NCBI RefSeq assembly: GCF_027604915.1
Contig: NZ_JAJAQC010000048.1
Location: 1 to 60,023, forward strand
Direction: 5' to 3'
Length of the DNA: 60,023 nt
From: Streptomonospora mangrovi
Lineage (GTDB): Bacteria > Actinomycetota > Actinomycetes > Streptosporangiales > Streptosporangiaceae
The notes under the pieces are model-generated. The model was not told where the DNA came from, did no database searches, and saw nothing but the letters and a program-made list of their open reading frames with translations. How positions within the stretch are numbered: position 1 is the stretch's first letter; every line of letters starts with the position of its first letter. This document shows, in pieces, positions 1 through 60,023 of the stretch. The position numbers and the translations under genes were made by a program.

Positions 1-1
1 C

Positions 2-1858
2 GGCGGCGCCGCACCGCGCCGCGCCCCGCGCGAGGTCCCGCCGCCGCGCCGACCCCGTGCGGGCGAGCCCTCCCGCCGCCCCGCCGGCCCGGGCGGCCCG
101 CGCCCGCCCGGCCTGCTGCGCCGCCCCTTCCGCCGCGGCAACCCCCGGCGCCGCCTCAACATCGCCGTCACCCTGATGGCCGTGGTGCTGATGGTGTTCG
201 CCGGGCGCCTGGTGCAGATCCAGGCCATCGACGCCCCCACCTACGCCGCCGCCGCCGAGGACCTCCGGCTGACCACCATCGACATCCCCACCACCCGCGG
301 CGACATCACCGACGTCAACGGCAACCCCCTGGCCATGTCGGTCGAGACCCGCACCGTGTTCGTCGACCCCGTCGAGATCCGCGAGGACGACCGCCAGCAG
401 GTCATCGACGAGCTGTCCGAGCGCTTCGACCTGGACCCCGCCGAGGTCGCCGAGCACGTCGACGCCCGCCCCAGCCGCTACGAGGTCGTCGCCCAGGACG
501 TCGCGCCGCGCGAGTGGGACAAGATGGCCGACCTCGGCCTCCAGGGCGTGGGCGCGCTGGTCGACTACAAGCGCGTCTACCCCGAGGAGACCGGCGCCGC
601 CGACATCATCGGGTTCACCGGCGCCGAGGACCAGGGCCTGGAGGGGCTCGAAGCCGTCATGGACGGCACCCTGGCCGGCGAACCCGGCAAGCAGCAGGTC
701 GAGATGGGCGCCGGCGGCGTGCAGATCCCCATGGCCGACGGCCTGGCCGAGGAGCCCGTGCCCGGCCGCGACGTCCGCCTCACCCTGGACCAGGACATCC
801 AGTGGCACGCCCAGCAGGCGCTGGCCGAGCGCGCCGAGGAGCTGGGCGCCCAGGGCGGCAGCGCGATCGTCATGCGCCCCACCGGCGAGATCCTGGCCAT
901 GACCGACTTCCCCACCTACGACCCCGCCGACTACGGCGAGTACTCCGCCGAGGACCGCGCCAACGGCGCCGTGGCCGAGGCGTTCGAGCCCGGCAGCACC
1001 AACAAGGTCATCACGCTGGCCGGCGCCCTGGAGGAGGGCCTCACCACGCCCGAGACCGTCTACACGGTGCCCTACTCCATGCGCGTCCACGACCGCACCT
1101 TCAAGGACGACCACTTCCACCCCACCCAGCGGCTCACCCTCAACGGGATCATGGCCCAGTCCAGCAACGTGGGCACCATCAAGGTCGGCCAGCAGTTGGG
1201 CGCCGACCGGCTCTACGGCTACCTGCGCGAGTTCGGCTTCGGCGGGCCCACCGGCCTGGACCTGCCCGGCGAGAACCCCGGCATCCTGACCCAGCCCGAG
1301 GACTGGTGGGGCACCCAGTTGCCCTCGGTCTCCTTCGGCCAGGGGCTGTCGGTCAACGCCATGCAGATGGCCAGCGTCTACGCCACCGTCGCCAACGGCG
1401 GGGTGCGGGTCGAGCCCACCCTGGTGGCCGGCACCGTCGACGGCGACGGCGCGTTCACCCCCGCCGAGGACCCGCCCAGCGAGCGCGTCATCAGCGAGGA
1501 GACCGCCGAGGAGCTGGCGCTGATGCTGGAGGCCGTGACCGGCGAGGAGGGCACCGCCCAGGCGGCGCAGATCCCCGGCTACCGGGTGGCCGGCAAGACC
1601 GGCACCGCCAACCGGGTCGACCCCGAGACCGGCTCCTACAGCGGCGGCGGCTACACCTCCACGTTCGTGGGGTTCGCCCCCGCCGACGACCCCGAGCTGA
1701 TCGTCCAGGTGGTGCTGCACAACCCCCAGGGCGCCTACTACGGCGGCGAGGCCGCGGCCCCGGTCTTCACCGACATCATGTCCTTCGCGCTCAAGACCGA
1801 GAAGGTGCAGCCCACCGGCACCGAACCGCCCAACATCCGGCTGTTCGGCGATGAGTGA
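2..1858 (+). CDS. ftsI: Septal peptidoglycan transpeptidase FtsI (PBP3), 5'-truncated by the window edge
   Basis: Class B penicillin-binding protein that crosslinks septal peptidoglycan with FtsW. The frame is open from base 2, so the true start lies left of the window. An Arg/Pro-rich cytoplasmic tail precedes one membrane segment (around 160-220). The dimerisation domain follows, beginning at a TRGDITDVNG-type motif. The transpeptidase triad is complete: EPGSTNK with the nucleophile Ser at 995-997, SSN at 1160-1168, and KTG with Lys at 1595-1597. No PASTA repeats are present, as is usual for FtsI. It ends 92 bases before murE in the usual dcw order. The family assignment is secure; only the N-terminus is missing. 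Confidence 0.96.
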   Translation, partial: GGAAPRRAPREVPPPRRPRAGEPSRRPAGPGGPRPPGLLRRPFRRGNPRRRLNIAVTLMAVVLMVFAGRLVQIQAIDAPTYAAAAEDLRLTTIDIPTTRGDITDVNGNPLAMSVETRTVFVDPVEIREDDRQQVIDELSERFDLDPAEVAEHVDARPSRYEVVAQDVAPREWDKMADLGLQGVGALVDYKRVYPEETGAADIIGFTGAEDQGLEGLEAVMDGTLAGEPGKQQVEMGAGGVQIPMADGLAEEPVPGRDVRLTLDQDIQWHAQQALAERAEELGAQGGSAIVMRPTGEILAMTDFPTYDPADYGEYSAEDRANGAVAEAFEPGSTNKVITLAGALEEGLTTPETVYTVPYSMRVHDRTFKDDHFHPTQRLTLNGIMAQSSNVGTIKVGQQLGADRLYGYLREFGFGGPTGLDLPGENPGILTQPEDWWGTQLPSVSFGQGLSVNAMQMASVYATVANGGVRVEPTLVAGTVDGDGAFTPAEDPPSERVISEETAEELALMLEAVTGEEGTAQAAQIPGYRVAGKTGTANRVDPETGSYSGGGYTSTFVGFAPADDPELIVQVVLHNPQGAYYGGEAAAPVFTDIMSFALKTEKVQPTGTEPPNIRLFGDE

Positions 1859-1938
1859 CCCCGCCGCGCCCGGCGCGCCCGCGCCCACCGCGCCCCACCG
1901 GCGGCGGCGCGGATTTCGGCCCGCGCCGCCGCAGCCGA

Positions 1939-1950
1939 TAACCTCACGAC
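1939..1950 (+). promoter_or_regulatory. Predicted -10 element for a leaderless murE transcript
   Basis: TAACCT at 1939-1944 fits the actinobacterial TANNNT -10. Exactly six bases separate it from the murE GTG, and no Shine-Dalgarno sequence lies between. The same hexamer-N6-start layout recurs at several other genes in this window. The -35 region is poor (TTCGGC near 1915). This suggests murE can be transcribed separately from ftsI. Confidence 0.55.
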
Positions 1951-3558
1951 GTGCCACCGGTAATGCGACCTGAACACACCCAGCCCCGCCCGCTGTCCGA
2001 GCTTGCCCGCCTGCTGGGCCCGGACGCGTTCATCACGTGCGTCGAGGACGCCGGCACCGGGCTGGAACCCGGCGGCCCGGCGCCGGAGGGCGCGGAGCCG
2101 GCCGACCCCGCCGCCGTCCGCATCAGCGGCATCACCCACGACTCCCGCGCGGTGCGGCCCGGCGACCTCTACGCCGCGCTGCCGGGCAGCCGCGCCCACG
2201 GCGCCGACTTCGCCGCCCAGGCCGCCGCCGCCGGCGCCGTGGCGGTCCTCACCGACCCCGGCGGCTACGACCGCGCCGCCGCCACCCGGCTGCCGGTGGT
2301 CACCATCGCCGACCCCCGCGCCCGCCTGGGCGAGGTCGCCGCGTGGGTCTACGGCGCCCCCGCCGACGACCTGCTGCTGATCGGCACCACCGGCACCAGC
2401 GGCAAGACCACCGTCACCTACCTGGTGGAGTCGGGCCTGCGCGCCGCCGGACTGCGCACCGGCCTGATCGGCACCGTCGAGATCCGCGTGGGCGAGGACC
2501 GCGTGGCCGCCTCGCTCACCACGCCTGAGGCCACCGACCTGCACGGCCTGTTCGCGCAGATGCGCGAGCAGGGCGCCACCGCCGCCGCCATGGAGGTCTC
2601 CAGCCACGCCCTGGCCCTGGGCCGCGTGGGCGGCGCCCGCTACAACGCCGCCGTCTTCACCAACCTCTCCCAGGACCACCTGGACTTCCACAGCGACCTG
2701 CGCGACTACTTCGACACCAAGGCGCGCCTGTTCACCCCGGAGTTCTGCGAGATCGCCGTGGTCAACAGCGACGACCGCTTCGGCCGGGTCCTCATCGACC
2801 AGGTGCGGGCGCGCGGCGACGTGCCCGTCACCACCTTCTCCGCCGAGGGCGACCCCGACGCCGACTGGCGCGCCGCAGACGTCCGCCTGGGCGCCCAGGG
2901 CAGCACCTTCCGCATCGTGGGCCCCGGCGGCATGGAGGCCGACGCCTCGGTCGGGCTGCCCGGCGCCTTCAACGTGTCCAACGCCATGGCCGCCGTCGTG
3001 GGCCTCGTGGAGGCCGGGATCCCGCTGCACACCGCCATCGAGGGCGTGGCGGCGGCCCCGGGCGTACCCGGCCGCATGGAGCGCGTGCACGCCGGCCAGG
3101 ACTTCACCGCGGTCGTGGACTACTCCCACAAGCCCGGCGCCGTCGAGGCGGTGCTGACCGCCCTGCGCGGCATCACCCAGGGCCGGCTCACCATCGTCGT
3201 GGGCTGCGGCGGCGACCGCGACCGCGCCAAGCGGCCGCTGATGGGCGAGGCCGCCGCCCGGCTGGCCGACGCCGTGATCCTCACCGACGACAACCCGCGC
3301 GGCGAGGACCCCGTCACCATCGTCACCGCGATGCTCGACGGCGTGGCCAAGGTCCCCCAGGACCAGCGCGCCCGCATCACCGTCGAGCCCGACCGCGCCG
3401 CCGCAATCGAACTGGCCGTGGCGCGCGCCGGCACCGGCGACGTCGTCGTGGTGGCCGGGAAAGGTCACGAAACCGGCCAATATGTCGCCGGTTCGGTCCT
3501 GCCGTTCGACGACCGCGACGTCCTGCGCGCCGCGCTGCGCCGCCGCCTCGCCGACTGA
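1951..3558 (+). CDS. murE: UDP-MurNAc-tripeptide synthetase MurE
   Basis: Cytoplasmic ATP-dependent ligase that adds the third stem-peptide residue to UDP-MurNAc-L-Ala-D-Glu. The protein is 535 aa, normal for the family. It has the N-terminal Mur domain, a P-loop GTTGTSGKTT at about residue 143, and a C-terminal DDNPRGEDP at about 446. The DNPR motif is the known signature for meso-diaminopimelate rather than lysine, so the wall is predicted to be meso-DAP type. The GTG at 1951 is preferred because it sits six bases after a -10-like hexamer; an in-frame ATG at 1963 is the alternative. It stands between ftsI and murF in the dcw cluster. Confidence 0.96.
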   Translation: MPPVMRPEHTQPRPLSELARLLGPDAFITCVEDAGTGLEPGGPAPEGAEPADPAAVRISGITHDSRAVRPGDLYAALPGSRAHGADFAAQAAAAGAVAVLTDPGGYDRAAATRLPVVTIADPRARLGEVAAWVYGAPADDLLLIGTTGTSGKTTVTYLVESGLRAAGLRTGLIGTVEIRVGEDRVAASLTTPEATDLHGLFAQMREQGATAAAMEVSSHALALGRVGGARYNAAVFTNLSQDHLDFHSDLRDYFDTKARLFTPEFCEIAVVNSDDRFGRVLIDQVRARGDVPVTTFSAEGDPDADWRAADVRLGAQGSTFRIVGPGGMEADASVGLPGAFNVSNAMAAVVGLVEAGIPLHTAIEGVAAAPGVPGRMERVHAGQDFTAVVDYSHKPGAVEAVLTALRGITQGRLTIVVGCGGDRDRAKRPLMGEAAARLADAVILTDDNPRGEDPVTIVTAMLDGVAKVPQDQRARITVEPDRAAAIELAVARAGTGDVVVVAGKGHETGQYVAGSVLPFDDRDVLRAALRRRLAD

Positions 3559-3934
3559 ACAGGGGGCCGTCAACCACGCACCGACGACACAGCGCACGCG
3601 CGCACACCCAGGTCAGGGCGGGGGAGACCGCGCACACCGCGCGTCCCGCGCCCGGCGGCGCACCGCCGCGGCAGTGCCGCGCGCCCCGCGCCGCCCGCGC
3701 CGTGCCGCCCGCGGCGGCCGCTCAGGCGGCCCGCACCGCGCGCGGGGGACTCCGGTCTCGGCGCAACGCGGGTGACCAAATGTTCTAAGGTAGGTCCGGC
3801 AATCGCAGCCCGGCCCCGGTGTGTTCGACACCGCCTCAGGGTCGACGGAACGCGCCATCCCCTGACAACCGCGCCGTCACCTTGGTTGAGGCGCATTCTC
3901 GCGCAATGGGCCGGGCCAGACATGAGGAGTGGAT
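3559..3934 (+). other. murE-murF intergenic spacer, about 370 bases
   Basis: I see no convincing gene here. The open frames on both strands are Arg/Pro-rich translations of G+C-rich DNA. A TAAGGT hexamer at 3786-3791, in a locally A+T-richer stretch, could be a -10 element for murF, but no good -35 accompanies it. GAGGAG at 3924-3929 is the murF ribosome binding site. Confidence 0.5.
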
Positions 3935-5350
3935 TTGATCGCGCTGACGCTCGATCGGATCGCTGAGATCACCCAATCCCGACTAAGCGGGTCGGCGCGT
4001 CCAACGGATGTCGTGTCGGGTCCGGTCGTCATCGACTCACGACTGGCCGAGCCCGGGTCGCTCTTCGTCGCCCTGAGCGGCGAACGGGTCGACGGGCACG
4101 ACTTCGCCGAAACCGCTGTCGCCGCGGGCGCCGCGGCGGTTCTGGGATCCCGGCCGGTCGCGGCGCCGCAGTTGCTCGCCGAAGGAGGCGACGAAGGAGT
4201 GGTGGCCGCGCTGGGCCGCCTGGCCCGGGCCGTGGCCGGCGAGCTGACCGGCGCCGACATCGTCGGCGTCACCGGCTCCTCGGGCAAGACCACGACCAAG
4301 GACCTGCTCGCCCAGGTCCTCAGCGGTCTGGGCAGCACCGTCGCCCCCGCCGGCTCGCTCAACAACGAGATCGGCCACCCGCTCACCGTGCTGCGCGCCG
4401 ACGAGACCACCCGGTTCATCGTCCTGGAGGTCGCCGCCCGCGGGCGCGGCCACATCGCCCACCTGTGCACCATCGCCCCGCCGCGCATCGGCGTGGTGCT
4501 CAACGTCGGCAGCGCCCACGTCGGCGAGTTCGGCAGCCGCGCCGCCATCGCCCAGGCCAAGGGCGAACTGGTGGAGGCGCTGCCCGCCGCGGCCGAGGGC
4601 GGGGTGGCGGTGCTCAACGCCGACGACGACGCCGTCATCGCCATGGCCGCGCGCACCTCGGCCCGCGTCGTCTCCTACGGGCTCGCGCCGGACGCCGACG
4701 TGCGCGCCGAGGACGTCGAGCTGGACGCCGCCGGGCGCGCCGCCTTCACCCTGCGGCTGGGCGGCGGCTCCGCGCCGGTGCGCCTGGCCCTGGTGGGCGC
4801 CCACCAGGTGCACAACGCGCTCGCCGTGGCGGCCGTGGCCGCCGAGTTCGGCATGGGCGCCGAGGCGGTCGCCGAGGCGCTGGGCAAGGCCGGACCGGTC
4901 AGCCGCTGGCGCATGGAGGTCACCGAGCTGGACGGCGGCGTGACCCTGGTCAACGACGCCTACAACGCCAACCCCGAGTCGGTGGCGGCGGCCCTGCGCA
5001 CCCTGGAGTCGATCGCCGCGGGCGGGCGCCGGCCGCTGGCCGTCCTGGGCGTCATGGCCGAACTGGGCGCGGCCCACGACGCAGAGCACCGCGCGGCCGG
5101 CCGGCTGGCCGCCCAGGCGGGCGCCGCCGCGCTGGTGGTGGTCGGCGACGACGCCGCGCCCATCGCCGAAGGGGCACGCGAGGTGCCCGAATGGCGCGGG
5201 GAGGTCGTGCGTGTCCCCGACGCCGCCCAAGCCGCGGCCGCGCTGCGCGCGCGGCTGCGGGCAGGAGACGTCGTCATGGTGAAGGGATCGCGCGTGGCCG
5301 GGCTGGAGAAAGTCGCCGAGCTGCTGATGTCCGGGGAGGACGCCAAGTGA
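3935..5350 (+). CDS. murF: UDP-MurNAc-tripeptide-D-Ala-D-Ala ligase MurF
   Basis: Adds D-Ala-D-Ala to complete the UDP-MurNAc-pentapeptide in the cytoplasm. The Mur-ligase P-loop GVTGSSGKTTTKD lies at about residue 111, with the central ATPase and C-terminal Mur domains following, and the total length of about 471 aa is typical. I place the start at the TTG at 3935. GAGGAG (3924-3929) is then five bases away, and the N-terminus MIALTLDRIAEI resembles actinobacterial MurF. The upstream in-frame GTG at 3929 overlaps the ribosome site and is less likely. The 3' end overlaps mraY by four bases (GTGA), suggesting translational coupling. Confidence 0.95.
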   Translation: MIALTLDRIAEITQSRLSGSARPTDVVSGPVVIDSRLAEPGSLFVALSGERVDGHDFAETAVAAGAAAVLGSRPVAAPQLLAEGGDEGVVAALGRLARAVAGELTGADIVGVTGSSGKTTTKDLLAQVLSGLGSTVAPAGSLNNEIGHPLTVLRADETTRFIVLEVAARGRGHIAHLCTIAPPRIGVVLNVGSAHVGEFGSRAAIAQAKGELVEALPAAAEGGVAVLNADDDAVIAMAARTSARVVSYGLAPDADVRAEDVELDAAGRAAFTLRLGGGSAPVRLALVGAHQVHNALAVAAVAAEFGMGAEAVAEALGKAGPVSRWRMEVTELDGGVTLVNDAYNANPESVAAALRTLESIAAGGRRPLAVLGVMAELGAAHDAEHRAAGRLAAQAGAAALVVVGDDAAPIAEGAREVPEWRGEVVRVPDAAQAAAALRARLRAGDVVMVKGSRVAGLEKVAELLMSGEDAK

Positions 5351-6402
5351 CCGGCATTCTCGTCGCGGCGGGCCTGTCCCTGCTGGTCTCGCTGCTGTCC
5401 ATGCCGCTGGTGATCCGGATCCTGTACCGGTTCAAGTTCGGCCAGGAGGTCCGCGACGACGGCCCCGAGGGCCACAAGACCAAGCAGGGCACGCCCACCA
5501 TGGGCGGCATCGTCATCATCCTGGGCGCCATCATCGGCTACTTCGGCTCCCACCTGGTGCTGATGACCCGGCCCACGGTCTCGGGCCTGCTCGTGGTCTT
5601 CCTGTTCGTGGGCATGGGCGCCGTCGGCTTCCTCGACGACTTCATCAAGATCTACAAGCGGCGCAGCCTGGGCCTGCGCAGCGGCGCCAAGATGCTGGGC
5701 CAGACCATCGTCGGCGCCGGGTTCGCGGTCGGGGTCACCCAGTTCCCCAACGGCTACGGCTACACCCCCGCCTCGCCGCAGCTCTCCTTCCTGCGCGACT
5801 TCGGCCCCCCGCTGATGATCGGCGTGTTCGTGCTGTGGGCGCTGTTCCTCATCGTCGGGTTCTCCAACGCGGTCAACCTCACCGACGGCCTCGACGGCCT
5901 GGCCACCGGCGCGATGATCCTCTCCCTGGTCGCCTACGTCATCATCGGCAACTGGCAGCTCCGGCAGAGCTGCGTGGCCTACCTCTCGCCCAGTTGCTAC
6001 CCGGTGCGCGACCCGCTGGACCTCGCGGTGGTGGCGGCGGCCTGCCTGGGCGGCTGCATCGGGTTCCTCTGGTACAACGCGCCCCCCGCCAAGATCTTCA
6101 TGGGCGACACCGGCTCGCTGGCCCTGGGCGGCCTCATCGTGGGCCTGGCCATCACCACCCGCACCCAGTTGCTGCTGCTCATCATCGGCGGCCTGTTCGT
6201 CCTCATCACCCTGTCGGTGATGATCCAGATCAGCTCCTTCCGCCTCACCGGCAAACGCGTCTTCCGCATGGCGCCCCTCCAGCACCACTTCGAGCTGAAG
6301 GGCTGGGCCGAGACCACCATCGTCATCCGGTTCTGGATCATCCAGGGCCTGATGGTGGGCGTGGGCGTGGGCCTGTTCTACCTGGAGTGGATGCCGCGGT
6401 GA
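5347..6402 (+). CDS. mraY: Phospho-MurNAc-pentapeptide transferase MraY
   Basis: Integral membrane enzyme that transfers phospho-MurNAc-pentapeptide to undecaprenyl phosphate, making lipid I. The 351-aa protein is highly hydrophobic with about ten membrane segments. Family motifs are visible in order: GTPTMGG near the N-terminus, FLDDFIK around residue 95, NLTDGLDGLA around 176, FMGDTGSLALGG around 250, and HHFELKGW near the end. The Asp residues in these loops are the known Mg2+/catalytic residues. The GTG start overlaps the murF stop, and its own stop overlaps the murD GTG, in both cases as GTGA. Confidence 0.97.
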   Translation: MTGILVAAGLSLLVSLLSMPLVIRILYRFKFGQEVRDDGPEGHKTKQGTPTMGGIVIILGAIIGYFGSHLVLMTRPTVSGLLVVFLFVGMGAVGFLDDFIKIYKRRSLGLRSGAKMLGQTIVGAGFAVGVTQFPNGYGYTPASPQLSFLRDFGPPLMIGVFVLWALFLIVGFSNAVNLTDGLDGLATGAMILSLVAYVIIGNWQLRQSCVAYLSPSCYPVRDPLDLAVVAAACLGGCIGFLWYNAPPAKIFMGDTGSLALGGLIVGLAITTRTQLLLLIIGGLFVLITLSVMIQISSFRLTGKRVFRMAPLQHHFELKGWAETTIVIRFWIIQGLMVGVGVGLFYLEWMPR

Positions 6403-7805
6403 CCCCCGACTTCGCCTCCGGCCTCAAGGACCGCGCGGTGTGCGTCGCGGGCCTGGGCGTCACCGGCCCGCCCACCGTGCGCGCGCTGCTGCACCTGGGC
6501 GCCCGCGTCACCGTGGTCGACAACCGCGACGACGGCACCGCCCGCGCCGCGGCCGAGGCGCTGCGCGCCGAGGGCGCCCGCGCCGTGCTGGGCGACTCCG
6601 CCCTGCCCGAGGGCACCGACCTGGTCGTCATCTCGCCCGGCTGGCGCCCCGACTCCCCGCTGGCGTGCGCGGCCGCCGCCGCCGGGGTCGAGGTCATCGG
6701 CGACGTCGAACTCGCCTGGCGGCTGCGCCCGGCCGGGCAGCGCTGGCTCGCGATCACCGGCACCAACGGCAAGACCACCACGGTGCGGATGCTGGAGGCG
6801 ATGCTGCGCGCCGACGGCCGCCGCGTCGCCGCCGCGGGCAACGTCGGCACCCCGCTGCTCCAGGCGGCCCTGCCCGACGCCGACGGCGCGGCCCCCGACC
6901 TGCTCGCGGTGGAGCTGTCCAGCTTCCAACTGCACTGGTCGGCCACCCTCGCCCCGCACGCGGGTGTGGTCCTCAACCTGGCCGCCGACCACCTCGACTG
7001 GCACGGCGGACTGGAGCCCTACGCCCAGGCCAAGGGCCGCGTCTACGCCCCGGGCACCGTGCGCGTGGCCAACGCCGACGACGACTGGTCGCGCCGGCTG
7101 GCCGAGGCCGGCGACCCGCACACGCCCCTGTACGGGTTCACCCTGGGCGTGCCGCGCCCGGGCCAGCTCGGCGTGGTCGAGGACCTGCTGGTGGACCGCG
7201 CGTTCACCGCCGACCCCCGCACCGGCGCCGAGGAGTTGGCCGCGCTGGGCGACGTGGTGCCGGCCGCCCCGCACAACGTGGCCAACGCGCTGGCGGCGGC
7301 GGCCCTGGCCCGGTCGGTGGGCGCCGCGCCGGAGTCGGTGCGCGCCGGGCTGCGCGCCTTCGCCCCCGAACCGCACCGCATCTCCCACGTCGCCCGCGTC
7401 GGCGAGGTCGACTACGTCGACGACTCCAAGGCCACCAACCCCCACGCCGCAGCCGCGTCCCTGGCCGCCTACCCCTCGGTGGTGTGGGTGGCCGGAGGGC
7501 TGCTCAAGGGCGCCGACGTGGTGGACCTGGTGCGCGGTGCCGCGCCCCGGCTGCGCGCGGCCGTGCTGCTGGGCCGCGACCGCGACCGGCTGGCCCGGGC
7601 ACTGGCCGAGCACGCGCCCGGGGTCCCCGTGGTCGAGGTCGCCGACACCGGCGAGGACGCCATGACCAGGGTCGTCGCCGCCGCCGCGCGGCTGGCCCGC
7701 CCCGGCGACACCGTGCTGCTGGCCCCCGCCGCCGCGTCGATGGACATGTTCCGCGACTACAACGCGCGCGGCGACCGGTTCGCCGAAGCCGTGCGCGCGC
7801 TGTGA
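6399..7805 (+). CDS. murD: UDP-MurNAc-L-Ala--D-Glu ligase MurD
   Basis: ATP-dependent addition of D-glutamate to UDP-MurNAc-L-Ala. The 468-aa protein begins with a Rossmann-like domain (VCVAGLGVTGPPTV). It carries the P-loop TGTNGKTTT at about residue 120, the VELSSFQL motif, the NLAADHLDWHG motif, and the C-terminal DDSKATNPHAA motif typical of MurD. The GTG at 6399 overlaps the mraY TGA by four bases. A gap of nearly 200 bases follows before ftsW, so the tight overlap chain breaks here. Confidence 0.97.
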   Translation: MTPDFASGLKDRAVCVAGLGVTGPPTVRALLHLGARVTVVDNRDDGTARAAAEALRAEGARAVLGDSALPEGTDLVVISPGWRPDSPLACAAAAAGVEVIGDVELAWRLRPAGQRWLAITGTNGKTTTVRMLEAMLRADGRRVAAAGNVGTPLLQAALPDADGAAPDLLAVELSSFQLHWSATLAPHAGVVLNLAADHLDWHGGLEPYAQAKGRVYAPGTVRVANADDDWSRRLAEAGDPHTPLYGFTLGVPRPGQLGVVEDLLVDRAFTADPRTGAEELAALGDVVPAAPHNVANALAAAALARSVGAAPESVRAGLRAFAPEPHRISHVARVGEVDYVDDSKATNPHAAAASLAAYPSVVWVAGGLLKGADVVDLVRGAAPRLRAAVLLGRDRDRLARALAEHAPGVPVVEVADTGEDAMTRVVAAAARLARPGDTVLLAPAAASMDMFRDYNARGDRFAEAVRAL

Positions 7806-8003
7806 GGCGCTGAGGCGGCCCGGCCGCCGCCGCGCCCTGCGCGCGGCCGGCGGCGGCCGGTCCACCTGCGGCGCCGCGCGCGGCCGGATTCGGCCGCGCC
7901 CGCAGAAAGAAGCCCAACACGCGGAATATGTCCGGGGCTTCGGGGTCCCCACCCGCCAGACTTGTTCGTCGCTGGACAACGACGGCACGGGCGGAGGTGG
8001 CCA
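7806..8003 (+). other. murD-ftsW spacer with an imperfect G+C hairpin
   Basis: GGCCGCCGCC (7822-7831) can pair with GGCGGCGGCC (7850-7859), with an inner GCGC/GCGC pairing and an asymmetric internal loop. No T-run follows, so termination is doubtful. The rest of the spacer shows only the ftsW ribosome binding site GGAGG near 7993. Confidence 0.35.
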
Positions 8004-9377
8004 ATGGCGGTGCCGACAACCATCCCCACGGCCGAGCGGGCGGGTACGGCGGCCCGGAAGGCCGAGGAGCGGGCGCGCTCGCCGCTGCGCGAGCTGCCCG
8101 GGATCCTCAACCGGCCGCTCACCTCCTACTACCTCCTGGCCGGCGGCACCGCGCTGCTGACCACGCTGGGCCTGACCATGGTGCTGTCCTCCTCCATGGT
8201 GGACTCCTACACCGAGACCGGCTCGGCGTTCTCGCTGTTCGAGAAGCAGGTGTTCGCCGCGGCGGTGGGCCTGCCGCTGCTGGTGGTCGCCTCGCACCTG
8301 CCCATCCGGGTGTTCCGGATCCTGGGCTACCCCGCCATGCTCGCCTCGGTGGTGCTGCTGGTCCTCACCGTCTTCCACGGCGACGCCTACAACAGCGGCG
8401 CCGTGCGCTGGATCGAGATCGCCGGCGTCACCGTCCAGGCGTCGGAGCCGGCCAAGCTGTCCTTCGCCCTGTGGGGCGCCAACGTGCTGGCGCGCCGCGA
8501 GGAGCTGCGCCAGCTCGTGGAGTGGCGCCAACTGCTGATCCCGCTGCTGCCGGGCTGCGGCGTGCTGGTGGTGCTGGTGCTCATCGGCACCGACCTGGGC
8601 ACCACGTTCGTGCTGCTGGCGATCTTCCTGGCGCTGCTGTGGGTGGTGGGCGCCCCCGGCCGGCTGTTCCTGGCGATGATCGGCCTGGTGATCTCGCTGG
8701 CCGGCATCATGATCGCGGTCGAGCCCTTCCGCCTGGCCCGCGTGACCTCCTTCCTCAACCCCCAGGCCGACCCCACCGACTCCGGCTTCCAGGCGCTGCA
8801 CGGCCTCTACGCGCTGGGCACCGGCGGCGTGCTCGGCGTGGGCATCGGCGGCAGCCGCGAGAAGTGGGGCTTTCTGCCCCACCCCGAGAGCGACTTCATC
8901 TTCGCCATCATCGGCGAGGAGTTCGGCCTCGTCGGCACCCTGGTCGTCGTCGGCCTCTTCGGCGTCCTGGGCTACGCTGGGCTGCGCGTGGCCTCGCGGG
9001 TCAGCGACCCCTTCGGCCGGCTCGCCGCCGCGGCCATCACCTGCTGGATCGTCATCCAGGCGATGGTCAACATCGGCACGGTCATCGGCGTCATGCCCAT
9101 CACGGGCATTCCGCTGCCGCTGGTCTCGGCCGGCGGCTCCTCGCTGATCCCGACCATGGCCGGCCTGGGCATCCTGATGGCCCTGGCCAAGTCCGAGCCC
9201 GCCGCCCGCGCGGCCCTGGCCGCCCGCGGTCCGAGCCGGGTGCAAAGGGCTCTAAGCTGGCTGGGCCTGGAGTACTCGGCATCCGGCGCCCCGACCAGGC
9301 GGACCGGAGCCGCGGCGCAGGCCCACAACGGATCGCGCGCGACGCAGGTTCAAGCGAGGAGGAATCGGCGACGATGA
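8004..9377 (+). CDS. ftsW: SEDS-family peptidoglycan glycosyltransferase FtsW
   Basis: Polytopic membrane enzyme that polymerises lipid II at the septum together with FtsI. The 457-aa product has about ten hydrophobic segments and the SEDS hallmarks: the GEEFGLVG loop and the C-terminal PLPLVSAGGSSLIP segment. A basic, low-complexity C-terminal tail (RRTG...RRNRRR) extends into the cytoplasm. The ATG at 8004 is chosen because GGAGG lies about six bases upstream; a TTG at 7962 would add an unlikely N-terminus. The stop overlaps the murG ATG (ATGA). FtsW is preferred over RodA because of the dcw position. Confidence 0.95.
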   Translation: MAVPTTIPTAERAGTAARKAEERARSPLRELPGILNRPLTSYYLLAGGTALLTTLGLTMVLSSSMVDSYTETGSAFSLFEKQVFAAAVGLPLLVVASHLPIRVFRILGYPAMLASVVLLVLTVFHGDAYNSGAVRWIEIAGVTVQASEPAKLSFALWGANVLARREELRQLVEWRQLLIPLLPGCGVLVVLVLIGTDLGTTFVLLAIFLALLWVVGAPGRLFLAMIGLVISLAGIMIAVEPFRLARVTSFLNPQADPTDSGFQALHGLYALGTGGVLGVGIGGSREKWGFLPHPESDFIFAIIGEEFGLVGTLVVVGLFGVLGYAGLRVASRVSDPFGRLAAAAITCWIVIQAMVNIGTVIGVMPITGIPLPLVSAGGSSLIPTMAGLGILMALAKSEPAARAALAARGPSRVQRALSWLGLEYSASGAPTRRTGAAAQAHNGSRATQVQARRNRRR

Positions 9378-10534
9378 GGGTAGCCCTCGCCGGAGGCGGC
9401 ACGGCCGGGCATATCGAGCCCGCGCTCTCCCTGGCCGATGCGCTTCGGCGCATCGACCCGCAGACCCAGATCCTGTGTCTGGGCACCGAACGAGGACTGG
9501 AGACCCGCCTCGTTCCCATGCGGGGCTACGAACTGGGGACCATCCCGGCGGTGCCCCTGCCCCGCCGGCTCACCCCCCAGTTGCTCCAGGTGCCCGGCAA
9601 GCTCGCCAGCGCCATCAGCGCGGCGGGCGCCCACCTGGACCGCCTGGGCGCCGACATCCTGGTCGGGTTCGGCGGCTACGTCGCCACCCCCGGCTACCTC
9701 GCGGCGCGCCGCCGCCGCATCCCCCTGGTCATCCACGAGGCCAACCCGCTGCCCGGCCTGGCCAACCGGCTCGGCGCGCGGCTGACCCCCCACGTCTTCA
9801 CCGGCCACCCCCACTGCGACATCCGCCACGGCCGCTTCATCGGCATCCCGCTGCGCGAGCAGATCTCCCAGCTCGACCGCCTGGCCACCGGTGACAAGGC
9901 GCGGGCGCACTTCGGGCTGCGCCCCGAACTCCCCACCCTGCTGATCTTCGGCGGCTCCCAGGGCGCCCAGGCGCTCAACCAGGCCGCCTACGACTCCGCC
10001 GACCACTTCCGGCTGGCCGGGGTGCAGGTGCTGCACGTGGTCGGCCCCAACAACGCCACCGAGCCCGAGGACCGCACCCGCGACGGCGTGCCCTACGTGG
10101 TGGTGCCCTACGTGGACCGCATGGACCTCGCCTACGCCGCCGCCGACGTCGCCATGTGCCGCTCGGGCGCCATGACCTGCGCCGAGCTGACCGCCGTCGG
10201 CCTGCCCGGCGCGTTCGTGCCGCTGCCCATCGGCAACGGCGAGCAGCGCCTCAACGCCGAGCCGATCGTCGAGGCCGGCGGCGGCCTGCTGGTCAACAAC
10301 GCCGACCTCACCCCGCAGTGGATCGCCCAGTACCTCATCCCGCTGCTCACCGACACCGACCGCGTGGTCGCCATGTCGGAGGCCGCCGCCCGCATGGGCC
10401 GCCGCGACGCCGACATGGAGCTGGCGCGCGAGGTCATCGCGATCGCGCGGGGCGAGCGGCCCGCCCCCGAGCCGCCGATCTACGACGACCACGACGACGA
10501 CGGCTACGTCGACGACGGGAAGGACCTGCGGTGA
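9374..10534 (+). CDS. murG: Lipid II synthase MurG (GlcNAc transferase)
   Basis: Membrane-associated GT-B glycosyltransferase that adds GlcNAc to lipid I. The 386-aa protein opens with the Gly-rich GGGTAGH motif at residues 7-13. It has GFGGYVATPGYLAA and HEANPLPGLANR in the acceptor domain, GGSQGAQALN near residue 193, and the UDP-GlcNAc-binding stretch CRSGAMTCAEL followed by LPIGNGEQRLNAEP. The C-terminus has an acidic DDHDDDGYVDD tail beyond the core fold. Start and stop both overlap neighbours by four bases (ftsW, murC), indicating one translation-coupled unit. Confidence 0.97.
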   Translation: MRVALAGGGTAGHIEPALSLADALRRIDPQTQILCLGTERGLETRLVPMRGYELGTIPAVPLPRRLTPQLLQVPGKLASAISAAGAHLDRLGADILVGFGGYVATPGYLAARRRRIPLVIHEANPLPGLANRLGARLTPHVFTGHPHCDIRHGRFIGIPLREQISQLDRLATGDKARAHFGLRPELPTLLIFGGSQGAQALNQAAYDSADHFRLAGVQVLHVVGPNNATEPEDRTRDGVPYVVVPYVDRMDLAYAAADVAMCRSGAMTCAELTAVGLPGAFVPLPIGNGEQRLNAEPIVEAGGGLLVNNADLTPQWIAQYLIPLLTDTDRVVAMSEAAARMGRRDADMELAREVIAIARGERPAPEPPIYDDHDDDGYVDDGKDLR

Positions 10535-11973
10535 GCCTGGTCCAGCCCACCGAGCCGGTGCCGGTCGCCAAGCTGGGCCGGGTGCACTTCGTCGGCATGG
10601 GCGGGGTCGGCATGTCCGGCATCGCCCGGGTGCTGCTCCAGTTGGGCGTGGAGGTCAGCGGCAGCGACGCCAAGGACGGGCGGCTGCTGCGCGACCTCGC
10701 CGAACTCGGCGCCGACACCCACGTCGGCCACGACGCCGCCCACGTCGGCACCGCCGACACCGTCGTGGTGTCCTCGGCGGTGCGCCCCGACAACCCCGAA
10801 CTGGTCGAGGCCCGCCGGCGCGGCCTGCGGGTGCTGCCCCGCGCCGCCGCGCTGGGCGCGCTGCTGCTGGAGCGCCGCGGCGTGGCCGTGGCCGGGACCC
10901 ACGGCAAGACCACCACCACCTCCATGCTCACCGTGGTCCTCCAGCAGGCCGGCGCCGAGCCCGGCTACGTCATCGGCGGCGCGCTGGTCACCACCGGACT
11001 GGGCGCCGACGCCGGCGCCGGCGAGATCGTCGTGGCCGAGGCCGACGAGAGCGACGGCTCCTTCCTGATGCTCTCGCCCGAGGTCGCGGTCGTCACCAAC
11101 GTCGAGGCCGACCACCTGGACAACTACAGCGGCGGCCTGGAGCAGATCCACGCCAACTTCGCCGCGTTCGCCGAGCGCGTGGGCACCACCCTGGTCGCCG
11201 GCGCCGACGACCCCGGCGCGCGCCGCGTCGCCGAGACCGCCGCCGGCCTGGGCAAGCGGGTCCTCACCTTCGGCGAGTCCGCCGACGCCGACTACCGGGT
11301 GTCCGACATCGCCGCCGAGGGCTTCCGCACCGCCTTCACCCTCACCCCGCCCGGCGGCGAGCCGCTGCGCGGGGAACTGGCGGTGCCCGGGCGGCACAAC
11401 GTCCTCAACGCCGCGGCCGCCGTCGCCGCCGCCGACGTGCTGGGCCACGACCCCCAGGTCGCGCTGGCCGGCCTCGCCGCCTACACGGGCGTGGGCCGCC
11501 GCTTCGAGCTGAAGGGCACCTCCGGCGGGGTGTCGGTCTACGACAGCTACGCCCACCACCCCACCGAGATCGCGGCCGACCTGCGCGCCGCGCGCGCGGC
11601 CCTTGACACCCGCGAGTCCGCCGAGGGCGCCGCGCCGGGCCGGGTCGTGGCGGTGTTCCAGCCCCATCTGTACAGTCGCACCCGGATCTTCGCCGCGGAG
11701 TTCGCCGAGGCGCTGGCCCTGGCCGACGAGGCAGTGGTCCTGCCCGTCTACGCCGCGCGCGAGGACCCCGAACCCGGGGTCGGCCCCGAGCTGATCACCG
11801 ACCGCGTTCCCGGCGACGCCGCGCGCGTCCACCTCATCGCCGACCGCGACGAGGCGGTGGCGCGCGCCGCCGCGCTGGCGCGGCCCGGCGACATCGTGCT
11901 GACCATGGGCGCGGGCGACGTCACCGAGCTGGGTCCGCGCATCGTCGCGGCGCTGCCGGGGGCCGAGGACTGA
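10531..11973 (+). CDS. murC: UDP-MurNAc--L-alanine ligase MurC
   Basis: First Mur ligase: adds L-Ala to UDP-MurNAc in the cytoplasm. The 480-aa protein has the N-terminal nucleotide-binding motif VGMGGVGMSGIA, the P-loop GTHGKTTT at about residue 122, and the MurC-type EADESDGSF and YDSYAHHPTEI motifs. A GTG start overlaps the murG stop (GTGA). About 105 bases of G+C-rich DNA separate it from ftsQ, so close coupling ends here. Confidence 0.97.
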   Translation: MSLVQPTEPVPVAKLGRVHFVGMGGVGMSGIARVLLQLGVEVSGSDAKDGRLLRDLAELGADTHVGHDAAHVGTADTVVVSSAVRPDNPELVEARRRGLRVLPRAAALGALLLERRGVAVAGTHGKTTTTSMLTVVLQQAGAEPGYVIGGALVTTGLGADAGAGEIVVAEADESDGSFLMLSPEVAVVTNVEADHLDNYSGGLEQIHANFAAFAERVGTTLVAGADDPGARRVAETAAGLGKRVLTFGESADADYRVSDIAAEGFRTAFTLTPPGGEPLRGELAVPGRHNVLNAAAAVAAADVLGHDPQVALAGLAAYTGVGRRFELKGTSGGVSVYDSYAHHPTEIAADLRAARAALDTRESAEGAAPGRVVAVFQPHLYSRTRIFAAEFAEALALADEAVVLPVYAAREDPEPGVGPELITDRVPGDAARVHLIADRDEAVARAAALARPGDIVLTMGAGDVTELGPRIVAALPGAED

Positions 11974-12079
11974 CCGCCGGCCCGGGCGGCGGGCGCGCCA
12001 AAGGCGCGGGCCGCCGCCGGGACCGGCCGCGGTGCCGGGGGAGTGCGCGGGCGAGCGGGCGAAGGACGGTGAGGGCACG

Positions 12080-12829
12080 GTGAGCGCGACCACCGAGGAG
12101 GCCGCCGCGCGCGGCGCCGAGGGCGGCGGCGGTCCCACCGGGCGCCGCCGGTCCGACCCCTGGAAGGTCGCCTTCGTGGTGCTGCTCATCGTCACGGCGC
12201 TGACCGTGGTCACCTGGGTGCTGCTGGGCTCGCGGCTGCTGGTGGTGCGCGAGGTCGAGGTCACCGGCACCGACCGGCTGGATGCCGCGCAGGTCGCCGC
12301 GGCCGTCGACGTCGCCACCGGCACGCCGCTGGCCCGCGTGGACACCGCCGCCGCAGAGCGGCGCGCCCGCGAGCTGCGCCTGGTGGAGTCGGTGGAGGTC
12401 TCGCGGGGCTGGCCGGCCACCCTGCGGGTGGAGGTGGTGGAGCGCACCCCGCGCCTGGCCATGCGCGCCGGCGACGGCTTCCGCCTGGTCGACGGCGAGG
12501 GCGTGTGCGTGGCCGACACCGACACCCGGCCCGAGGACTACCCGCTGATCAGCGTCGACGGCGACCCCCAGGGGCACCCGGCCGTCGCGGCGGCCGCCGA
12601 GGTGGTGGAGCAAATGCCGGCGGCCGTGGCCGGGAGAGTGGACTCCATCGACGCCCGGGAGCGGGCCGCGATCACGCTCACCCTGGACGACGGCGCCGTG
12701 GTCCAGTGGGGCGGCACCGAGCGCACCGCCCAGAAGAGCGAGATCCTCACCGTCCTGCTGCACGAGCACCCCTCCGGCCCCGAGCGCAGCTACGACGTGA
12801 GCGCCCCCGACATGGCCGTGGTGAAGTAA
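12080..12829 (+). CDS. ftsQ: Cell division protein FtsQ
   Basis: Bitopic division protein that links early and late divisome parts. About 30 cytoplasmic residues precede one membrane segment (around KVAFVVLLIVTALTVVTW). A POTRA domain follows, starting at VREVEVTGTDRL, and then the FtsQ/DivIB beta domain, for about 249 aa in all. The start is uncertain. I use the GTG at 12080, which has GAGGG four to five bases upstream; an in-frame GTG at 12032 would add 16 residues but has no visible ribosome site. Position between murC and ftsZ supports the call. Confidence 0.9.
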   Translation: MSATTEEAAARGAEGGGGPTGRRRSDPWKVAFVVLLIVTALTVVTWVLLGSRLLVVREVEVTGTDRLDAAQVAAAVDVATGTPLARVDTAAAERRARELRLVESVEVSRGWPATLRVEVVERTPRLAMRAGDGFRLVDGEGVCVADTDTRPEDYPLISVDGDPQGHPAVAAAAEVVEQMPAAVAGRVDSIDARERAAITLTLDDGAVVQWGGTERTAQKSEILTVLLHEHPSGPERSYDVSAPDMAVVK

Positions 12830-12983
12830 TCGCCCGGCCCGGCACGGCGCACCGCGCCGCCCTCGGCAGGACCCGGCGGCGCGGAGCGGACCGGGTGGCC
12901 CGGACGGGCGCCGGACGCGAGAGGCCGACATTCCCGACGCGACGCGCCGGGATCGGACATCGCCTCACCGTGCGACACGCCGT

Positions 12984-13082
12984 TAGGCTGAACTCCGTGG
13001 TTAGTTGCCCCTTGGCAGGCCGCGGCCTACTGTCGGGAAGCACTACCGTTGGTTGACATAAGTATGGATCTGAGACTTTAGG
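12984..13082 (+). promoter_or_regulatory. ftsQ-ftsZ intergenic promoter region
   Basis: This lies in a 453-base gap without a convincing long gene. TAGGCT at 12984-12989 is a TANNNT -10 seven bases before a GTG. An exact TTGACA at 13053-13058 is rare in DNA this rich in G+C and is followed 17-18 bases later by CTTTAG/TTTAGG, a weak -10. Streptomyces ftsZ is known to have several promoters in the equivalent gap. Two signals are therefore plausible here, one probably leaderless for the short frame at 12997. Confidence 0.5.
12997..13056 (+). CDS. Possible 19-codon upstream ORF before ftsZ
   Basis: GTG-started frame encoding MVSCPLAGRGLLSGSTTVG. It starts seven bases after the TAGGCT hexamer, so it could be the first codon of a leaderless ftsZ leader transcript. 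Its TGA stop lies inside the TTGACA element at 13053-13058. It has no recognisable similarity and could be chance. The only support is the promoter-to-start spacing. Confidence 0.25.
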   Translation: MVSCPLAGRGLLSGSTTVG

Positions 13083-13282
13083 GCGATTGCGGCGGGCGCC
13101 CGGTGCGGGCGCCGCCCGGCGCCCGCACCGGGAACCCGGCCGGCACTCGCCGGCAGCACGGGCACCCGCAAGAGGAAGACTGTAGAACCGGACAGCCAAC
13201 CGTCCGGGCCGCCACCGGGGGACACAGGGTCCCGCTGCGGTGGGACGGCGGTTGGCCGATGCGAGCGGAAAGGCCCCTCGTC

Positions 13283-14668
13283 GTGGCAGCACCGCAGAAT
13301 TACCTCGCGGTCATCAAGGTCGTCGGCATCGGCGGCGGCGGCGTCAACGCCGTCAACCGGATGATCGAAGAGGGACTCAAGGGCGTCGAGTTCATCGCCA
13401 TCAACACCGACGCTCAGGCGCTGCTCATGAGTGATGCCGACGTCAAGCTCGACGTGGGCCGCGAACTCACCCGCGGACTGGGCGCGGGGGCCAACCCCGA
13501 GGTCGGCCGCAAGGCCGCCGAGGACCACCGCGAGGAGATCGAGGAGGTCCTCAAGGGCGCCGACATGGTCTTCGTCACGGCCGGCGAGGGCGGCGGCACC
13601 GGCACCGGCGGCGCGCCCGTGGTCGCCGACATCGCCCGCTCCCTGGGGGCGCTGACCATCGGCGTCGTCACCCGCCCCTTCGGCTTCGAGGGCAAGCGCC
13701 GCGCCACCCAGGCCGAGGCCGGGATCGCGATGCTGCGCGACGAGGTCGACACCCTCATCGTGATCCCCAACGACCGGCTGCTGTCGATCTCCGACCGCCA
13801 GGTCAGCGTGCTCGACGCGTTCAAGGCCGCCGACCAGGTGCTGCTGTCGGGTGTGCAGGGCATCACCGACCTCATCACCACCCCCGGCCTGATCAACCTG
13901 GACTTCGCCGACGTGAAGTCGGTCATGCAGGGCGCCGGGTCGGCCCTGATGGGCATCGGCTCGGCCCGCGGCGACGACCGCGCCGTGGCCGCCGCCGAGA
14001 TGGCGATCTCCTCGCCGCTGCTGGAGGCCAGCATCGACGGCGCCCACGGGGTGCTGCTGTCCATCCAGGGCGGCTCCGACCTCGGGCTCTTCGAGATCAA
14101 CGAGGCCGCCCAACTCGTGGCCAACTCCGCCGCGCCCGAGGCCAACATCATCTTCGGCGCCGTCATCGACGACGCCCTGGGCGACGAGGTCCGCGTCACC
14201 GTCATCGCGGCGGGCTTCGACGAGCCCCGCAACGAGGCCCTGGGCCCCCAGCGCGACGCCGCGCCGGTGCCCGAGCGCCCGCGCGAGGCCGCCGCGCCGC
14301 CGGCGCCCCCGCGCGCCGAAGTGCGGCCGGTGGCCGCCGAGCCCCGCCGCCCCGAGCCCGCCCCGGAGCCCGAACCCGAGCCCGAGCCGGTGCGCGAGGA
14401 GCCGCGCCGCCCCGAGGCCGCCGCCGAACCCGAGCCCGAGCCCGCACCGGAGCCCGAGCACGAGGAGCCCGAGGCCCACGACGACCCCGAGCCCGAGGAC
14501 GACCACCGCTCCCGCGGCATCCGCGCCGTCAACGACACCGGCTACAGCCAGGTGCGCGGCACCGGCACCGACGGCTCGTTCCCGCGTTCGGGCGAGGTCC
14601 CCACGCCGCGCCGCCGGGTGATCTTCGACGACCCCGACGACCTCGACGTCCCCGACTTCCTGAAGTAG
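13283..14668 (+). CDS. ftsZ: Tubulin-like GTPase FtsZ
   Basis: Forms the cytokinetic Z-ring. From the GTG at 13283 the protein is 461 aa and begins [15 protein letters not shown], as in other actinobacterial FtsZ. The tubulin signature GGGTGTGG lies at about residue 102 and the T7 loop [11 protein letters not shown] near 205. The globular domain ends near GFDE, then a long linker of Glu-Pro repeats leads to the conserved tail [10 protein letters not shown], the known docking site for SepF and other partners. AAAGG about ten bases upstream supports this start; the longer frame from 13103 does not look coding. ftsA is absent, as expected in actinobacteria. Confidence 0.98.
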
Positions 14669-14705
14669 GCACCCGGGCGCCGCCCCCGCGCGGCTCCCGA
14701 CCCCG

Positions 14706-14743
14706 GCGTACCGGCGGCGCACCCCGCCGCCGGTACGCTTTTT
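14706..14743 (+). terminator. Intrinsic terminator after ftsZ
   Basis: A perfect 14-bp stem, GCGTACCGGCGGCG (14706-14719) with its complement (14725-14738), closes a five-base loop and is followed by TTTTT (14739-14743). It separates the ftsZ transcription unit from pgeF. This is one of the clearest classical terminators in the window. Confidence 0.92.
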
Positions 14744-14782
14744 CGCGTCCGCGAACCGGTGACGAAAGGTGCGGCCCAGGCA

Positions 14783-15532
14783 ATGGACCAGGCGATGGAT
14801 GCCGCGATCGAGCTGGCCCCCGGCGTGCGCGCCGGGTTCACCCGGCGCCACGACGGCGGGGTCAGCGCCGCCCCCTACGACTCCCTCAACCTCGGCCTGG
14901 GCGTGGGCGACGACCGCGCCGCCGTGCTGGAGAACCGGCGCCGGGCGGCCGCCGGCCTGGGCTTCGACCCCGGGCGCGTGGTGTGGATGGACCAGGTGCA
15001 CAGCGCCGAGGTGGCCGTGGCCGAGGAGCCGGGCGTGGTGGGCCGGGTGGACGGTGTGGTGACCGCGCGGCGCGACCTGGTCCTGGCGGCGCTGGCGGCC
15101 GACTGCCTGCCCATCCTGGCCGCCGACCCCGAGGCGGGCGTGATCGGCGCGGCCCACTCCGGCCGCCTGGGCACCGCCGCCGGGATCGCGACGGAGCTGG
15201 TGGCCGCCATGGTGCGGCTGGGGGCGCGCCCCGAGCGCGTGCGCGCGGTGCTGGGCCCCTCGATCTGCGGGGAGTGCTACGAGGTCCCGGCCTGGATGCG
15301 CGACGAGGTCGCCCGGGCCGTGCCCGAGGCGGCCGCCACCACCCGCGCCGGCACCCCCGGCATCGACATGCGGGCCGCGGCCGCCGCGCAACTGCGCGCG
15401 GCCGATGTCGGCCACGTCGAGGTGGACGGGCGCTGCACCCTGGAGACCCCCGACATCTTCTCCCACCGGCGCGGCGCGCCCACGGGCCGCTTCGCCGGGT
15501 ATGTCTGGTGGCATGGCGATGACCAGGGATGA
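14783..15532 (+). CDS. pgeF: Peptidoglycan editing factor PgeF (YfiH/DUF152, multicopper-oxidase-like fold)
   Basis: Purine-nucleoside/polyphenol oxidase-like family. The E. coli member is reported to remove UDP-MurNAc-L-Ser misincorporation. About 249 aa, with the family's zinc-ligand motifs: DQVHSAEV, AADCLPIL, GAAHSGRLG and a CGECYEV loop. It directly follows the ftsZ terminator and overlaps the next gene. The start is unsure: the ATG at 14783 is used, while the GTG at 14759 and the ATG at 14795 are in frame. The nearest purine-rich site (GAAAGG, 14763-14769) is not ideally placed for any of them. Location next to ftsZ and yggS is conserved in actinobacteria. Confidence 0.88.
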   Translation: MDQAMDAAIELAPGVRAGFTRRHDGGVSAAPYDSLNLGLGVGDDRAAVLENRRRAAAGLGFDPGRVVWMDQVHSAEVAVAEEPGVVGRVDGVVTARRDLVLAALAADCLPILAADPEAGVIGAAHSGRLGTAAGIATELVAAMVRLGARPERVRAVLGPSICGECYEVPAWMRDEVARAVPEAAATTRAGTPGIDMRAAAAAQLRAADVGHVEVDGRCTLETPDIFSHRRGAPTGRFAGYVWWHGDDQG

Positions 15533-16286
15533 CATCACGGGCGCGGGCGGCGCCGGCGCGCAGGAGGCGGTGTTCGCGCGACGCGAACGCCTCCGGGCCA
15601 ACCTGGCGGCCCTGCGCGAGCGGGTGGCGGCGGCGTGCGCGGCTGCGGGCCGGTCGCCCGAGGACGTGCACCTCATCGCGGTGACCAAGACGTTCCCGGC
15701 CTCCGACGTGCGGGCACTGGCCGGCCTGGGCGTCACCGACGTCGGCGAGAACCGCGACCAGGAGGCCGCCGCCAAGGCCGCCGCGTGCGCCGACCTGCCG
15801 CTGCGCTGGCACTTCGTGGGGCAGTTGCAGACCAACAAGGCCAGGTCGGTGGCCCGCTACGCCGACCTGGTGCACTCCGTCGACCGCGAGCGCCTGGTGC
15901 GCGCCCTGGGCGCGCGGGCGCGCGCCGAGGGGCGCCGGGTGGGCTGCCTGGTGCAGGTCAACCTGGATTTGGACTCCGCGGCGGGGGTGCTGGGGCCGCG
16001 CGGCGGGGCCGATCCCGCCGACGTCCTGGCGGTGGCCGACGCCGTCGCCGAGGAGGAGGGGCTGCTGCTGGAGGGGGTCATGGCGGTCGCTCCGCGCGAA
16101 GGCGACCCCGATGCGGCGTTCGCCCGGCTGTATGCGGTCGCCGAGCGGGTCAGGGATCGCTACGCTCAGGCCAGGACGATCTCGGCCGGGATGAGCGGTG
16201 ACCTGGAGGCGGCCGTCCGTCAAGGTGCGACACATCTGCGGGTCGGTACGGCGTTGCTCGATGATCGCAACCCGAACGTGGGGTAA
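15513..16286 (+). CDS. YggS/PLPBP-type pyridoxal-phosphate homeostasis protein (YlmE)
   Basis: PLP-binding TIM-barrel protein involved in vitamin B6 homeostasis; no enzymatic activity is established for the family. About 257 aa. The PLP lysine sits in the VTKTFPASD motif; [18 protein letters not shown] and the C-terminal [15 protein letters not shown] phosphate-binding stretch are all present. It overlaps the pgeF 3' end by about 20 bases. An ATG at 15519 is an alternative start. The gene lies between ftsZ/pgeF and sepF, as in many Gram-positives (ylmE). Confidence 0.92.
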
Positions 16287-16411
16287 TGTCCCCACATGGA
16301 CCTTGGCGCCCAAGTGTCGAGTTCGCCCGGCCGGCGGACCCGGGCGGACCTGGGCCGACACGGACACAGTCATCTGCGGTGCAGCACCACAGGGACGACG
16401 GAGGACAAGAG

Positions 16412-16936
16412 ATGGCCGGCGCGATGCGCAAGATGGCGGTCTACCTCGGCCTCGTGGAGGACGACCGCTACGATCACCGCTATGCGGACGAATACGATGA
16501 CTTCGACGACTTCGAGGAAGGCGTCGAGGGCCGCCGCGACCGCGACATCGATCACGGCGGCGACCCCCGTGTCGACTCCATGACGGATGCGGATGACTAC
16601 ACCATGTCCCCTTCAGAGCGGCGCATCCCGACTCACACCACCCCCGCTACCGCGGACCTCGCGCGTATCACTACGCTGCATCCCCGGACGTACAACGAAG
16701 CGCGTACTATCGGAGAGCATTTCCGGGAAGGTATACCGGTGATCATGAACCTCACCGAGATGGTCGACAGCGACGCCAAGCGTCTGGTCGACTTCGCGGC
16801 GGGGCTGATCTTCGGTCTGCATGGCAGTATCGAGCGCGTGACCAACAAGGTGTTCTTGTTGTCCCCGGCTAATGTTGAGGTGACCGCTGAAGACAAAGCA
16901 CGCATCGCCGAGCGAGGGTTCTTCAACCAGAGTTAG
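16412..16936 (+). CDS. sepF: Cell division protein SepF
   Basis: Z-ring membrane anchor and early divisome organiser, which substitutes for FtsA in actinobacteria. 174 aa. A short amphipathic N-terminus ([18 protein letters not shown]) is followed by an acidic linker of about 60 residues, then the SepF/DUF552 domain ([49 protein letters not shown]). GGAGG (16400-16404) lies seven bases before the ATG. Codon use is visibly less G+C-extreme than in the mur genes. Its TAG stop starts an 18-base motif repeated after yggT. Confidence 0.95.
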
Positions 16937-16951
16937 ATCATCACAGATGTC
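16934..16951 (+). repeat. Copy 1 of TAGA-N3-TCACAGATGTC repeat
   Basis: The motif starts at the sepF TAG stop. TAGA (16934-16937), three variable bases and TCACAGATGTC (16941-16951) recur with identical spacing at 17267-17284, directly after the yggT stop. The copies therefore flank yggT and precede yggT and divIVA respectively. Function unknown; a protein-binding or RNA-processing site is possible. Confidence 0.6.
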
Positions 16952-16975
16952 CAGAGATTGGGTCGGGGAACGACC

Positions 16976-17269
16976 GTGAGTATCGTGCAGTCCGTCGTCA
17001 TCATCCTGCTGAACCTGTTCATGCTGGTGCTGATCGCGCGGCTCGTCTTCGAACTCGTACAGTCGTTCGCACGCTCGTGGCGACCGAGCGGGTTCGTACT
17101 GGTACTCGCGGAGACCACATACACCATCACCGACCCGCCCCTGAGGTTCCTGCGTCGGTTTATTCGACCCGTACGTTTGGGGAGTGTGGCGCTTGACCTG
17201 AGCTTCACCGTCCTCTTCCTCTTCGTGGTGATCCTTATCCAGATCGTAAGTTCGATCTCGTTCATCTAG
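16976..17269 (+). CDS. YggT/YlmG family membrane protein
   Basis: Small integral membrane protein of 97 aa with hydrophobic segments at about residues 3-25 and 70-95. Between them is the family-typical TDPPLRFLRRFIRPVRLG loop. YlmG homologues sit between sepF and divIVA in Gram-positives and cyanobacteria and are linked to division and nucleoid or envelope organisation, but the molecular role is unproven. The GTG at 16976 has GGGGA six bases upstream; an in-frame TTG at 16958 is less likely. Like sepF, it has lower third-position G+C than the flanking genes. Confidence 0.88.
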   Translation: MSIVQSVVIILLNLFMLVLIARLVFELVQSFARSWRPSGFVLVLAETTYTITDPPLRFLRRFIRPVRLGSVALDLSFTVLFLFVVILIQIVSSISFI

Positions 17270-17284
17270 AAGGTCACAGATGTC
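17267..17284 (+). repeat. Copy 2 of TAGA-N3-TCACAGATGTC repeat
   Basis: Second copy, beginning at the yggT TAG stop: TAGA (17267-17270), AGG, TCACAGATGTC (17274-17284). It sits upstream of the predicted divIVA promoters. Only the three spacer bases differ from copy 1. Confidence 0.6.
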
Positions 17285-17316
17285 GGAAAGGTAAGCCCTG
17301 GTTTCGATATGTGGCC

Positions 17317-17360
17317 TTGGTCATGATCTGGATTGCCGTAAGGTCACGATCAGGTAGCGT
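17317..17360 (+). promoter_or_regulatory. Predicted divIVA promoter(s)
   Basis: Two overlapping candidates: TTGGTC (17317-17322) with TAAGGT (17339-17344), and TTGCCG (17333-17338) with TAGCGT (17355-17360). Both have 16-base spacers and TANNNT -10 elements. They lie in the 129-base gap before divIVA, whose ribosome site AAGGAG precedes the ATG at 17399. Independent strong transcription of divIVA would fit its role as an abundant polar scaffold. Confidence 0.5.
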
Positions 17361-17398
17361 CCCTACGGACACAGTCCAAGCGCGCCAAGGAGACGAAC

Positions 17399-18274
17399 AT
17401 GCCGCTTACACCCGCGGATGTGCGGAATAAGCAGTTCAGTACGACCCGGCTCCGGCCGGGGTATGACGAGGAAGAGGTCGACGCGTTCCTCGACGAGGTC
17501 GAGTCCGAGCTGGACCGCCTGATCCAGGAGAACGAGGAGCTGCGCGGCAAGCTCGCCGAGTGCCTGCGCGGCAAGGTGCCCAACGCGGGCATGCAGGACT
17601 TCCAGCAGCCCCAGGACCAGCTTCCGCCCGAGCCGCCCCAGCCCGAGCCCATCCGGCCCGAGCCCCCGCAGCCGGTGGAGCAGCAGATCCCCGCCATGGC
17701 CGGCATGGGACTGCCCGGTTCCGAGGAGAACATGGACACCGCGGCGCGCGTGCTCGCGCTCGCGCAGCAGACCGCCGACCAGGCGATCTCCGACGCCCGC
17801 CGCGAGGCCGACGAAACCCTGGGCCGCGCCCGCCACGAGGCCGACGACATCCTCGGCAAGGCCCGCCGCCAGGCCGAGCAGATCGTCAACGAGGCCCGCG
17901 CCCGCTCCGAGAACCTCGACCGCGACGCGCAGGAGCGCCACCGCCAGGTCATGGGCTCCCTCGTGCAGCAGCGCGAGGAGCTGGAGCACAAGGTCGCCGG
18001 GCTCAAGGACTTCGAGCGCGAGTACCGCAGCCGGTTGAAGGACTACTTCGAGCGGCAGCTCCGCGAGCTGGCCGAGGGGGCCAACGACCACAACGACGTC
18101 GCCCCCAACCCCAACACCACCGGCGGCTTCCAGACCATGGCCCCCACCGGCGGCCAGCCCGGCATGCAGCACACCGGTCCCGGCGGCGGCGTGCCCGGCA
18201 ACCCGTTCGCCCAGCCCGAGCCCGCCCAGCACGGCGGCTACCACCCGGGCGACGGACCGCACGACCGCCGCTGA
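17399..18274 (+). CDS. divIVA: Polar growth scaffold DivIVA (Wag31)
   Basis: Coiled-coil protein that marks curved poles and recruits wall synthesis for tip growth in actinobacteria. 291 aa. The N-terminal DivIVA lipid-binding domain (MPLTPADVRNKQF, then YDEEEVDAFLDEV) spans about residues 1-60. A Pro/Glu-rich insert covers about 62-115, then a long coiled coil (about 120-235) rich in Ala/Arg/Glu heptads, and a Gly/Pro/Gln-rich tail. The interdomain Pro insert is typical of actinobacterial DivIVA. AAGGAG upstream of the ATG is clear. Confidence 0.96.
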   Translation: MPLTPADVRNKQFSTTRLRPGYDEEEVDAFLDEVESELDRLIQENEELRGKLAECLRGKVPNAGMQDFQQPQDQLPPEPPQPEPIRPEPPQPVEQQIPAMAGMGLPGSEENMDTAARVLALAQQTADQAISDARREADETLGRARHEADDILGKARRQAEQIVNEARARSENLDRDAQERHRQVMGSLVQQREELEHKVAGLKDFEREYRSRLKDYFERQLRELAEGANDHNDVAPNPNTTGGFQTMAPTGGQPGMQHTGPGGGVPGNPFAQPEPAQHGGYHPGDGPHDRR

Positions 18275-18423
18275 GCCCCACCGCTGCCGCCACTCCGGTC
18301 GCCGCGCGAGCGCGGCCTCCGGCGTACCAGCGGTAGCAGGCGCGCGGCATGGCGGGCGGCATCCGGCCGCTCCGCCGCGCAGTACCGCACAACACAACCC
18401 TTGAGTGAAGGCTCTCCTGTTCC

Positions 18424-19974
18424 GTGTTCATCCTCAGCCTCGTCACCCTGGTGGCGGCTCTGGCGGTCATCGCCTTCGGGGTGGTGCTCGCCGAGACCAC
18501 GTTGGTCTACATCGCCCTCGGCCTGGGCGGCCTCGGTGCCGTCCTGCTGGCGGTCGAGGTGGTCAGATCGCGCGCGTACCTGGGACTCCCGGGCAGGGCT
18601 GAGCAGCCGGCGGCAACGGCCGGCGCGGCAGGAGGCGGGTCGTACGCGGCCGGTCGGGCACGGACGGACGGTTTGGGGAAGTCGTCCGTCCCCGCCCCGG
18701 CGGCCGCGCCGGGTGCGCCCCCCGCGCCCGCGCGGACCGGAAGCACCAGGGGAGACGGGTTGTTCGCGCCCGCGCCGACGGGAGGGTCGGTGCGGGCCGC
18801 GGCGTACCCCCCGCCCCCCAGCGGGGCGCCGGGCTACCCCACGGCCGCCACCGCCTCCGGCGGCCACGGTCCCTACCGGTACCCGGCACCGACCGGACAG
18901 GGCCCCGCCACCCCGGCTCCGCACGCCCCCGTCGGCGGCCCGGGCCGCGACGACCACCCGGAGCCCTCCGGCGCGGCGGACGGCGACCACCGGGACGAGG
19001 CGGCTCCCGAGACGGGCGCCTCCCCGGCGGCCGGTACACGGCCGGAGACCGAGACGGCCGCCCACGCGGAGACCGCGGACACCGGCCCGGACCACCCGCG
19101 GGACCGCGAGCCCACGCGCGTGCACGGCGGCGGCAAGGAGCCCGCGGCGCTGCGTGCGGACACCGCCCCTGACACCGGGGAGCCGCGGCCGGACACCGAG
19201 TCGGCCGCCGACGAGGAATCCGGAGTGCCCGACCTGGCGGAGTCCGCCGTGGTGGCCTCCGCCCCTGGCGCCGTTGATTCGTCGGCCCAGACCTCCGAAT
19301 CACCGGCCGAGCCCGCCGAGGGCCCGGCCCCCGAAACCACACCCGAGGCCGCTTCGGCCGCGGAGCCCCAGGGCGCCCGCGAACCGGCCGACGGCCCCGA
19401 GGCGGTCGACGAGTCCGACCGCGACCTCTCCTTCAGCGCCTTCGTGCAGGGCCTGCGCCCGGACGACGAGGAGGACGAGGCCCCCGAGGCGGCGCGGCCG
19501 GAGCCGCAGGGCACGGCGAGCGCCGCTCCCGAGCCGCCTCAGGTCGCGGAGACCGGTGGGGAGTTCCCGGAGGAGACCGGTGGCGAGCCCGCGCCGCCGA
19601 CCGGCGCGGCCGACGCCGAGGCTCGGCAGGCCGGTGAAGACACCGAGTCCGAGGCCCCGGACGCCCACGACACGGACGCCGAAGCCACGGCCGAAGCGGC
19701 GTCGCGGGACACCGGACTCCGCGCCACCCGGGCGGACTCCCCGGACGAGCCCGCCACCCCGTACTTCGAGCCGGAGGACCCGGCCGACCCCGAGCTGACC
19801 GCGTCGGCGTCGCCGACCGACACACCCGAGGCCGACCGGGAGCCCACCGAGCCCACCGAACCGGCGCAGGACGCGACCGCCGCTGACGGGACCGAGTCCA
19901 CCACCGTCGAGGACTCCGACCCGGACCAGACGGCCGCCATCCGCCGCGAGACGGACGACGAGGACCGCCCCTAG
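18424..19974 (+). CDS. Membrane protein with long acidic disordered cytoplasmic tail, function unknown
   Basis: 516 aa. Two hydrophobic segments at the N-terminus (roughly residues 2-22 and 26-46) form a hairpin ending in VVRSRAYLG. About 460 low-complexity residues follow, rich in Ala, Pro, Glu, Asp and Thr, with no recognisable domain except a short ordered-looking SFSAFVQGLRPDDEE stretch near residue 340. Third-position G+C supports this frame over two competing Arg/Pro-rich frames. The GTG start lacks a clear ribosome site. The gene directly follows divIVA on the same strand, so a cell-envelope or polar role is possible but unproven. Confidence 0.65.
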   Translation: MFILSLVTLVAALAVIAFGVVLAETTLVYIALGLGGLGAVLLAVEVVRSRAYLGLPGRAEQPAATAGAAGGGSYAAGRARTDGLGKSSVPAPAAAPGAPPAPARTGSTRGDGLFAPAPTGGSVRAAAYPPPPSGAPGYPTAATASGGHGPYRYPAPTGQGPATPAPHAPVGGPGRDDHPEPSGAADGDHRDEAAPETGASPAAGTRPETETAAHAETADTGPDHPRDREPTRVHGGGKEPAALRADTAPDTGEPRPDTESAADEESGVPDLAESAVVASAPGAVDSSAQTSESPAEPAEGPAPETTPEAASAAEPQGAREPADGPEAVDESDRDLSFSAFVQGLRPDDEEDEAPEAARPEPQGTASAAPEPPQVAETGGEFPEETGGEPAPPTGAADAEARQAGEDTESEAPDAHDTDAEATAEAASRDTGLRATRADSPDEPATPYFEPEDPADPELTASASPTDTPEADREPTEPTEPAQDATAADGTESTTVEDSDPDQTAAIRRETDDEDRP

Positions 19975-19990
19975 CCTTCGGCCACGGCCC

Positions 19991-20300
19991 TCACGCGAAG
20001 AGGTCTTCGGCGGAGTCGACGGTGGCCGCCCTGCGGACCCAGGTGATCAGTTGGTCGGGGTCGTGGCAGGTGGTGATGCGTTCGCGGACGGTGTCGCTGA
20101 CTTCGAGCCCGCGCGCGTCCAGGAAGATGAGCAGGCTCTCGGCATGCCTTCGGCCCTGCCCTTGGCCATGCCCTTGGCCCATCCTTGGGCGAGATATCTG
20201 TTGGCGAACTCGCTCTTGTACGTGTAGGGCGGGCTGTTCACGAGTTCCTTTCAAGCGAGGTGCGCGGTTCGCGTATCCGGTCGCGGCGTTGACGCGGACG
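19991..20300 (-). pseudogene. Decayed second copy of the 3' part of the adjacent PD-(D/E)XK-like gene
   Basis: On the minus strand this matches the 3' end of the gene at 20334-21179 closely. It retains YKSEFANRYLAQG, then in another frame ARGLEVSDTVRERITTCHD and the terminal VDSAEDLF. The reading frame breaks by one base near 20143-20147. The copy has an extra Lys/Gly/Ala repeat (WAKGMAKGRAEG) and lacks the N-terminal nuclease-like domain. Similarity ends near 20295. It looks like a tandem partial duplication that has since decayed. Confidence 0.75.
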
Positions 20301-20333
20301 GTGAAGGACCTTTGCTGCCTTCGGCAGGGAGGC

Positions 20334-21179
20334 TCATGTGAAGAGGTCTTCCGCGGAGTCGACGGTGGCCGCCCTGCGGACCCAGACGTCCAGTTGGTCG
20401 GGGTCATGGCAGGTGGTGATGCGTTCGCGGACGGTGTCGCTGACCTCCAGCCCGCGCGCGTCCAGGACGGAGAACAGGCTCTCGGCCTTTCCTTGGGCGA
20501 GGAACTTGTTGGCGAACTCGCTCTTGAACGTGTAGGACGGGCTGTTCACAAGTGCCTCCCAGGCGTGGCTGGCGGATCCGGTCAGAGCGTTGACCACAAA
20601 CCCATAGTAGAGAGCGAACAGGCCCTCGTCGGTGAGTTCCCGGAGCGCGTGTGCGCACGCCAGGAGGGTTTTCTCGTTCTCGCCTCCGTGTGCGGCGGCC
20701 GAGAGGACGGCCAGTTCGGGGGCGGCGATCGCCGCGTCCTTGTCCACGATGACCGGGGTCTGGTCGGGGCGCAGCACGATGGGTGTGAGGGTGAGCCCCG
20801 GGTGGCCGAGGTCGACCGGGCGGGCCGCCCAGGAGGCCGTGGTCGCGTCGGTGGGGCACAGCACCAGCAGCACCGTGGGGCAGCGGAGGCGGGCGCGGAC
20901 GGTGGTCAGGTAGACCGGCCAGGAGAAGTGCTTGGTGGCGTCCCTCCTCAATTGGACTTCCACCACGATCGCCAGGACCGGGGTCTCGTTCCGCTTGAGG
21001 GAGACCACCACGTCGGCGCGGTACTCCTTGGGCTGGAGGTCGGTGCAGTTCTCCGACGCCAGTTCCGTGGCGTCGTGTTCGGGGACGGAGACGCCGAGTA
21101 CGTCCTGCAACAGCCGCACCGCTAGCTCGGGGCGGTTGCGCACGAACTCGATCGGCGCCTCGTGCTCGTTAGTTGGCAT
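20334..21179 (-). CDS. PD-(D/E)XK-nuclease-like protein (Rpn/transposase-like actinobacterial family)
   Basis: 281 aa, resembling a multi-copy actinobacterial family usually annotated hypothetical. The N-terminal part has a PD-(D/E)XK-like pattern: an Asp in YRADVVV followed by EVQ in AIVVEVQLRRD. The C-terminal part is helical, with a Lys/Ala-rich linker (FLAQGKAESLF) and the ending VDSAEDLFT. Nuclease activity is an inference from the motif. A decayed copy of its C-terminus lies immediately downstream. The ATG follows a TAGCGT hexamer by six bases, without a ribosome site. Codon use is slightly less G+C-rich than in the core genes. Confidence 0.75.
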   Translation of the reverse strand: MPTNEHEAPIEFVRNRPELAVRLLQDVLGVSVPEHDATELASENCTDLQPKEYRADVVVSLKRNETPVLAIVVEVQLRRDATKHFSWPVYLTTVRARLRCPTVLLVLCPTDATTASWAARPVDLGHPGLTLTPIVLRPDQTPVIVDKDAAIAAPELAVLSAAAHGGENEKTLLACAHALRELTDEGLFALYYGFVVNALTGSASHAWEALVNSPSYTFKSEFANKFLAQGKAESLFSVLDARGLEVSDTVRERITTCHDPDQLDVWVRRAATVDSAEDLFT

Positions 21180-21185
21180 GGCGGG

Positions 21186-21191
21186 ACGCTA
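21186..21191 (-). promoter_or_regulatory. Predicted -10 (TAGCGT) of a leaderless PD-(D/E)XK gene
   Basis: On the minus strand TAGCGT is followed by six bases and the ATG at 21179, with no Shine-Dalgarno sequence. This is the same geometry as at murE, hisD and hisI. Confidence 0.5.
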
Positions 21192-21481
21192 TCCGGGCCG
21201 GTCAGGGCTTCGGAGCCGATTCCGGGAAAGTCGTCAGGCGCGGTGCCTGCGGGGGATCGCCGTGGGTGTCCGAATGTCGCGGACCGTGGTTTCGGAACTT
21301 TTGGTGACCGTTTGCTTGCTTACTGTGAGATGGCGGAACGGTGCGGGGCTGCGGTGGCGGCGTTCGCGGTTGGGGGAAATCGCGGCGGACGAGGAAAAGG
21401 GAATCGCCGGGGCTATATCCCGGCCGAAACGAGCGGGAAAACAGCTGCTTGGGAAAGGAAATGTCTTCCAGGAAGGCGAAC
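21192..21481. other. Non-coding stretch between the PD-(D/E)XK gene and the ileS terminator
   Basis: About 290 bases, locally less G+C-rich. A 98-codon minus-strand frame (21202-21498) has no recognisable features and runs into the terminator, so I do not call it. Nothing else is supported here beyond the promoter at 21186-21191. Confidence 0.5.
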
Positions 21482-21513
21482 GGCCCGGTTCCGTCCAACG
21501 ACGGAACCGGGCC
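21482..21513 (-). terminator. Hairpin terminator downstream of ileS
   Basis: Perfect 14-bp stem GGCCCGGTTCCGTC (21482-21495) with its complement (21500-21513) and a four-base loop, placed 24 bases past the ileS stop. The minus-strand tail is only weakly T-rich (GTTCGCCTT), typical of high-G+C terminators. Confidence 0.75.
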
Positions 21514-21537
21514 GGGTGCCAGGGGCCGGGGGGAGGG

Positions 21538-24500
21538 TCAGCCCTCCTGCTCGGCGCTCTTGCGCAGCCGGATGGCGACCCCGAACTCCGCCGAGCGCAC
21601 CGTGTGGGCCTCGCCCTCGGGGGCGCCCTCGGTGAAGGTGCGGGCCAGGACCTCGCCGGCGATGGTCGCCGCGTGCTCGGTGAGGGCCTGGGCCGTCACC
21701 GGGTCCTCGGCCGACCACCACAGGTCGATGCGGTCGGAGATCTCCAGCCCGCTGGACTTGCGGGCGTCCTGGACCAGCCGGATCAGCTCGCGGGCCAGGC
21801 CGGCGCGCTGAAGCTCCGGGGTGATCTCCAGGTCCAGGGCCACGGTCTCCCCGGCCTCGGCGGCGACAGTCCAGCCCTCGCGCGGCTGCTCGGTGACCAG
21901 CAGCTCCTCCGCGCTCACCTCGACCTGCTCGCCCTCCACCTCCACGTGCGCCCAGCCGGTGGAGCGCACCTGCTCCACCAGCGCCTGCGCCGGCGCCGCG
22001 CCGATCGCCTGGGCCACCAGCGGGGTGCGCTTGGCGAACCGCTTGCCCAGCGCGCGGAAGTTCGGCTTGACCGTGTAGTCCACCAGGTCGCCGCCGACCG
22101 CCGACAGCGGGTCGAGCTGCTGCACGTTCAGCTCCTCGGCGATCTGGGCCCGCAACTGCTCGGGCAGCCGGTCGAACCCGGCGGCCCCCACCAGCACGCG
22201 CGACAGCGGCTGGCGGGTGCGCACTCCGGAGTCCACGCGCGCGGCGCGGCCCAGGTCGACCAGGCGGCGGGTCAGCGCCATCTGCTCCGACAGGTCGGTG
22301 TCGATCAGGTCCTCGCGCACCCGCGGCCACGAGGCGAGGTGCACCGACTCCGGGGCGTCGGGGCGGCGCAGCGCCGCCCACACGTGGTCGGTGATGAACG
22401 GCACCAGCGGCGCCATCACCAGCGTGAGGGACTCCAGCGCCTCGAACAGCGTCGCGAACGCCGACGCGCCCTCGGGCGTCTGGGCGCCCGCCCAGAACCG
22501 CCGCCGGGAGCGCCGCACGTACCAGTTGGACAGGTCGTCCACGAACGCGGTGAGCAGGCGGCCCGCACCGGCGGTGTCGAACCGGTCCAGCGCCTCGCCC
22601 ACGCCCTTGACCACCCGGTTCAGCTCCGACAGCAGCCAGCGGTCCAGCAGCGGCCGGTCCTCGGGCGCGGGCGCATCGGCCAGCCGGGAGTGGTCCCAGG
22701 TGCCGTTCGTGCCGGCGTAGAGGGTGAAGAACGAGACGGTGTTGTAGTAGGTCAGCAGGACCTTGCGGACGATCTCCTCCAGCGCCTCGTGCCCGACCCG
22801 GCGCGGGGTCCACGGCGACCCGCTGGCCGCCATGAACCAGCGCAGGGCGTCGGCCCCGTGGCGCTCCATGACCTCCATGGGCTCCAGGATGTTGCCCAGG
22901 TGCTTGCTCATCTTGCGGCCGTCCTCGGCGAGGATGTGGCCCAGGCAGACCACGTTCTCGTAGGAGGAGTGGCCGAAGACGAGCGTGCTCACGGCCATCA
23001 TCGAGTAGAACCAGCCGCGGGTCTGGTCGATCGCCTCGCAGATGTACTGGCCGGGGAAGTTGGCCTCGAACGCCTCCTTGTTGCGGTGCGGCGCGCCCCA
23101 CTGGGCGAACGGCATGGCGCCGGAGTCGAACCAGACGTCGATGACCTCGGGCACCCGCCGCGCCTCGGCCCCGCACTGGGGGCAGGGGAACGCGACGTCG
23201 TCCACGTAGGGCCGGTGAGGGTCCAGCGCGCTGAGGTCGCGGCCGGCCAGCCCGCCAAGCTCGGCCAGCGAGCCCACCACGGTGTGGTGCTCCTCGGCGC
23301 ACGTCCACACCGGCAGCGGGGTGCCCCAGTAGCGGCTGCGCGAGAGCGCCCAGTCGATGTTGTTGCGCAGCCACTCGCCGTAGCGGCCCTCCTTGACGTT
23401 GCCCGGGAACCAGTTGGTGCGGGCGTTCTGCGCCAGGAGTTCGTCCTTGATCGCGGTGGTCTTGATGTACCAGGACGGCACCGCGTAGTAGAGCAGCGGC
23501 GTGTGGCAGCGCCAGCAGTGCGGGTAGCTGTGCTCGTAGGGCTGGTTGCGCATCAGCAGGCCGCGGCCGTCGAGGTCGGCCACCAGGGCGGCGTCGGCGG
23601 TCTTGAAGAACTGGCCGCCGACCAGGTCCAGGCCCGGCTCGAACGTGCCGTCGCCGCGCACCGGGTTGACCAGCGGCAGGCCGTAGGCGCGGCAGACGGC
23701 CATGTCGTCGGCGCCGAACGCCGGCGCCTGGTGCACCAGCCCGGTGCCGTCCTCGACCGTGACGTAGTCGGCCAGCACCACGAAGTGGGCCGGCGCGTCG
23801 AACTCGACCAGCTCGAAGGGCCGCTGGTAGGTCCAGCGCTCCATCTCGCCGCCCTCGAACCGCTCGCCGGTGGGCTCCCAGCCCTCGCCCAGCGCCTTGC
23901 CCACCAACGGCTCGGCCACCAGCACGCGCTCGGTGCCGTCGGTGGCCACCACGTAGGTGACGTCGGGGTGCACCGCCACCGCCGTGTTGGACACCAGGGT
24001 CCAGGGCGTGGTGGTCCACACCAGCAGGGAGGTGGGCCGCTCGGGGTCGGCCAGCGGGCCGGAGGTCACCGGGAAGCGCACGTAGACCGAGGGGTCGACC
24101 ACGGTCTCATACCCCTGGGCCAGTTCGTGGTCGGACAGCGTGGTGCCGCAGCGCGGGCAGTAGGGGCTGATGCGGAAGTCGCGCACCAGCAGGCCCTTGT
24201 CCCAGATGGTCTTGAGCGCCCACCACACCGACTCCACGTACTCGGGGTCCATGGTGCGGTACGCCTCGTCCATGTTCACCCAGTAGCCCATGCGCTGGGT
24301 CATGGCGGTGAAGGCGTCGACGTTGCGCAGCACGGCCTCGCGGCAGCGGGCGTTGAACTCGGCGACGCCGAACTCCTCGATGTCCTTCTTGCCGCTGAGG
24401 CCCAACTCCTTCTCGACGGCGACCTCGACCGGCAGGCCGTGGCAGTCCCAGCCGGCCTTGCGGTCGACGTGGTAGCCGCGCATCGTCTTGAAGCGGGGGA

Positions 24501-24729
24501 AGAGGTCCTTGAACACGCGCGCCTCGACGTGGTGCACGCCGGGCTGGCCGTTGGCGGTGGGCGGCCCCTCGTAGAACACCCAGTTGGGGTTGGCGCGGGA
24601 CTGCTCCAGGGAGCGTTCGAAGACCTTCTGCTCGCTCCAGCGGCGCAGGACCTGGTGCTCGGTGGCCGGCAGGTCGATCTGCGCGGGCAGCACGGGCAGC
24701 GCGCGGGAGGCGGTGGGATCGTCGGCCAT
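21538..24729 (-). CDS. ileS: Isoleucyl-tRNA synthetase, type 2
   Basis: Class I aminoacyl-tRNA synthetase charging tRNA-Ile, with editing of Val. 1063 aa. The HIGH-type motif appears as GVHHVEAR near residue 65 and the KMSKS-type motif as GRKMSKHLG near 606. The editing domain contains TTTPWTL. The long form and these motifs match the type-2 (eukaryote-like) IleRS of actinobacteria, a class known to be less sensitive to mupirocin. The ATG at 24729 follows GGAAAGG by about a dozen bases. A T-box leader precedes it and a hairpin terminator follows. Confidence 0.97.
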   Translation of the reverse strand: MADDPTASRALPVLPAQIDLPATEHQVLRRWSEQKVFERSLEQSRANPNWVFYEGPPTANGQPGVHHVEARVFKDLFPRFKTMRGYHVDRKAGWDCHGLPVEVAVEKELGLSGKKDIEEFGVAEFNARCREAVLRNVDAFTAMTQRMGYWVNMDEAYRTMDPEYVESVWWALKTIWDKGLLVRDFRISPYCPRCGTTLSDHELAQGYETVVDPSVYVRFPVTSGPLADPERPTSLLVWTTTPWTLVSNTAVAVHPDVTYVVATDGTERVLVAEPLVGKALGEGWEPTGERFEGGEMERWTYQRPFELVEFDAPAHFVVLADYVTVEDGTGLVHQAPAFGADDMAVCRAYGLPLVNPVRGDGTFEPGLDLVGGQFFKTADAALVADLDGRGLLMRNQPYEHSYPHCWRCHTPLLYYAVPSWYIKTTAIKDELLAQNARTNWFPGNVKEGRYGEWLRNNIDWALSRSRYWGTPLPVWTCAEEHHTVVGSLAELGGLAGRDLSALDPHRPYVDDVAFPCPQCGAEARRVPEVIDVWFDSGAMPFAQWGAPHRNKEAFEANFPGQYICEAIDQTRGWFYSMMAVSTLVFGHSSYENVVCLGHILAEDGRKMSKHLGNILEPMEVMERHGADALRWFMAASGSPWTPRRVGHEALEEIVRKVLLTYYNTVSFFTLYAGTNGTWDHSRLADAPAPEDRPLLDRWLLSELNRVVKGVGEALDRFDTAGAGRLLTAFVDDLSNWYVRRSRRRFWAGAQTPEGASAFATLFEALESLTLVMAPLVPFITDHVWAALRRPDAPESVHLASWPRVREDLIDTDLSEQMALTRRLVDLGRAARVDSGVRTRQPLSRVLVGAAGFDRLPEQLRAQIAEELNVQQLDPLSAVGGDLVDYTVKPNFRALGKRFAKRTPLVAQAIGAAPAQALVEQVRSTGWAHVEVEGEQVEVSAEELLVTEQPREGWTVAAEAGETVALDLEITPELQRAGLARELIRLVQDARKSSGLEISDRIDLWWSAEDPVTAQALTEHAATIAGEVLARTFTEGAPEGEAHTVRSAEFGVAIRLRKSAEQEG

Positions 24730-25000
24730 GCGGGGTCGCCTTTCCATCAGGGCGGAGGTGTCCTGATGGAGGGACGAGGCCGGGCGCCCCGCGGTACCAC
24801 CCTCCTTGGGCGTGGCGGCGAACGCGCCGCACGCGCCCCACTTCGTTGCTCCAGCGGCCGGGTCTACTGGGCGGGCGCGGGTGCGCCTGCTGCCGTTCTT
24901 CCGGCGGCTCCGGGGTGATCTTCGCGGCGGGCATGCCCCCGGGCTCGCACCGTCCCCGGGTCGCTTGGGGCTGGGGCCGCCGTTACTCGTCCCCATCAGC
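24730..25000 (-). promoter_or_regulatory. Isoleucine T-box riboswitch upstream of ileS
   Basis: Read on the minus strand, the leader begins near GATGGGGACGAGTAA (24997-24983), typical of T-box stem I. A loop GAAGATCACC carries the Ile codon ATC (complement of 24917-24919) as specifier. The conserved T-box GGAGGGTGGTACCGCGGGG occupies 24805-24789, and CCCTCC shortly after can close the antiterminator/antisequestrator. A second hairpin, CATCAGG...CCTGATG, then lies just before the ribosome site GGAAAGG. No T-run is present, so translational control, as reported for other actinobacterial ileS T-boxes, is more likely than termination. Confidence 0.9.
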
Positions 25001-25017
25001 GCCGTGCTGTGCCTTCG

Positions 25018-25023
25018 AGGATA
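25018..25023 (-). promoter_or_regulatory. Predicted -10 (TATCCT) for the ileS T-box transcript
   Basis: TATCCT on the minus strand lies just upstream of the T-box 5' boundary. No good -35 is evident. The rest of the gap up to the next gene (25024-25152) shows nothing else distinct. Confidence 0.4.
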
Positions 25024-25152
25024 GCCCACGCGGCGGTCCGCCCTCCCGCCGTTTTCCGCGCCGCGCCGGGGCGCGGGCATACTGGCCTGCCGTAGGGCGC
25101 GCGCCGGCCTGAGGGGCCGGCGCCGCGCGGGCGCGGGACGGGAGGACACGCC

Positions 25153-25440
25153 GTGGAGAGCGCGACGGGCGGCGGGGCCGGGGAGTTGGCGGGCGCGGTG
25201 CTGGTGACCCTGGCCGACCGCGAGGACGCCGAGGAACTCGCCGAGCAGTTGCTCGACCAGGGGTATGAGCCGTGCACGGTGCACCGCGACATGCTGGCGG
25301 GGGAGGACGACGCCGAGGACGTCGACTGGGTGATCGAGGTGCGCACCGGCCCCCACGGCGGTCCGGCCGCGCTGGACGAGCCGCACCTGCACCTGCTGGC
25401 CGAGGACTACGGCGGGTTCGCGGCGCCCCACCGGCCCTGA
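25153..25440 (+). CDS. Small acidic protein of unknown function
   Basis: 95 aa. A predicted alternating strand/helix pattern (VLVTLADREDAEELAEQLL, then WVIEVRT) suggests a compact alpha/beta fold, possibly ferredoxin-like. I recognise no family. GGAGG (25141-25145) lies seven bases before the GTG, which makes expression likely. It is divergent from ileS and precedes the zinc-finger/lspA/rluD group, but a promoter-like sequence separates it from that group. Confidence 0.7.
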   Translation: MESATGGGAGELAGAVLVTLADREDAEELAEQLLDQGYEPCTVHRDMLAGEDDAEDVDWVIEVRTGPHGGPAALDEPHLHLLAEDYGGFAAPHRP

Positions 25441-25488
25441 GCGCCGGTGCCCGCGTGCCCGGCGAGCGTCCGGCCCGTGCGGCATGCC

Positions 25489-25527
25489 CCGGTCAATGCC
25501 GGTCAGAGGCCGGTCAAATGCCGGTCA
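25489..25527 (+). repeat. Four helically phased CCGGTCA direct repeats
   Basis: CCGGTCA occurs at 25489, 25499, 25510 and 25521, spaced 10, 11 and 11 bases, about one helical turn each. The array ends about 52 bases upstream of the TTGATT -35. Tandem repeats of this period are typical of OmpR-family response-regulator sites, and the GGTCA core fits the first bases of the Streptomyces PHO-box unit. The regulator is not identified. Confidence 0.6.
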
Positions 25528-25579
25528 CGGCGGGATTGGCGCGCAACGCGCGGTGTGTTCCGGGCTGCGCCGTGGGTGG

Positions 25580-25608
25580 TTGATTCGCCGTCCACGGCCG
25601 CTTAAGCT
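25580..25608 (+). promoter_or_regulatory. Predicted promoter of the zinc-finger/lspA/rluD operon
   Basis: TTGATT (25580-25585), a 17-base spacer and TAAGCT (25603-25608) give a good sigma-70-type match. It lies about 100 bases before the ATG at 25709 and downstream of the phased CCGGTCA repeats. Confidence 0.6.
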
Positions 25609-25708
25609 ACCCCAAATCGCGTGCGGGACCGGGGGGAAAGCGGTGTCCCCGCACGTCGGAACGGGGGCGACGGCCGCAGTGCCCGTGCGGCCGAGGGGGG
25701 AGTACCGC

Positions 25709-26203
25709 ATGGTGTCCACGACCACTGGCAAGGCCCGGGAGCAGGCCCGCACGGCGGCGGACCGGGCGACGGGAGAGGGCGCGGGAAGCGCGGACGGGGC
25801 GGCGGGCGCGGCCGGCCTGGTGGTGCGCACCGGCGAGGACCCGTGGAGCGAGCAGGAGTTGGCGCGGGTCCGCGAGGGGCTGGAGGCCGAGGTGGAGCGG
25901 CTGCGCCGCGACATCGCCGAGGCCCAGACCGAGCTGGCCGAGCGGCTGTCGGACTCCGTGGCGGGCGCCGGCGACGACCCCACCGACACCGGGGCCAAGA
26001 CCTACCAGCGCGAGCACGAGCTGGCGCTGGCCTACAATACACGTGACCTGCTCGCGCAGAGCGAGCGGGCGATCCAGCGGATGGACGCGGGGACCTACGG
26101 GGTCTGCGAGCGCTGCGGCAGTGCCATCGGCAAGGCCCGGCTCCAGGCGTACCCCCGCGCCACACTGTGTGTGCAGTGCAAACAGCGCGAGGAGCGTCGC
26201 TGA
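25709..26203 (+). CDS. DksA/TraR-family C4 zinc-finger protein
   Basis: 164 aa. An N-terminal disordered part is followed by a helical hairpin (WSEQELARVREGLEAEVERL...). The C-terminal zinc finger has CERCG and CVQC as the four Cys ligands, ending [18 protein letters not shown]. DksA/TraR proteins bind the RNA polymerase secondary channel, but whether this short member does so is inferred. GGGGGGAG about six bases before the ATG supports the start. Its TGA overlaps the putative lspA start. The gene heads an operon with lspA and rluD. Confidence 0.88.
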   Translation: MVSTTTGKAREQARTAADRATGEGAGSADGAAGAAGLVVRTGEDPWSEQELARVREGLEAEVERLRRDIAEAQTELAERLSDSVAGAGDDPTDTGAKTYQREHELALAYNTRDLLAQSERAIQRMDAGTYGVCERCGSAIGKARLQAYPRATLCVQCKQREERR

Positions 26204-26895
26204 GCAACGTAGAGCCCTCCGGGCATCCGAAGCAGACCGAGCACGAACCCGCCGCGCCCCGGCCGCGGCGGTTCGTCCCCCTTCTCCTGGTCGTGGCGGC
26301 GGTCGCCCTGGCGGCCGACTTCGCCACCAAGGAGATCGCGCTGGCGAGCTTCGCGCCGGGCGAGTCCATGCCGGTGGTCGGCGACCTCCTGCGGTTCACG
26401 CTGATCTTCAACACCGGGGCCGCGTTCTCCATCGGCTCGGACGTGCCGTGGCTGTTCTTCCTGATCGCCTCGTGCGTGGTGGTCTACATCCTGTTCATGG
26501 CCCGCAAGCTGGGCAGCCTGGGGTGGACCGTGGCGCTCGGGCTGATCCTGGGCGGGGCCACGGGCAACCTGGTCGACCGCGTCATGCGCCCGCCGGCGCC
26601 CTTCCACGGCGCGGTCGTGGACTGGATCGCGGTGCCCAACTTCCCGGTGTTCAACCTCGGCGACTCCTGTATCTGCGTGGGCGGCGCCCTGGCGGTGCTG
26701 CTGGCGTTCCGCGGGATCAACATCGACGGCACCCGGGAGTCCGACCAGGCGCCCGCCAAGGACGGCGCGGACGGCGCCGCCGAGGCGCCCGCCGCTGAGC
26801 CCGGGGCGGCCGCGGCCGAGGACCCCGGCCAGGAGCGCGGCTCCGCCGAGCCCGGCGCCGCCGCGCGGCGCGAGGACGGGGGCGAGCGCCCGTGA
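26200..26895 (+). CDS. lspA: Lipoprotein signal peptidase LspA (signal peptidase II)
   Basis: Membrane aspartyl protease that removes lipoprotein signal peptides. Four hydrophobic segments and the catalytic-Asp motifs GNLVDR and FNLGDS are present; the latter has Gly where Ala is usual. A low-complexity Ala/Glu/Gly tail of about 55 residues follows the core, unusual for the enzyme. The start is unclear: CTG at 26200 overlaps the upstream TGA (CTGA) and has GAGGAG five bases upstream. The first ordinary in-frame starts are GTGs near 26167, inside the previous gene without a ribosome site. The family is secure, the start is not. Confidence 0.9.
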
Positions 26896-27836
26896 CCGGC
26901 TCCACCGCCGCCGGCGACCACCGCGCCATGCCGGTGCCCGACGGCCTCGACGGCGACCGCCTGGACGCCGCCATCGCCCGGATGTTCGGGCTGTCGCGCA
27001 CCCGCGCCGCCGAACTCATCGCCGAGGGCAACGTGCTGGTCGACGGCGCCGAGGCCGCCAAGTCCGACCGGCTGGAGGCGGGGTCGTGGCTGGACGTCAC
27101 CCTGCCCCCGCCGCCGGGCCTGCCCGTCGCGCGGCCCGAGCCCGTGCCCGGCATGTCGGTGGTCTACGAGGACGCCGACATCGTGGTGGTCGACAAGCCC
27201 GTGGGCGTGGTGGCCCACCCCACGGTGGGCTGGACCGGCCCGACCGTGCTCCAAGGGCTGCTGGCCTCGGGGGTGTCGCTGAGCACCAGCGGCGCCGCCG
27301 AGCGGCAGGGGATCGTGCACCGCCTCGACGCCAACACCACCGGGCTGATGGTGCTGGCCAAGAGCGAGACCGCCTACAGCGTGCTCAAGCGGGCGTTCAA
27401 GGAGCGCACGGTCGACAAGGTCTACCACGCGCTCGTGCAGGGCCACCCCGACCCGCTGCGCGGAACCGTGGACGCGCCGATCGACCGGCACCCCGCCGGC
27501 GACGGCCGGTTCGCGGTGGTGGCGGGCGGGCGCCCCTCGGTGACCCACTACGACACCGTGGAGGCGTTCCGGTCGGCCAGCCTGCTGGAGATCAAGCTGG
27601 AGACCGGCCGCACCCACCAGATCCGGGTGCACATGGCCGCGCTGCGGCATCCCTGCGTGGGCGACCACCTCTACGGCGCCGACCCCACGCTGGCCACGCG
27701 GCTGGGGGTGCGCCGCCAGTGGCTGCACGCGGTGCGGCTGGGGTTCGAGCACCCCACCGAGGGCCGCTACGTGGAGTTCGAGAGCACCTACCCCGACGAC
27801 CTCGCCGGCGCGCTGGAGCGGCTGCGCGCCGAGTGA
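26892..27836 (+). CDS. RluD-type 23S rRNA pseudouridine synthase
   Basis: 314 aa. An N-terminal S4 RNA-binding domain ([20 protein letters not shown]) precedes the RluA/RluD catalytic domain with [13 protein letters not shown], whose Asp is the catalytic residue, then [11 protein letters not shown] and LYGADP. The likely substrate is helix 69 or another 23S rRNA site; which one cannot be told from sequence. GTG overlaps the lspA stop (GTGA), and the lspA-rluD pairing is common in bacteria. The gene converges with the TPP-enzyme gene 36 bases away, with a G+C-rich imperfect inverted repeat between them. Confidence 0.93.
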
Positions 27837-27872
27837 GGCCGCCGCGCCGCCCGCGCGGCGCCGCCGGCGGGC

Positions 27873-29606
27873 TCACGGTCTGCCGAGCAGGTCGGTCAGC
27901 GACGCCTCGGGACTGATGAGGTCGGGGTCGGTGCGGACGTCGATGAGGGTGGGGACCTCGGCGGCCACCGCCTCGGCGAGGGCGTCGGCGAGTTCGCCGG
28001 GGGTGGCGGCGGTCAGCCCGGCGGCGCCCAGCCCCCGCGCGTAGGAGGCGAGGTCCAGCGGCCCGCCGATGTCGACGGCGGCGGTGCGGCCGAGTTCGCG
28101 CGCCTGGTGCATGGCGATGGTGCCGTAGAGGCCGTTCTGGAACACCACGACGGTCAGCGCCAGGCCCAGCCGCGCGGCGGTCTCCAGTTCCTGGCCGGTC
28201 ATCAGCACGCCGCCGTCGCCGGCCACCGCCACCACCGTGCGGTGCGGCGCCGCCAGCTTGGCCGCCACCGCCGCGGGCACCGCGTAGCCCATGGCGCCGC
28301 TGGTGGGCGCCAGTTGGGTGCGCGGGTGGCGGTACCACCAGCCCCGGTGCAGGAACGCCGCGAAGTTGCCGGCGTCGTTGGTGACCACCGTGTCCTCGGG
28401 CAGGGCGGCGCGCATGGCCTCGACCACCGCCCAGGGGTGCAGGCCCGGGCCGGGGTGCGCGGCGGCCCCGGGCGGCGGGGTGGAGGCGCGCACCCAGGAG
28501 TCGTGGGCGGCGGAGTAGTCGCGGTCGGACGGCACGGCGGGGACCTCGACCAGGGCCGCCAGCGCCCGGCGGGCGTCGGCCACCGCGCCCAGCCACACCC
28601 CGGTGGCCGCGCCGATCTGGTCGGGGTCGATGTCGATCTGGGCGACGGTGGAGGCGGCGCCGGGTCCGGGCGTCGGCAGCCGGTAGGACTGGCTGGTGAT
28701 CTCGCTCAGGCGCGAGCCCACCACCAGCACGGCGTCGGCGGACTCCAGCGCGGCCAGCACCGGCGCCGGGCAGCCCAGCCCGAGGTGGCCCAGGTAGAGC
28801 GGATGGTGGTTGGGGAACACGTCCTGGCGGCGCCAGGAGGTGTAGACGCCGGTGTTGAAGCGTTCGGCGACCGCGACGAGTTCGTCGCGGGCCGCGCGGG
28901 CGCCGCCGCCCGCGATGATGACCGGGCGTTCGGAGTCGACCAGCCAGGCGGCCAGGCGGTCGCGTTCGTCCTCGCCCAGGGGCGGTGCGGGCGGCGCCGC
29001 GCCGGGCAGGGCGCCCGGCGGCGGCACGCGTTCGCCGAAGAGGTCGCCGGGCACCACCACCGCCACCGGGCCGGGGCGCCCGGTGGCGGCGGTGCGCAGG
29101 GCCTGCGCGGTGGTCTCGGCCAGGCGGTCGGCGCGGGTGACGGTGGTGGTCCACTTGGTGATGGGGGTGTAGAAGGCGGCGAGGTCGACCTCCTGGAACG
29201 CCTCGCGGCCGAGGTGGTCGGTGGTGACCTGGCCCAGGAACACCACCATGGGGGTGGAGTCCTGGCGGGCGGTGTGCACGCCCACGGCGAGGTTGCCCGC
29301 GCCGGGGCCGCGCGTGGCGGCGGCCACCGCCGGCACGCCGGTGAGCTTGGCCTCGGCCTCGGCCATGAACCCGGCGCCGCCCTCGTGCCGGGTGGAGACG
29401 AGCCGGATGTCGGGGTGGCGCTCCACGGCGTCGGCGAACTCCAGGAAGCTCTCGCCGGGCACGGTGTAGCAGCGGCGGACACCGGCGGCGGCGAGCACGG
29501 CCACCGCCTCCTCGGCGGCGGTGCGCCATTCCCCGGCCGCCGACCGCGGCCGCGGCGCGGCGGCGGGGGAGGCGGCCGGGGGAGCGTGGGGTCCGGTGTG
29601 GGTCAT
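27873..29606 (-). CDS. Thiamine-diphosphate enzyme, acetolactate-synthase-like
   Basis: 577 aa with the three-domain plan of the acetolactate synthase/pyruvate oxidase family. The catalytic Glu of the PYR domain is in VPGESFLEF, a central FAD/nucleotide-type domain follows (VIIAGGGARAARDEL), and the PP domain has the ThDP motif GDGGVLMTG...QNGLYG. Substrate is not determined. Biosynthetic IlvB has more conserved N-terminal motifs and an ilvN partner, and none is adjacent here. It lies 91 bases downstream of azlD on the same strand. Pairing with an exporter for branched-chain amino acids hints at related chemistry. Confidence 0.85.
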   Translation of the reverse strand: MTHTGPHAPPAASPAAAPRPRSAAGEWRTAAEEAVAVLAAAGVRRCYTVPGESFLEFADAVERHPDIRLVSTRHEGGAGFMAEAEAKLTGVPAVAAATRGPGAGNLAVGVHTARQDSTPMVVFLGQVTTDHLGREAFQEVDLAAFYTPITKWTTTVTRADRLAETTAQALRTAATGRPGPVAVVVPGDLFGERVPPPGALPGAAPPAPPLGEDERDRLAAWLVDSERPVIIAGGGARAARDELVAVAERFNTGVYTSWRRQDVFPNHHPLYLGHLGLGCPAPVLAALESADAVLVVGSRLSEITSQSYRLPTPGPGAASTVAQIDIDPDQIGAATGVWLGAVADARRALAALVEVPAVPSDRDYSAAHDSWVRASTPPPGAAAHPGPGLHPWAVVEAMRAALPEDTVVTNDAGNFAAFLHRGWWYRHPRTQLAPTSGAMGYAVPAAVAAKLAAPHRTVVAVAGDGGVLMTGQELETAARLGLALTVVVFQNGLYGTIAMHQARELGRTAAVDIGGPLDLASYARGLGAAGLTAATPGELADALAEAVAAEVPTLIDVRTDPDLISPEASLTDLLGRP

Positions 29607-29697
29607 GGGGCTGCCTTCCGTGCTCGGCCGGCGGGGGTCACCCTGACCTTCTGCCCGCCCGCGGCGGGATCGTCACCTCATCCGGCTTTCGCCCGGC

Positions 29698-30012
29698 TTA
29701 CAGTCCGAGCAGCCGCAGCCCGGCGGCCGCGCCGGCCGCCGCCAGCAGCACCACCAGGAACGGGGCGCGCAGCAGCAGGGCGACGGCCGCGGCGCCCATG
29801 CCGCCCAGCCGCGCGGGGTCCAGCGTCAGCTCCTGGCCGCCGTCGGTGGCCGTCTGGACGGCGATGAGCGCCGCCAGCAGCGCCACCGGGACCGCCATGG
29901 CGAAGCGCCGCACGGCGGGGTGGTCCAGCAGCCGCCGCGGCGCCGAGAGCCCGGCGAGCTTGAGCAGGTAGCAGCCCACGCAGGTGCCGATGATGACCGA
30001 CCACAGGATCAC
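29698..30012 (-). CDS. azlD: AzlD-family branched-chain amino acid transporter subunit
   Basis: Small membrane protein of 104 aa with about four hydrophobic segments, beginning MILWSVIIGTCVGCYLLKL and containing LLDHPAVRRFAMAVPVALLAA, typical of AzlD/YgaH. It forms an exporter with AzlC for branched-chain amino acids or analogues. Its GTG overlaps the azlC stop by four bases (GTGA), supporting 1:1 coupling. Specificity is inferred from the family. Confidence 0.9.
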   Translation of the reverse strand: MILWSVIIGTCVGCYLLKLAGLSAPRRLLDHPAVRRFAMAVPVALLAALIAVQTATDGGQELTLDPARLGGMGAAAVALLLRAPFLVVLLAAAGAAAGLRLLGL

Positions 30013-30743
30013 GGCCGGGCCTCCTGTCCGGACGGGCCGCCGTCACCGGCGGCGGGTGAGGCGGGCGGGGCGGGGGCGGGTCCGCCGGGGACGACCAGGG
30101 CGGCCGCCGCGGCCAGCAGGATCGGCACGCCCGCCGGCAGGAACGGCACCGCGGCCAGCGCGATCACGGCGGCCAGCAGCGCCACGCCCACCTCGCGGCG
30201 GCCCTCCCGCAGGCGCGGGGCCAGCAGCGCGAGGAAGACCGCCGCGCCCATGGCGTCCAGGCCGAAGGCGTCGGTGTCGCCGATGCTCTCGGTGGCCAGC
30301 GCGCCGATCAGCGTGGTGAGGTTCCAGGTGAGGTAGATCGCGGCGAACACGGTCACGAACGACGCCCGCGCGTCCGCGGGGGTGCGCTGGGCGATCGCCC
30401 CGGCGAAGGTCTCGTCGATCACGCCGTGGGCGGCGAGCAGCCGGCGCGGGCCGCGCCAGGGCAGCAGGTCGGCCAGGCGCAGGCCGTAGAGGGTGTTGCG
30501 GGCGCCCAGCAGCAGCGCGCCCGCCGCGCCGGCCGCCAGGCTGCCGCCGCCGGCGATCACGCCGACCAGCGCGAACTGCGACGCGCCGGTGAAGGCGAGC
30601 AGGCTCAGGACGCACGCCTGGGCCACCGACAGGCCGGCGGTGACGGCCGCCGCGCCGAAGGCCAGCCCGGACAGCCCCACCGCGATGCCCATTCCCAGCC
30701 CGTCGCGGACCGGTGGTGAGAGGAGAGTGGTCGAGGTGTTCAC
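30009..30743 (-). CDS. azlC: AzlC-family branched-chain amino acid exporter subunit
   Basis: Membrane protein of about 244 aa with the AzlC/YgaZ pattern: AVTAGLSVAQACVLSLLAFTGASQF, then LLGARNTLYGLRLADLLPW and HGVIDETFA. The GTG at 30743 is preferred because a TAGCGT -10-like hexamer lies eight bases upstream; the GTG at 30773 would put that hexamer inside the gene. A Pro/Ala/Gly-rich tail ends the protein. It is flanked by an AraC-type regulator upstream and azlD downstream. Confidence 0.9.
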   Translation of the reverse strand: MNTSTTLLSPPVRDGLGMGIAVGLSGLAFGAAAVTAGLSVAQACVLSLLAFTGASQFALVGVIAGGGSLAAGAAGALLLGARNTLYGLRLADLLPWRGPRRLLAAHGVIDETFAGAIAQRTPADARASFVTVFAAIYLTWNLTTLIGALATESIGDTDAFGLDAMGAAVFLALLAPRLREGRREVGVALLAAVIALAAVPFLPAGVPILLAAAAALVVPGGPAPAPPASPAAGDGGPSGQEARP

Positions 30744-30751
30744 GTCCGGCG

Positions 30752-30757
30752 ACGCTA
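30752..30757 (-). promoter_or_regulatory. Predicted -10 (TAGCGT) for azlC
   Basis: TAGCGT on the minus strand, eight bases before the GTG at 30743. It suggests azlCD and the TPP-enzyme gene have their own promoter after the regulator gene. No -35 is convincing. Confidence 0.35.
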
Positions 30758-30842
30758 ACGGCGTCGCGGGCACCGCGTCTTGAACGTTTTTGCGCCCCCG
30801 CCGCGCCCGCCGCTCCTGGGGGCGCCCGGCGGCGGGGGCCGC

Positions 30843-31682
30843 TCAGTCGGGGCGCGGCCGGTCGAGCACGCCCCGCTGGAACGCGCCGGGCGGCACGCCC
30901 GTGCTGCGCTTGAAGTGGCGGGTCAGGTGCGACTGGTCGGCGAAGCCCAGCACGGCGGCGACCTCGCCGGGCGACACGCCCCGCGCCAGCAGGCGCCGGG
31001 CGCGCTGGACGCGGACGTTGTTGACGTAGGCGTGCGGCGGCAGGCCGTGGGCCGCGCGGAAGGCCCGCAGCAGCGCGAACGGCGAGGAGCCCACGGCGGC
31101 GGCCAGCTCCTCCAGGCTCGGGGGGTCGGCCAGCCGGGCGCGCAGCAGTTCGCCGGCCTCGGCGACGGCGCGCTGGGGGCCGGGCGGACCGGGCGCGGCC
31201 GGGCGGGCGCGGGTGTGCCGGGCCAGCAGGCGGTGCAGCGCCTGGCGGGTGAGCGTGGAGGCGCTGAGGCGGTCGCCCCGCTCGGTGGCGCGGTGCGCGG
31301 CGCGCACCAGGGCGGCCGAGGCGGGGTCGTCGATCACGTCGTCGCCGAAGCGCGGCACCCCGGCCATGCCCAGGTCGCGGGCCGCCGCCGCGACCACGTC
31401 GATCTCGGGGTAGAGCACCCGGTAGCGCCAGCCCTCGGGGACCCCGGCGTGGCCGGTGTGGACCTCGTGCGGCTCCACGACCGCCAGGCTCCCGGCGGGC
31501 GCGGTGCGCAGCGCGCCCCGGTAGCTGAACACCTCGACCCCCGACTCGATCAGGGCGAAGGTGTAGGTGTCGTGCGTGTGCCGGTTGAAGGTGTGCCGCA
31601 CGTAGCGGGCCTTGAGGAGTTCCACCCCCGGCAGGCCGGGATGGCGCCAGAACCGCGCGCGTTCGCCGGACTCGTCGGTCAT
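30843..31682 (-). CDS. AraC-family transcriptional regulator
   Basis: 279 aa. An N-terminal cupin-like AraC ligand-binding domain carries the HTHDTYTFALIESG motif near residue 35. The C-terminal double helix-turn-helix covers about 175-270 (SLEELAAAVGSSPFALLRAF and VAAVLGFADQSHLTRHFKRSTG). It lies directly upstream of azlCD on the same strand, an arrangement often seen for regulators of these exporters, so control of azlCD by an amino acid or analogue is likely. The ATG is six bases after TAAGCT. Confidence 0.92.
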   Translation of the reverse strand: MTDESGERARFWRHPGLPGVELLKARYVRHTFNRHTHDTYTFALIESGVEVFSYRGALRTAPAGSLAVVEPHEVHTGHAGVPEGWRYRVLYPEIDVVAAAARDLGMAGVPRFGDDVIDDPASAALVRAAHRATERGDRLSASTLTRQALHRLLARHTRARPAAPGPPGPQRAVAEAGELLRARLADPPSLEELAAAVGSSPFALLRAFRAAHGLPPHAYVNNVRVQRARRLLARGVSPGEVAAVLGFADQSHLTRHFKRSTGVPPGAFQRGVLDRPRPD

Positions 31683-31688
31683 TCCGCC

Positions 31689-31694
31689 AGCTTA
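31689..31694 (-). promoter_or_regulatory. Predicted -10 (TAAGCT) of the leaderless AraC-type regulator
   Basis: TAAGCT, six bases, then the ATG at 31682 on the minus strand. GGCGG within the six bases is too close to act as a ribosome site. The divergent gene at 31953 has the same arrangement. Confidence 0.5.
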
Positions 31695-31800
31695 GGCGGT
31701 TGGTCCGCATTCACGGCGATTGCCCGCCCCCTCACCCGGGGGTTGGCGGGGGAGCGGCGACCGGTTCGGGGTGCGCCGCGGACCGGGGTGCGCCGGAAGT

Positions 31801-31829
31801 GTCCCTTTTGTAAATCTATGACGTAAAGG
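31801..31829. other. A+T-rich island in the divergent AraC/GNAT intergenic region
   Basis: The 270-base divergent spacer is otherwise extremely G+C-rich. This 29-base stretch contains GTAAA twice (31810 and 31823, 13 bases apart) and CCTTT/AAAGG at its ends. It lies about 120 bases upstream of the regulator start. An operator for the AraC-type protein is possible; nothing more can be said. Confidence 0.3.
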
Positions 31830-31940
31830 CGGCGGCTGCGGGTCTCCAGCCCCTGAAGCGCCGCCAACCTCCCGTGGCCGCCGCCGAGAGGCGCGCCGAC
31901 CCCCCGGCCCGGCCGCGCGCCGCCGGTGTCGTCGCTGCTC

Positions 31941-31946
31941 TAGACT
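31941..31946 (+). promoter_or_regulatory. Predicted -10 (TAGACT) of the leaderless GNAT gene
   Basis: TAGACT is followed by exactly six bases and the GTG at 31953. No Shine-Dalgarno sequence is present. Confidence 0.55.
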
Positions 31947-31952
31947 GCGCGG

Positions 31953-32378
31953 GTGCTGAGTATCGACCTCGCGGTGAGCGCCCAGGACCGGGCGGCCGTG
32001 TTCGCCATCCGGGGCGCCGTCTTCATCGCCGAGCAGCGGGTGCCGATCGAGGAGGAGTGGGACTCCCACGACCTCGACGCCGACCACCTCCTCGCCCGGA
32101 TCGACGGCGTGCCGGCCGGAACCGTGCGGCTGGTGGCGGCCGGGCGGCGCGGGGTGCTGGGCCGCCTGGCGGTGCTGCCGGGCGCGCGCGGCTCGGGCGC
32201 CGGCGCGGCCCTGGTGCGCGCGGTCGAGGAGCAGGCGCGCAAGCGCGGTGTGGCCGAGATCGAACTGCACGCCCAGACCCACGCGCTGGGCTTCTACGAG
32301 CGCCTGGGCTACACCGCCCACGGCGAGGAGTTCCTCGACGCCGGAATCCCGCACCTGCACATGAGCAAGGACCTGTAG
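31953..32378 (+). CDS. GNAT-family N-acetyltransferase (ElaA-like)
   Basis: 141 aa acetyl-CoA-dependent acetyltransferase of unknown substrate. It starts with a receptor-binding beta hairpin (VFAIRGAVFIAEQRVP). The acetyl-CoA pyrophosphate loop is LPGARGSGAGAAL near residue 75, and ALGFYERLGY marks the last conserved motif. The overall pattern resembles the small ElaA-like subgroup. The gene is divergent from the AraC-type regulator and monocistronic by spacing. Confidence 0.88.
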   Translation: MLSIDLAVSAQDRAAVFAIRGAVFIAEQRVPIEEEWDSHDLDADHLLARIDGVPAGTVRLVAAGRRGVLGRLAVLPGARGSGAGAALVRAVEEQARKRGVAEIELHAQTHALGFYERLGYTAHGEEFLDAGIPHLHMSKDL

Positions 32379-32475
32379 CGGCGGCGCGGCGGGGGTCGCC
32401 GCGCCCGCCTCGGGGGCGTTTGTGATGGTTGTCGCGCCGCCGGGGGCGGGTCCGCGGTCGATTCCCAAAGCTACC

Positions 32476-32492
32476 AGCCGGTAATATCGGCT
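32476..32492. repeat. Inverted repeat AGCCG-N7-CGGCT upstream of the thioesterase gene
   Basis: AGCCG (32476-32480) and CGGCT (32488-32492) flank GTAATAT, which contains a TAATAT -10-like hexamer. Overlap of a short palindrome with a putative -10 suggests an operator. It sits about 80 bases before the ATG at 32570. Confidence 0.4.
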
Positions 32493-32569
32493 TCGGCGGC
32501 GCCGCGCGGCCTGCACCCGCGCGCCCGCCGTTCCCGCTCTCCCCGACGCGCAGCACAGCGAAGGACGCC

Positions 32570-33244
32570 ATGACGGTCGACGCCCAGCCGGACACCGCGA
32601 TCCCCGACCCCCGCGACTTCGGCCTCGCCGTGGTCGCCGAGGAGGACCTCTCCGACGAGGCGCTCGCCCTGGTCCAGGAGGTCCGCGCGCTGGTCGACAC
32701 CGTCGCCCACACCCGCGCCGGCGCGGAGGACCTGGCCGCCGCCCGCGCGGCCGTCGCCGAGGCCCGCGCCCGCCTCGACGGCCCCCGCCACGACATCGGC
32801 ACCATGGTCCGCCACTCCTTCCCCGACGGGCGCGTGGAGTGGGGCACTCTCACCAACGCCGTCGCCGGCCCCACCAACCCGCTGGCCATGCCGCTGCGCC
32901 TGGAGCGCGCCGAAGACGGCGACCTGGCCGGCACCACCGTGCTCAACGGCGTCTACCAGGGTCCCCCCGGGCTGGTGCACGGCGGCTGGCTGGCCGCCGT
33001 CCTCGATCAGGCGCTGGGATCGGCCGCCAATGCCGCCGGCATGCCGGGCCTGACCGCCAACCTCGACGTGAACTACCGCCGGCCGACCCCGCTCAACACC
33101 CCGGTGGAGGTCCGCGCCCGCGTCACCGGCACCGAGCGGCGCAAGGTGTTCGTCGCCGCCGAGATCCGCCACAACGGCGAGGTCACCGCCGAGGGCACCG
33201 CCATCATGGTCCGCATCGGCCTGCCCGGCGACAGCGGCTCCTGA
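32570..33244 (+). CDS. PaaI-like hotdog thioesterase
   Basis: 224 aa. The C-terminal 120 residues form a 4HBT/hotdog domain with YQGPPGLVHGGWLAAVLDQ, the HGG motif typical of PaaI-type acyl-CoA thioesterases, and NLDVNYRRPTPLNTPVEVRA. The N-terminal 90 residues are helical and charged and may be a dimerisation extension. Substrate unknown. The ATG at 32570 has GAAGGA a few bases upstream; the longer in-frame extension from 32429 lacks coding character. Confidence 0.85.
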   Translation: MTVDAQPDTAIPDPRDFGLAVVAEEDLSDEALALVQEVRALVDTVAHTRAGAEDLAAARAAVAEARARLDGPRHDIGTMVRHSFPDGRVEWGTLTNAVAGPTNPLAMPLRLERAEDGDLAGTTVLNGVYQGPPGLVHGGWLAAVLDQALGSAANAAGMPGLTANLDVNYRRPTPLNTPVEVRARVTGTERRKVFVAAEIRHNGEVTAEGTAIMVRIGLPGDSGS

Positions 33245-33339
33245 GCGCGCCGCCCGCGCGCCCGCCCGCTCCCGCTGCGGAGGCGCGCGGTGTCCGATTC
33301 GATCAAGACGGCCGCGCCGCCGCGCGCCACTCTGGCCCC

Positions 33340-34266
33340 ATGAGCACCACGATCGACATCGCGGCGGCCACCGCCTTCATGGCCGCGCACGCGCGCGTGC
33401 TGGACCGCCGCCGCCTCGCCCTGCTGCTGGGCCGCGGGGACGCCGCCGGCGTCCTCGCCGCCCTTGAGGCCTACCGCAACCCCGACGGCGGCTACGGCTG
33501 GGCGCTCGAACCCGACCTGCGGTCCGAGCGCAGCCAGCCGGTGGCCGCCCTGCACGCGTTCGAGGTCTTCGAGGAGTGCGCCGTGCCCGCCGCGCGGGCC
33601 CGCGAGTTGTGCGACTGGCTGGAGGAGGCCACCCTGCCCGACGGCGGCCTGCCCTTCGCGCTGCCCCTGGGCGGCCCCGCCACCGGGACCGCCTGGTTCT
33701 GGGCCGAGGCCGACCCGACCGCCTCATCCCTGCACATGACCGCCGAACTCGCCGGCGCCGCCCACCGGGTCGCCCGGCACGACCCCGGGGTGCGCGACCA
33801 CCCGTGGGTGGCCCGCGCCACCGAGTACTGCCGCCGGCGGATCGCCGAACTGGAGAGCGCGCCGCCGGCCATCGAGTTCCGGTTCGTGCTCGACCTGCTG
33901 GACACCCTGCATGAAACCCACCCCTGGGCGCCGGCGGAACTGGAGCGGATGGCGGCGTTCCTGCCGCGCGGCGGCGACGGCTCCATGGCCGTGGCGGACG
34001 GCGCGCCGGGGGAGGCCATGCGCCCGCTGGACGTGGCACCGCGCCCCGGCCGCCCGCTGCGCGCCTTCATCGACCCCGAGGTCGTGGCCGCCGACCTCGA
34101 CCGCCTGGCGGCGGGCCAGGACGCCGACGGCGGCTGGCGGGTCGACTGGGCGGCGCGCTCGCCGGCGGGCGCCCTGGAGTGGCGGGGGCACGCCACTGTG
34201 CGCGCGGTGGCGCTGCTGGCCGCCCACGGCCGGCTGCCCGCCCGCGAATCGGCACACACGGGGTGA
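33340..34266 (+). CDS. Prenyltransferase/squalene-cyclase-like alpha-toroid protein, function unknown
   Basis: 308 aa. Three internal repeats resemble the QW or alpha/alpha-toroid repeats of prenyltransferases and terpene cyclases: NPDGGYGWAL near residue 47, LPDGGLPFAL near 97 and DADGGWRVDW near 265. No cyclase DXDD catalytic motif is visible, so enzymatic activity is doubtful. The ATG follows CACTCT by six bases, a weak version of the leaderless pattern seen elsewhere. It is on the same strand as the carbonic anhydrase gene. Confidence 0.7.
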   Translation: MSTTIDIAAATAFMAAHARVLDRRRLALLLGRGDAAGVLAALEAYRNPDGGYGWALEPDLRSERSQPVAALHAFEVFEECAVPAARARELCDWLEEATLPDGGLPFALPLGGPATGTAWFWAEADPTASSLHMTAELAGAAHRVARHDPGVRDHPWVARATEYCRRRIAELESAPPAIEFRFVLDLLDTLHETHPWAPAELERMAAFLPRGGDGSMAVADGAPGEAMRPLDVAPRPGRPLRAFIDPEVVAADLDRLAAGQDADGGWRVDWAARSPAGALEWRGHATVRAVALLAAHGRLPARESAHTG

Positions 34267-34402
34267 AATCGGCCGTGTGCGCCGCGTCATATCGGGGCAT
34301 AACGCGGTGGGACCATCCGGCCCCGCCCGTGCCGCGCAGCGGCGCCGGGTCGGCAGGTGCGTCCCGTACCGGCCGACCCCGCCACCCGCAACAGGAGGCA
34401 CC

Positions 34403-35143
34403 GTGTCCGAGCCCACCGCGCCCGGGGCGGCCGCCCCGGCAGACCGGCGCGCCTCCGCGCCCGCCCCGCACCGCCCCTGGGGGCTGGAGCAGAGCCCGGT
34501 CAACGTGCGCACCGACCGGCTCGTGCCCGCTGAACCGCTCGACCTGCGGTTCGACTACCGCGCCGAGGAGGTGGAGTTCCGCTACGAGCGCTACCCCACC
34601 GACCGGCCGCCCGGCCTGGAGTACCGCCCGCTGGAGGAGAACGTGGCCGGCACGGTCGCCGGCGAGCGCAGCCGGCTGCGCTGCCAGGGCCGCGAGTACG
34701 TCCTCACCGAGATCCACTGGCACACGCCCTCCGAGCACCTGGTCGACGGCCGGTCCTACTGGTTGGAGCAGCACCTCAAGCACCACGCCGCCGACGGCCA
34801 CGGCGCGGCGCTGGTGGTGGCGGTGTTCTGGGCGGCGGGTCCGGCCAACCCCGACCTCGGCCGCGTCGTCGCGGCCCTGCCGCGCGGGCGCGACGGCACC
34901 GCCGTCACCCGCCTGGCCGGTGTGCGGCTCGACCGCCTGGTGCCCGAGGCCACCGAGTCCTACGGCTACGCCGGCTCGCTGACCACCGGCGCCTACACCG
35001 AGGGCGTGCGCTGGGTGCTGCTGAGCACCCCGATGACCGCCGCGCCCGACACCCTCGCCGAGTTCGAGGAGCTGTTCCCCGCCGGCAACGCCCGCCGGGT
35101 CCAGCGGCTGCACGGCCGCCGGATCACGCTGTCGCCGCACTGA
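34403..35143 (+). CDS. Alpha-class carbonic anhydrase
   Basis: 246 aa zinc enzyme hydrating CO2. Alpha-class landmarks: QSPVNV near residue 33, EIHWHTPSEHLVDG carrying the first two zinc His residues, and EQHLKHHA with the third. No signal peptide is evident: the N-terminus is Ala/Pro-rich and hydrophilic. Most bacterial alpha enzymes are exported, so a cytoplasmic location here would be unusual. AGGAGG (34393-34398) precedes the GTG by four bases. It converges with a small minus-strand gene across a strong hairpin. Confidence 0.88.
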   Translation: MSEPTAPGAAAPADRRASAPAPHRPWGLEQSPVNVRTDRLVPAEPLDLRFDYRAEEVEFRYERYPTDRPPGLEYRPLEENVAGTVAGERSRLRCQGREYVLTEIHWHTPSEHLVDGRSYWLEQHLKHHAADGHGAALVVAVFWAAGPANPDLGRVVAALPRGRDGTAVTRLAGVRLDRLVPEATESYGYAGSLTTGAYTEGVRWVLLSTPMTAAPDTLAEFEELFPAGNARRVQRLHGRRITLSPH

Positions 35144-35214
35144 CCCGCGCGGGCGGCGCGGCGGGCGCGGGCGGGGGAGCCGGGCGCCGGCCCCACACAC
35201 GGGCCGCAAACACG

Positions 35215-35253
35215 GCGGCCGCCCGGGGCGTCGGTGACACCCCGGGCGGCCGC
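35215..35253. terminator. Bidirectional hairpin terminator
   Basis: GCGGCCGCCCGGGG (35215-35228) and its perfect complement (35240-35253) close an 11-base loop. It lies between the convergent carbonic anhydrase gene and the small minus-strand gene. No T-run on either side. Confidence 0.65.
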
Positions 35254-35266
35254 TCGTCGTGGCCGG

Positions 35267-35548
35267 TCAGCGGCGGCGCAGTACGCGGCGCAGCCGCGAC
35301 TCGATCTGGCGGATGCCGCGGGACACCTCCGGCGGCATACCGCCGCCCGGGCGGCCCCCGACCCCGCGGGTGGGACGCGGTCCCGCACCGTAGGTCGGCC
35401 GCCGACGACGGGACATACCGCCGAACCCGCGGGTCGGCGCCACTCCGCCCGTCCGGTGGGGCCGCGGGGAGCGTGCGGTGGGCGCACCTCCCCGGCCGCT
35501 GAGGAACTGGCGGGCCTTGCGTTCGATCCAGGTTCTACGGGTCCCCAT
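35267..35548 (-). CDS. Small Arg-rich basic protein, function unknown
   Basis: 93 aa and strongly basic. It has two helical ends (RTWIERKARQFLSG and IRQIESRLRRVLRRR) around a Gly/Pro/Arg-rich middle with a repeated TRGFGG/TRGVGG motif. GAGGAGG lies about seven bases before the ATG at 35548, a strong argument that it is translated. No family recognised; nucleic-acid binding is possible from composition alone. The region upstream to 35849 contains no other supported gene. Confidence 0.6.
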   Translation of the reverse strand: MGTRRTWIERKARQFLSGRGGAPTARSPRPHRTGGVAPTRGFGGMSRRRRPTYGAGPRPTRGVGGRPGGGMPPEVSRGIRQIESRLRRVLRRR

Positions 35549-35849
35549 GAGATTGCCTCCTCGGGGGATGGCTCCTTGCTTCGGGCGCGTTCTTCGGCTG
35601 TCACACTCAGGGCCGGCGATCACCGGGACCCTGCTGACTCCGGTACTACCCCGCGCGGGCCGCGATATTTCGCGGGACGCGCCGCGCCACCCGCCAGCAC
35701 CGCCCGCCTCCGGCCGCCGCGCCGCCCCGCCCGCCGGTGAAGGCGCAGGTCGGTGCGGGGGCGGCCGTTCCCGGCCGCTGCGGGAGGCACGGCCCCACAG
35801 CGCGCGAAATCGGGTGGACCGCGTCGGGGGCAACCGGCACACTGCCCCC

Positions 35850-36629
35850 ATGATCGACACCGGACTGAGCGGACGCACCGTGCTCGTGACCGGAGCCGCC
35901 GGCGGTATCGGCGCCGCCGTCGCGCGGGCCTTCGCCGACCAGGGCGCCCGGGTGGCCGTGCACCACCTCGACACCGCCCCGCCGCCGCCCGAGGGCGTGG
36001 CCTGGCAGCACACCGCCCCCGCCGCGCAGGACGCCGAACGGCTGGCGGCCGACCTGCCCGGCGCCGTGGCCGTGGGCGCCGACCTCGCCGCGCCCGACGC
36101 CGCCCCCCGCCTGCTGGACGCGGTCGAGCGCCGCCTGGGCCGGGTGGAGGTGCTGGTCAACAACGCCGCCCACTGCGAGCACCCCGACTCCTTCGACTCC
36201 CTCACCGCCGACGGGCTGGCCCGCCACTACCGGGTCAACGCCGCCGCGCCCGCCCTGCTCATCGCCGAACTCGCCCGCCGCACCCCGCCGGGGGAGGGGG
36301 CCTGCGTCGTCAACGTCTCCACCGACGCCGCCCGGGCGTTCCCCGGCCAGATCGGCTACGGAACCTCCAAGGCGGCCCTGGAGGCGCTGACCCGCGCCGC
36401 CGCCCTGGACCTCGGCCGCGCGGGCGTGCGCGTGAACGCCGTGGCGCCCGGGCCCGTGCAGACCGGGTGGATGGACGACGACCTGGTCGCCCGGGTGCGC
36501 GCGGCGGTGCCGCTGGGCCGCGAGGGCACCCCCGAGGACATCGCCGACGCGGTGGTGTTCCTGGCCTCCCGCCAGGCGCGCTGGATCACGGGCCAGGTCG
36601 TGCAGGTCGCGGGCGGGCACGCGCTGTGA
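35850..36629 (+). CDS. Short-chain dehydrogenase/reductase (SDR)
   Basis: 259 aa classical SDR. The NAD(P)-binding motif TGAAGGIGAAVA starts near residue 14, NNAA lies near 106, the catalytic Ser is in NVSTDAA, and the YGTSK motif gives the catalytic Tyr and Lys. The C-terminal NAVAPGPVQTGW loop is present. The substrate cannot be told. The ATG follows CACACT by six bases. It is followed in the same direction by an acyl-CoA synthetase gene about 140 bases away. Confidence 0.9.
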   Translation: MIDTGLSGRTVLVTGAAGGIGAAVARAFADQGARVAVHHLDTAPPPPEGVAWQHTAPAAQDAERLAADLPGAVAVGADLAAPDAAPRLLDAVERRLGRVEVLVNNAAHCEHPDSFDSLTADGLARHYRVNAAAPALLIAELARRTPPGEGACVVNVSTDAARAFPGQIGYGTSKAALEALTRAAALDLGRAGVRVNAVAPGPVQTGWMDDDLVARVRAAVPLGREGTPEDIADAVVFLASRQARWITGQVVQVAGGHAL

Positions 36630-36766
36630 GGGCGGCGGGTGCGGGGGTGTGGAGGGCGGCGGGGCGCCGCGGCCGCCCGCCGCGGCGCGCGTTCCCCCCG
36701 CCCGCAGTGAAATAGATCATGTCCCGGCCGGTCGGAACGGGTGCGGCGGTCCGATACACCGGAGGA

Positions 36767-38563
36767 GTGACCAGCTTTTCCTCCCCGCCCCCGCGGCCGC
36801 TGGGCGTCGACGGCGGCCTGGCAGAGACCCTGTTCGACCGCGCCCGGCGCCACCCCGACGCGCCCATGATCAGCGTGCGCGGCGCGGACGGGTGGCGCAC
36901 CCGCACCGCCGCCCAGGTGCGCGACGACGTCGTGGCCCTCGCCAAGGGTCTGGTGGCCGCCGGCGTGGCCCCCGGCGACCGGGTGGGCCTGCTGTCGGCC
37001 AACCGCCACGAGTGGACCCTGCTGGACTACGCGATCTGGACGGCCGGCGCGGTCTCCGTGCCGATCTACCCGTCGTCCTCGGCCGAGCAGGTCGCGATGA
37101 TCCTGTCCGACTCCGGCGCGGTGGCCTGCGCGGTGGACGACGCCGAGCACACCGCGCTGGTCGAGGGCGCGCGCGAGGGGCTGCCCGGCCTCGCCCACGT
37201 GTGGACCATCGACTCCGGCGCGCTGGAGGAACTGCGCGAGGCGGGCGCCGGGGTGCCGGACTCCGCCGTGGCGGAGCGCCGCGCCGGGGTGGCCGTAGAG
37301 GACGCCGCCACCATCGTCTACACCTCCGGCACCACCGGCTCGCCCAAGGGGTGCGTCCTCACCCACGCCAACTTCCGCGCCGAGATCGCGGCGGTGGTCC
37401 AGGAACTGGCCGTGGTCTTCGAGCCCGAGCCCGACGGCACCCCGCCCTCCACGCTGCTGTTCCTGCCGCTGGCCCACGTGTTCGGCCGCATGGTGCAGGT
37501 CGGGGTCATCCACGCCGGCGCCTGCCTGGGCCACACCGCCAGCGTCCGCTCCCTCATCGACGACCTGGGCACCTTCCGGCCCACGTTCCTGCTGGCCGTG
37601 CCCTACGTCTTCGAGAAGATCCACGCCACCGCGCGCAAGCGCACCAGCGGGCTGAGCCGGCGGGTGTTCGACGCCGCCACCGACACCGCCGTGGCCTACA
37701 GCACGGCCCTGGACCGCGGCGGCCCCGGCCCGCTGCTGCGGCTGCGCCGCCGCCTCTTCGACGCGCTGGTCTACCGCAGGCTGATGGGCGCGCTCGGCGG
37801 GCGCTGCCGCCGCGTGATCTCCGGCGGCGGCGCGCTGGAGCCGCGCCTGCTGCACTTCTACCGGGGGATCGGCCTGGAGGTCTACGAGGGTTACGGCCTG
37901 ACCGAGACCACCGCCGCCGTCCTGGCCAACACCCCGGGCCGGGTGCGGCCGGGCACCATCGGCGGCCCGCTGCCCGGCGTGGAGGTCCGCCTGGCCGAGG
38001 ACGGCGAGCTCCTGGTCCGGGGCGGGCCGGTGTTCACCCGCTACTGGAACCGCCCCGAGGACACCGAGGCGGCGTTCGTCGACGGCTGGTTCGCCACCGG
38101 CGACCTCGGCGCGGTGGACGAGGACGGCTACATCAGCGTCGTCGGCCGCAAGAAGGAGATCCTGGTCACCGCCGGGGGCAAGAACGTCTCGCCGGTGCCG
38201 ACCGAGGAGCGCGTCTGCGCCCACCCGCTGATCGACCAGTGCATGCTGGTCGGCGACGGCCGCTCCTTCGTCGCCGCGCTGATCACCCTGGACGCCGACG
38301 AACTCGCCGCCTGGCGCGAACGCGAGGGCCACCCGGCCGCCGGGGACCCCGACTCCGACCCGGCCGTGCGCGCCGAGGTGCAGAAGGCGGTCGACGCCGC
38401 CAACCGGGCGGTCTCGCGTGCGGAGTCCATCCGGGCGTTCCGCATCCTGCCCGAGCCCTTCAGCGTCGAGACCGAGACCATGACCCCCACCCTCAAGCTG
38501 CGCCGCTCCCGGATCGCCGACCGCTACTCGGCCGCGATCGAGGAGATGTACACCAAGCGCTAG
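36767..38563 (+). CDS. Long-chain fatty-acid--CoA ligase (AMP-binding)
   Basis: Adenylate-forming enzyme of about 598 aa. The AMP-binding P-loop is YTSGTTGSPKG near residue 185, YGLTETTA is present, and the WFATGDLG and GRKKEILVTAGGKNVSP motifs define the long-chain acyl-CoA ligase group. The terminal lysine motif is TPTLKLRR. The start is uncertain: the GTG at 36767 is favoured because the residues encoded from the ATG at 36719 look non-coding and GGAGGA abuts the GTG. It probably activates fatty acids for lipid metabolism. Confidence 0.9.
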   Translation: MTSFSSPPPRPLGVDGGLAETLFDRARRHPDAPMISVRGADGWRTRTAAQVRDDVVALAKGLVAAGVAPGDRVGLLSANRHEWTLLDYAIWTAGAVSVPIYPSSSAEQVAMILSDSGAVACAVDDAEHTALVEGAREGLPGLAHVWTIDSGALEELREAGAGVPDSAVAERRAGVAVEDAATIVYTSGTTGSPKGCVLTHANFRAEIAAVVQELAVVFEPEPDGTPPSTLLFLPLAHVFGRMVQVGVIHAGACLGHTASVRSLIDDLGTFRPTFLLAVPYVFEKIHATARKRTSGLSRRVFDAATDTAVAYSTALDRGGPGPLLRLRRRLFDALVYRRLMGALGGRCRRVISGGGALEPRLLHFYRGIGLEVYEGYGLTETTAAVLANTPGRVRPGTIGGPLPGVEVRLAEDGELLVRGGPVFTRYWNRPEDTEAAFVDGWFATGDLGAVDEDGYISVVGRKKEILVTAGGKNVSPVPTEERVCAHPLIDQCMLVGDGRSFVAALITLDADELAAWREREGHPAAGDPDSDPAVRAEVQKAVDAANRAVSRAESIRAFRILPEPFSVETETMTPTLKLRRSRIADRYSAAIEEMYTKR

Positions 38564-38596
38564 CCCGGTGCGGCCCCCAGAAGGTGAGGAGCGCGC

Positions 38597-38602
38597 TACA
38601 CT
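38597..38602 (+). promoter_or_regulatory. Predicted -10 (TACACT) of the chorismate mutase leader
   Basis: TACACT lies seven bases before the ATG of the leader peptide, as in the leaderless arrangements elsewhere here. No good -35 seen. Confidence 0.5.
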
Positions 38603-38609
38603 CGGCGGC

Positions 38610-38669
38610 ATGATCTTCGGCTATCGCGACTTTAGGCAGCCGGCTGCGCGCCGGTCGCCCGCTGGTTGA
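38610..38669 (+). CDS. Putative 19-codon aromatic leader peptide before chorismate mutase
   Basis: Encodes MIFGYRDFRQPAARRSPAG, with Phe, Tyr and Phe at positions 3, 5 and 8. It begins seven bases after a TACACT -10 and ends 30 bases before a perfect intrinsic terminator that itself precedes the chorismate mutase gene. The codon for each aromatic residue could sense Phe/Tyr supply. A seven-pair hairpin, CCGCTGG/CCAGCGG (38659-38677), surrounds the stop codon. Ribosome-mediated attenuation is inferred from this architecture; no homologue was checked. Confidence 0.55.
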   Translation: MIFGYRDFRQPAARRSPAG

Positions 38670-38698
38670 CCCAGCGGTCGCGGTCCGCACGCCGGCTC

Positions 38699-38733
38699 AG
38701 GAGCGTCAAGGCACCCGCCTTGCGCTCCTTTTT
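38699..38733 (+). terminator. Attenuator-like intrinsic terminator upstream of chorismate mutase
   Basis: Stem AGGAGCG (38699-38705) pairs with CGCTCCT (38723-38729), and AAGGC (38708-38712) with GCCTT (38717-38721). TC opposite G forms a small internal loop, with a four-base loop ACCC at the tip and T5 at 38729-38733. It ends 70 bases before the chorismate mutase ATG, on the same strand. Because it sits between a promoter-like site and the gene rather than after a gene, attenuation is the natural reading. Confidence 0.8.
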
Positions 38734-38803
38734 GCGTCCAGCGGCGGCTCCGCGACCGATGACCGGAGTGGAGTGGCCGCAGGCCACACCACACGGAGGA
38801 ACC

Positions 38804-39160
38804 ATGGCTGAGACATCGCAGATCCCGCAGACCCCCGCCGCTTCACCCCTCGACACCGCCGCGCCCCTCGGCGGCGCGCCCGCCGCCGAGGTCGGCGAGC
38901 TGCGCCGGCGCATCGACCGCATCGACGCCCAGTTGGCCGAACTCCTGGAGCGCCGCGCGCTGCTCGCGGCCGACGTGCAGCGGCTCAAGCCGGTGGGCGG
39001 GTTCGCCGGGCGGGATCCCGAGCGCGAGCGGGCGCTGGTGGCGGCGATGGCCGAGCGCGCGCCCCGGCTGGGCGCGGCGCGGCTGGCCCGCATCATGGCC
39101 GGGGTGATCGAGGCCGGCCTGGAGGCCGCCGAGGAGGAGCGCGGCGCCGCCGCCCGCTGA
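38804..39160 (+). CDS. Chorismate mutase (AroQ type)
   Basis: 118 aa all-helical enzyme converting chorismate to prephenate for Phe and Tyr synthesis. The AroQ pattern is clear: LRRRIDRIDAQLAELLERRALLA from about residue 34, then LKPVGGF and GRDPERERALVAAM. The first 30 residues are Ala/Pro/Thr-rich and disordered. GGAGGAA lies close before the ATG. No aromatic biosynthetic gene is adjacent; an AMP-ligase gene precedes and ligD genes converge. The leader and terminator upstream suggest regulation by aromatic amino acids. Confidence 0.9.
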   Translation: MAETSQIPQTPAASPLDTAAPLGGAPAAEVGELRRRIDRIDAQLAELLERRALLAADVQRLKPVGGFAGRDPERERALVAAMAERAPRLGAARLARIMAGVIEAGLEAAEEERGAAAR

Positions 39161-39227
39161 GGGGCACCGCCTGGGGGACGCGTCCGCCTCCCGGCCCCTT
39201 GGGGCTCGCCCCGGCTCGGTCGTCGGC

Positions 39228-40181
39228 TCAGGCGCGCGCCGCGCGCAGCAGCCGCTCCAGCCGTTCGGCGGCCCGGCGCGGGGAGCGCGCCCGGCGCGCC
39301 ATGCCGTGCCAGGGGTCGCCGCCGGCCTCGCGGTGGGCGGCCAGGCGCTCGCCCACGGTGCGCACCGTCCAGGCGCCCGCCGACTCCACGCCGTCGAGTT
39401 CGGCCCAGTCCAGCGGCACCGCCACCGGGGCGTCGGGCAGCGCGCGCACCGCGTAGGGCGCCACGGCGTGCTGGGCGTAGGCGTTGCGCAGCACGTCCAG
39501 GAACAGCCGCCCCGCCCGCTTGGCCTTGCGGAACTCGGTGGTGTAGGCGTCGGGCCGGCGCCGCGCCACCAGTTCGGCCAGGCCGTGGGTGAACTCCCGG
39601 ATGCGGGCGAAGTCCAGTTCGGGCCGGATCGGGGCGACCACGTGCAGCCCCCGCGACCCGGTGGTCATGGTGAAGGGGACCAGGCCGATCTCCTCCAGGG
39701 CGGTGCGGACGTCGCGGGCGGCCTCGCGAACCAGCGCGAAGTCCGACCCGGAGGGGTCGAGGTCCACGATGACGCGGTCGGGGCACTCCAGGTGCCCGGC
39801 GCGGCTCAGCCACGGGTGCGGGGTGATCACCGCCTGGTCGGCCAGCCACACCAGGGTGGCGGTGTCGTCGCAGACCACCATGGTGATGCTGCCGCCGGTT
39901 TCGCGGCGCACCTCCACGCCCTTCACCCAGTCGGGGGCGTGGGCGGGCAGTTGCTTCTGGAAGAAGCCCTCGGTGCCGGTGCCGGGGGTGACACCGTCGG
40001 GGAAGCGGTGCAGGGCCAGCGGGCGCCCGCGCAGGTGGGGCAGCATCACGGGGGCGACGGCGCGGTAGTGCTCGGCCAGCTCCCGCTTGGTCACGCCCTC
40101 GGCGCCGAACAGCTCCTTGCCGGGGCGGCCCACCGGGACCGTGCGCCCGCCGGCGCGCAGCCGGGCCGGTGCCGCGCTCAT
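39228..40181 (-). CDS. LigD-type polymerase domain protein (NHEJ primase/polymerase)
   Basis: 317 aa archaeo-eukaryotic-primase-like polymerase of bacterial non-homologous end joining, as a stand-alone protein. The catalytic metal motif DLDP is in VIVDLDPSG. GTGTEGFFQKQLPAHAPDW and the TTGSRGLHVVAPI motif are characteristic of LigD polymerase domains. The ATG overlaps the stop of the phosphoesterase gene (ATGA), so the two are coupled. No ATP-dependent ligase domain or Ku gene lies in the window; they would have to be elsewhere. Confidence 0.92.
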   Translation of the reverse strand: MSAAPARLRAGGRTVPVGRPGKELFGAEGVTKRELAEHYRAVAPVMLPHLRGRPLALHRFPDGVTPGTGTEGFFQKQLPAHAPDWVKGVEVRRETGGSITMVVCDDTATLVWLADQAVITPHPWLSRAGHLECPDRVIVDLDPSGSDFALVREAARDVRTALEEIGLVPFTMTTGSRGLHVVAPIRPELDFARIREFTHGLAELVARRRPDAYTTEFRKAKRAGRLFLDVLRNAYAQHAVAPYAVRALPDAPVAVPLDWAELDGVESAGAWTVRTVGERLAAHREAGGDPWHGMARRARSPRRAAERLERLLRAARA

Positions 40182-40846
40182 CGGCCACCGCCCGAGCCGC
40201 GCGGCCGGCCGTGGAGGGTGCGGCCGTCGTCGTCGGCGATCTCGGTGAGGACCCGGCCGGTGCGCACCGACTCCGGGCGGGAGGCGACGGGGTCGGTGCG
40301 GGGGTCGGCGGCGGCGTCCTTCTCCTTGACCAGCAGCCACGCCTCCTCGCCGTCGCCGCCGCGGAACCGGTTGAGCGCGTAGCCGCCGCTGAGCTTCTCG
40401 CCGTGCAGCAGGAAGGACACGTGGCCGTGCGCCAGGCCCTCGGCCATGGTGAGCTCCCGGCCCTTCTTGGCGGTGGTGTTGGTGTAGGTGCCGGTGTCCC
40501 ACAGCAGCACGGTGCCGCCGCCGTACTCGCCGGCGGGGATGGTGCCCTCGAACTCGGCGTAGTCCAGCGGGTGGTCCTCGGTGGGCACGGCCAGCCGTCT
40601 CTCGCTGGGGTCGGTGGAGGGGCCCTTGGGCACCGCCCAGGACTTCAGCACGCCGTCGACCTCCAGCCGGAAGTCGTAGTGCTCGCGCCGGGCGATGTGG
40701 TGCTGGACGACGAACACGGGTTCGCCGCGGCCGCGGCGCCGCTTGCGGCGCGGCGCGCCCTCGGGTTCGCGGGTGCGGTCGAAGTCGCGCTTGCGCCGGT
40801 ACTCCGCGAGGCCGGCTCCGTCGGCCGGCCGGCCGCCCCGTTCCAT
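40178..40846 (-). CDS. LigD-type 3'-phosphoesterase domain protein
   Basis: 222 aa. It contains the phosphoesterase module that trims 3' ribonucleotide or phosphate ends: FVVQHHIARREHYDFRLEVDG with the conserved His/Arg/Asp residues, LKSWAVPKGPS, and HPLDYAEFEGTIPAGEYG. The N-terminal 35 residues are basic and disordered, as in LigD. It overlaps the polymerase gene by four bases. In Pseudomonas and Mycobacterium these modules are fused in one LigD; here they are separate, coupled genes. Confidence 0.92.
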   Translation of the reverse strand: MERGGRPADGAGLAEYRRKRDFDRTREPEGAPRRKRRRGRGEPVFVVQHHIARREHYDFRLEVDGVLKSWAVPKGPSTDPSERRLAVPTEDHPLDYAEFEGTIPAGEYGGGTVLLWDTGTYTNTTAKKGRELTMAEGLAHGHVSFLLHGEKLSGGYALNRFRGGDGEEAWLLVKEKDAAADPRTDPVASRPESVRTGRVLTEIADDDGRTLHGRPRGSGGGR

Positions 40847-40962
40847 GCTCGCCCCCCGCCGTTCGCGGCCGCGCCCCGAGCCGGCGGACGCCGGCGGGCG
40901 GGGCCTCCTGTAGGTGCGCGTTACCCGGGCGCGTGGCGGTTACACCCGGAGGGGGAGCGGGC

Positions 40963-41052
40963 GGGGGGGGGGGGGGGGGGGGGGGTCCGCCCCCCCCCCC
41001 CGCCCGGGGCGCGCCCGCGCAGCCCCGCGCCCGGGGGGGGGCGGGGGGGGGG
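40963..41052. repeat. Homopolymer island: G23, C12, G9, G10
   Basis: G23 at 40963-40985 is followed after TCCG by C12 (40990-41001), then about 30 bases later by G9 (41033-41041), one C and G10 (41043-41052). The region lies between the phosphoesterase gene start and the nuclease-family gene end. It could form hairpins or G-quadruplexes, be length-variable, or be a sequencing/assembly artefact. No coding frame here is credible. Confidence 0.85.
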
Positions 41053-41083
41053 TGGGCTCCCGCGCCCCCGCCCGCGCGCCGGC

Positions 41084-42313
41084 TCAGCGCACGTCCAGCC
41101 AGACCAGGTGGTGGTCGGAGGCGCCGGCGGCCTCGGCGCCGGGCTCGCCGGGGGCGGGCCAGAACACCCCGGTGCCGCGCACGGGCAGGCCGCGCGAGGG
41201 CAGCACGTAGTCCACCCGCAGGTTGCCGGGGCCGGGGACGTCGCCGAAGTCGGCGGTGTCGTGGGCGGGGTCGCCGGTGTGCCCGGTGTTGGCGCCGCCC
41301 TGCGCCTGGGCGGCCAGGGGCCCGCCCTCACTGGCGGGCAGCAGGCCGCCGTTGACGCGGCGGTGCTCCAGCAGTTGCCGGACGGCCCGGGGGTGGCCGT
41401 CGCCGTCGTTGGGGTCGGCGTTGAGGTCGCCGGCGATCACGAACCGCGCGCCCGGCTTCAGGCCGCCGCGCCGGCCCTCGTCGTCGTAGATGTAGCCGCC
41501 GCGGCCGGGTGAGACGTAGTCGGCGAAGAAGCGGTTCTCGTCGTGGTTGCGGGCGACGTTGCGGCGCTCGGGGCCGTCGAAGGACGGCGGGGTGGGGTGG
41601 GAGGCCAGCAGGTGGACGGTGCCGCGGCCGGTGCGCACGGGGATGTCCCAATGGCTCTTGGAGGACAGCCGCAGCTCCCGGCGCTCCTCGGCGGAGTAGA
41701 ACGGCTCCCCGGTCTCGGGGTCGGTGGGCAGCAGCGCGCCGGGCATGTCGGCCCAGCGGAAGGTCTGGAAGGTGCGCACCGCGTCGGTGTCGATGGGGTA
41801 GCGGGAGTACACCACCATCCCGTACTGGCCGGGGAAGGCGCCGAACCCGTAGGCGTCGTCGCCGTAGCCGGGCTGCCCGGGCTCGGTCACCGCGCGCCCG
41901 TCGTTGTTGAGGTCCAGGCCGGTGGCCACGCCGGTGTTGCTCGGCGCGGTGTAGCGGTAGGGGTAGCGGATCGGCTCGGCGCCGTTCTGGCCGCGCGAGA
42001 GGTAGTTGCGCTGGAACAGGCGGGCCGCGCGCCCTTCGGCGTCGTGGTCGAACTCGTTGACCAGCAGCACGTCGGGCCGGGTGCGCTGGATGACCTCGGC
42101 CGCGTCCTTTGCCTGCTCGTCGTCGGGGGTGGCCAGGTCGGCCGCCAGTTCGCCCTCCTGCGGACGGTTCAGCGAGGCGTTGAAGGTGGCGAAGCGGACC
42201 TCCGCTCCGCCGGGGCGGTGGCCGCCGTGGTCCGCCGAGGCGGGCACGGCCGCCGCCGACCACAGCAGCGCGGTGGCGGCCGTGAGGGCGAGCAGGGTGC
42301 GGGGGCCGGTCAT
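41084..42313 (-). CDS. Secreted endonuclease/exonuclease/phosphatase family protein
   Basis: 409 aa with a Sec-type signal peptide: basic MTGPR, hydrophobic TLLALTAATALLWSA and cleavage near ASA. The mature part has the EEP-fold pattern: RFATFNASLNRP, LLVNEFDHD with the metal Glu, VIAGDLNADPNDGD, and the C-terminal SDHHLVWLDV with the catalytic Asp-His. Extracellular phosphodiesterase or nuclease activity is likely; the substrate is unknown. GGAAGGA lies six bases before the ATG at 42313. Confidence 0.9.
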   Translation of the reverse strand: MTGPRTLLALTAATALLWSAAAVPASADHGGHRPGGAEVRFATFNASLNRPQEGELAADLATPDDEQAKDAAEVIQRTRPDVLLVNEFDHDAEGRAARLFQRNYLSRGQNGAEPIRYPYRYTAPSNTGVATGLDLNNDGRAVTEPGQPGYGDDAYGFGAFPGQYGMVVYSRYPIDTDAVRTFQTFRWADMPGALLPTDPETGEPFYSAEERRELRLSSKSHWDIPVRTGRGTVHLLASHPTPPSFDGPERRNVARNHDENRFFADYVSPGRGGYIYDDEGRRGGLKPGARFVIAGDLNADPNDGDGHPRAVRQLLEHRRVNGGLLPASEGGPLAAQAQGGANTGHTGDPAHDTADFGDVPGPGNLRVDYVLPSRGLPVRGTGVFWPAPGEPGAEAAGASDHHLVWLDVR

Positions 42314-42473
42314 GCGCGGTCCTTCCATGCGGGTTCGGGTTCGGGTGTGCGGGTGCGGTGCGGGCGCGGGTGGCGCGCAGCGGGCGGCGTCCCAGGGTGC
42401 CACCTCCAGGCGTCCCCGCGACGATCGGCGGGTGAACACGGCGCCGTGCGCGGCCGCCCGTTCCCCCGAGCCG

Positions 42474-42502
42474 TTGACCCCGATCAGTTGCCGATATATC
42501 GT
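42474..42502 (+). promoter_or_regulatory. padR promoter with a palindromic operator over the -10
   Basis: TTGACC (42474-42479), 17 bases, TATCGT (42497-42502). A perfect palindrome CGATATATCG (42492-42501) overlaps the -10. A+T-rich GATATATC-type palindromes occur at PadR-family promoters in other actinobacteria, so autorepression is the simplest reading. The divergent nuclease-family gene starts 160 bases away and might share the control. Confidence 0.55.
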
Positions 42503-42574
42503 GTAATAGTCTCGACAATCAAAAGTATGTCGCGACCTGGTCGCTTGCGACCGGACGATCCAGGGGAGGTCGCC

Positions 42575-43516
42575 ATGACAGCGATTCCGATGCCGTGGGC
42601 GTGGGGCGAGCAGGACCGGGGCGGACCCGGCCGCTTCGCGGCCGGGGCGCTGCGCGCCGCGCGCGCGTCCTTCGCGGCCCACGCCGCGCCCTACGGCGGC
42701 GAGCCCGCCGACTTCGCCGCCACCGAGCCCGGGCCGCGGGGGCGCCCGGGCCGGCGGGGCGGGTGGCACGGCCCGCGCGCCGCGCTGCTGGCCGCCGGCG
42801 GACGCGGCGGTCCCGGGGGGCACGGCGGGCACCACCACCGCGGCTTCCCGCCGCACACCCCGCCCGTACCCCCCGCCCCGCCCGTGCCTCCGGGCGGGCC
42901 GCACGGCCCCTGGGGCGGCGGGCCCTTCGGCCCCAGCCCCTTCGAGATGTTCGGCGGCGGGCGGCGCCGGCGCGGCGGCCCCCGGGCGCGGCGCGGCGAC
43001 GTGCGCACCGGGATCCTGCTGCTGCTCGCCGAGGAGCCGCGCAGCGGCTACGAGATCATCCGCGAGGGGCGCGAGCGCAGCGGCGGTGCGTGGCGGCCCA
43101 GCCCGGGGTCGGTCTACCCCATGCTCCAGCAGTTGGAGGACGAGGGCCTGGTGCGCCCGGCCGCCAACGCCGAGGGCGGGCGCCGGCGGCCCTTCGAGTT
43201 GACCGACGAGGGCCACGCCTACGTCGAGCGGCACGCGGCCGAGCTGACCCCGCCCTGGGACGCCGTGCCCGAGGAGTATGAGGACGCGCTGTCGCGCTAC
43301 CACGAGATCAGCTCGCTGGCCGCGCAACTGTCGGCCGCCGCCGCCCAGGTGGCCCAGGCCGGCACCGACGAGCAGGTCGAGCGCGCCAAGCGGCTGCTGG
43401 CCGAGACCCGGCGCGGGCTCTACCGCATCCTCGCCGAGGAGGACGCGGCCGCCGGGGCGCCGCGCGCCGAGGGCAGCGGCGACGACGCCGAGGACGCTGC
43501 GGACACCGAAGGCTGA
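42575..43516 (+). CDS. PadR-family transcriptional regulator
   Basis: 313 aa. The first 140 residues are low-complexity Gly/Pro/His/Arg with a GGHHHRG stretch. The winged-helix PadR domain follows (RRGDVRTGILLLLAEEPRSGYEII, then SPGSVYPMLQQLEDEGLVRP and RRRPFELTDEGHAY). A C-terminal helical region (EISSLAAQLSAAAAQVAQA) fits a PadR dimerisation arm. GGGGAGG about five bases before the ATG supports the start. A palindromic site overlaps its own promoter. Confidence 0.9.
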   Translation: MTAIPMPWAWGEQDRGGPGRFAAGALRAARASFAAHAAPYGGEPADFAATEPGPRGRPGRRGGWHGPRAALLAAGGRGGPGGHGGHHHRGFPPHTPPVPPAPPVPPGGPHGPWGGGPFGPSPFEMFGGGRRRRGGPRARRGDVRTGILLLLAEEPRSGYEIIREGRERSGGAWRPSPGSVYPMLQQLEDEGLVRPAANAEGGRRRPFELTDEGHAYVERHAAELTPPWDAVPEEYEDALSRYHEISSLAAQLSAAAAQVAQAGTDEQVERAKRLLAETRRGLYRILAEEDAAAGAPRAEGSGDDAEDAADTEG

Positions 43517-43633
43517 GGGCGCCGGCGGCACGGCCGGTCGGCCCTCGGGCACCGGCGACGCGGCCCGCCGGCCCCCGCGCCCGCTCCGGCGGACGCACCC
43601 CCACCGGGCGCGGTGCGGCCCCTGCCGCCGCCC

Positions 43634-43672
43634 CCTCCTGCCGCCCGCCCGCAGCGCGCGGGCGGCAGGAGG
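43634..43672. terminator. Bidirectional hairpin terminator between padR and the DinB gene
   Basis: A perfect 15-bp stem CCTCCTGCCGCCCGC (43634-43648) with its complement (43658-43672) and a nine-base loop. The two neighbouring genes converge here. No T-run. Confidence 0.65.
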
Positions 43673-43679
43673 CGGGCCG

Positions 43680-44225
43680 CTACCGCCCGGTGGCGCCGTC
43701 GGCGCACTCGCGCAGCAGGTCCAGGTGCCCGTTGTGCCGCGCGGTCTCCTCGATCATGTGCACCAGCACCCAGCGCAGCGTCCGCGTTCCATCGGAGGCC
43801 CGCCCGCGCGAGGTGCTGCCCAACTCCAGCTTCGCGGTGATCTCGCGCGAGCGGGCGCACTGGGCGTCGTAGGCGTCCAGCAGGTCGGGCAGCGGAACCC
43901 GCGCCCCCAGCCGCCACTCGGCGTCGGGGTCCTCGCTGGTATAGGGTCCCTGATCGGGCAGCCCCAGCAGCACGCTCTCGAACCAGGCGTGCTCCACCCA
44001 CCGCAGGTGCGAGACGATCCCCTCGATCGACATCAGCGGCGAGGTCGGCAGCGGCGCCCGCCGGGCCGACCCGGAGTCCAGACCGGCGCATTTCTCCCGT
44101 ACGGTTGATCGGTGCCAGTCCAGCCACGCGGTGAGCATCGTGCGCTCGTCGGCCGAGTGCGGCGGCTCCACGCGCCGGGCCCGGGCCGGGCCGGAGGTTC
44201 CCACGGACTCGATCGTGTGTTCCAT
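43680..44225 (-). CDS. DinB/DUF664-family protein (mycothiol-transferase-like fold)
   Basis: 181 aa four-helix-bundle family with a metal site. The likely His ligands are in IVSHLRWVEHAWFE and HMIEETARHNGHLDLL, the DUF664 pattern. Some members are thiol-dependent S-transferases using mycothiol in actinobacteria; activity here is inferred only. The ATG at 44225 follows GACAAT by six bases. Confidence 0.85.
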   Translation of the reverse strand: MEHTIESVGTSGPARARRVEPPHSADERTMLTAWLDWHRSTVREKCAGLDSGSARRAPLPTSPLMSIEGIVSHLRWVEHAWFESVLLGLPDQGPYTSEDPDAEWRLGARVPLPDLLDAYDAQCARSREITAKLELGSTSRGRASDGTRTLRWVLVHMIEETARHNGHLDLLRECADGATGR

Positions 44226-44359
44226 CCGGTCATTGTCGGTCCGGCCCCGCGCCCGGACCACTGGTTTTCCCCCGGCGCGCCCGCGCCCGGGCAGGCGAGA
44301 GGAGCGCGGAGATCGGCAAGGAGGACGGGGCGCCCGCAGCGGCGGCGCGCACCCGGCAG

Positions 44360-45121
44360 GTGAGAGCCGCGGCGGCGGTCGCCGGCGCGGCCGCGGTGCT
44401 GGGCCCGCCGCTGGGCGGGCTGTGGTGGCTGATCGCGCCGCGCCCCGACGTCACGGTGGGCACCGGCGGCGAGGTGCTGCCCTACCCGGTGACCGAGACG
44501 ACGTTCGCCGTCGACGGCTACTTCGCGCTGATGGCGATGGCGGCCGGGCTGGTCTGCGGCTACGCCGCCTACATGACGCAGTACCGGTGGGCCGCGCGCG
44601 ACCGCGCCGACCTGCGCCTGGCCTGCCTGCTGGGCCTGGCCGCGGGATCGGCGGCGGGATCGGCGGCGGCCTGGCAGACCGGCACCCTGCTGGACGCGGC
44701 CGCCTTCGCCGACGCCGTCGCGGCGGCTCGGCCCGGCGACGTCGTGGAGTCGGGACTGCGCCTCCAGGCGCTGAGCGCGCTGGTGGCCTGGCCCTTCGTG
44801 GCGGTCCTCCAGTACGCCCTGTTCGACGCCGTCAGCCTCTGGCGGGGCGACCTGCCCGGCCAGCGCCCGCCCGAGGACCCCGGCGACGGCCACCACCCGG
44901 CCGGCCCCGCCTGGCCGGTCCCGGAGGGCCACACCGTGGGGGAGGCCGGGCACGCCGATCCGCCCGCCGGTCCCGAGACCGCCCATGGCGGCGACGGCGG
45001 CGCCGCCGCGCCGGACACCCCGAACGCGTCGGGCCCGCCGACCGCGCCGGAGACCCGGAACCCATCAGAGACCCCCGACGCCCCGGGCACCCCCGACGCC
45101 GGCGGCGGCGCCCGCCCCTGA
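44360..45121 (+). CDS. DUF2567-like membrane protein, function unknown
   Basis: 253 aa. About four hydrophobic segments in the first 160 residues (AVAGAAAVLGPPLGGLWWLIAP, then ALMAMAAGLVCGYAAYM, LLGLAAGSAAGSAAA, and ALVAWPFVAVLQYALF). The tail of some 90 residues is disordered and rich in Pro, Gly, Asp and Thr. The WWLIAPRPD motif resembles DUF2567 membrane proteins of actinobacteria. The GTG at 44360 has no clear ribosome site and the coding-like frame extends upstream, so the true start may be earlier or non-standard. Confidence 0.65.
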   Translation: MRAAAAVAGAAAVLGPPLGGLWWLIAPRPDVTVGTGGEVLPYPVTETTFAVDGYFALMAMAAGLVCGYAAYMTQYRWAARDRADLRLACLLGLAAGSAAGSAAAWQTGTLLDAAAFADAVAAARPGDVVESGLRLQALSALVAWPFVAVLQYALFDAVSLWRGDLPGQRPPEDPGDGHHPAGPAWPVPEGHTVGEAGHADPPAGPETAHGGDGGAAAPDTPNASGPPTAPETRNPSETPDAPGTPDAGGGARP

Positions 45122-45146
45122 GTGGCGGGCCGCGCCCGCCTGCGCC

Positions 45147-46262
45147 TCAGTCGGGCTGGGGGCGCCGCCGGGCCGCCGGGGGAGCGGCGCCGTCGCCGCC
45201 CCACTCGCCGCTGCCGCCGTCGCCGGCGAAGTTGCCGCCCAGGCCGGTGTTGGGCCGGCCCACCCCGCTGCCGCAGGCCGCCGCGAACGACCGCACCGCC
45301 GCGAACTCCGCGCAGTCGGGTATCGCCGGGCCGCGCCCCCGACGCCGCCGGCGCAGCGCCTGGAACCCCAGCAGCGCCGTGGCGCGCAACGCGGTGTCGA
45401 CCGGGTCGGGGCCGGGCAGGTCGGCGCGCGCCTCGGCCAGCAGGGCGTCGCCGGCCACCGTGCGCGGCCCCAGCGTGCCGCCGGTCCACCGGTAGACGCC
45501 GTTGATCACCGACCACCCGGCCAGCAGCACCAGCCCGGCCGCCAGCCCGCGCGGCGCCGGCACCACCGGGATCGCCGCGCCGGTCACCAGCGCCGCCGCC
45601 ACCACCGCGCCCTGCATGCCGCCGATCAGCCGGTCCGACAGGTAGAGCAGGAACGGGTAGGTGATCAGCACCACCGCGAACACCAGCGGCACGGCGCCGA
45701 TGCGCTCGCCCTTGGGGATCATCGCCCACAGCACCGCCGCGCCGCCCGAGGCGACCCCGGCCACCCCGATCAGCATGTGCAGGCCCCAGGCGGCGCCCCG
45801 CAGTCCGCCCATCCGGCGCAGCCGCTCGGGCGCGAAGAACAGGCCCAGCCGGCGCAGCCGCCACAGGGCGGCCACGGCGGGGTCGCCCTTGGCGGCCACC
45901 CGCACGAGTTGCTCGGCCGGGACGGGGCGGTTGGCGGTGAGGCGGGCGTCGAGCATCCGCGCGAAGGGCTCCGGCGAGAGCGGCGCGGGCGGCGAGCCGC
46001 CCTGCGGCGGGCGGGCCACCATGCCGTGGCCGCGCGCCACCGCGCGTCCGCTCAGGTACAGCTCCGCCAGCGCGACCTCGCCCACGCGCTGGCGGCCCCC
46101 GGCCAGCATGCCCAGCTCGAAGGGGGACAGGTCTTCGGGGCCGACCACGGGGCGGCGCGGCCCGGCGCGGCGGATGCGGGCATAGCGCCACCGGGTGGCG
46201 AGGTAGCACGCGGCGATGGCCAGGTAGCCCAGCGTTGTCGCGAGCACGATTGCCGTGACCAT
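45147..46262 (-). CDS. TIGR04222-like actinobacterial membrane protein
   Basis: 371 aa. It has one N-terminal membrane segment, a soluble part with LSPFELGMLAGGRQRVGEVA (the TIGR04222 hallmark), and several hydrophobic segments from about residue 155 onward. The Gly-rich C-terminus includes FAAACGSGVGRP. The function of this actinobacterial family is unknown. A GGAGGAGG-like site precedes the ATG. It converges with the DUF2567-like gene 25 bases away. Confidence 0.8.
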   Translation of the reverse strand: MVTAIVLATTLGYLAIAACYLATRWRYARIRRAGPRRPVVGPEDLSPFELGMLAGGRQRVGEVALAELYLSGRAVARGHGMVARPPQGGSPPAPLSPEPFARMLDARLTANRPVPAEQLVRVAAKGDPAVAALWRLRRLGLFFAPERLRRMGGLRGAAWGLHMLIGVAGVASGGAAVLWAMIPKGERIGAVPLVFAVVLITYPFLLYLSDRLIGGMQGAVVAAALVTGAAIPVVPAPRGLAAGLVLLAGWSVINGVYRWTGGTLGPRTVAGDALLAEARADLPGPDPVDTALRATALLGFQALRRRRRGRGPAIPDCAEFAAVRSFAAACGSGVGRPNTGLGGNFAGDGGSGEWGGDGAAPPAARRRPQPD

Positions 46263-46379
46263 CGCGCCTCCTCCACGGGCTACGCGCTATGCACCTTGGT
46301 GACACAACGGTAAATCCGAAGAGGCACGGAGGAAAGGGGCGCCGTGACCTTCGCCACGCCGGGGCCGCGAACGCGCGGG

Positions 46380-46865
46380 TCAGCCGCCCGCGGCGGCGAT
46401 GGCGCCCGTGGCCGCGCCGGTGAGGCGCACCAGGTCGGCCGGCGCCAGCTCCATTTGCAGCCCGCGCCGCCCCGCCGAGACGAACACGGTGGCGTGGCCG
46501 GCGGCCGAGGAGTCCACGACCGTGCGCAGCCGCCGGCGCTGGCCCAGCGGGCTGATCCCGCCGCGCACGTAGCCGGTGGCGCGCTCGGCCGCCGCAGGGT
46601 CGGCCATGGCGGCCTTCTTGCCGCCGGCCGCGGCGGCCAGTGCCTTGAGGTCCAGGGTGGCGCTCACCGGCACCACGCCCACCGTCAGGGCACCGTCGAC
46701 CTCGGCCACCAGGGTCTTGAACACCCGGTCGCGCGCCACGCCCAGGGCGTCGGCGGCCTCCTCGCCGTAGGACCCGCCGCCGCCCGCCGCCTCGTAGGGG
46801 TGCAGGGTGAACTCGATGCCCGCCCGCGCCGCCGCCACGGTCGCCGGGGTGCCCTTGCCGCCCAC
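46380..46865 (-). CDS. YbaK-type Cys-tRNA(Pro) deacylase
   Basis: 161 aa YbaK/EbsC-family enzyme that hydrolyses Cys-tRNA-Pro formed by prolyl-tRNA synthetase. Family motifs: GTPATVAAARAGIEFTLHPYE at the N-terminus, RVFKTLVAEVDG with the conserved Lys, ATGYVRGGISPLGQRRRL, and a C-terminal GLQMELAPADLV stretch. The GTG at 46865 is preferred because GAGGA lies five bases upstream. An upstream in-frame ATG would add an atypical 23-residue extension. Confidence 0.9.
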   Translation of the reverse strand: MGGKGTPATVAAARAGIEFTLHPYEAAGGGGSYGEEAADALGVARDRVFKTLVAEVDGALTVGVVPVSATLDLKALAAAAGGKKAAMADPAAAERATGYVRGGISPLGQRRRLRTVVDSSAAGHATVFVSAGRRGLQMELAPADLVRLTGAATGAIAAAGG

Positions 46866-46930
46866 TGTCGTCCTCGCTTCCCGTCCGGTTTCGGGGTCCG
46901 CCCCCGCGCACGGTGCGCGGGCGCCGCCGC

Positions 46931-47608
46931 TCAATTCAGGTTGACCTCGTGCCGCAGGAACCGCCCGGCCGGCAGCACGGGCAGCGACGCCAGCACGCGG
47001 TTCTCGCGGCGCAGCAGGCCGGCGGCCAGCTCCAGCCGCGCCGCGGCGTGGTCGGCCTCCAGCAGCTCCTGCTGGTCGGCCTGGTCGACGACCATGGCGG
47101 CCGACACGGCGTAGGACAGCGGCAGGGGGTCGGCCGGAAGGTCTTCGGGCGGCTCGGCGGGCACTCCGACGCGGCGCAGCCGTTCGCGGTAGACGCCGAA
47201 GCGGCGCCTGACGCGCTCAGCGTAGTCCTCGGCGCCGGGCCCCACCTCGTCGGGCAGGGGAGTGGTGTCGGCGCGGACGAAGGGGGTGTCGGCGTCGGGG
47301 TCGTCGCGGCGGTCCACGCGGAAGCGGGTGCCGCCCTCGACCACCAGGTCGTAGCGGCCGTCGGCGCGGCGGCGCGCGGTGCGGACCTCGGCGGTGCAGC
47401 CGACGTCGAAGACCCGGTGGGCGGAGTCGGGGCCGACCTCGTGGCCGAGTTCGATGCCCACCACGCCGAAGACGCGGGGCTCGCCCTCAGGGGCCTGGAG
47501 CACGTCCTCGACCAGGCGGCGGTAGCGCTCCTCGAACACGTGGAGCGGCAGTGCGGCCCCGGGGAACAGGACCGTGCCGAGGGGGAAGAGCGGCAACCGG
47601 TGTGGCAT
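46931..47608 (-). CDS. LON substrate-binding-domain protein
   Basis: 225 aa. The whole protein corresponds to the N-terminal substrate-binding domain of Lon protease (LPLFPLGTVLFPGAALPLHVFEERYRRL), without ATPase or protease domains. Such stand-alone proteins are common in actinobacteria; their role, perhaps in proteostasis, is not defined. The ATG follows CATACT by six bases, again without a ribosome site. It is on the same strand as ferritin but not coupled. Confidence 0.88.
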   Translation of the reverse strand: MPHRLPLFPLGTVLFPGAALPLHVFEERYRRLVEDVLQAPEGEPRVFGVVGIELGHEVGPDSAHRVFDVGCTAEVRTARRRADGRYDLVVEGGTRFRVDRRDDPDADTPFVRADTTPLPDEVGPGAEDYAERVRRRFGVYRERLRRVGVPAEPPEDLPADPLPLSYAVSAAMVVDQADQQELLEADHAAARLELAAGLLRRENRVLASLPVLPAGRFLRHEVNLN

Positions 47609-47651
47609 TGCTCAAGTATGCCCAACCGGCCGGTGGCGGGGGCGCGACCGC

Positions 47652-47683
47652 GCCCCGCCCGCCGCGGAGGCGGCGGGCGGGGC
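47652..47683 (-). terminator. Hairpin terminator after ferritin
   Basis: GCCCCGCCCGCCGC (47652-47665) pairs perfectly with 47670-47683 over a four-base loop, 18 bases past the ferritin stop. No T-run. Confidence 0.7.
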
Positions 47684-47700
47684 CGAAGCCCGCGGGCGGA

Positions 47701-48273
47701 TCAGCTTACGGCGGGTCCGGCGGTCTGGGGCGCGTTGGAGTCGCCCTCGGCCGGGGCGGAGAGTTCGCGGTTGACCCAGGTCTCGACGTCGAACATGTTG
47801 CCGGTGCCGCGCTCCACGATGTTGAGCAGGGTCGACATGGTGGCGACCTCCTCGACCTGCTCCTGGAGGAACCAGTTGAGGAACTGCTCGCCGGTGTAGT
47901 CCTGCTCGTCGCGGGCGGCCTTGGCCAGCGCCTTGATCTGCTCGGTCACCTGCTGCTCCTGGCGCAGCGCCAGCGCGACGAGTTCGCGCGGCTCGGTGAA
48001 GGAGGTCTGGATTTCCCCGATGCCGGGAATGTCGGGCGCGACGTGATTGTCGAGCAGGTAGCGCACCATCATGGTGGCGTGGTCGCGCTCCTCCAGCGAC
48101 TGGCGGTAGAACACCCGGGCCAGGGCCGGCAGGTCGCGGTCGTCGAACCACGCGGCGATCGCGAAGTACTGGTGCGAGGCGGTGAATTCGTGGCCCACCT
48201 GCTCCAGCAGGAGGCGGTGGAACTTGGTGAGCCCGGCGGGGCCGTGGTCGGCGGTTCTTCTCAGCGCGTTCAT
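47701..48273 (-). CDS. BfrB-like ferritin
   Basis: 190 aa iron-storage protein with the ferroxidase centre in EQVGHEFTASHQYFAIA, EERDHATMMVRYLL and the later EQVEEVATM. It resembles mycobacterial BfrB rather than haem-binding bacterioferritin. A promoter TCGACA-N17-TATTAT places the transcript start at or next to the ATG at 48273 (leaderless). Two IdeR/DtxR-like boxes lie 86-160 bases upstream, matching the known IdeR activation of bfrB in Mycobacterium. The upstream 20 codons of the longer frame would overlap this promoter and are rejected. Confidence 0.92.
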   Translation of the reverse strand: MNALRRTADHGPAGLTKFHRLLLEQVGHEFTASHQYFAIAAWFDDRDLPALARVFYRQSLEERDHATMMVRYLLDNHVAPDIPGIGEIQTSFTEPRELVALALRQEQQVTEQIKALAKAARDEQDYTGEQFLNWFLQEQVEEVATMSTLLNIVERGTGNMFDVETWVNRELSAPAEGDSNAPQTAGPAVS

Positions 48274-48279
48274 GCCTGA

Positions 48280-48308
48280 ATAATAACGCGGCCGAAATGC
48301 GGTGTCGA
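48280..48308 (-). promoter_or_regulatory. Ferritin promoter
   Basis: On the minus strand TCGACA (48308-48303), 17 bases, TATTAT (48285-48280), then six bases to the ATG. It is one mismatch from TTGACA, the best promoter match I found here. Confidence 0.7.
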
Positions 48309-48358
48309 TTAATGTCCGAGTAATGCGCGACACGCAGGAAAACCTTGGCTATGTCGAT

Positions 48359-48377
48359 TTAGGATAGGTGACCCAAA
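48359..48377. promoter_or_regulatory. IdeR/DtxR-type iron box 1
   Basis: The 19 bases starting TTAGGATAGG match the IdeR consensus (TTAGGTTAGSCTAACCTAA) at 14 of 19 positions by hand count. The site lies about 86 bases upstream of the ferritin start. Confidence 0.6.
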
Positions 48378-48413
48378 CTTAGGCACGTCTAATTCAGTCG
48401 CATTCACGGCTAT

Positions 48414-48432
48414 TTCGGTTAGGCTTTCCTTC
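48414..48432. promoter_or_regulatory. IdeR/DtxR-type iron box 2
   Basis: TTCGGTTAGGCTTTCCTTC matches the same consensus at 14 of 19 positions by hand count, with the GGTTAGGCT core intact. It lies between the ferritin promoter and hisD, about 100 bases before the hisD start. Partial half-sites such as TTAGGCACG lie between the boxes. Confidence 0.6.
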
Positions 48433-48528
48433 GTTCTTTCCGGTGCGTCGGCGGCCCGCCGGCGGGCCGCCCGCCCGCAGGCCCCCCACCAGCGCGCCCG
48501 CCTGCCGACCAGGGCCGCCCGCGGCCCC

Positions 48529-48534
48529 TAGAAT
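48529..48534 (+). promoter_or_regulatory. Predicted -10 (TAGAAT) for leaderless hisD
   Basis: TAGAAT is followed by six bases and the hisD GTG. A weak -35 (CCGACC at 48505) sits 18 bases upstream. This begins the his operon. Confidence 0.6.
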
Positions 48535-48540
48535 GAACGC

Positions 48541-49863
48541 GTGATCTCCCGTATCGACCTCCGGGGCGCCGTCGGCGACCCGCGCGACCTGCTGCCTCGC
48601 GCCGAGCTGGACATCGAGACCGCGCTCGAACGCGTCCGCCCCATCTGCGACGACGTCCGCCACCGCGGCACCGAGGCGCTGATCGAGCTGACCGAGCGGT
48701 TCGACGGCGTCGCGCTCACCGACATCCGCGTCCCGGCCGAGGCGATCGCCGCCGCCCTCGACTCCCTCGACCCCGGGGTCCGGGCCGCCCTGGAGGAGTC
48801 CATCCGCCGCGCCCGCCTGGTCCACGCCGACCAGCGGCGCACCGACACCACCACCAGCGTGGTGCCCGGCGGCACCGTCACCGAGCGGTGGGTGCCCGTG
48901 GCCCGCGTGGGGCTCTACGTCCCCGGCGGCCGCGCCGTCTACCCCTCCAGCGTCGTCATGAACGTCGTGCCCGCCCAGGAGGCCGGGGTCGCCTCGCTGG
49001 CCGTGGCCTCCCCGCCCCAGGCGGAGTTCGGCGGCCTGCCCCACCCCACCGTCCTGGCCGCCTGCGCGCTGCTGGGAGTCGACGAGGTCTACGCCGTGGG
49101 CGGCGCCCAGGCCGTCGCCATGTTCGCCTACGGCGCCGGCCCCTGCGCCCGCGCCGACATGGTCACCGGCCCCGGCAACATCTGGGTGGCCGCGGCCAAG
49201 CGCCTGCTCAAGGGCGTCATCGGCATCGACGCCGAGGCCGGCCCCACCGAGATCGCCATCCTCGCCGACGACACCGCCGACCCCGGCTTCGTCGCCGCCG
49301 ACCTCATCAGCCAGGCCGAGCACGACGTCGTGGCCGCCTCCGTGCTGGTCACCCCCTCCGTCGAACTCGCCGGCAAGGTCGAGGCCGAACTCGCCGCCCG
49401 CGTGCCCGCCACCCGCCACCGCGACCGGGTGGCCGAGGCGCTGGCCGGCCGCCAGTCGGGCATCGTGCTGGTCGACGACATCGACCACGGCCTCGCGGTG
49501 GTCGACGCCTACGCCGCCGAGCACCTGGAGATCATGACCGCCGACGCCCACGCCCACGCCGCGCGCGTGCGCAACGCCGGCGCGGTCTTCGTCGGCGACT
49601 ACTCCCCGGTCTCCCTGGGCGACTACTGCGCCGGCTCCAACCACGTGCTGCCCACCGGCGGCAGCGCCGCGCACACCGCCGGGCTCAGCGTGCAGACCTT
49701 CCTGCGCGGGGTGCACGTGGTCTCCTACGACCGCGCCGCGCTGGCCGAGGTCGCCCCCCACGTGGTCGCGCTGTCCCAGGCCGAGGACCTCCCCGCCCAC
49801 GGCGAGGCGGTCACCGCGCGCCTGGGCGCCGGCCCGGCCGGCACCGCCGGAGGCGACCGGTGA
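48541..49863 (+). CDS. hisD: Histidinol dehydrogenase
   Basis: Catalyses the last two oxidations from L-histidinol to histidine, NAD- and Zn-dependent. 440 aa. The family motifs are [40 protein letters not shown], the DLISQAEHD zinc/catalytic stretch, and the C-terminal [15 protein letters not shown] with a zinc His. The GTG at 48541 is the only sensible start and has no ribosome site, consistent with leaderless transcription. First gene of hisD-C-B-(small ORF)-H-A-F; hisC overlaps its stop. Confidence 0.97.
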
Positions 49864-51020
49864 CCCCTCCCCGCTCGTCCCGCCCCACCGACCCCGGAGA
49901 CGCACCCGCTCCCATGGACCAGCCCGGCCCCGCCGCACTCACCCTGGCCGACCTCCCGCTGCGCGACGACCTGCGCGGCACCGAGCCCTACGGAGCGCCG
50001 CAACTCCCGGTGGCGGTCGCCCTCAACACCAACGAGAACCCCTACCCGCCCTCGCCGCGGCTGGCCGAGGCCCTGGGCCGCAACGTCGCCGCCGTGGCCG
50101 CCGGCCTCAACCGCTACCCCGACCGCGACGCAACCCGGCTGCGCGCCGACCTGGCCCGCTACCTCGGCCACGGACTCGACACCGCGTCGGTGTGGGCGGC
50201 CAACGGCTCCAACGAGGTGCTCCAGCAGATCCTCCAGGCGTTCGGCGGCCCCGGCCGCCGCGCCCTGGGGTTCGAGCCCACCTACTCGATGTACCCGGTG
50301 ATCAGCCGGGTGACCAGCACCGAGTGGGTCGCCGCCCGGCGCGGCCCCGACTTCGCGCTCACGCCCGAGGACGCCGCCGCGGCCGTGGCCCGCCACCGCC
50401 CCGACATCGTGTTCCTGACCTCGCCGAACAACCCCACCGGCACCGCGCTGCCGCTGGAGGTCATCGCCGCCGTCGCCGAGGCCGCCCCCGGCATGGTCGT
50501 CGTCGACGAGGCCTACGCCGAGTTCCGCCGCGAAGACACCCCCAGCGCGCTCAGCCTGCTGGCCGACCACCCCCGACTCGTCGTCACCCGCACCATGTCC
50601 AAGGCGTTCGCGCTGGCCGGCGCGCGCGTGGGCTACCTCGCCGCGCACCCCGCCGTCGTGGAGGCCCTGCACCTGGTCCGGCTGCCCTACCACCTGTCCT
50701 CGGTGACCCAGGTGGTGGCCGGCACCGCGCTGGAGTTCGGCGACGAACTGCTGGGCCAGGTCAAGCAGTTGCGCGAGGAGCGCGACGCCCTGGTGGCCTG
50801 GCTGCGCGGCGAGGGCTTCACCGTCGCCGACTCCGACGCCAACTTCGTCCTCTTCGGCGACTTCGCCGACCGCTCCGCCGCCTGGCGCGGCCTGCTGGAG
50901 CACGGCGTGCTCGTCCGCGAGGTCGGCCCCCCCGGCAAGCTGCGCGTCACCGTCGGCACGCCCGAGGAAATGTCGGCCTTCCGCACGGCGTTGCTCCAGG
51001 TGCGCGCCGAGCACCGCTGA
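49860..51020 (+). CDS. hisC: Histidinol-phosphate aminotransferase
   Basis: PLP-dependent aminotransferase making histidinol phosphate from imidazole-acetol phosphate. About 386 aa. [31 protein letters not shown], the TSPNNPTGT loop, and the PLP lysine in [15 protein letters not shown] are clear. The GTG at 49860 overlaps the hisD stop (GTGA) and is preferred; an ATG at 49914 would skip 18 residues of low-complexity N-terminus and cannot be excluded. Confidence 0.96.
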
Positions 51021-51069
51021 GCCGCCGCCCGCCCGCCCACCCGCCATCCTCCCGGGAGAACCTGAACCC

Positions 51070-51663
51070 ATGAGCCGCACCGGCCGCGTCGAACGCGCCA
51101 CCAAGGAGACCAAGGTCGTCGTGGAGCTGGACCTCGACGGCACCGGGGTCGCCGACATCTCCACCGGAGTCGGCTTCTTCGACCACATGCTCGACCAGCT
51201 TGCCAAGCACGGGCTGTTCGACCTCACCGTGCGCACCGAGGGCGACCTGCACATCGACTCCCACCACACCATGGAGGACACCGCCCTGGCGCTGGGCGCG
51301 GCCTTCCGCGAGGCGCTGGGCGACAAGGCCGGGATCCGCCGGTTCGCCGACGCCAAGGTGCCGCTGGACGAGGCCCTGGCCGAGGTCACCGTGGACGTGT
51401 CGGGCCGGCCCTACCTCGTGCACAGCGAGCCCGAGGGCATGGCCCCGGTCATCGGCCGCGACTACGACACCACCATGACCCGGCACATCTTCGAGTCCTT
51501 CGTGGCCCAGGCGCGGGTGGCCCTGCACGTCCACGTGCCCTACGGGCGCAACGCCCACCACATCGTGGAGTGCCAGTTCAAGGCGTTCGCCCGGGCGCTG
51601 CGCTTCGCCTGCGAGCGCGACCCCCGCGTCACCGGCGTGCCCTCCACCAAGGGCGCGCTGTAG
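51070..51663 (+). CDS. hisB: Imidazoleglycerol-phosphate dehydratase
   Basis: Mn-dependent dehydration of IGP to imidazole-acetol phosphate. 197 aa monofunctional form without the phosphatase domain. Metal-binding motifs FFDHMLDQLAKHG, DLHIDSHHTMEDTA and GRNAHHIVECQFKAFARAL are all present. Its TAG shares one base with the next small gene. Confidence 0.97.
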   Translation: MSRTGRVERATKETKVVVELDLDGTGVADISTGVGFFDHMLDQLAKHGLFDLTVRTEGDLHIDSHHTMEDTALALGAAFREALGDKAGIRRFADAKVPLDEALAEVTVDVSGRPYLVHSEPEGMAPVIGRDYDTTMTRHIFESFVAQARVALHVHVPYGRNAHHIVECQFKAFARALRFACERDPRVTGVPSTKGAL

Positions 51664-51824
51664 TGAGCGCGCTGTGGGGCGTCCTGCTCGTGGCCCTGGG
51701 CGGGCTGCTCGCGGGCGGCACCGCCGCGCTGTGGCGCGTCAACAAGGTGCTCGCCGCCGCCCTGGGGGCGTGCGCGCTGCTGGCGGTCGTCGCCGGCGCG
51801 CTGCGCCTGGGCTACTTCGGCTGA
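51663..51824 (+). CDS. Small membrane protein within the his operon, function unknown
   Basis: 53 aa with two hydrophobic segments ([22 protein letters not shown] and [25 protein letters not shown]). The GTG overlaps the hisB TAG by one base, so translation is probably coupled. A gene of this kind between hisB and hisH also occurs in Streptomyces, so it is likely real. No function known. A gap of 100 bases to hisH follows. Confidence 0.6.
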
Positions 51825-51924
51825 GGGCGCCGGCCGCCCCGCAGGGCGTCCCGGCGGCCGCCCCACCGACCCCCTCACCGTCCGACCCGCGTCCCACCGT
51901 CCCAGCGAAAGGCGGGATCCGCAC

Positions 51925-52572
51925 ATGCCGCAACGCACGCCACCGCGCGTGGTCATCCTCGACTACGGCTCGGGCAACCTCCGCTCGGCCCAGCGCGCCG
52001 TCGAGCGCACCGGCGCCGAGGTCGCCGTCTCCGCCGACCCCCATGCCGCGCTGGAGGCCGACGGCCTGATCGTGCCGGGCGTCGGTGCCTTCGCGGCCTG
52101 CGCCGAGGGCCTGCGCGCCGCCGGCGGAGACCGGGTCATCGGCAAGCGGCTGGCCGGCGGCCGCCCGGTGCTGGGCATCTGCGTGGGCATGCAGGTGCTG
52201 TTCGAGCGCGGCGTCGAGCACGGGGTCACCAGTGAGGGCTGCGGCGAGTGGCCCGGCACCGTGGAGCGGCTGCGCGCCGACATCGTGCCGCACATGGGCT
52301 GGAACACCGTCGAGGCGCCCGAGGGCAGCCGGCTGTTCGCCGGGCTCCCCGCCGACGCCCGGTTCTACTTCGTGCACTCCTACGGCGTGCTCGACTGGAC
52401 GCTGACCCCGGCCGCCAAGCACATCGCGCCGCCGCTGGTCACCTGGAGCACCCACGGCGAGCCGTTCGTCGCCGCCGTGGAGAACGGCCCGCTCAGCGCC
52501 GTCCAGTTCCACCCCGAGAAGTCCGGCGACGCCGGCGCCCGCCTGCTGGCCAACTGGGTGGGCGGGCTGTAG
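51925..52572 (+). CDS. hisH: Imidazole glycerol phosphate synthase glutaminase subunit
   Basis: Class I glutamine amidotransferase that feeds ammonia to HisF. 215 aa. The triad is present: the nucleophile Cys in [11 protein letters not shown], and the His and Glu in [22 protein letters not shown] is the N-terminal HisH motif. Gap of 108 bases to hisA. Confidence 0.96.
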
Positions 52573-52680
52573 CGGCGCCCGCCGCGCCGAGGCGAGCCGG
52601 GACGCGCGTCTCGGCGCGGCGGAACCGCACCGCACGCACACCTCACCGCAAACCGATCCGCATCCGACCAGAAGGCTGCC

Positions 52681-53408
52681 ATGTCCTCCACCCTTGAACT
52701 CCTGCCGGCCGTCGACGTCGCCGACGGCCAGGCCGTCCAGCTCGTCCAGGGCAAGGCCGGCTCCGGCGGCCGCTACGGCGACCCCCTCCAGGCGGCCCTG
52801 GGCTGGCAGCGCGCCGGAGCCGAGTGGATCCACCTGGTCGACCTCGACGCCGCCTTCGGGCGCGGCCACAACCGCGACCTGCTCGCCGAGATCATCGGCC
52901 GGCTGGACGTCCGGGTGGAGCTGTCGGGCGGCATCCGCGACGACGAGTCCCTGGCGGCGGCCCTGGCCACCGGCTGCACCCGGGTCAACATCGGCACCGC
53001 CGCCCTGGAGAACCCAAAGTGGTGCTCCCGCATCATCGCCGAGCACGGCGAGCGGATCGCCATCGGCCTTGACGTGCGCGGCCAGACACTGGCCGCGCGC
53101 GGCTGGACCCGCGACGGCGGCGACCTGATGACCACGCTGGAGCGGCTGGAGGCCGACGGCTGCCCCCGCTACGTCGTCACCGACGTCACCAAGGACGGCA
53201 CCCTCCAGGGCCCCAACCTGGAGCTGCTGCGCACCGTGGCCCGCTACACCGACAAGCCCGTGGTGGCCAGCGGGGGGATCTCCTCCCTGGACGACCTCAA
53301 GGCCATCGCCGAGCTGACCGGCGAGGGCGTGGAGGGCGCCATCATGGGCACCGCGCTCTACGAGGGCGCCTTCACCCTGGAGGACGCCCTGAAGGCGGTG
53401 CGCGCGGC

Positions 53409-53412
<4 letters not shown>
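52681..53412 (+). CDS. priA: PriA-type ProFAR isomerase (HisA, probably with TrpF activity)
   Basis: TIM-barrel isomerase of the histidine pathway. In actinobacteria the HisA orthologue PriA also performs the TrpF step of tryptophan synthesis. 243 aa. [19 protein letters not shown], the catalytic Asp of the first strand, [10 protein letters not shown] and the second catalytic Asp in [15 protein letters not shown] match PriA. No trpF gene is seen in the window, which is consistent but not proof of dual function. Its stop overlaps hisF (ATGA). Confidence 0.93.
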
Positions 53413-54176
<764 letters not shown>

Positions 54177-54208
54177 CACCGGGCCTCGCGGTCGGCGGCG
54201 ACCGGGGC

Positions 54209-54260
54209 GGGGGGGGCGGCGGGGGGGGGGCCCGGGGCGCCCCCCCCCCCCCCCCCCCCC
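54209..54260. repeat. Homopolymer island: G8, G10, C21
   Basis: G8 (54209-54216) and G10 (54221-54230) are followed after CCCGGGG by C21 (54240-54260). It lies immediately after hisF in the 302-base gap before the ABC exporter. Its architecture resembles the island at 40963-41052. It may act as a terminator-like hairpin or be a variable tract or an assembly problem. Confidence 0.85.
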
Positions 54261-54370
54261 GCCGCCCCCTCCACCGCCCCGCCCTCTACCACTCCCACCC
54301 GCGCGCGCCAACCCCCTATTCCTCACCTCACCAGGGGCGGAATAGGGCGCACCCGCCCACCGCTGAACTA

Positions 54371-54385
54371 ATCGGCTACGCCGAT
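54371..54385. promoter_or_regulatory. Palindrome ATCGGC-TAC-GCCGAT upstream of the ABC exporter
   Basis: Perfect six-base arms separated by three bases, about 95 bases before the exporter ATG and upstream of TAGGTT (54401-54406), a possible -10. The rest of the gap shows no gene. A repressor operator for the exporter is plausible. Confidence 0.4.
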
Positions 54386-54478
54386 CCGGTGGGCCGGAGT
54401 AGGTTGGTGAGCGGGCGTCCTGTCATGGGACGCCCTCGTCATGGCCGCGACACGCCGCGTACGAGTGCAGGGGGACGC

Positions 54479-56503
54479 ATGCCCGGAGACCAGAGCACGA
54501 CCAGCCGGGAGGAGGGGCGGTCGGCGGTCTTCCGACGCGGCATGTACGTGCTGTGGGTGGCCATGCGCACCGAACCCGTGGTGTTCGCCGTCGCCGTGCT
54601 CGGCGCCGGGCTGCACGCCGCCGTGAGCGTGGGCTCGGCTTCGGTCATGGGGGGCATCACCGACCGCGTCATCCTGCCCGCTTTCGCCGAGGACCGCACC
54701 ACCACCGCCGCCCTGGCGCTGGCCGCCGCCGCGCTGCTGGGCGTGGGCGTGGCCAAGGCGCTGGGCCTGGCCGCCCGCAGGCTCTACGCCGGGCTGATGC
54801 AGTTCCGCATGCAGGCGCGCTACCGCCGCGCGGTGTCGCGCACCTACCTGCGGCTGCCGCTGTCCTGGCACCACCGCCACGCCACCGGGCAACTGCTCTC
54901 CAACGCCAACGCCGACGTCGAGGCCACCTGGCAGCCCCTCGCGCCGCTGCCCATGGTGATCGGCAGCCTGTTCATGCTGGTCACCGCCGCCGTCGCGATG
55001 GTCGTGACCGACCCCGTGCTCGCCCTGGTCGCCTTCGTCGTCTTCCCGGTGCTGGCCGTGGCCAACGTCGTCTTCCAGCGCCGCGTGGCGCCGGTGGCCA
55101 CCCGCGCCCAGGCGCTGCGCGCCCAGGTCAGCGAGGTCGCCCACGAGTCCTTCGACGGCGCGCTGGTGGTCAAGAGCCTGGGCCGCGAGGACCACGAGAC
55201 CGAGCGGTTCACCGCCGCCGCGCACCGGCTGCGCGACGCCCAGATCCAGGTGGGCCGCATGCGCGCGGTGTTCGACCCGGTCATGGAGCACCTGCCCAAC
55301 TTCGGCATCCTGGCGGTCCTGCTCATCGGCATGTGGCGGCTGTCCACCGGGGCCATCGGCCCCGGCGACCTCGTGCAGACCGCCTACCTGTTCACCCTCC
55401 TGGCCCTGCCCATCCGCTCCCTGGGCTGGATCCTGGGCGACCTCCCGCGCTCGGTGGTGGGCTGGAACCGCGTCCAGGCGGTGCTCACCGCCCAGGGCGA
55501 GATGCCCTTCGGCGACCGCCGGGTGGCCCCGGGCACCGGCGGGGTGTCGCTGGCCGCGCGCGGGGTGGGCTTCTCCTACGAGGACTCCTACGACACCGGC
55601 GCGCGCGACCTCGCCGACGCCGACACCGCGCCGGGGCGGCGCAGCACCGTCCTGCGCGGCGTCGACTTCGAGATCGCCCCCGGCCGCACCGTCGCCCTGG
55701 TCGGCCCCACCGGGTCGGGCAAGTCCACCCTGACCACGCTGCTGATGCGCCTGGTCGACCCCGACGCCGGCACCGTCGAACTCGACGGGGTGGACGTCCG
55801 CGACCTCGCCCGGGGCGAGATCGCCGCCACCGCCGCCCTCGTGCCGCAGGCGACGTTCATCTTCGAGGACACCGTGCGCGGCAACGTCACCTTGGGCGCC
55901 GACATCGACGACGCCGAGGTGTGGGCGGCGCTGCGCCTGGCCCGCGCCGACTCCTTCGTCGCCGCCCTGCCCGAGGGCCTGGACACCCGCCTGGGCGAGC
56001 GCGGCACCACGCTCTCGGGCGGCCAGCGCCAGCGCCTGGCCCTGGCCCGCGCCGTGGTGCGCCGGCCCCGGCTGCTCATCCTGGACGACGCCACCTCCGC
56101 GGTGGACCCCCAGGTCGAGGCGCAGATCCTGGCCGGGCTGCGCGACGCCGACCTCGCCGCCACCGTGGTCGTGGTGGCCTACCGCCGCGCCACCATCGAA
56201 CTCGCCGACGAGGTCGTCTACCTCGAACAGGGCACCGTGCGCGCCCGGGGCACCCACGCCGAGCTGCTGGAGCGCTCGCCCGGCTACCGCCGGCTGGTCA
56301 CCGCCTACGAGCGGGCCGCCGCCGAGCGCGCCGCCGAACGCGCGGCCGGCGCCGAGGACATCGCCGACCCGGCCGACACCGACGACCCCGCGCCGCGCCC
56401 GCTGCGCGCGGGCCGCCTGCCCGGCGAGCCCGGCGCGCGGCCCGGCGCCCGGCACGAGGGCGGAGCCGAGGACACCGAGGAGACCCAGGAGACCGTGCGA
56501 TGA
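54479..56503 (+). CDS. ABC exporter half-transporter with degenerate nucleotide site
   Basis: 674 aa: six membrane helices (about residues 20-330) then an ATPase domain. Walker A is GPTGSGKST, the signature [12 protein letters not shown] is canonical. The Walker B is [12 protein letters not shown], with Asp where the catalytic Glu belongs, and the H-loop His is replaced (VVVAYRRAT instead of IAHRLST). These changes mark the degenerate partner of a heterodimeric exporter. An acidic low-complexity tail ends it. Coupled by ATGA to the next gene. The GGGGGA before the ATG is close (three bases). Substrate unknown. Confidence 0.92.
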
Positions 56504-58365
56504 GCGCCCCCGCCTCCGACCGCACCCGGCCCGCGCGCGGCGCCGCCGACCCCGCCGACCCCGCGGACCCCGCCGGCACCGCCCTGGGCGGGCCGGGGCT
56601 GCGGCGCGCCAACGGCGGCGCCCTCGACACCGTCCGCCGCGGGCTGCGGCTGACCCCGGAGTTCGCCGAGGGACTGTGGCTGACCCTGCTGCTGGCCGTC
56701 GTGGCGACCCTGGGCAAGGTCGTGGTGCCCATCGCCATCCAGCAGATCATCGACCGCGGCGTGGGCGCCGAGGGCGGCGGCCCCGACCTGCGGTTCGCCA
56801 CCGCCACGGTGGCGGTGTGCGCGCTGCTGCTGGCCGCCACCATGGCCGCCGCCTACGTGATGAACGTCCGGCTCTACCGCGCCACCGAGTCGGCGCTGGC
56901 CACGCTGCGCCGCAAGGCGTTCCGGCACGTCCACGACCTGTCGGTGCTCACCCAGAACAGCGAGCGCAAGGGCGCCCTGGTGGCGCGGGTCACCGCCGAC
57001 GTCGACCAGATCAGCACGTTCATGCAGTGGGGCGGCCTCCAGCTCATCGTCAGCGTGGGCCAGCTCATCGTGGCCACCGTGCTCATGGCCGTCTACTCCT
57101 GGGAGCTGACCCTGGTGGTGTGGGTCTGCTTCCTGCCGCTGCTCTACGGCGCCCGCTGGCTCCAGCGGCTGCTCTCCCGCGCCTACCTCACGGTCCGCGA
57201 GCGCACCGGCGACATGCTCGGCGCCATCGGCGAGACCGTCATGGGCGCGGCCGTCATCCGCGCCCACGCCACCGAGGAGCGCACCGCCCGCCGCATCGAC
57301 ACCACCGTGCTGGCCACCCGCGCCGCCCAGGTCAAAGCCCAGCGGCTGTCCATGGCGGTCTCGCCCTTCGCCGAGCTGATCGCCGCCGTGGGCAACGCCG
57401 CCGTGGTCGTGGTGGGCGTGCTGCTGGGCATCGGCGGCGGGATCACCGCCGGCGAACTGGTGGCCTTCCTGTTCCTGATGACCCTGTTCATCGCGCCGAT
57501 GATGATGGCCACCGAGATCTTCAACGAGGCGCAGAACGCCATCGCCGGGTGGCGGCGGGTGCTGGGCGTGCTCGACACCGTGCCCGACATCGCCGACCCC
57601 GGCGAGGCCGGCCGCACCCTGCCGCGCGGCCCGGTCGCCGTCCGCTTCGAGGGGGTGTCCTACGCCTACCCCGGCGGCCCCACGGTCCTGGACCGGGTCG
57701 ATGAGGAGATCGCGCCCGGCACCCGCGTGGCGGTCGTCGGCGAGACCGGCTCGGGCAAGACCACGTTCGTGAAGCTGCTCACGCGGCTGATGGACCCGGT
57801 CGAGGGCCGGGTGCTCATCGACGGAGTGGACCTGCGCGAGGTCGCGTTCTCCTCGCTGCGCGGGCGGGTCGTCATGGTGCCCCAGGAGGGGTTCCTCTTC
57901 GACTCCTCGCTGGGCGCCAACATCCGCTTCGCCCGCCCCGAGGCCACCGACGCCGAACTGGAGGCCGCCGTCGCCGAGCTGGGCCTGGCCGACTGGCTCG
58001 CGGGCCTGGCCCACGGCCTGGACACCCCGGTGGGCCAGCGCGGGGAGTCGCTGTCGGCGGGGGAGCGCCAGTTGGTCGCGCTGGTGCGGGCCTACGTCGC
58101 CGACCCCGACCTGCTGGTGCTGGACGAGGCAACCTCGGCCGTGGACCCCGACACCGAGGTCCGCATCCAGCGCGCCCTGGACCGGCTCACCCGGGGCCGC
58201 ACCTCGGTGGCCATCGCCCACCGGCTGTCCACCGCCGAGGCCGCCGACGAGGTGCTGGTCTTCGACGAGGGCCGGGTGGTGCAGCGCGGCACGCACGAGG
58301 AACTGGCGGCCGTCCCCGGCGTCTACGCCGACCTCTACGCGTCGTGGGTGCGCAGCTCGGCCTGA
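56500..58365 (+). CDS. ABC exporter half-transporter with catalytic nucleotide site
   Basis: 621 aa partner of the preceding gene. Six membrane helices and an ATPase domain with Walker [10 protein letters not shown], Walker [13 protein letters not shown] with the catalytic Glu, and H-loop IAHRLST. Its signature is LSAGERQLV, deviating from LSGGQ. In the heterodimer the deviant signature would face the degenerate site of the partner and the canonical partner signature would complete this active site, as in TM287/288-type exporters. The ATG overlaps the upstream stop by four bases. Confidence 0.94.
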
Positions 58366-58384
58366 GGCCGCGCCGGGCGGGGGC

Positions 58385-59371
58385 TCAGCGCCCCCGCTCG
58401 GCCCACCAGTGCGCGGCGAGCCGCTCGGCCACCACCGGCTCGGTGAGCAGCGCCACATCGGGGACGGTGTCGCCGGGGTAGCGCACGGTCGCCGCCGCGC
58501 CGGGCACCTCGCCGCCCACCGCCACCAGCGTGCCGCGAAGCTGGCCCAGGTGCTCGGCCGTCCGCTCGTCGTAGTGGGAGCCCGCGAACAGCAGCGCCCG
58601 GTAGTCGCTGACCGCCGCCAGGTAGCGGTCGGTGTGGGACCACTCGCCGGTCTCGGCGGCGTACGCCTTCACGACCGGGCCCTTGCGCAGCGCCAGCGCG
58701 CCGTGCCCGGCCGAGGACAGCCGCTCGGCGGGGGCCACCAGGTGCACACCGTCGGGCGAGGACAGCGCGGCCGCGACCTCGGGCACCCAGGAGCCGGCGC
58801 GCTCCAGCAGCCCGGCCGTGGCGTTGGCCGCGCGGCGCAGGGTCTGGGCCACGTCGGCGCCGGGCGACACCGCCGGCGCGCCCAGCCGGTAGCCCAGCAG
58901 GAGCAGCAGCGCCAGCGCGTTCTGCACGGCGGCGCAGGCCAGCCCGCTGCGGTCGGGGCCCGCCAGCAGCGGCACCAGGATGTCGGCGTAGCGCGCCACC
59001 GGGGAGTCGGGGTCGTCGCCCAGCACGATGATCGCCGAGCGCTCGGCGTAGGTGTCCAGCAGCGAGCACAGCTCGCGCACCCCGCCGCCCGCGGCCACCG
59101 CCACCACCAGGGTGTCGGGACCCGGGGGCAGCGACCGCTGCGCCGAGGCGAACTCCGCGCTGGCGCCAAGCCCGCTCAGCCGCATCCGGGCCGCCGCGGT
59201 CTCGCACACGTGGCGGGCCGAGCCCATGCCCAGCAGCAGGATGCCCGCCGGCTCGTCCTCCAGCAGCGTGGGCAGCGCGCCGTAGGGGTCGTGGCGGGCC
59301 AGCCGGTCGGCCAGGCCCATCAGGGCGTCGGGCTTGCCCGCCAGGTCGGCGGTCAGCAGTGCGGCGGTCAC
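58385..59371 (-). CDS. SIS-domain (phosphosugar isomerase-like) protein
   Basis: 328 aa with two SIS-like halves. Sugar-phosphate-binding features include LLLGMGSARHVCETAAARM and VVAVAAGGGVRELCSLLDTYAE in the first half, and HLVAPAERLSSAGHGALALRKGP in the second. It resembles actinobacterial bifunctional phosphoglucose/phosphomannose-isomerase-like proteins, but the substrate is not clear. The GTG at 59371 has AGGAG upstream. It is convergent with the ABC exporter, with a stop-to-stop gap of 19 bases, and divergent from hisI. Confidence 0.8.
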   Translation of the reverse strand: MTAALLTADLAGKPDALMGLADRLARHDPYGALPTLLEDEPAGILLLGMGSARHVCETAAARMRLSGLGASAEFASAQRSLPPGPDTLVVAVAAGGGVRELCSLLDTYAERSAIIVLGDDPDSPVARYADILVPLLAGPDRSGLACAAVQNALALLLLLGYRLGAPAVSPGADVAQTLRRAANATAGLLERAGSWVPEVAAALSSPDGVHLVAPAERLSSAGHGALALRKGPVVKAYAAETGEWSHTDRYLAAVSDYRALLFAGSHYDERTAEHLGQLRGTLVAVGGEVPGAAATVRYPGDTVPDVALLTEPVVAERLAAHWWAERGR

Positions 59372-59427
59372 GGGTCTCCTGCGGGGTCGGCCAAGCGGCG
59401 GGGAGCGGCGCCCGGGGGGCGCTGGGA

Positions 59428-59433
59428 ACTCTA
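59428..59433 (-). promoter_or_regulatory. Predicted -10 (TAGAGT) for the SIS-domain gene
   Basis: TAGAGT on the minus strand about 57 bases upstream of the GTG at 59371, in the 143-base divergent spacer. Confidence 0.4.
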
Positions 59434-59502
59434 CAAAACAACCGGGCCCGGCGGGTGCGCGCGGTGCGCCCGACCCGGCCGCGACCGGGCACGGAGCCGC
59501 CA

Positions 59503-59508
59503 TAGGGT
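59503..59508 (+). promoter_or_regulatory. Predicted -10 (TAGGGT) for hisI
   Basis: TAGGGT is followed by six bases, GGAGGC, and the ATG at 59515. GGAGG within those bases is too close to the ATG (one base) for a normal ribosome site. Confidence 0.5.
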
Positions 59509-59514
59509 GGAGGC

Positions 59515-60023
59515 ATGAGCACCAGCCCCGCCGGGCGCCGCGCCGACACCGCGGGCGCGCGCCTCGCCCCCGAGATCGCCGCGCGGCTCAAGCGCAACCC
59601 CGACGGCCTGCTGCCCGCCGTCGTCCAGCAGCACGACACCGGCGAGGTGCTGATGCTGGCCTGGATGGACGACGAGGCGCTGCGCCGCACCCTCGACACC
59701 CGCAGCGCCACCTACTGGTCGCGCAGCCGCGGCGAGTACTGGGTCAAGGGCGCCACCTCCGGAAACGTGCAGCGGGTGGTGGGCGTGGCGCTGGACTGCG
59801 ACGGCGACACCCTGCTGGTGCGCGTCGACCAGACCGGCGCCGCCTGCCACACCGGCGACCACACCTGCTTCGACGCCGGCGAGCTGCCGCTGGGCGCGGG
59901 CACGGCGCCCACAGGTGACACGGTTGACACGGCCGACACCGCCGGTACCGTCGACCCGGCCGGCGCTGCCGGCCCGGCGGGCACCGCGCCCGCCCCGGGC
60001 GCGCGCCGCGCGGGGCCGGCGTG
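59515..60023 (+). CDS. hisI: Phosphoribosyl-AMP cyclohydrolase, cut by the right window edge
   Basis: Hydrolyses phosphoribosyl-AMP in histidine synthesis, Zn/Mg-dependent. The core matches His[52 protein letters not shown] and the Cys-rich CHTGDHTCF zinc site. After residue 125 the frame continues as an Ala/Pro/Gly/Thr-rich tail ([17 protein letters not shown]...) with no stop before the window end. A C-terminal extension like this is unusual for HisI. It is separated from the main his operon by the ABC exporter and the SIS gene. Confidence 0.93.

Follow-up and report, generated by a model that had tools for sequence, protein, structure and literature searches.

Chorismate mutase leads only to phenylalanine and tyrosine, while DAHP synthase serves all three aromatic amino acids. 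In the pheL-pheA attenuator of Escherichia coli, a short leader ORF with Phe codons and a terminator place a chorismate mutase gene under control; the leader ORF has a Shine-Dalgarno start, and the leader RNA forms overlapping alternative hairpins. This attenuator is named in the accessible part of a review (PMC11802643), and the available portions of PMC11802643 and PMC4046766 describe the aroR leader peptide of Corynebacterium glutamicum, which contains Phe-Tyr-Phe and precedes aroF (Neshat et al. 2014). According to the same portion of the review, aroR-aroF is induced under Phe limitation, with Tyr availability being without effect. In the actinobacterial trp, ilv and leu attenuators, control codons lie in short ORFs, accompanied by hairpins and often by a terminator (PMC1262725 and PMC8079986, both accessible in part). 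For Streptomyces lividans, the available text of PMC8079986 lists eight leader peptides, the only aromatic ones being two for Trp, and describes several such leaders as leaderless. A 2005 survey found, as far as its accessible text goes, no conserved RNA structures 5' of Phe or Tyr operons in Actinobacteria (PMC1262725). Within the open PMC literature, which gives partial coverage and includes few subscription papers, neither a leader 5' of an actinobacterial chorismate mutase nor Trp-Tyr-Phe leaders 5' of aroF are reported.

The window studied here (the whole stretch of DNA analysed, 60,023 nt) contains an element 5' of a chorismate mutase gene that we read, with a probability of about three in four, as a ribosome-mediated transcription attenuator, which would increase expression of chorismate mutase under a shortage of charged Phe-tRNA (and Tyr-tRNA). 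Both the direction of this response and the way in which the terminator is acted upon are inferred. The closest known system is aroR-aroF. On the partial descriptions available, both have a leader with Phe and Tyr codons and occur in Actinobacteria, and relatives of the element also precede DAHP synthase; aroR can be likened to it by description, not by sequence. They differ in that the gene in the window is chorismate mutase, so that a leader 5' of a DAHP synthase gene is found among the relatives and not in the window itself, and in that many aroF leaders found here contain Trp codons. Phe codons in a short leader ORF, a terminator and a chorismate mutase gene are shared with pheL-pheA of E. 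coli; in contrast, the element is probably leaderless, and no pairing that overlaps the terminator was found. Control codons are common to the element and to the actinobacterial trp, ilv and leu leaders, as far as these are described in the accessible sources, although the amino acids are others. The element fills the gap stated for actinobacterial Phe/Tyr operons in the available text of the 2005 survey (PMC1262725). Its parts are as follows.

38597..38602, forward strand: putative -10 box TACACT, read from the sequence, with a 7 nt gap to the ATG at 38610
38610..38669, forward strand: predicted leader ORF of 19 codons plus stop, MIFGYRDFRQPAARRSPAG, conserved in relatives
38622..38624, forward strand: Tyr5 codon TAT, one of the putative sensor codons (TAT bias in leaders)
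38623..38630, forward strand: segment a, AUCGCGAC, predicted to pair with GUCGCGGU of a' (Bonferroni threshold passed in both swap maps)
38631..38633, forward strand: conserved Phe8 codon TTT, putative main sensor codon (TTT bias in leaders)
38638..38648, forward strand: segment b, within the leader ORF, predicted partner of b' or c (covariation)
38650..38655, forward strand: segment c, within the leader ORF, local partner of b (38639-38644) in the RNAalifold consensus
38659..38677, forward strand: predicted stop-codon hairpin, arms 38659-38665 and 38671-38677 (sequence, covariation of its place)
38677..38684, forward strand: segment a', directly 3' of the leader stop codon (swap maps)
38686..38697, forward strand: segment b', 1 nt 5' of the terminator stem in the window (covariation, swap maps)
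38699..38733, forward strand: predicted intrinsic terminator, stem 38699-38728 with a bulged T at 38706, loop ACCC, T5 at 38729-38733
38741..38754, forward strand: b'', a weaker repeat of b 3' of the terminator, able to pair with b' (duplex z-test)
38795..38800, forward strand: Shine-Dalgarno sequence GGAGGA
38804..39160, forward strand: chorismate mutase gene, 118 aa (Pfam CM_2, E 1.4e-13)

An earlier note on this DNA had pointed to the -10 box, the ORF with Phe, Tyr and Phe among its first eight codons (Phe3, Tyr5 and Phe8), the hairpin at its stop codon (38667-38669) and the terminator with T5, all ahead of chorismate mutase, and each of these is present. From the position of the -10 box, transcription is inferred to start at about 38609-38610; with the ORF beginning 7 nt after this box, the leader mRNA is probably leaderless. 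A scan of 38400-39000 returned no promoter-like site with both hexamers, hence a -35 box is not evident, and the same scan gave one terminator-like site against 0.1 expected in shuffles. The 201-nt window leader folds better than 200/200 shuffles (z -3.9). A longer in-frame ORF with a TTG start (38666-39160) was considered as the start of chorismate mutase and rejected, since it crosses the terminator and only its residues 79-151 match CM_2.

Conservation of the element was assessed with two covariance models. The first (R1), built from 28 leaders, found full-length matches at E <= 5e-5 in 82/150 genomes of the GTDB family, the window and the training sequences included, and matches at E <= 0.1 in 92/150. 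In most of the cases checked within the family, the gene 3' of the element is chorismate mutase; for at least three of the 82 matches (G024, G059 and G340) it is DAHP synthase. A class-level search of 197 genomes with R1 revealed leaders in other families, some of them 5' of aroF (class I DAHP synthase); the DAHP synthase downstream of one of these, L163, was identified with Pfam and NCBIfam. The second model (R2), built from 25 leaders and with b:b' and the terminator as its structure, matched 65/345 class genomes in full length at E <= 2.8e-5, and 80/345 at E <= 0.02. The full-length matches are spread over eight families (f1, f3, f4, f19, f26, f36, f37 and f45), and all 20 of the R2 places that were fetched lie 5' of aroF. 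Two full-length matches are present in 13 of the 20 f19 genomes with an R2 match, and at least nine of these two-leader genomes have one copy 5' of aroF and one 5' of chorismate mutase. Such leader pairs, each from one genome, include L133 with L093, L134 with L101 and L135 with L100. Because both RNA models had the window among their training sequences, it is mainly conservation that rules out chance.

Reading the DNA upstream of chorismate mutase relatives gave the same arrangement in many of them, records of Murinocardiopsis, Marinactinospora and Actinomadura being examples. Relatives retain, upstream of chorismate mutase, the short ORF with its aromatic codons as well as the terminator, as revealed by the comparison that the earlier note had proposed. 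Others, the Herbidospora records among them, have no leader in the 420 bases shown, and an open frame enters the 5' side of the matched stretch. Two genomes of the window's genus (G296 and G297) carry both the chorismate mutase gene and the leader; G295, G298 and G299, of the same genus, have no chorismate mutase match (E <= 0.001) and no leader match. The gene 5' of the leader encodes an AMP-binding enzyme (an acyl-CoA synthetase) in the window, where it ends at 38563, 136 nt 5' of the terminator, and an AMP-binding enzyme also in G297 (leader L025); in G296 (leader L035) it is a haem peroxidase-family gene. The leader and terminator are therefore independent of the upstream gene. An explanation in which the terminator simply ends the acyl-CoA synthetase gene, chorismate mutase starts further down and the short ORF is incidental could appeal to that spacing and to the upstream gene retained in L025, the nearest relative, but is very improbable given that L035 keeps leader and terminator behind a gene of another family and that conservation of the sensor codons and helices extends across families and to leaders 5' of aroF.

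The element belongs to an RNA family with no Rfam match. Rfam models gave no match at E <= 1 in 37000-40500, and across eight loci the single match had an E-value of 0.098, with 29 bits against a gathering score of 82; membership of the T-box or another Rfam family was not found by covariance model. Partial R1 matches spanning model positions 30 to about 115, seven of which are L112-L118, contain no tRNA genes and were judged to be chance matches, as by eye they resemble coding sequence. Three weak matches (L162, L165 and L167) showed, by eye, neither a leader nor an aromatic gene.

The leader peptides were compared in a set of 125 leaders, for which the finder required a start codon preceded at 5-8 nt by a -10 box, a Phe at the conserved position and a complement between b and b'. 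Seven leaders (L041, L044, L045, L046, L047, L051 and L152), none of which has Trp, fall outside this set, and an alternative set of 91 leaders was obtained with a pattern that misses several Nocardiopsis-type leaders. The gap from the -10 box to the start codon, permitted by the finder to be 5-8 nt, is 7 nt in 101 leaders, 6 nt in 20, 8 nt in three and 5 nt in one. The conserved Phe, demanded by the finder, is encoded by TTT in 122 of the 125 leaders and by TTC in three, while TTT accounts for only 2/212 Phe codons in verified stretches of 95 downstream genes, the frames of which were fixed by an enzyme motif. Tyr 5' of the conserved Phe is TAT in 98/113 cases, compared to 4/130 Tyr codons in the verified downstream frames; other Phe codons 5' of the conserved Phe are TTC in 44/45. 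With the longest downstream ORF of any frame as background, wrong frames included, TTT makes up 7/434 and TAT 11/272. Among the aromatic codons of the window, that of Phe8 is the conserved one and Tyr5 is common; Phe3 is present in the identical peptide of L025 and absent in L035.

Aromatic residues are concentrated ahead of the conserved Phe. In leaders of chorismate mutase they make up 62/298 residues before it and 3/619 after it, and in aroF leaders 86/313 and 4/475, respectively; 10 of the 53 chorismate-mutase leaders have no Phe, Tyr or Trp before the conserved Phe. The attenuation by aromatic amino acids proposed in the earlier note is supported by this distribution. Trp occurs before or at the conserved Phe in 26/40 unique aroF peptides and in 0/53 unique chorismate-mutase peptides (Fisher p 3e-13, a value that ignores relatedness). 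Lineage explains part of this contrast, as the aroF leaders of the f19 genus g103 have no Trp. Of the four DAHP synthase leaders seen in the window's own family, three (L119, L122 and L166) contain Trp, L120/L164 being the exception. Since DAHP synthase opens the shared pathway, Trp, Tyr and Phe codons in aroF leaders are as expected, and this suggests a testable rule by which the aromatic codons of a leader would tell the place of the enzyme in the pathway. For these counts, two spurious candidates were dropped, and manual changes were made to L206, L214 and L218 (assigned to aroF) and to L048, L066 and L075 (position of the Phe). A further 27 unique peptides without a downstream-gene assignment lie outside the aroF and chorismate-mutase tallies; two of these 27, L122 (aroF, with Trp) and L194 (chorismate mutase, without Trp), were assigned later. 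L166, with the leader MQRNFWRFYGYRPAGG... (by eye), precedes another type of DAHP synthase and is likewise outside the counts.

Helices were sought with a swap test, in which the pairing energy of a leader's own segments is compared to that of segments exchanged between leaders, over 276 pairs of leader windows. In a first map of 59 dissimilar leaders, the terminator stem, a:a', b:b' and b:c rose above the Bonferroni threshold. These leaders came from a finder that demands a b:b' complement, which favours b:b', and the map was therefore repeated without this demand on 39 dissimilar leaders, where the terminator stem, a:a', b:b' and the stop-codon hairpin were above the threshold. The hairpin (window pair F+24 with stop+0) exceeds it just barely in the unfiltered map (p 1.5e-4) and does not reach it in the first (p 4.6e-4), while b:c, above it in the first map, falls below in the unfiltered one (p 0.02). 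We take the terminator, a:a', b:b' and the stop-codon hairpin as covarying helices on these sequence comparisons, and b:c less surely. The terminator arms have the strongest covariation of all segments and, in both maps, no pairing with any other segment above the Bonferroni threshold. Helix a:a' joins the codons directly 5' of Phe with the region around the stop codon; b:b' joins a segment about 8 nt past the Phe codon with one directly 5' of the terminator.

The earlier note had also seen that 38638-38648 could pair with 38686-38697 as an alternative fold, and this pairing turns out to be the conserved, covariation-supported helix b:b'. In alignment A2, the covariation score of b:b' with the terminator, and that of b:b' alone, were each reached by 0/500 shuffles. 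A control in which the partner was slid by one column is less clean: pairing drops from 86.6 to 54.7 percent, yet the slid partner has the higher covariation score (0.174 vs 0.142) and more double changes (11 vs 8 cells). Duplexes of the b region with sequence past the stop codon, formed with no b:b' demand, have a median z of -2.86 (81 leaders). Among 121 leaders to which the b:b' demand was applied, b:b' has a median of 12 uninterrupted pairs (G-U included), with b beginning 8 nt past the first base of the Phe codon in 77 leaders and 0-4 nt separating b' from the terminator stem in 98; b:b' values from the 125- and 121-leader sets are inflated, as these leaders were chosen partly by b:b' complementarity.

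By comparison with the classical trpL/pheL type of attenuator, the element has a (predicted) short ORF with end-product codons and, by sequence, an intrinsic terminator between leader ORF and structural gene, the terminator being present in 121/125 leaders. An antiterminator sharing bases with the terminator stem was tested for and is absent, so the element would work like an attenuator while departing from the classical type. An overlapping antiterminator was rejected by duplex tests, partition functions and swap tests, in agreement with the earlier note, which had failed to find a classical one, and its absence follows from the terminator pairing with nothing else.

To model translation of the leader, the RNA was masked up to 12 nt beyond the first base of the A-site codon to represent the ribosome. 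The terminator remains about 0.9 formed at every ribosome position tested (81 leaders), and stalling of the ribosome makes its 5' arm more accessible (0.675 vs 0.483, 121 leaders). L138 had appeared to behave classically and was rejected as such, its outer stem having been wrongly detected; once the right (inner) stem is used, the terminator of both L105 and L138 also stays formed. In L206 the terminator is 0.09 formed without a ribosome and about 1.0 when stalled, opposite to the expected direction. The equilibrium model without a ribosome is dominated by b:b', with at least 5 pairs in 95/121 leaders of the partly preselected set. With the ribosome on the aromatic codons, a:a' and b:c are gone in the model. 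The mean number of b:b' pairs is 11.7 with the A site two codons before Phe and 5.9 with the A site on Phe, and with the ribosome at the stop codon it is 0, by construction. In this model, the dependence on ribosome position follows the logic of classical attenuation, b:b' being the 'on' helix; antitermination is not seen in the computed folds, and any link between b:b' and the terminator is conjecture.

We propose the following sequence of states for the attenuator. Without a ribosome, the local folds a:a' and b:c could form and transcription would end at the terminator, a state that needs kinetic trapping of these folds, because b:b' dominates at equilibrium. When Phe and Tyr are sufficient, the ribosome would reach the stop codon, cover c and a' and part b from b', again with termination. 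When they are short, it would halt on the aromatic codons and open a:a' and b:c; b could then pair with b' directly ahead of the stalled ribosome, and the polymerase would read into chorismate mutase. As no overlap was found, the read-through step would not occur by sequence overlap with the terminator. We favour, as a guess, a link in which b:b' docks the stalled ribosome onto RNA polymerase, so that the terminator hairpin is hindered in space. Such docking fits all three ribosome states. The element would be a natural example of an attenuator whose switch lies next to the terminator instead of competing with it for the same bases. The Tyr codons may not matter in the window, given that Tyr availability is without effect on aroR-aroF in the accessible text of PMC11802643.

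The proximity of b' to the terminator stem in the 98 leaders mentioned above would also suit the opposite role for b:b', namely that it helps the terminator by stacking on the stem, giving more termination when Phe and Tyr suffice, while a stalled ribosome blocks it and leads to read-through. In favour of this, placing the A site on the Phe codon reduces b:b' from about 9.6 pairs to 5.9. However, a ribosome at the stop codon also blocks b:b' (by construction), which would give read-through in plenty, and b:b' peaks (11.7 pairs) when the ribosome is a little further 5', on Tyr or Trp codons. We therefore regard stacking as unlikely.

A second alternative places the effect of the stalled ribosome on translation of chorismate mutase: freed b' would pair with b'' and alter access to the ribosome-binding site, the terminator setting a base level only. 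Duplexes between b' and b'' are stronger than shuffles (median z -1.37, 81 leaders), own pairs beat the mean swap in 59/86 leaders (p 7e-4), and in some leaders, L156 and L160 among them, covering b increases site access as expected. The b':b'' windows nevertheless fall below the Bonferroni threshold in both swap maps. Over 80 leaders, the mean change in access is +0.016 with b' present and +0.025 for stalled vs full RNA, with an increase in 32 leaders and a decrease in 19 in the latter comparison. Overall, these 80 leaders do not support a role of b'' in controlling the ribosome-binding site, and we consider it quite improbable. Long complementarity of b'' to b' is seen in some relatives, such as L157, L150 and L156.

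Returning to attenuation with a docked ribosome, a wider picture can be sketched, which we hold tentatively and with more doubt than belief: a widespread, undescribed actinobacterial RNA family may control both DAHP synthase (with Trp, Tyr and Phe codons) and chorismate mutase (Tyr and Phe), with a terminator free of shared pairing and a helix that docks the stalled ribosome at RNA polymerase. Such leaders may serve strain engineering for aromatic products in actinomycetes.

Some of the surrounding genes deserve mention. In L008 (1395-2255), chorismate mutase stands behind a short, apparently incomplete DAHP-synthase-like domain, the downstream protein matching DAHP_synth_1 (E 4.2e-8) and CM_2 (E 1.3e-10); a DAHP-synthase-like piece fused to chorismate mutase can follow the leader in Streptosporangiaceae-like genomes. 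The only f19 protein scanned, L094 1622-2332, has an N-terminal part with no Pfam DAHP_synth_1 match. In the window, open frames at 39228-40846 on the reverse strand, convergent with the chorismate mutase gene, have translations that seem to resemble two parts of a LigD-type DNA repair ligase, the polymerase and the phosphoesterase.
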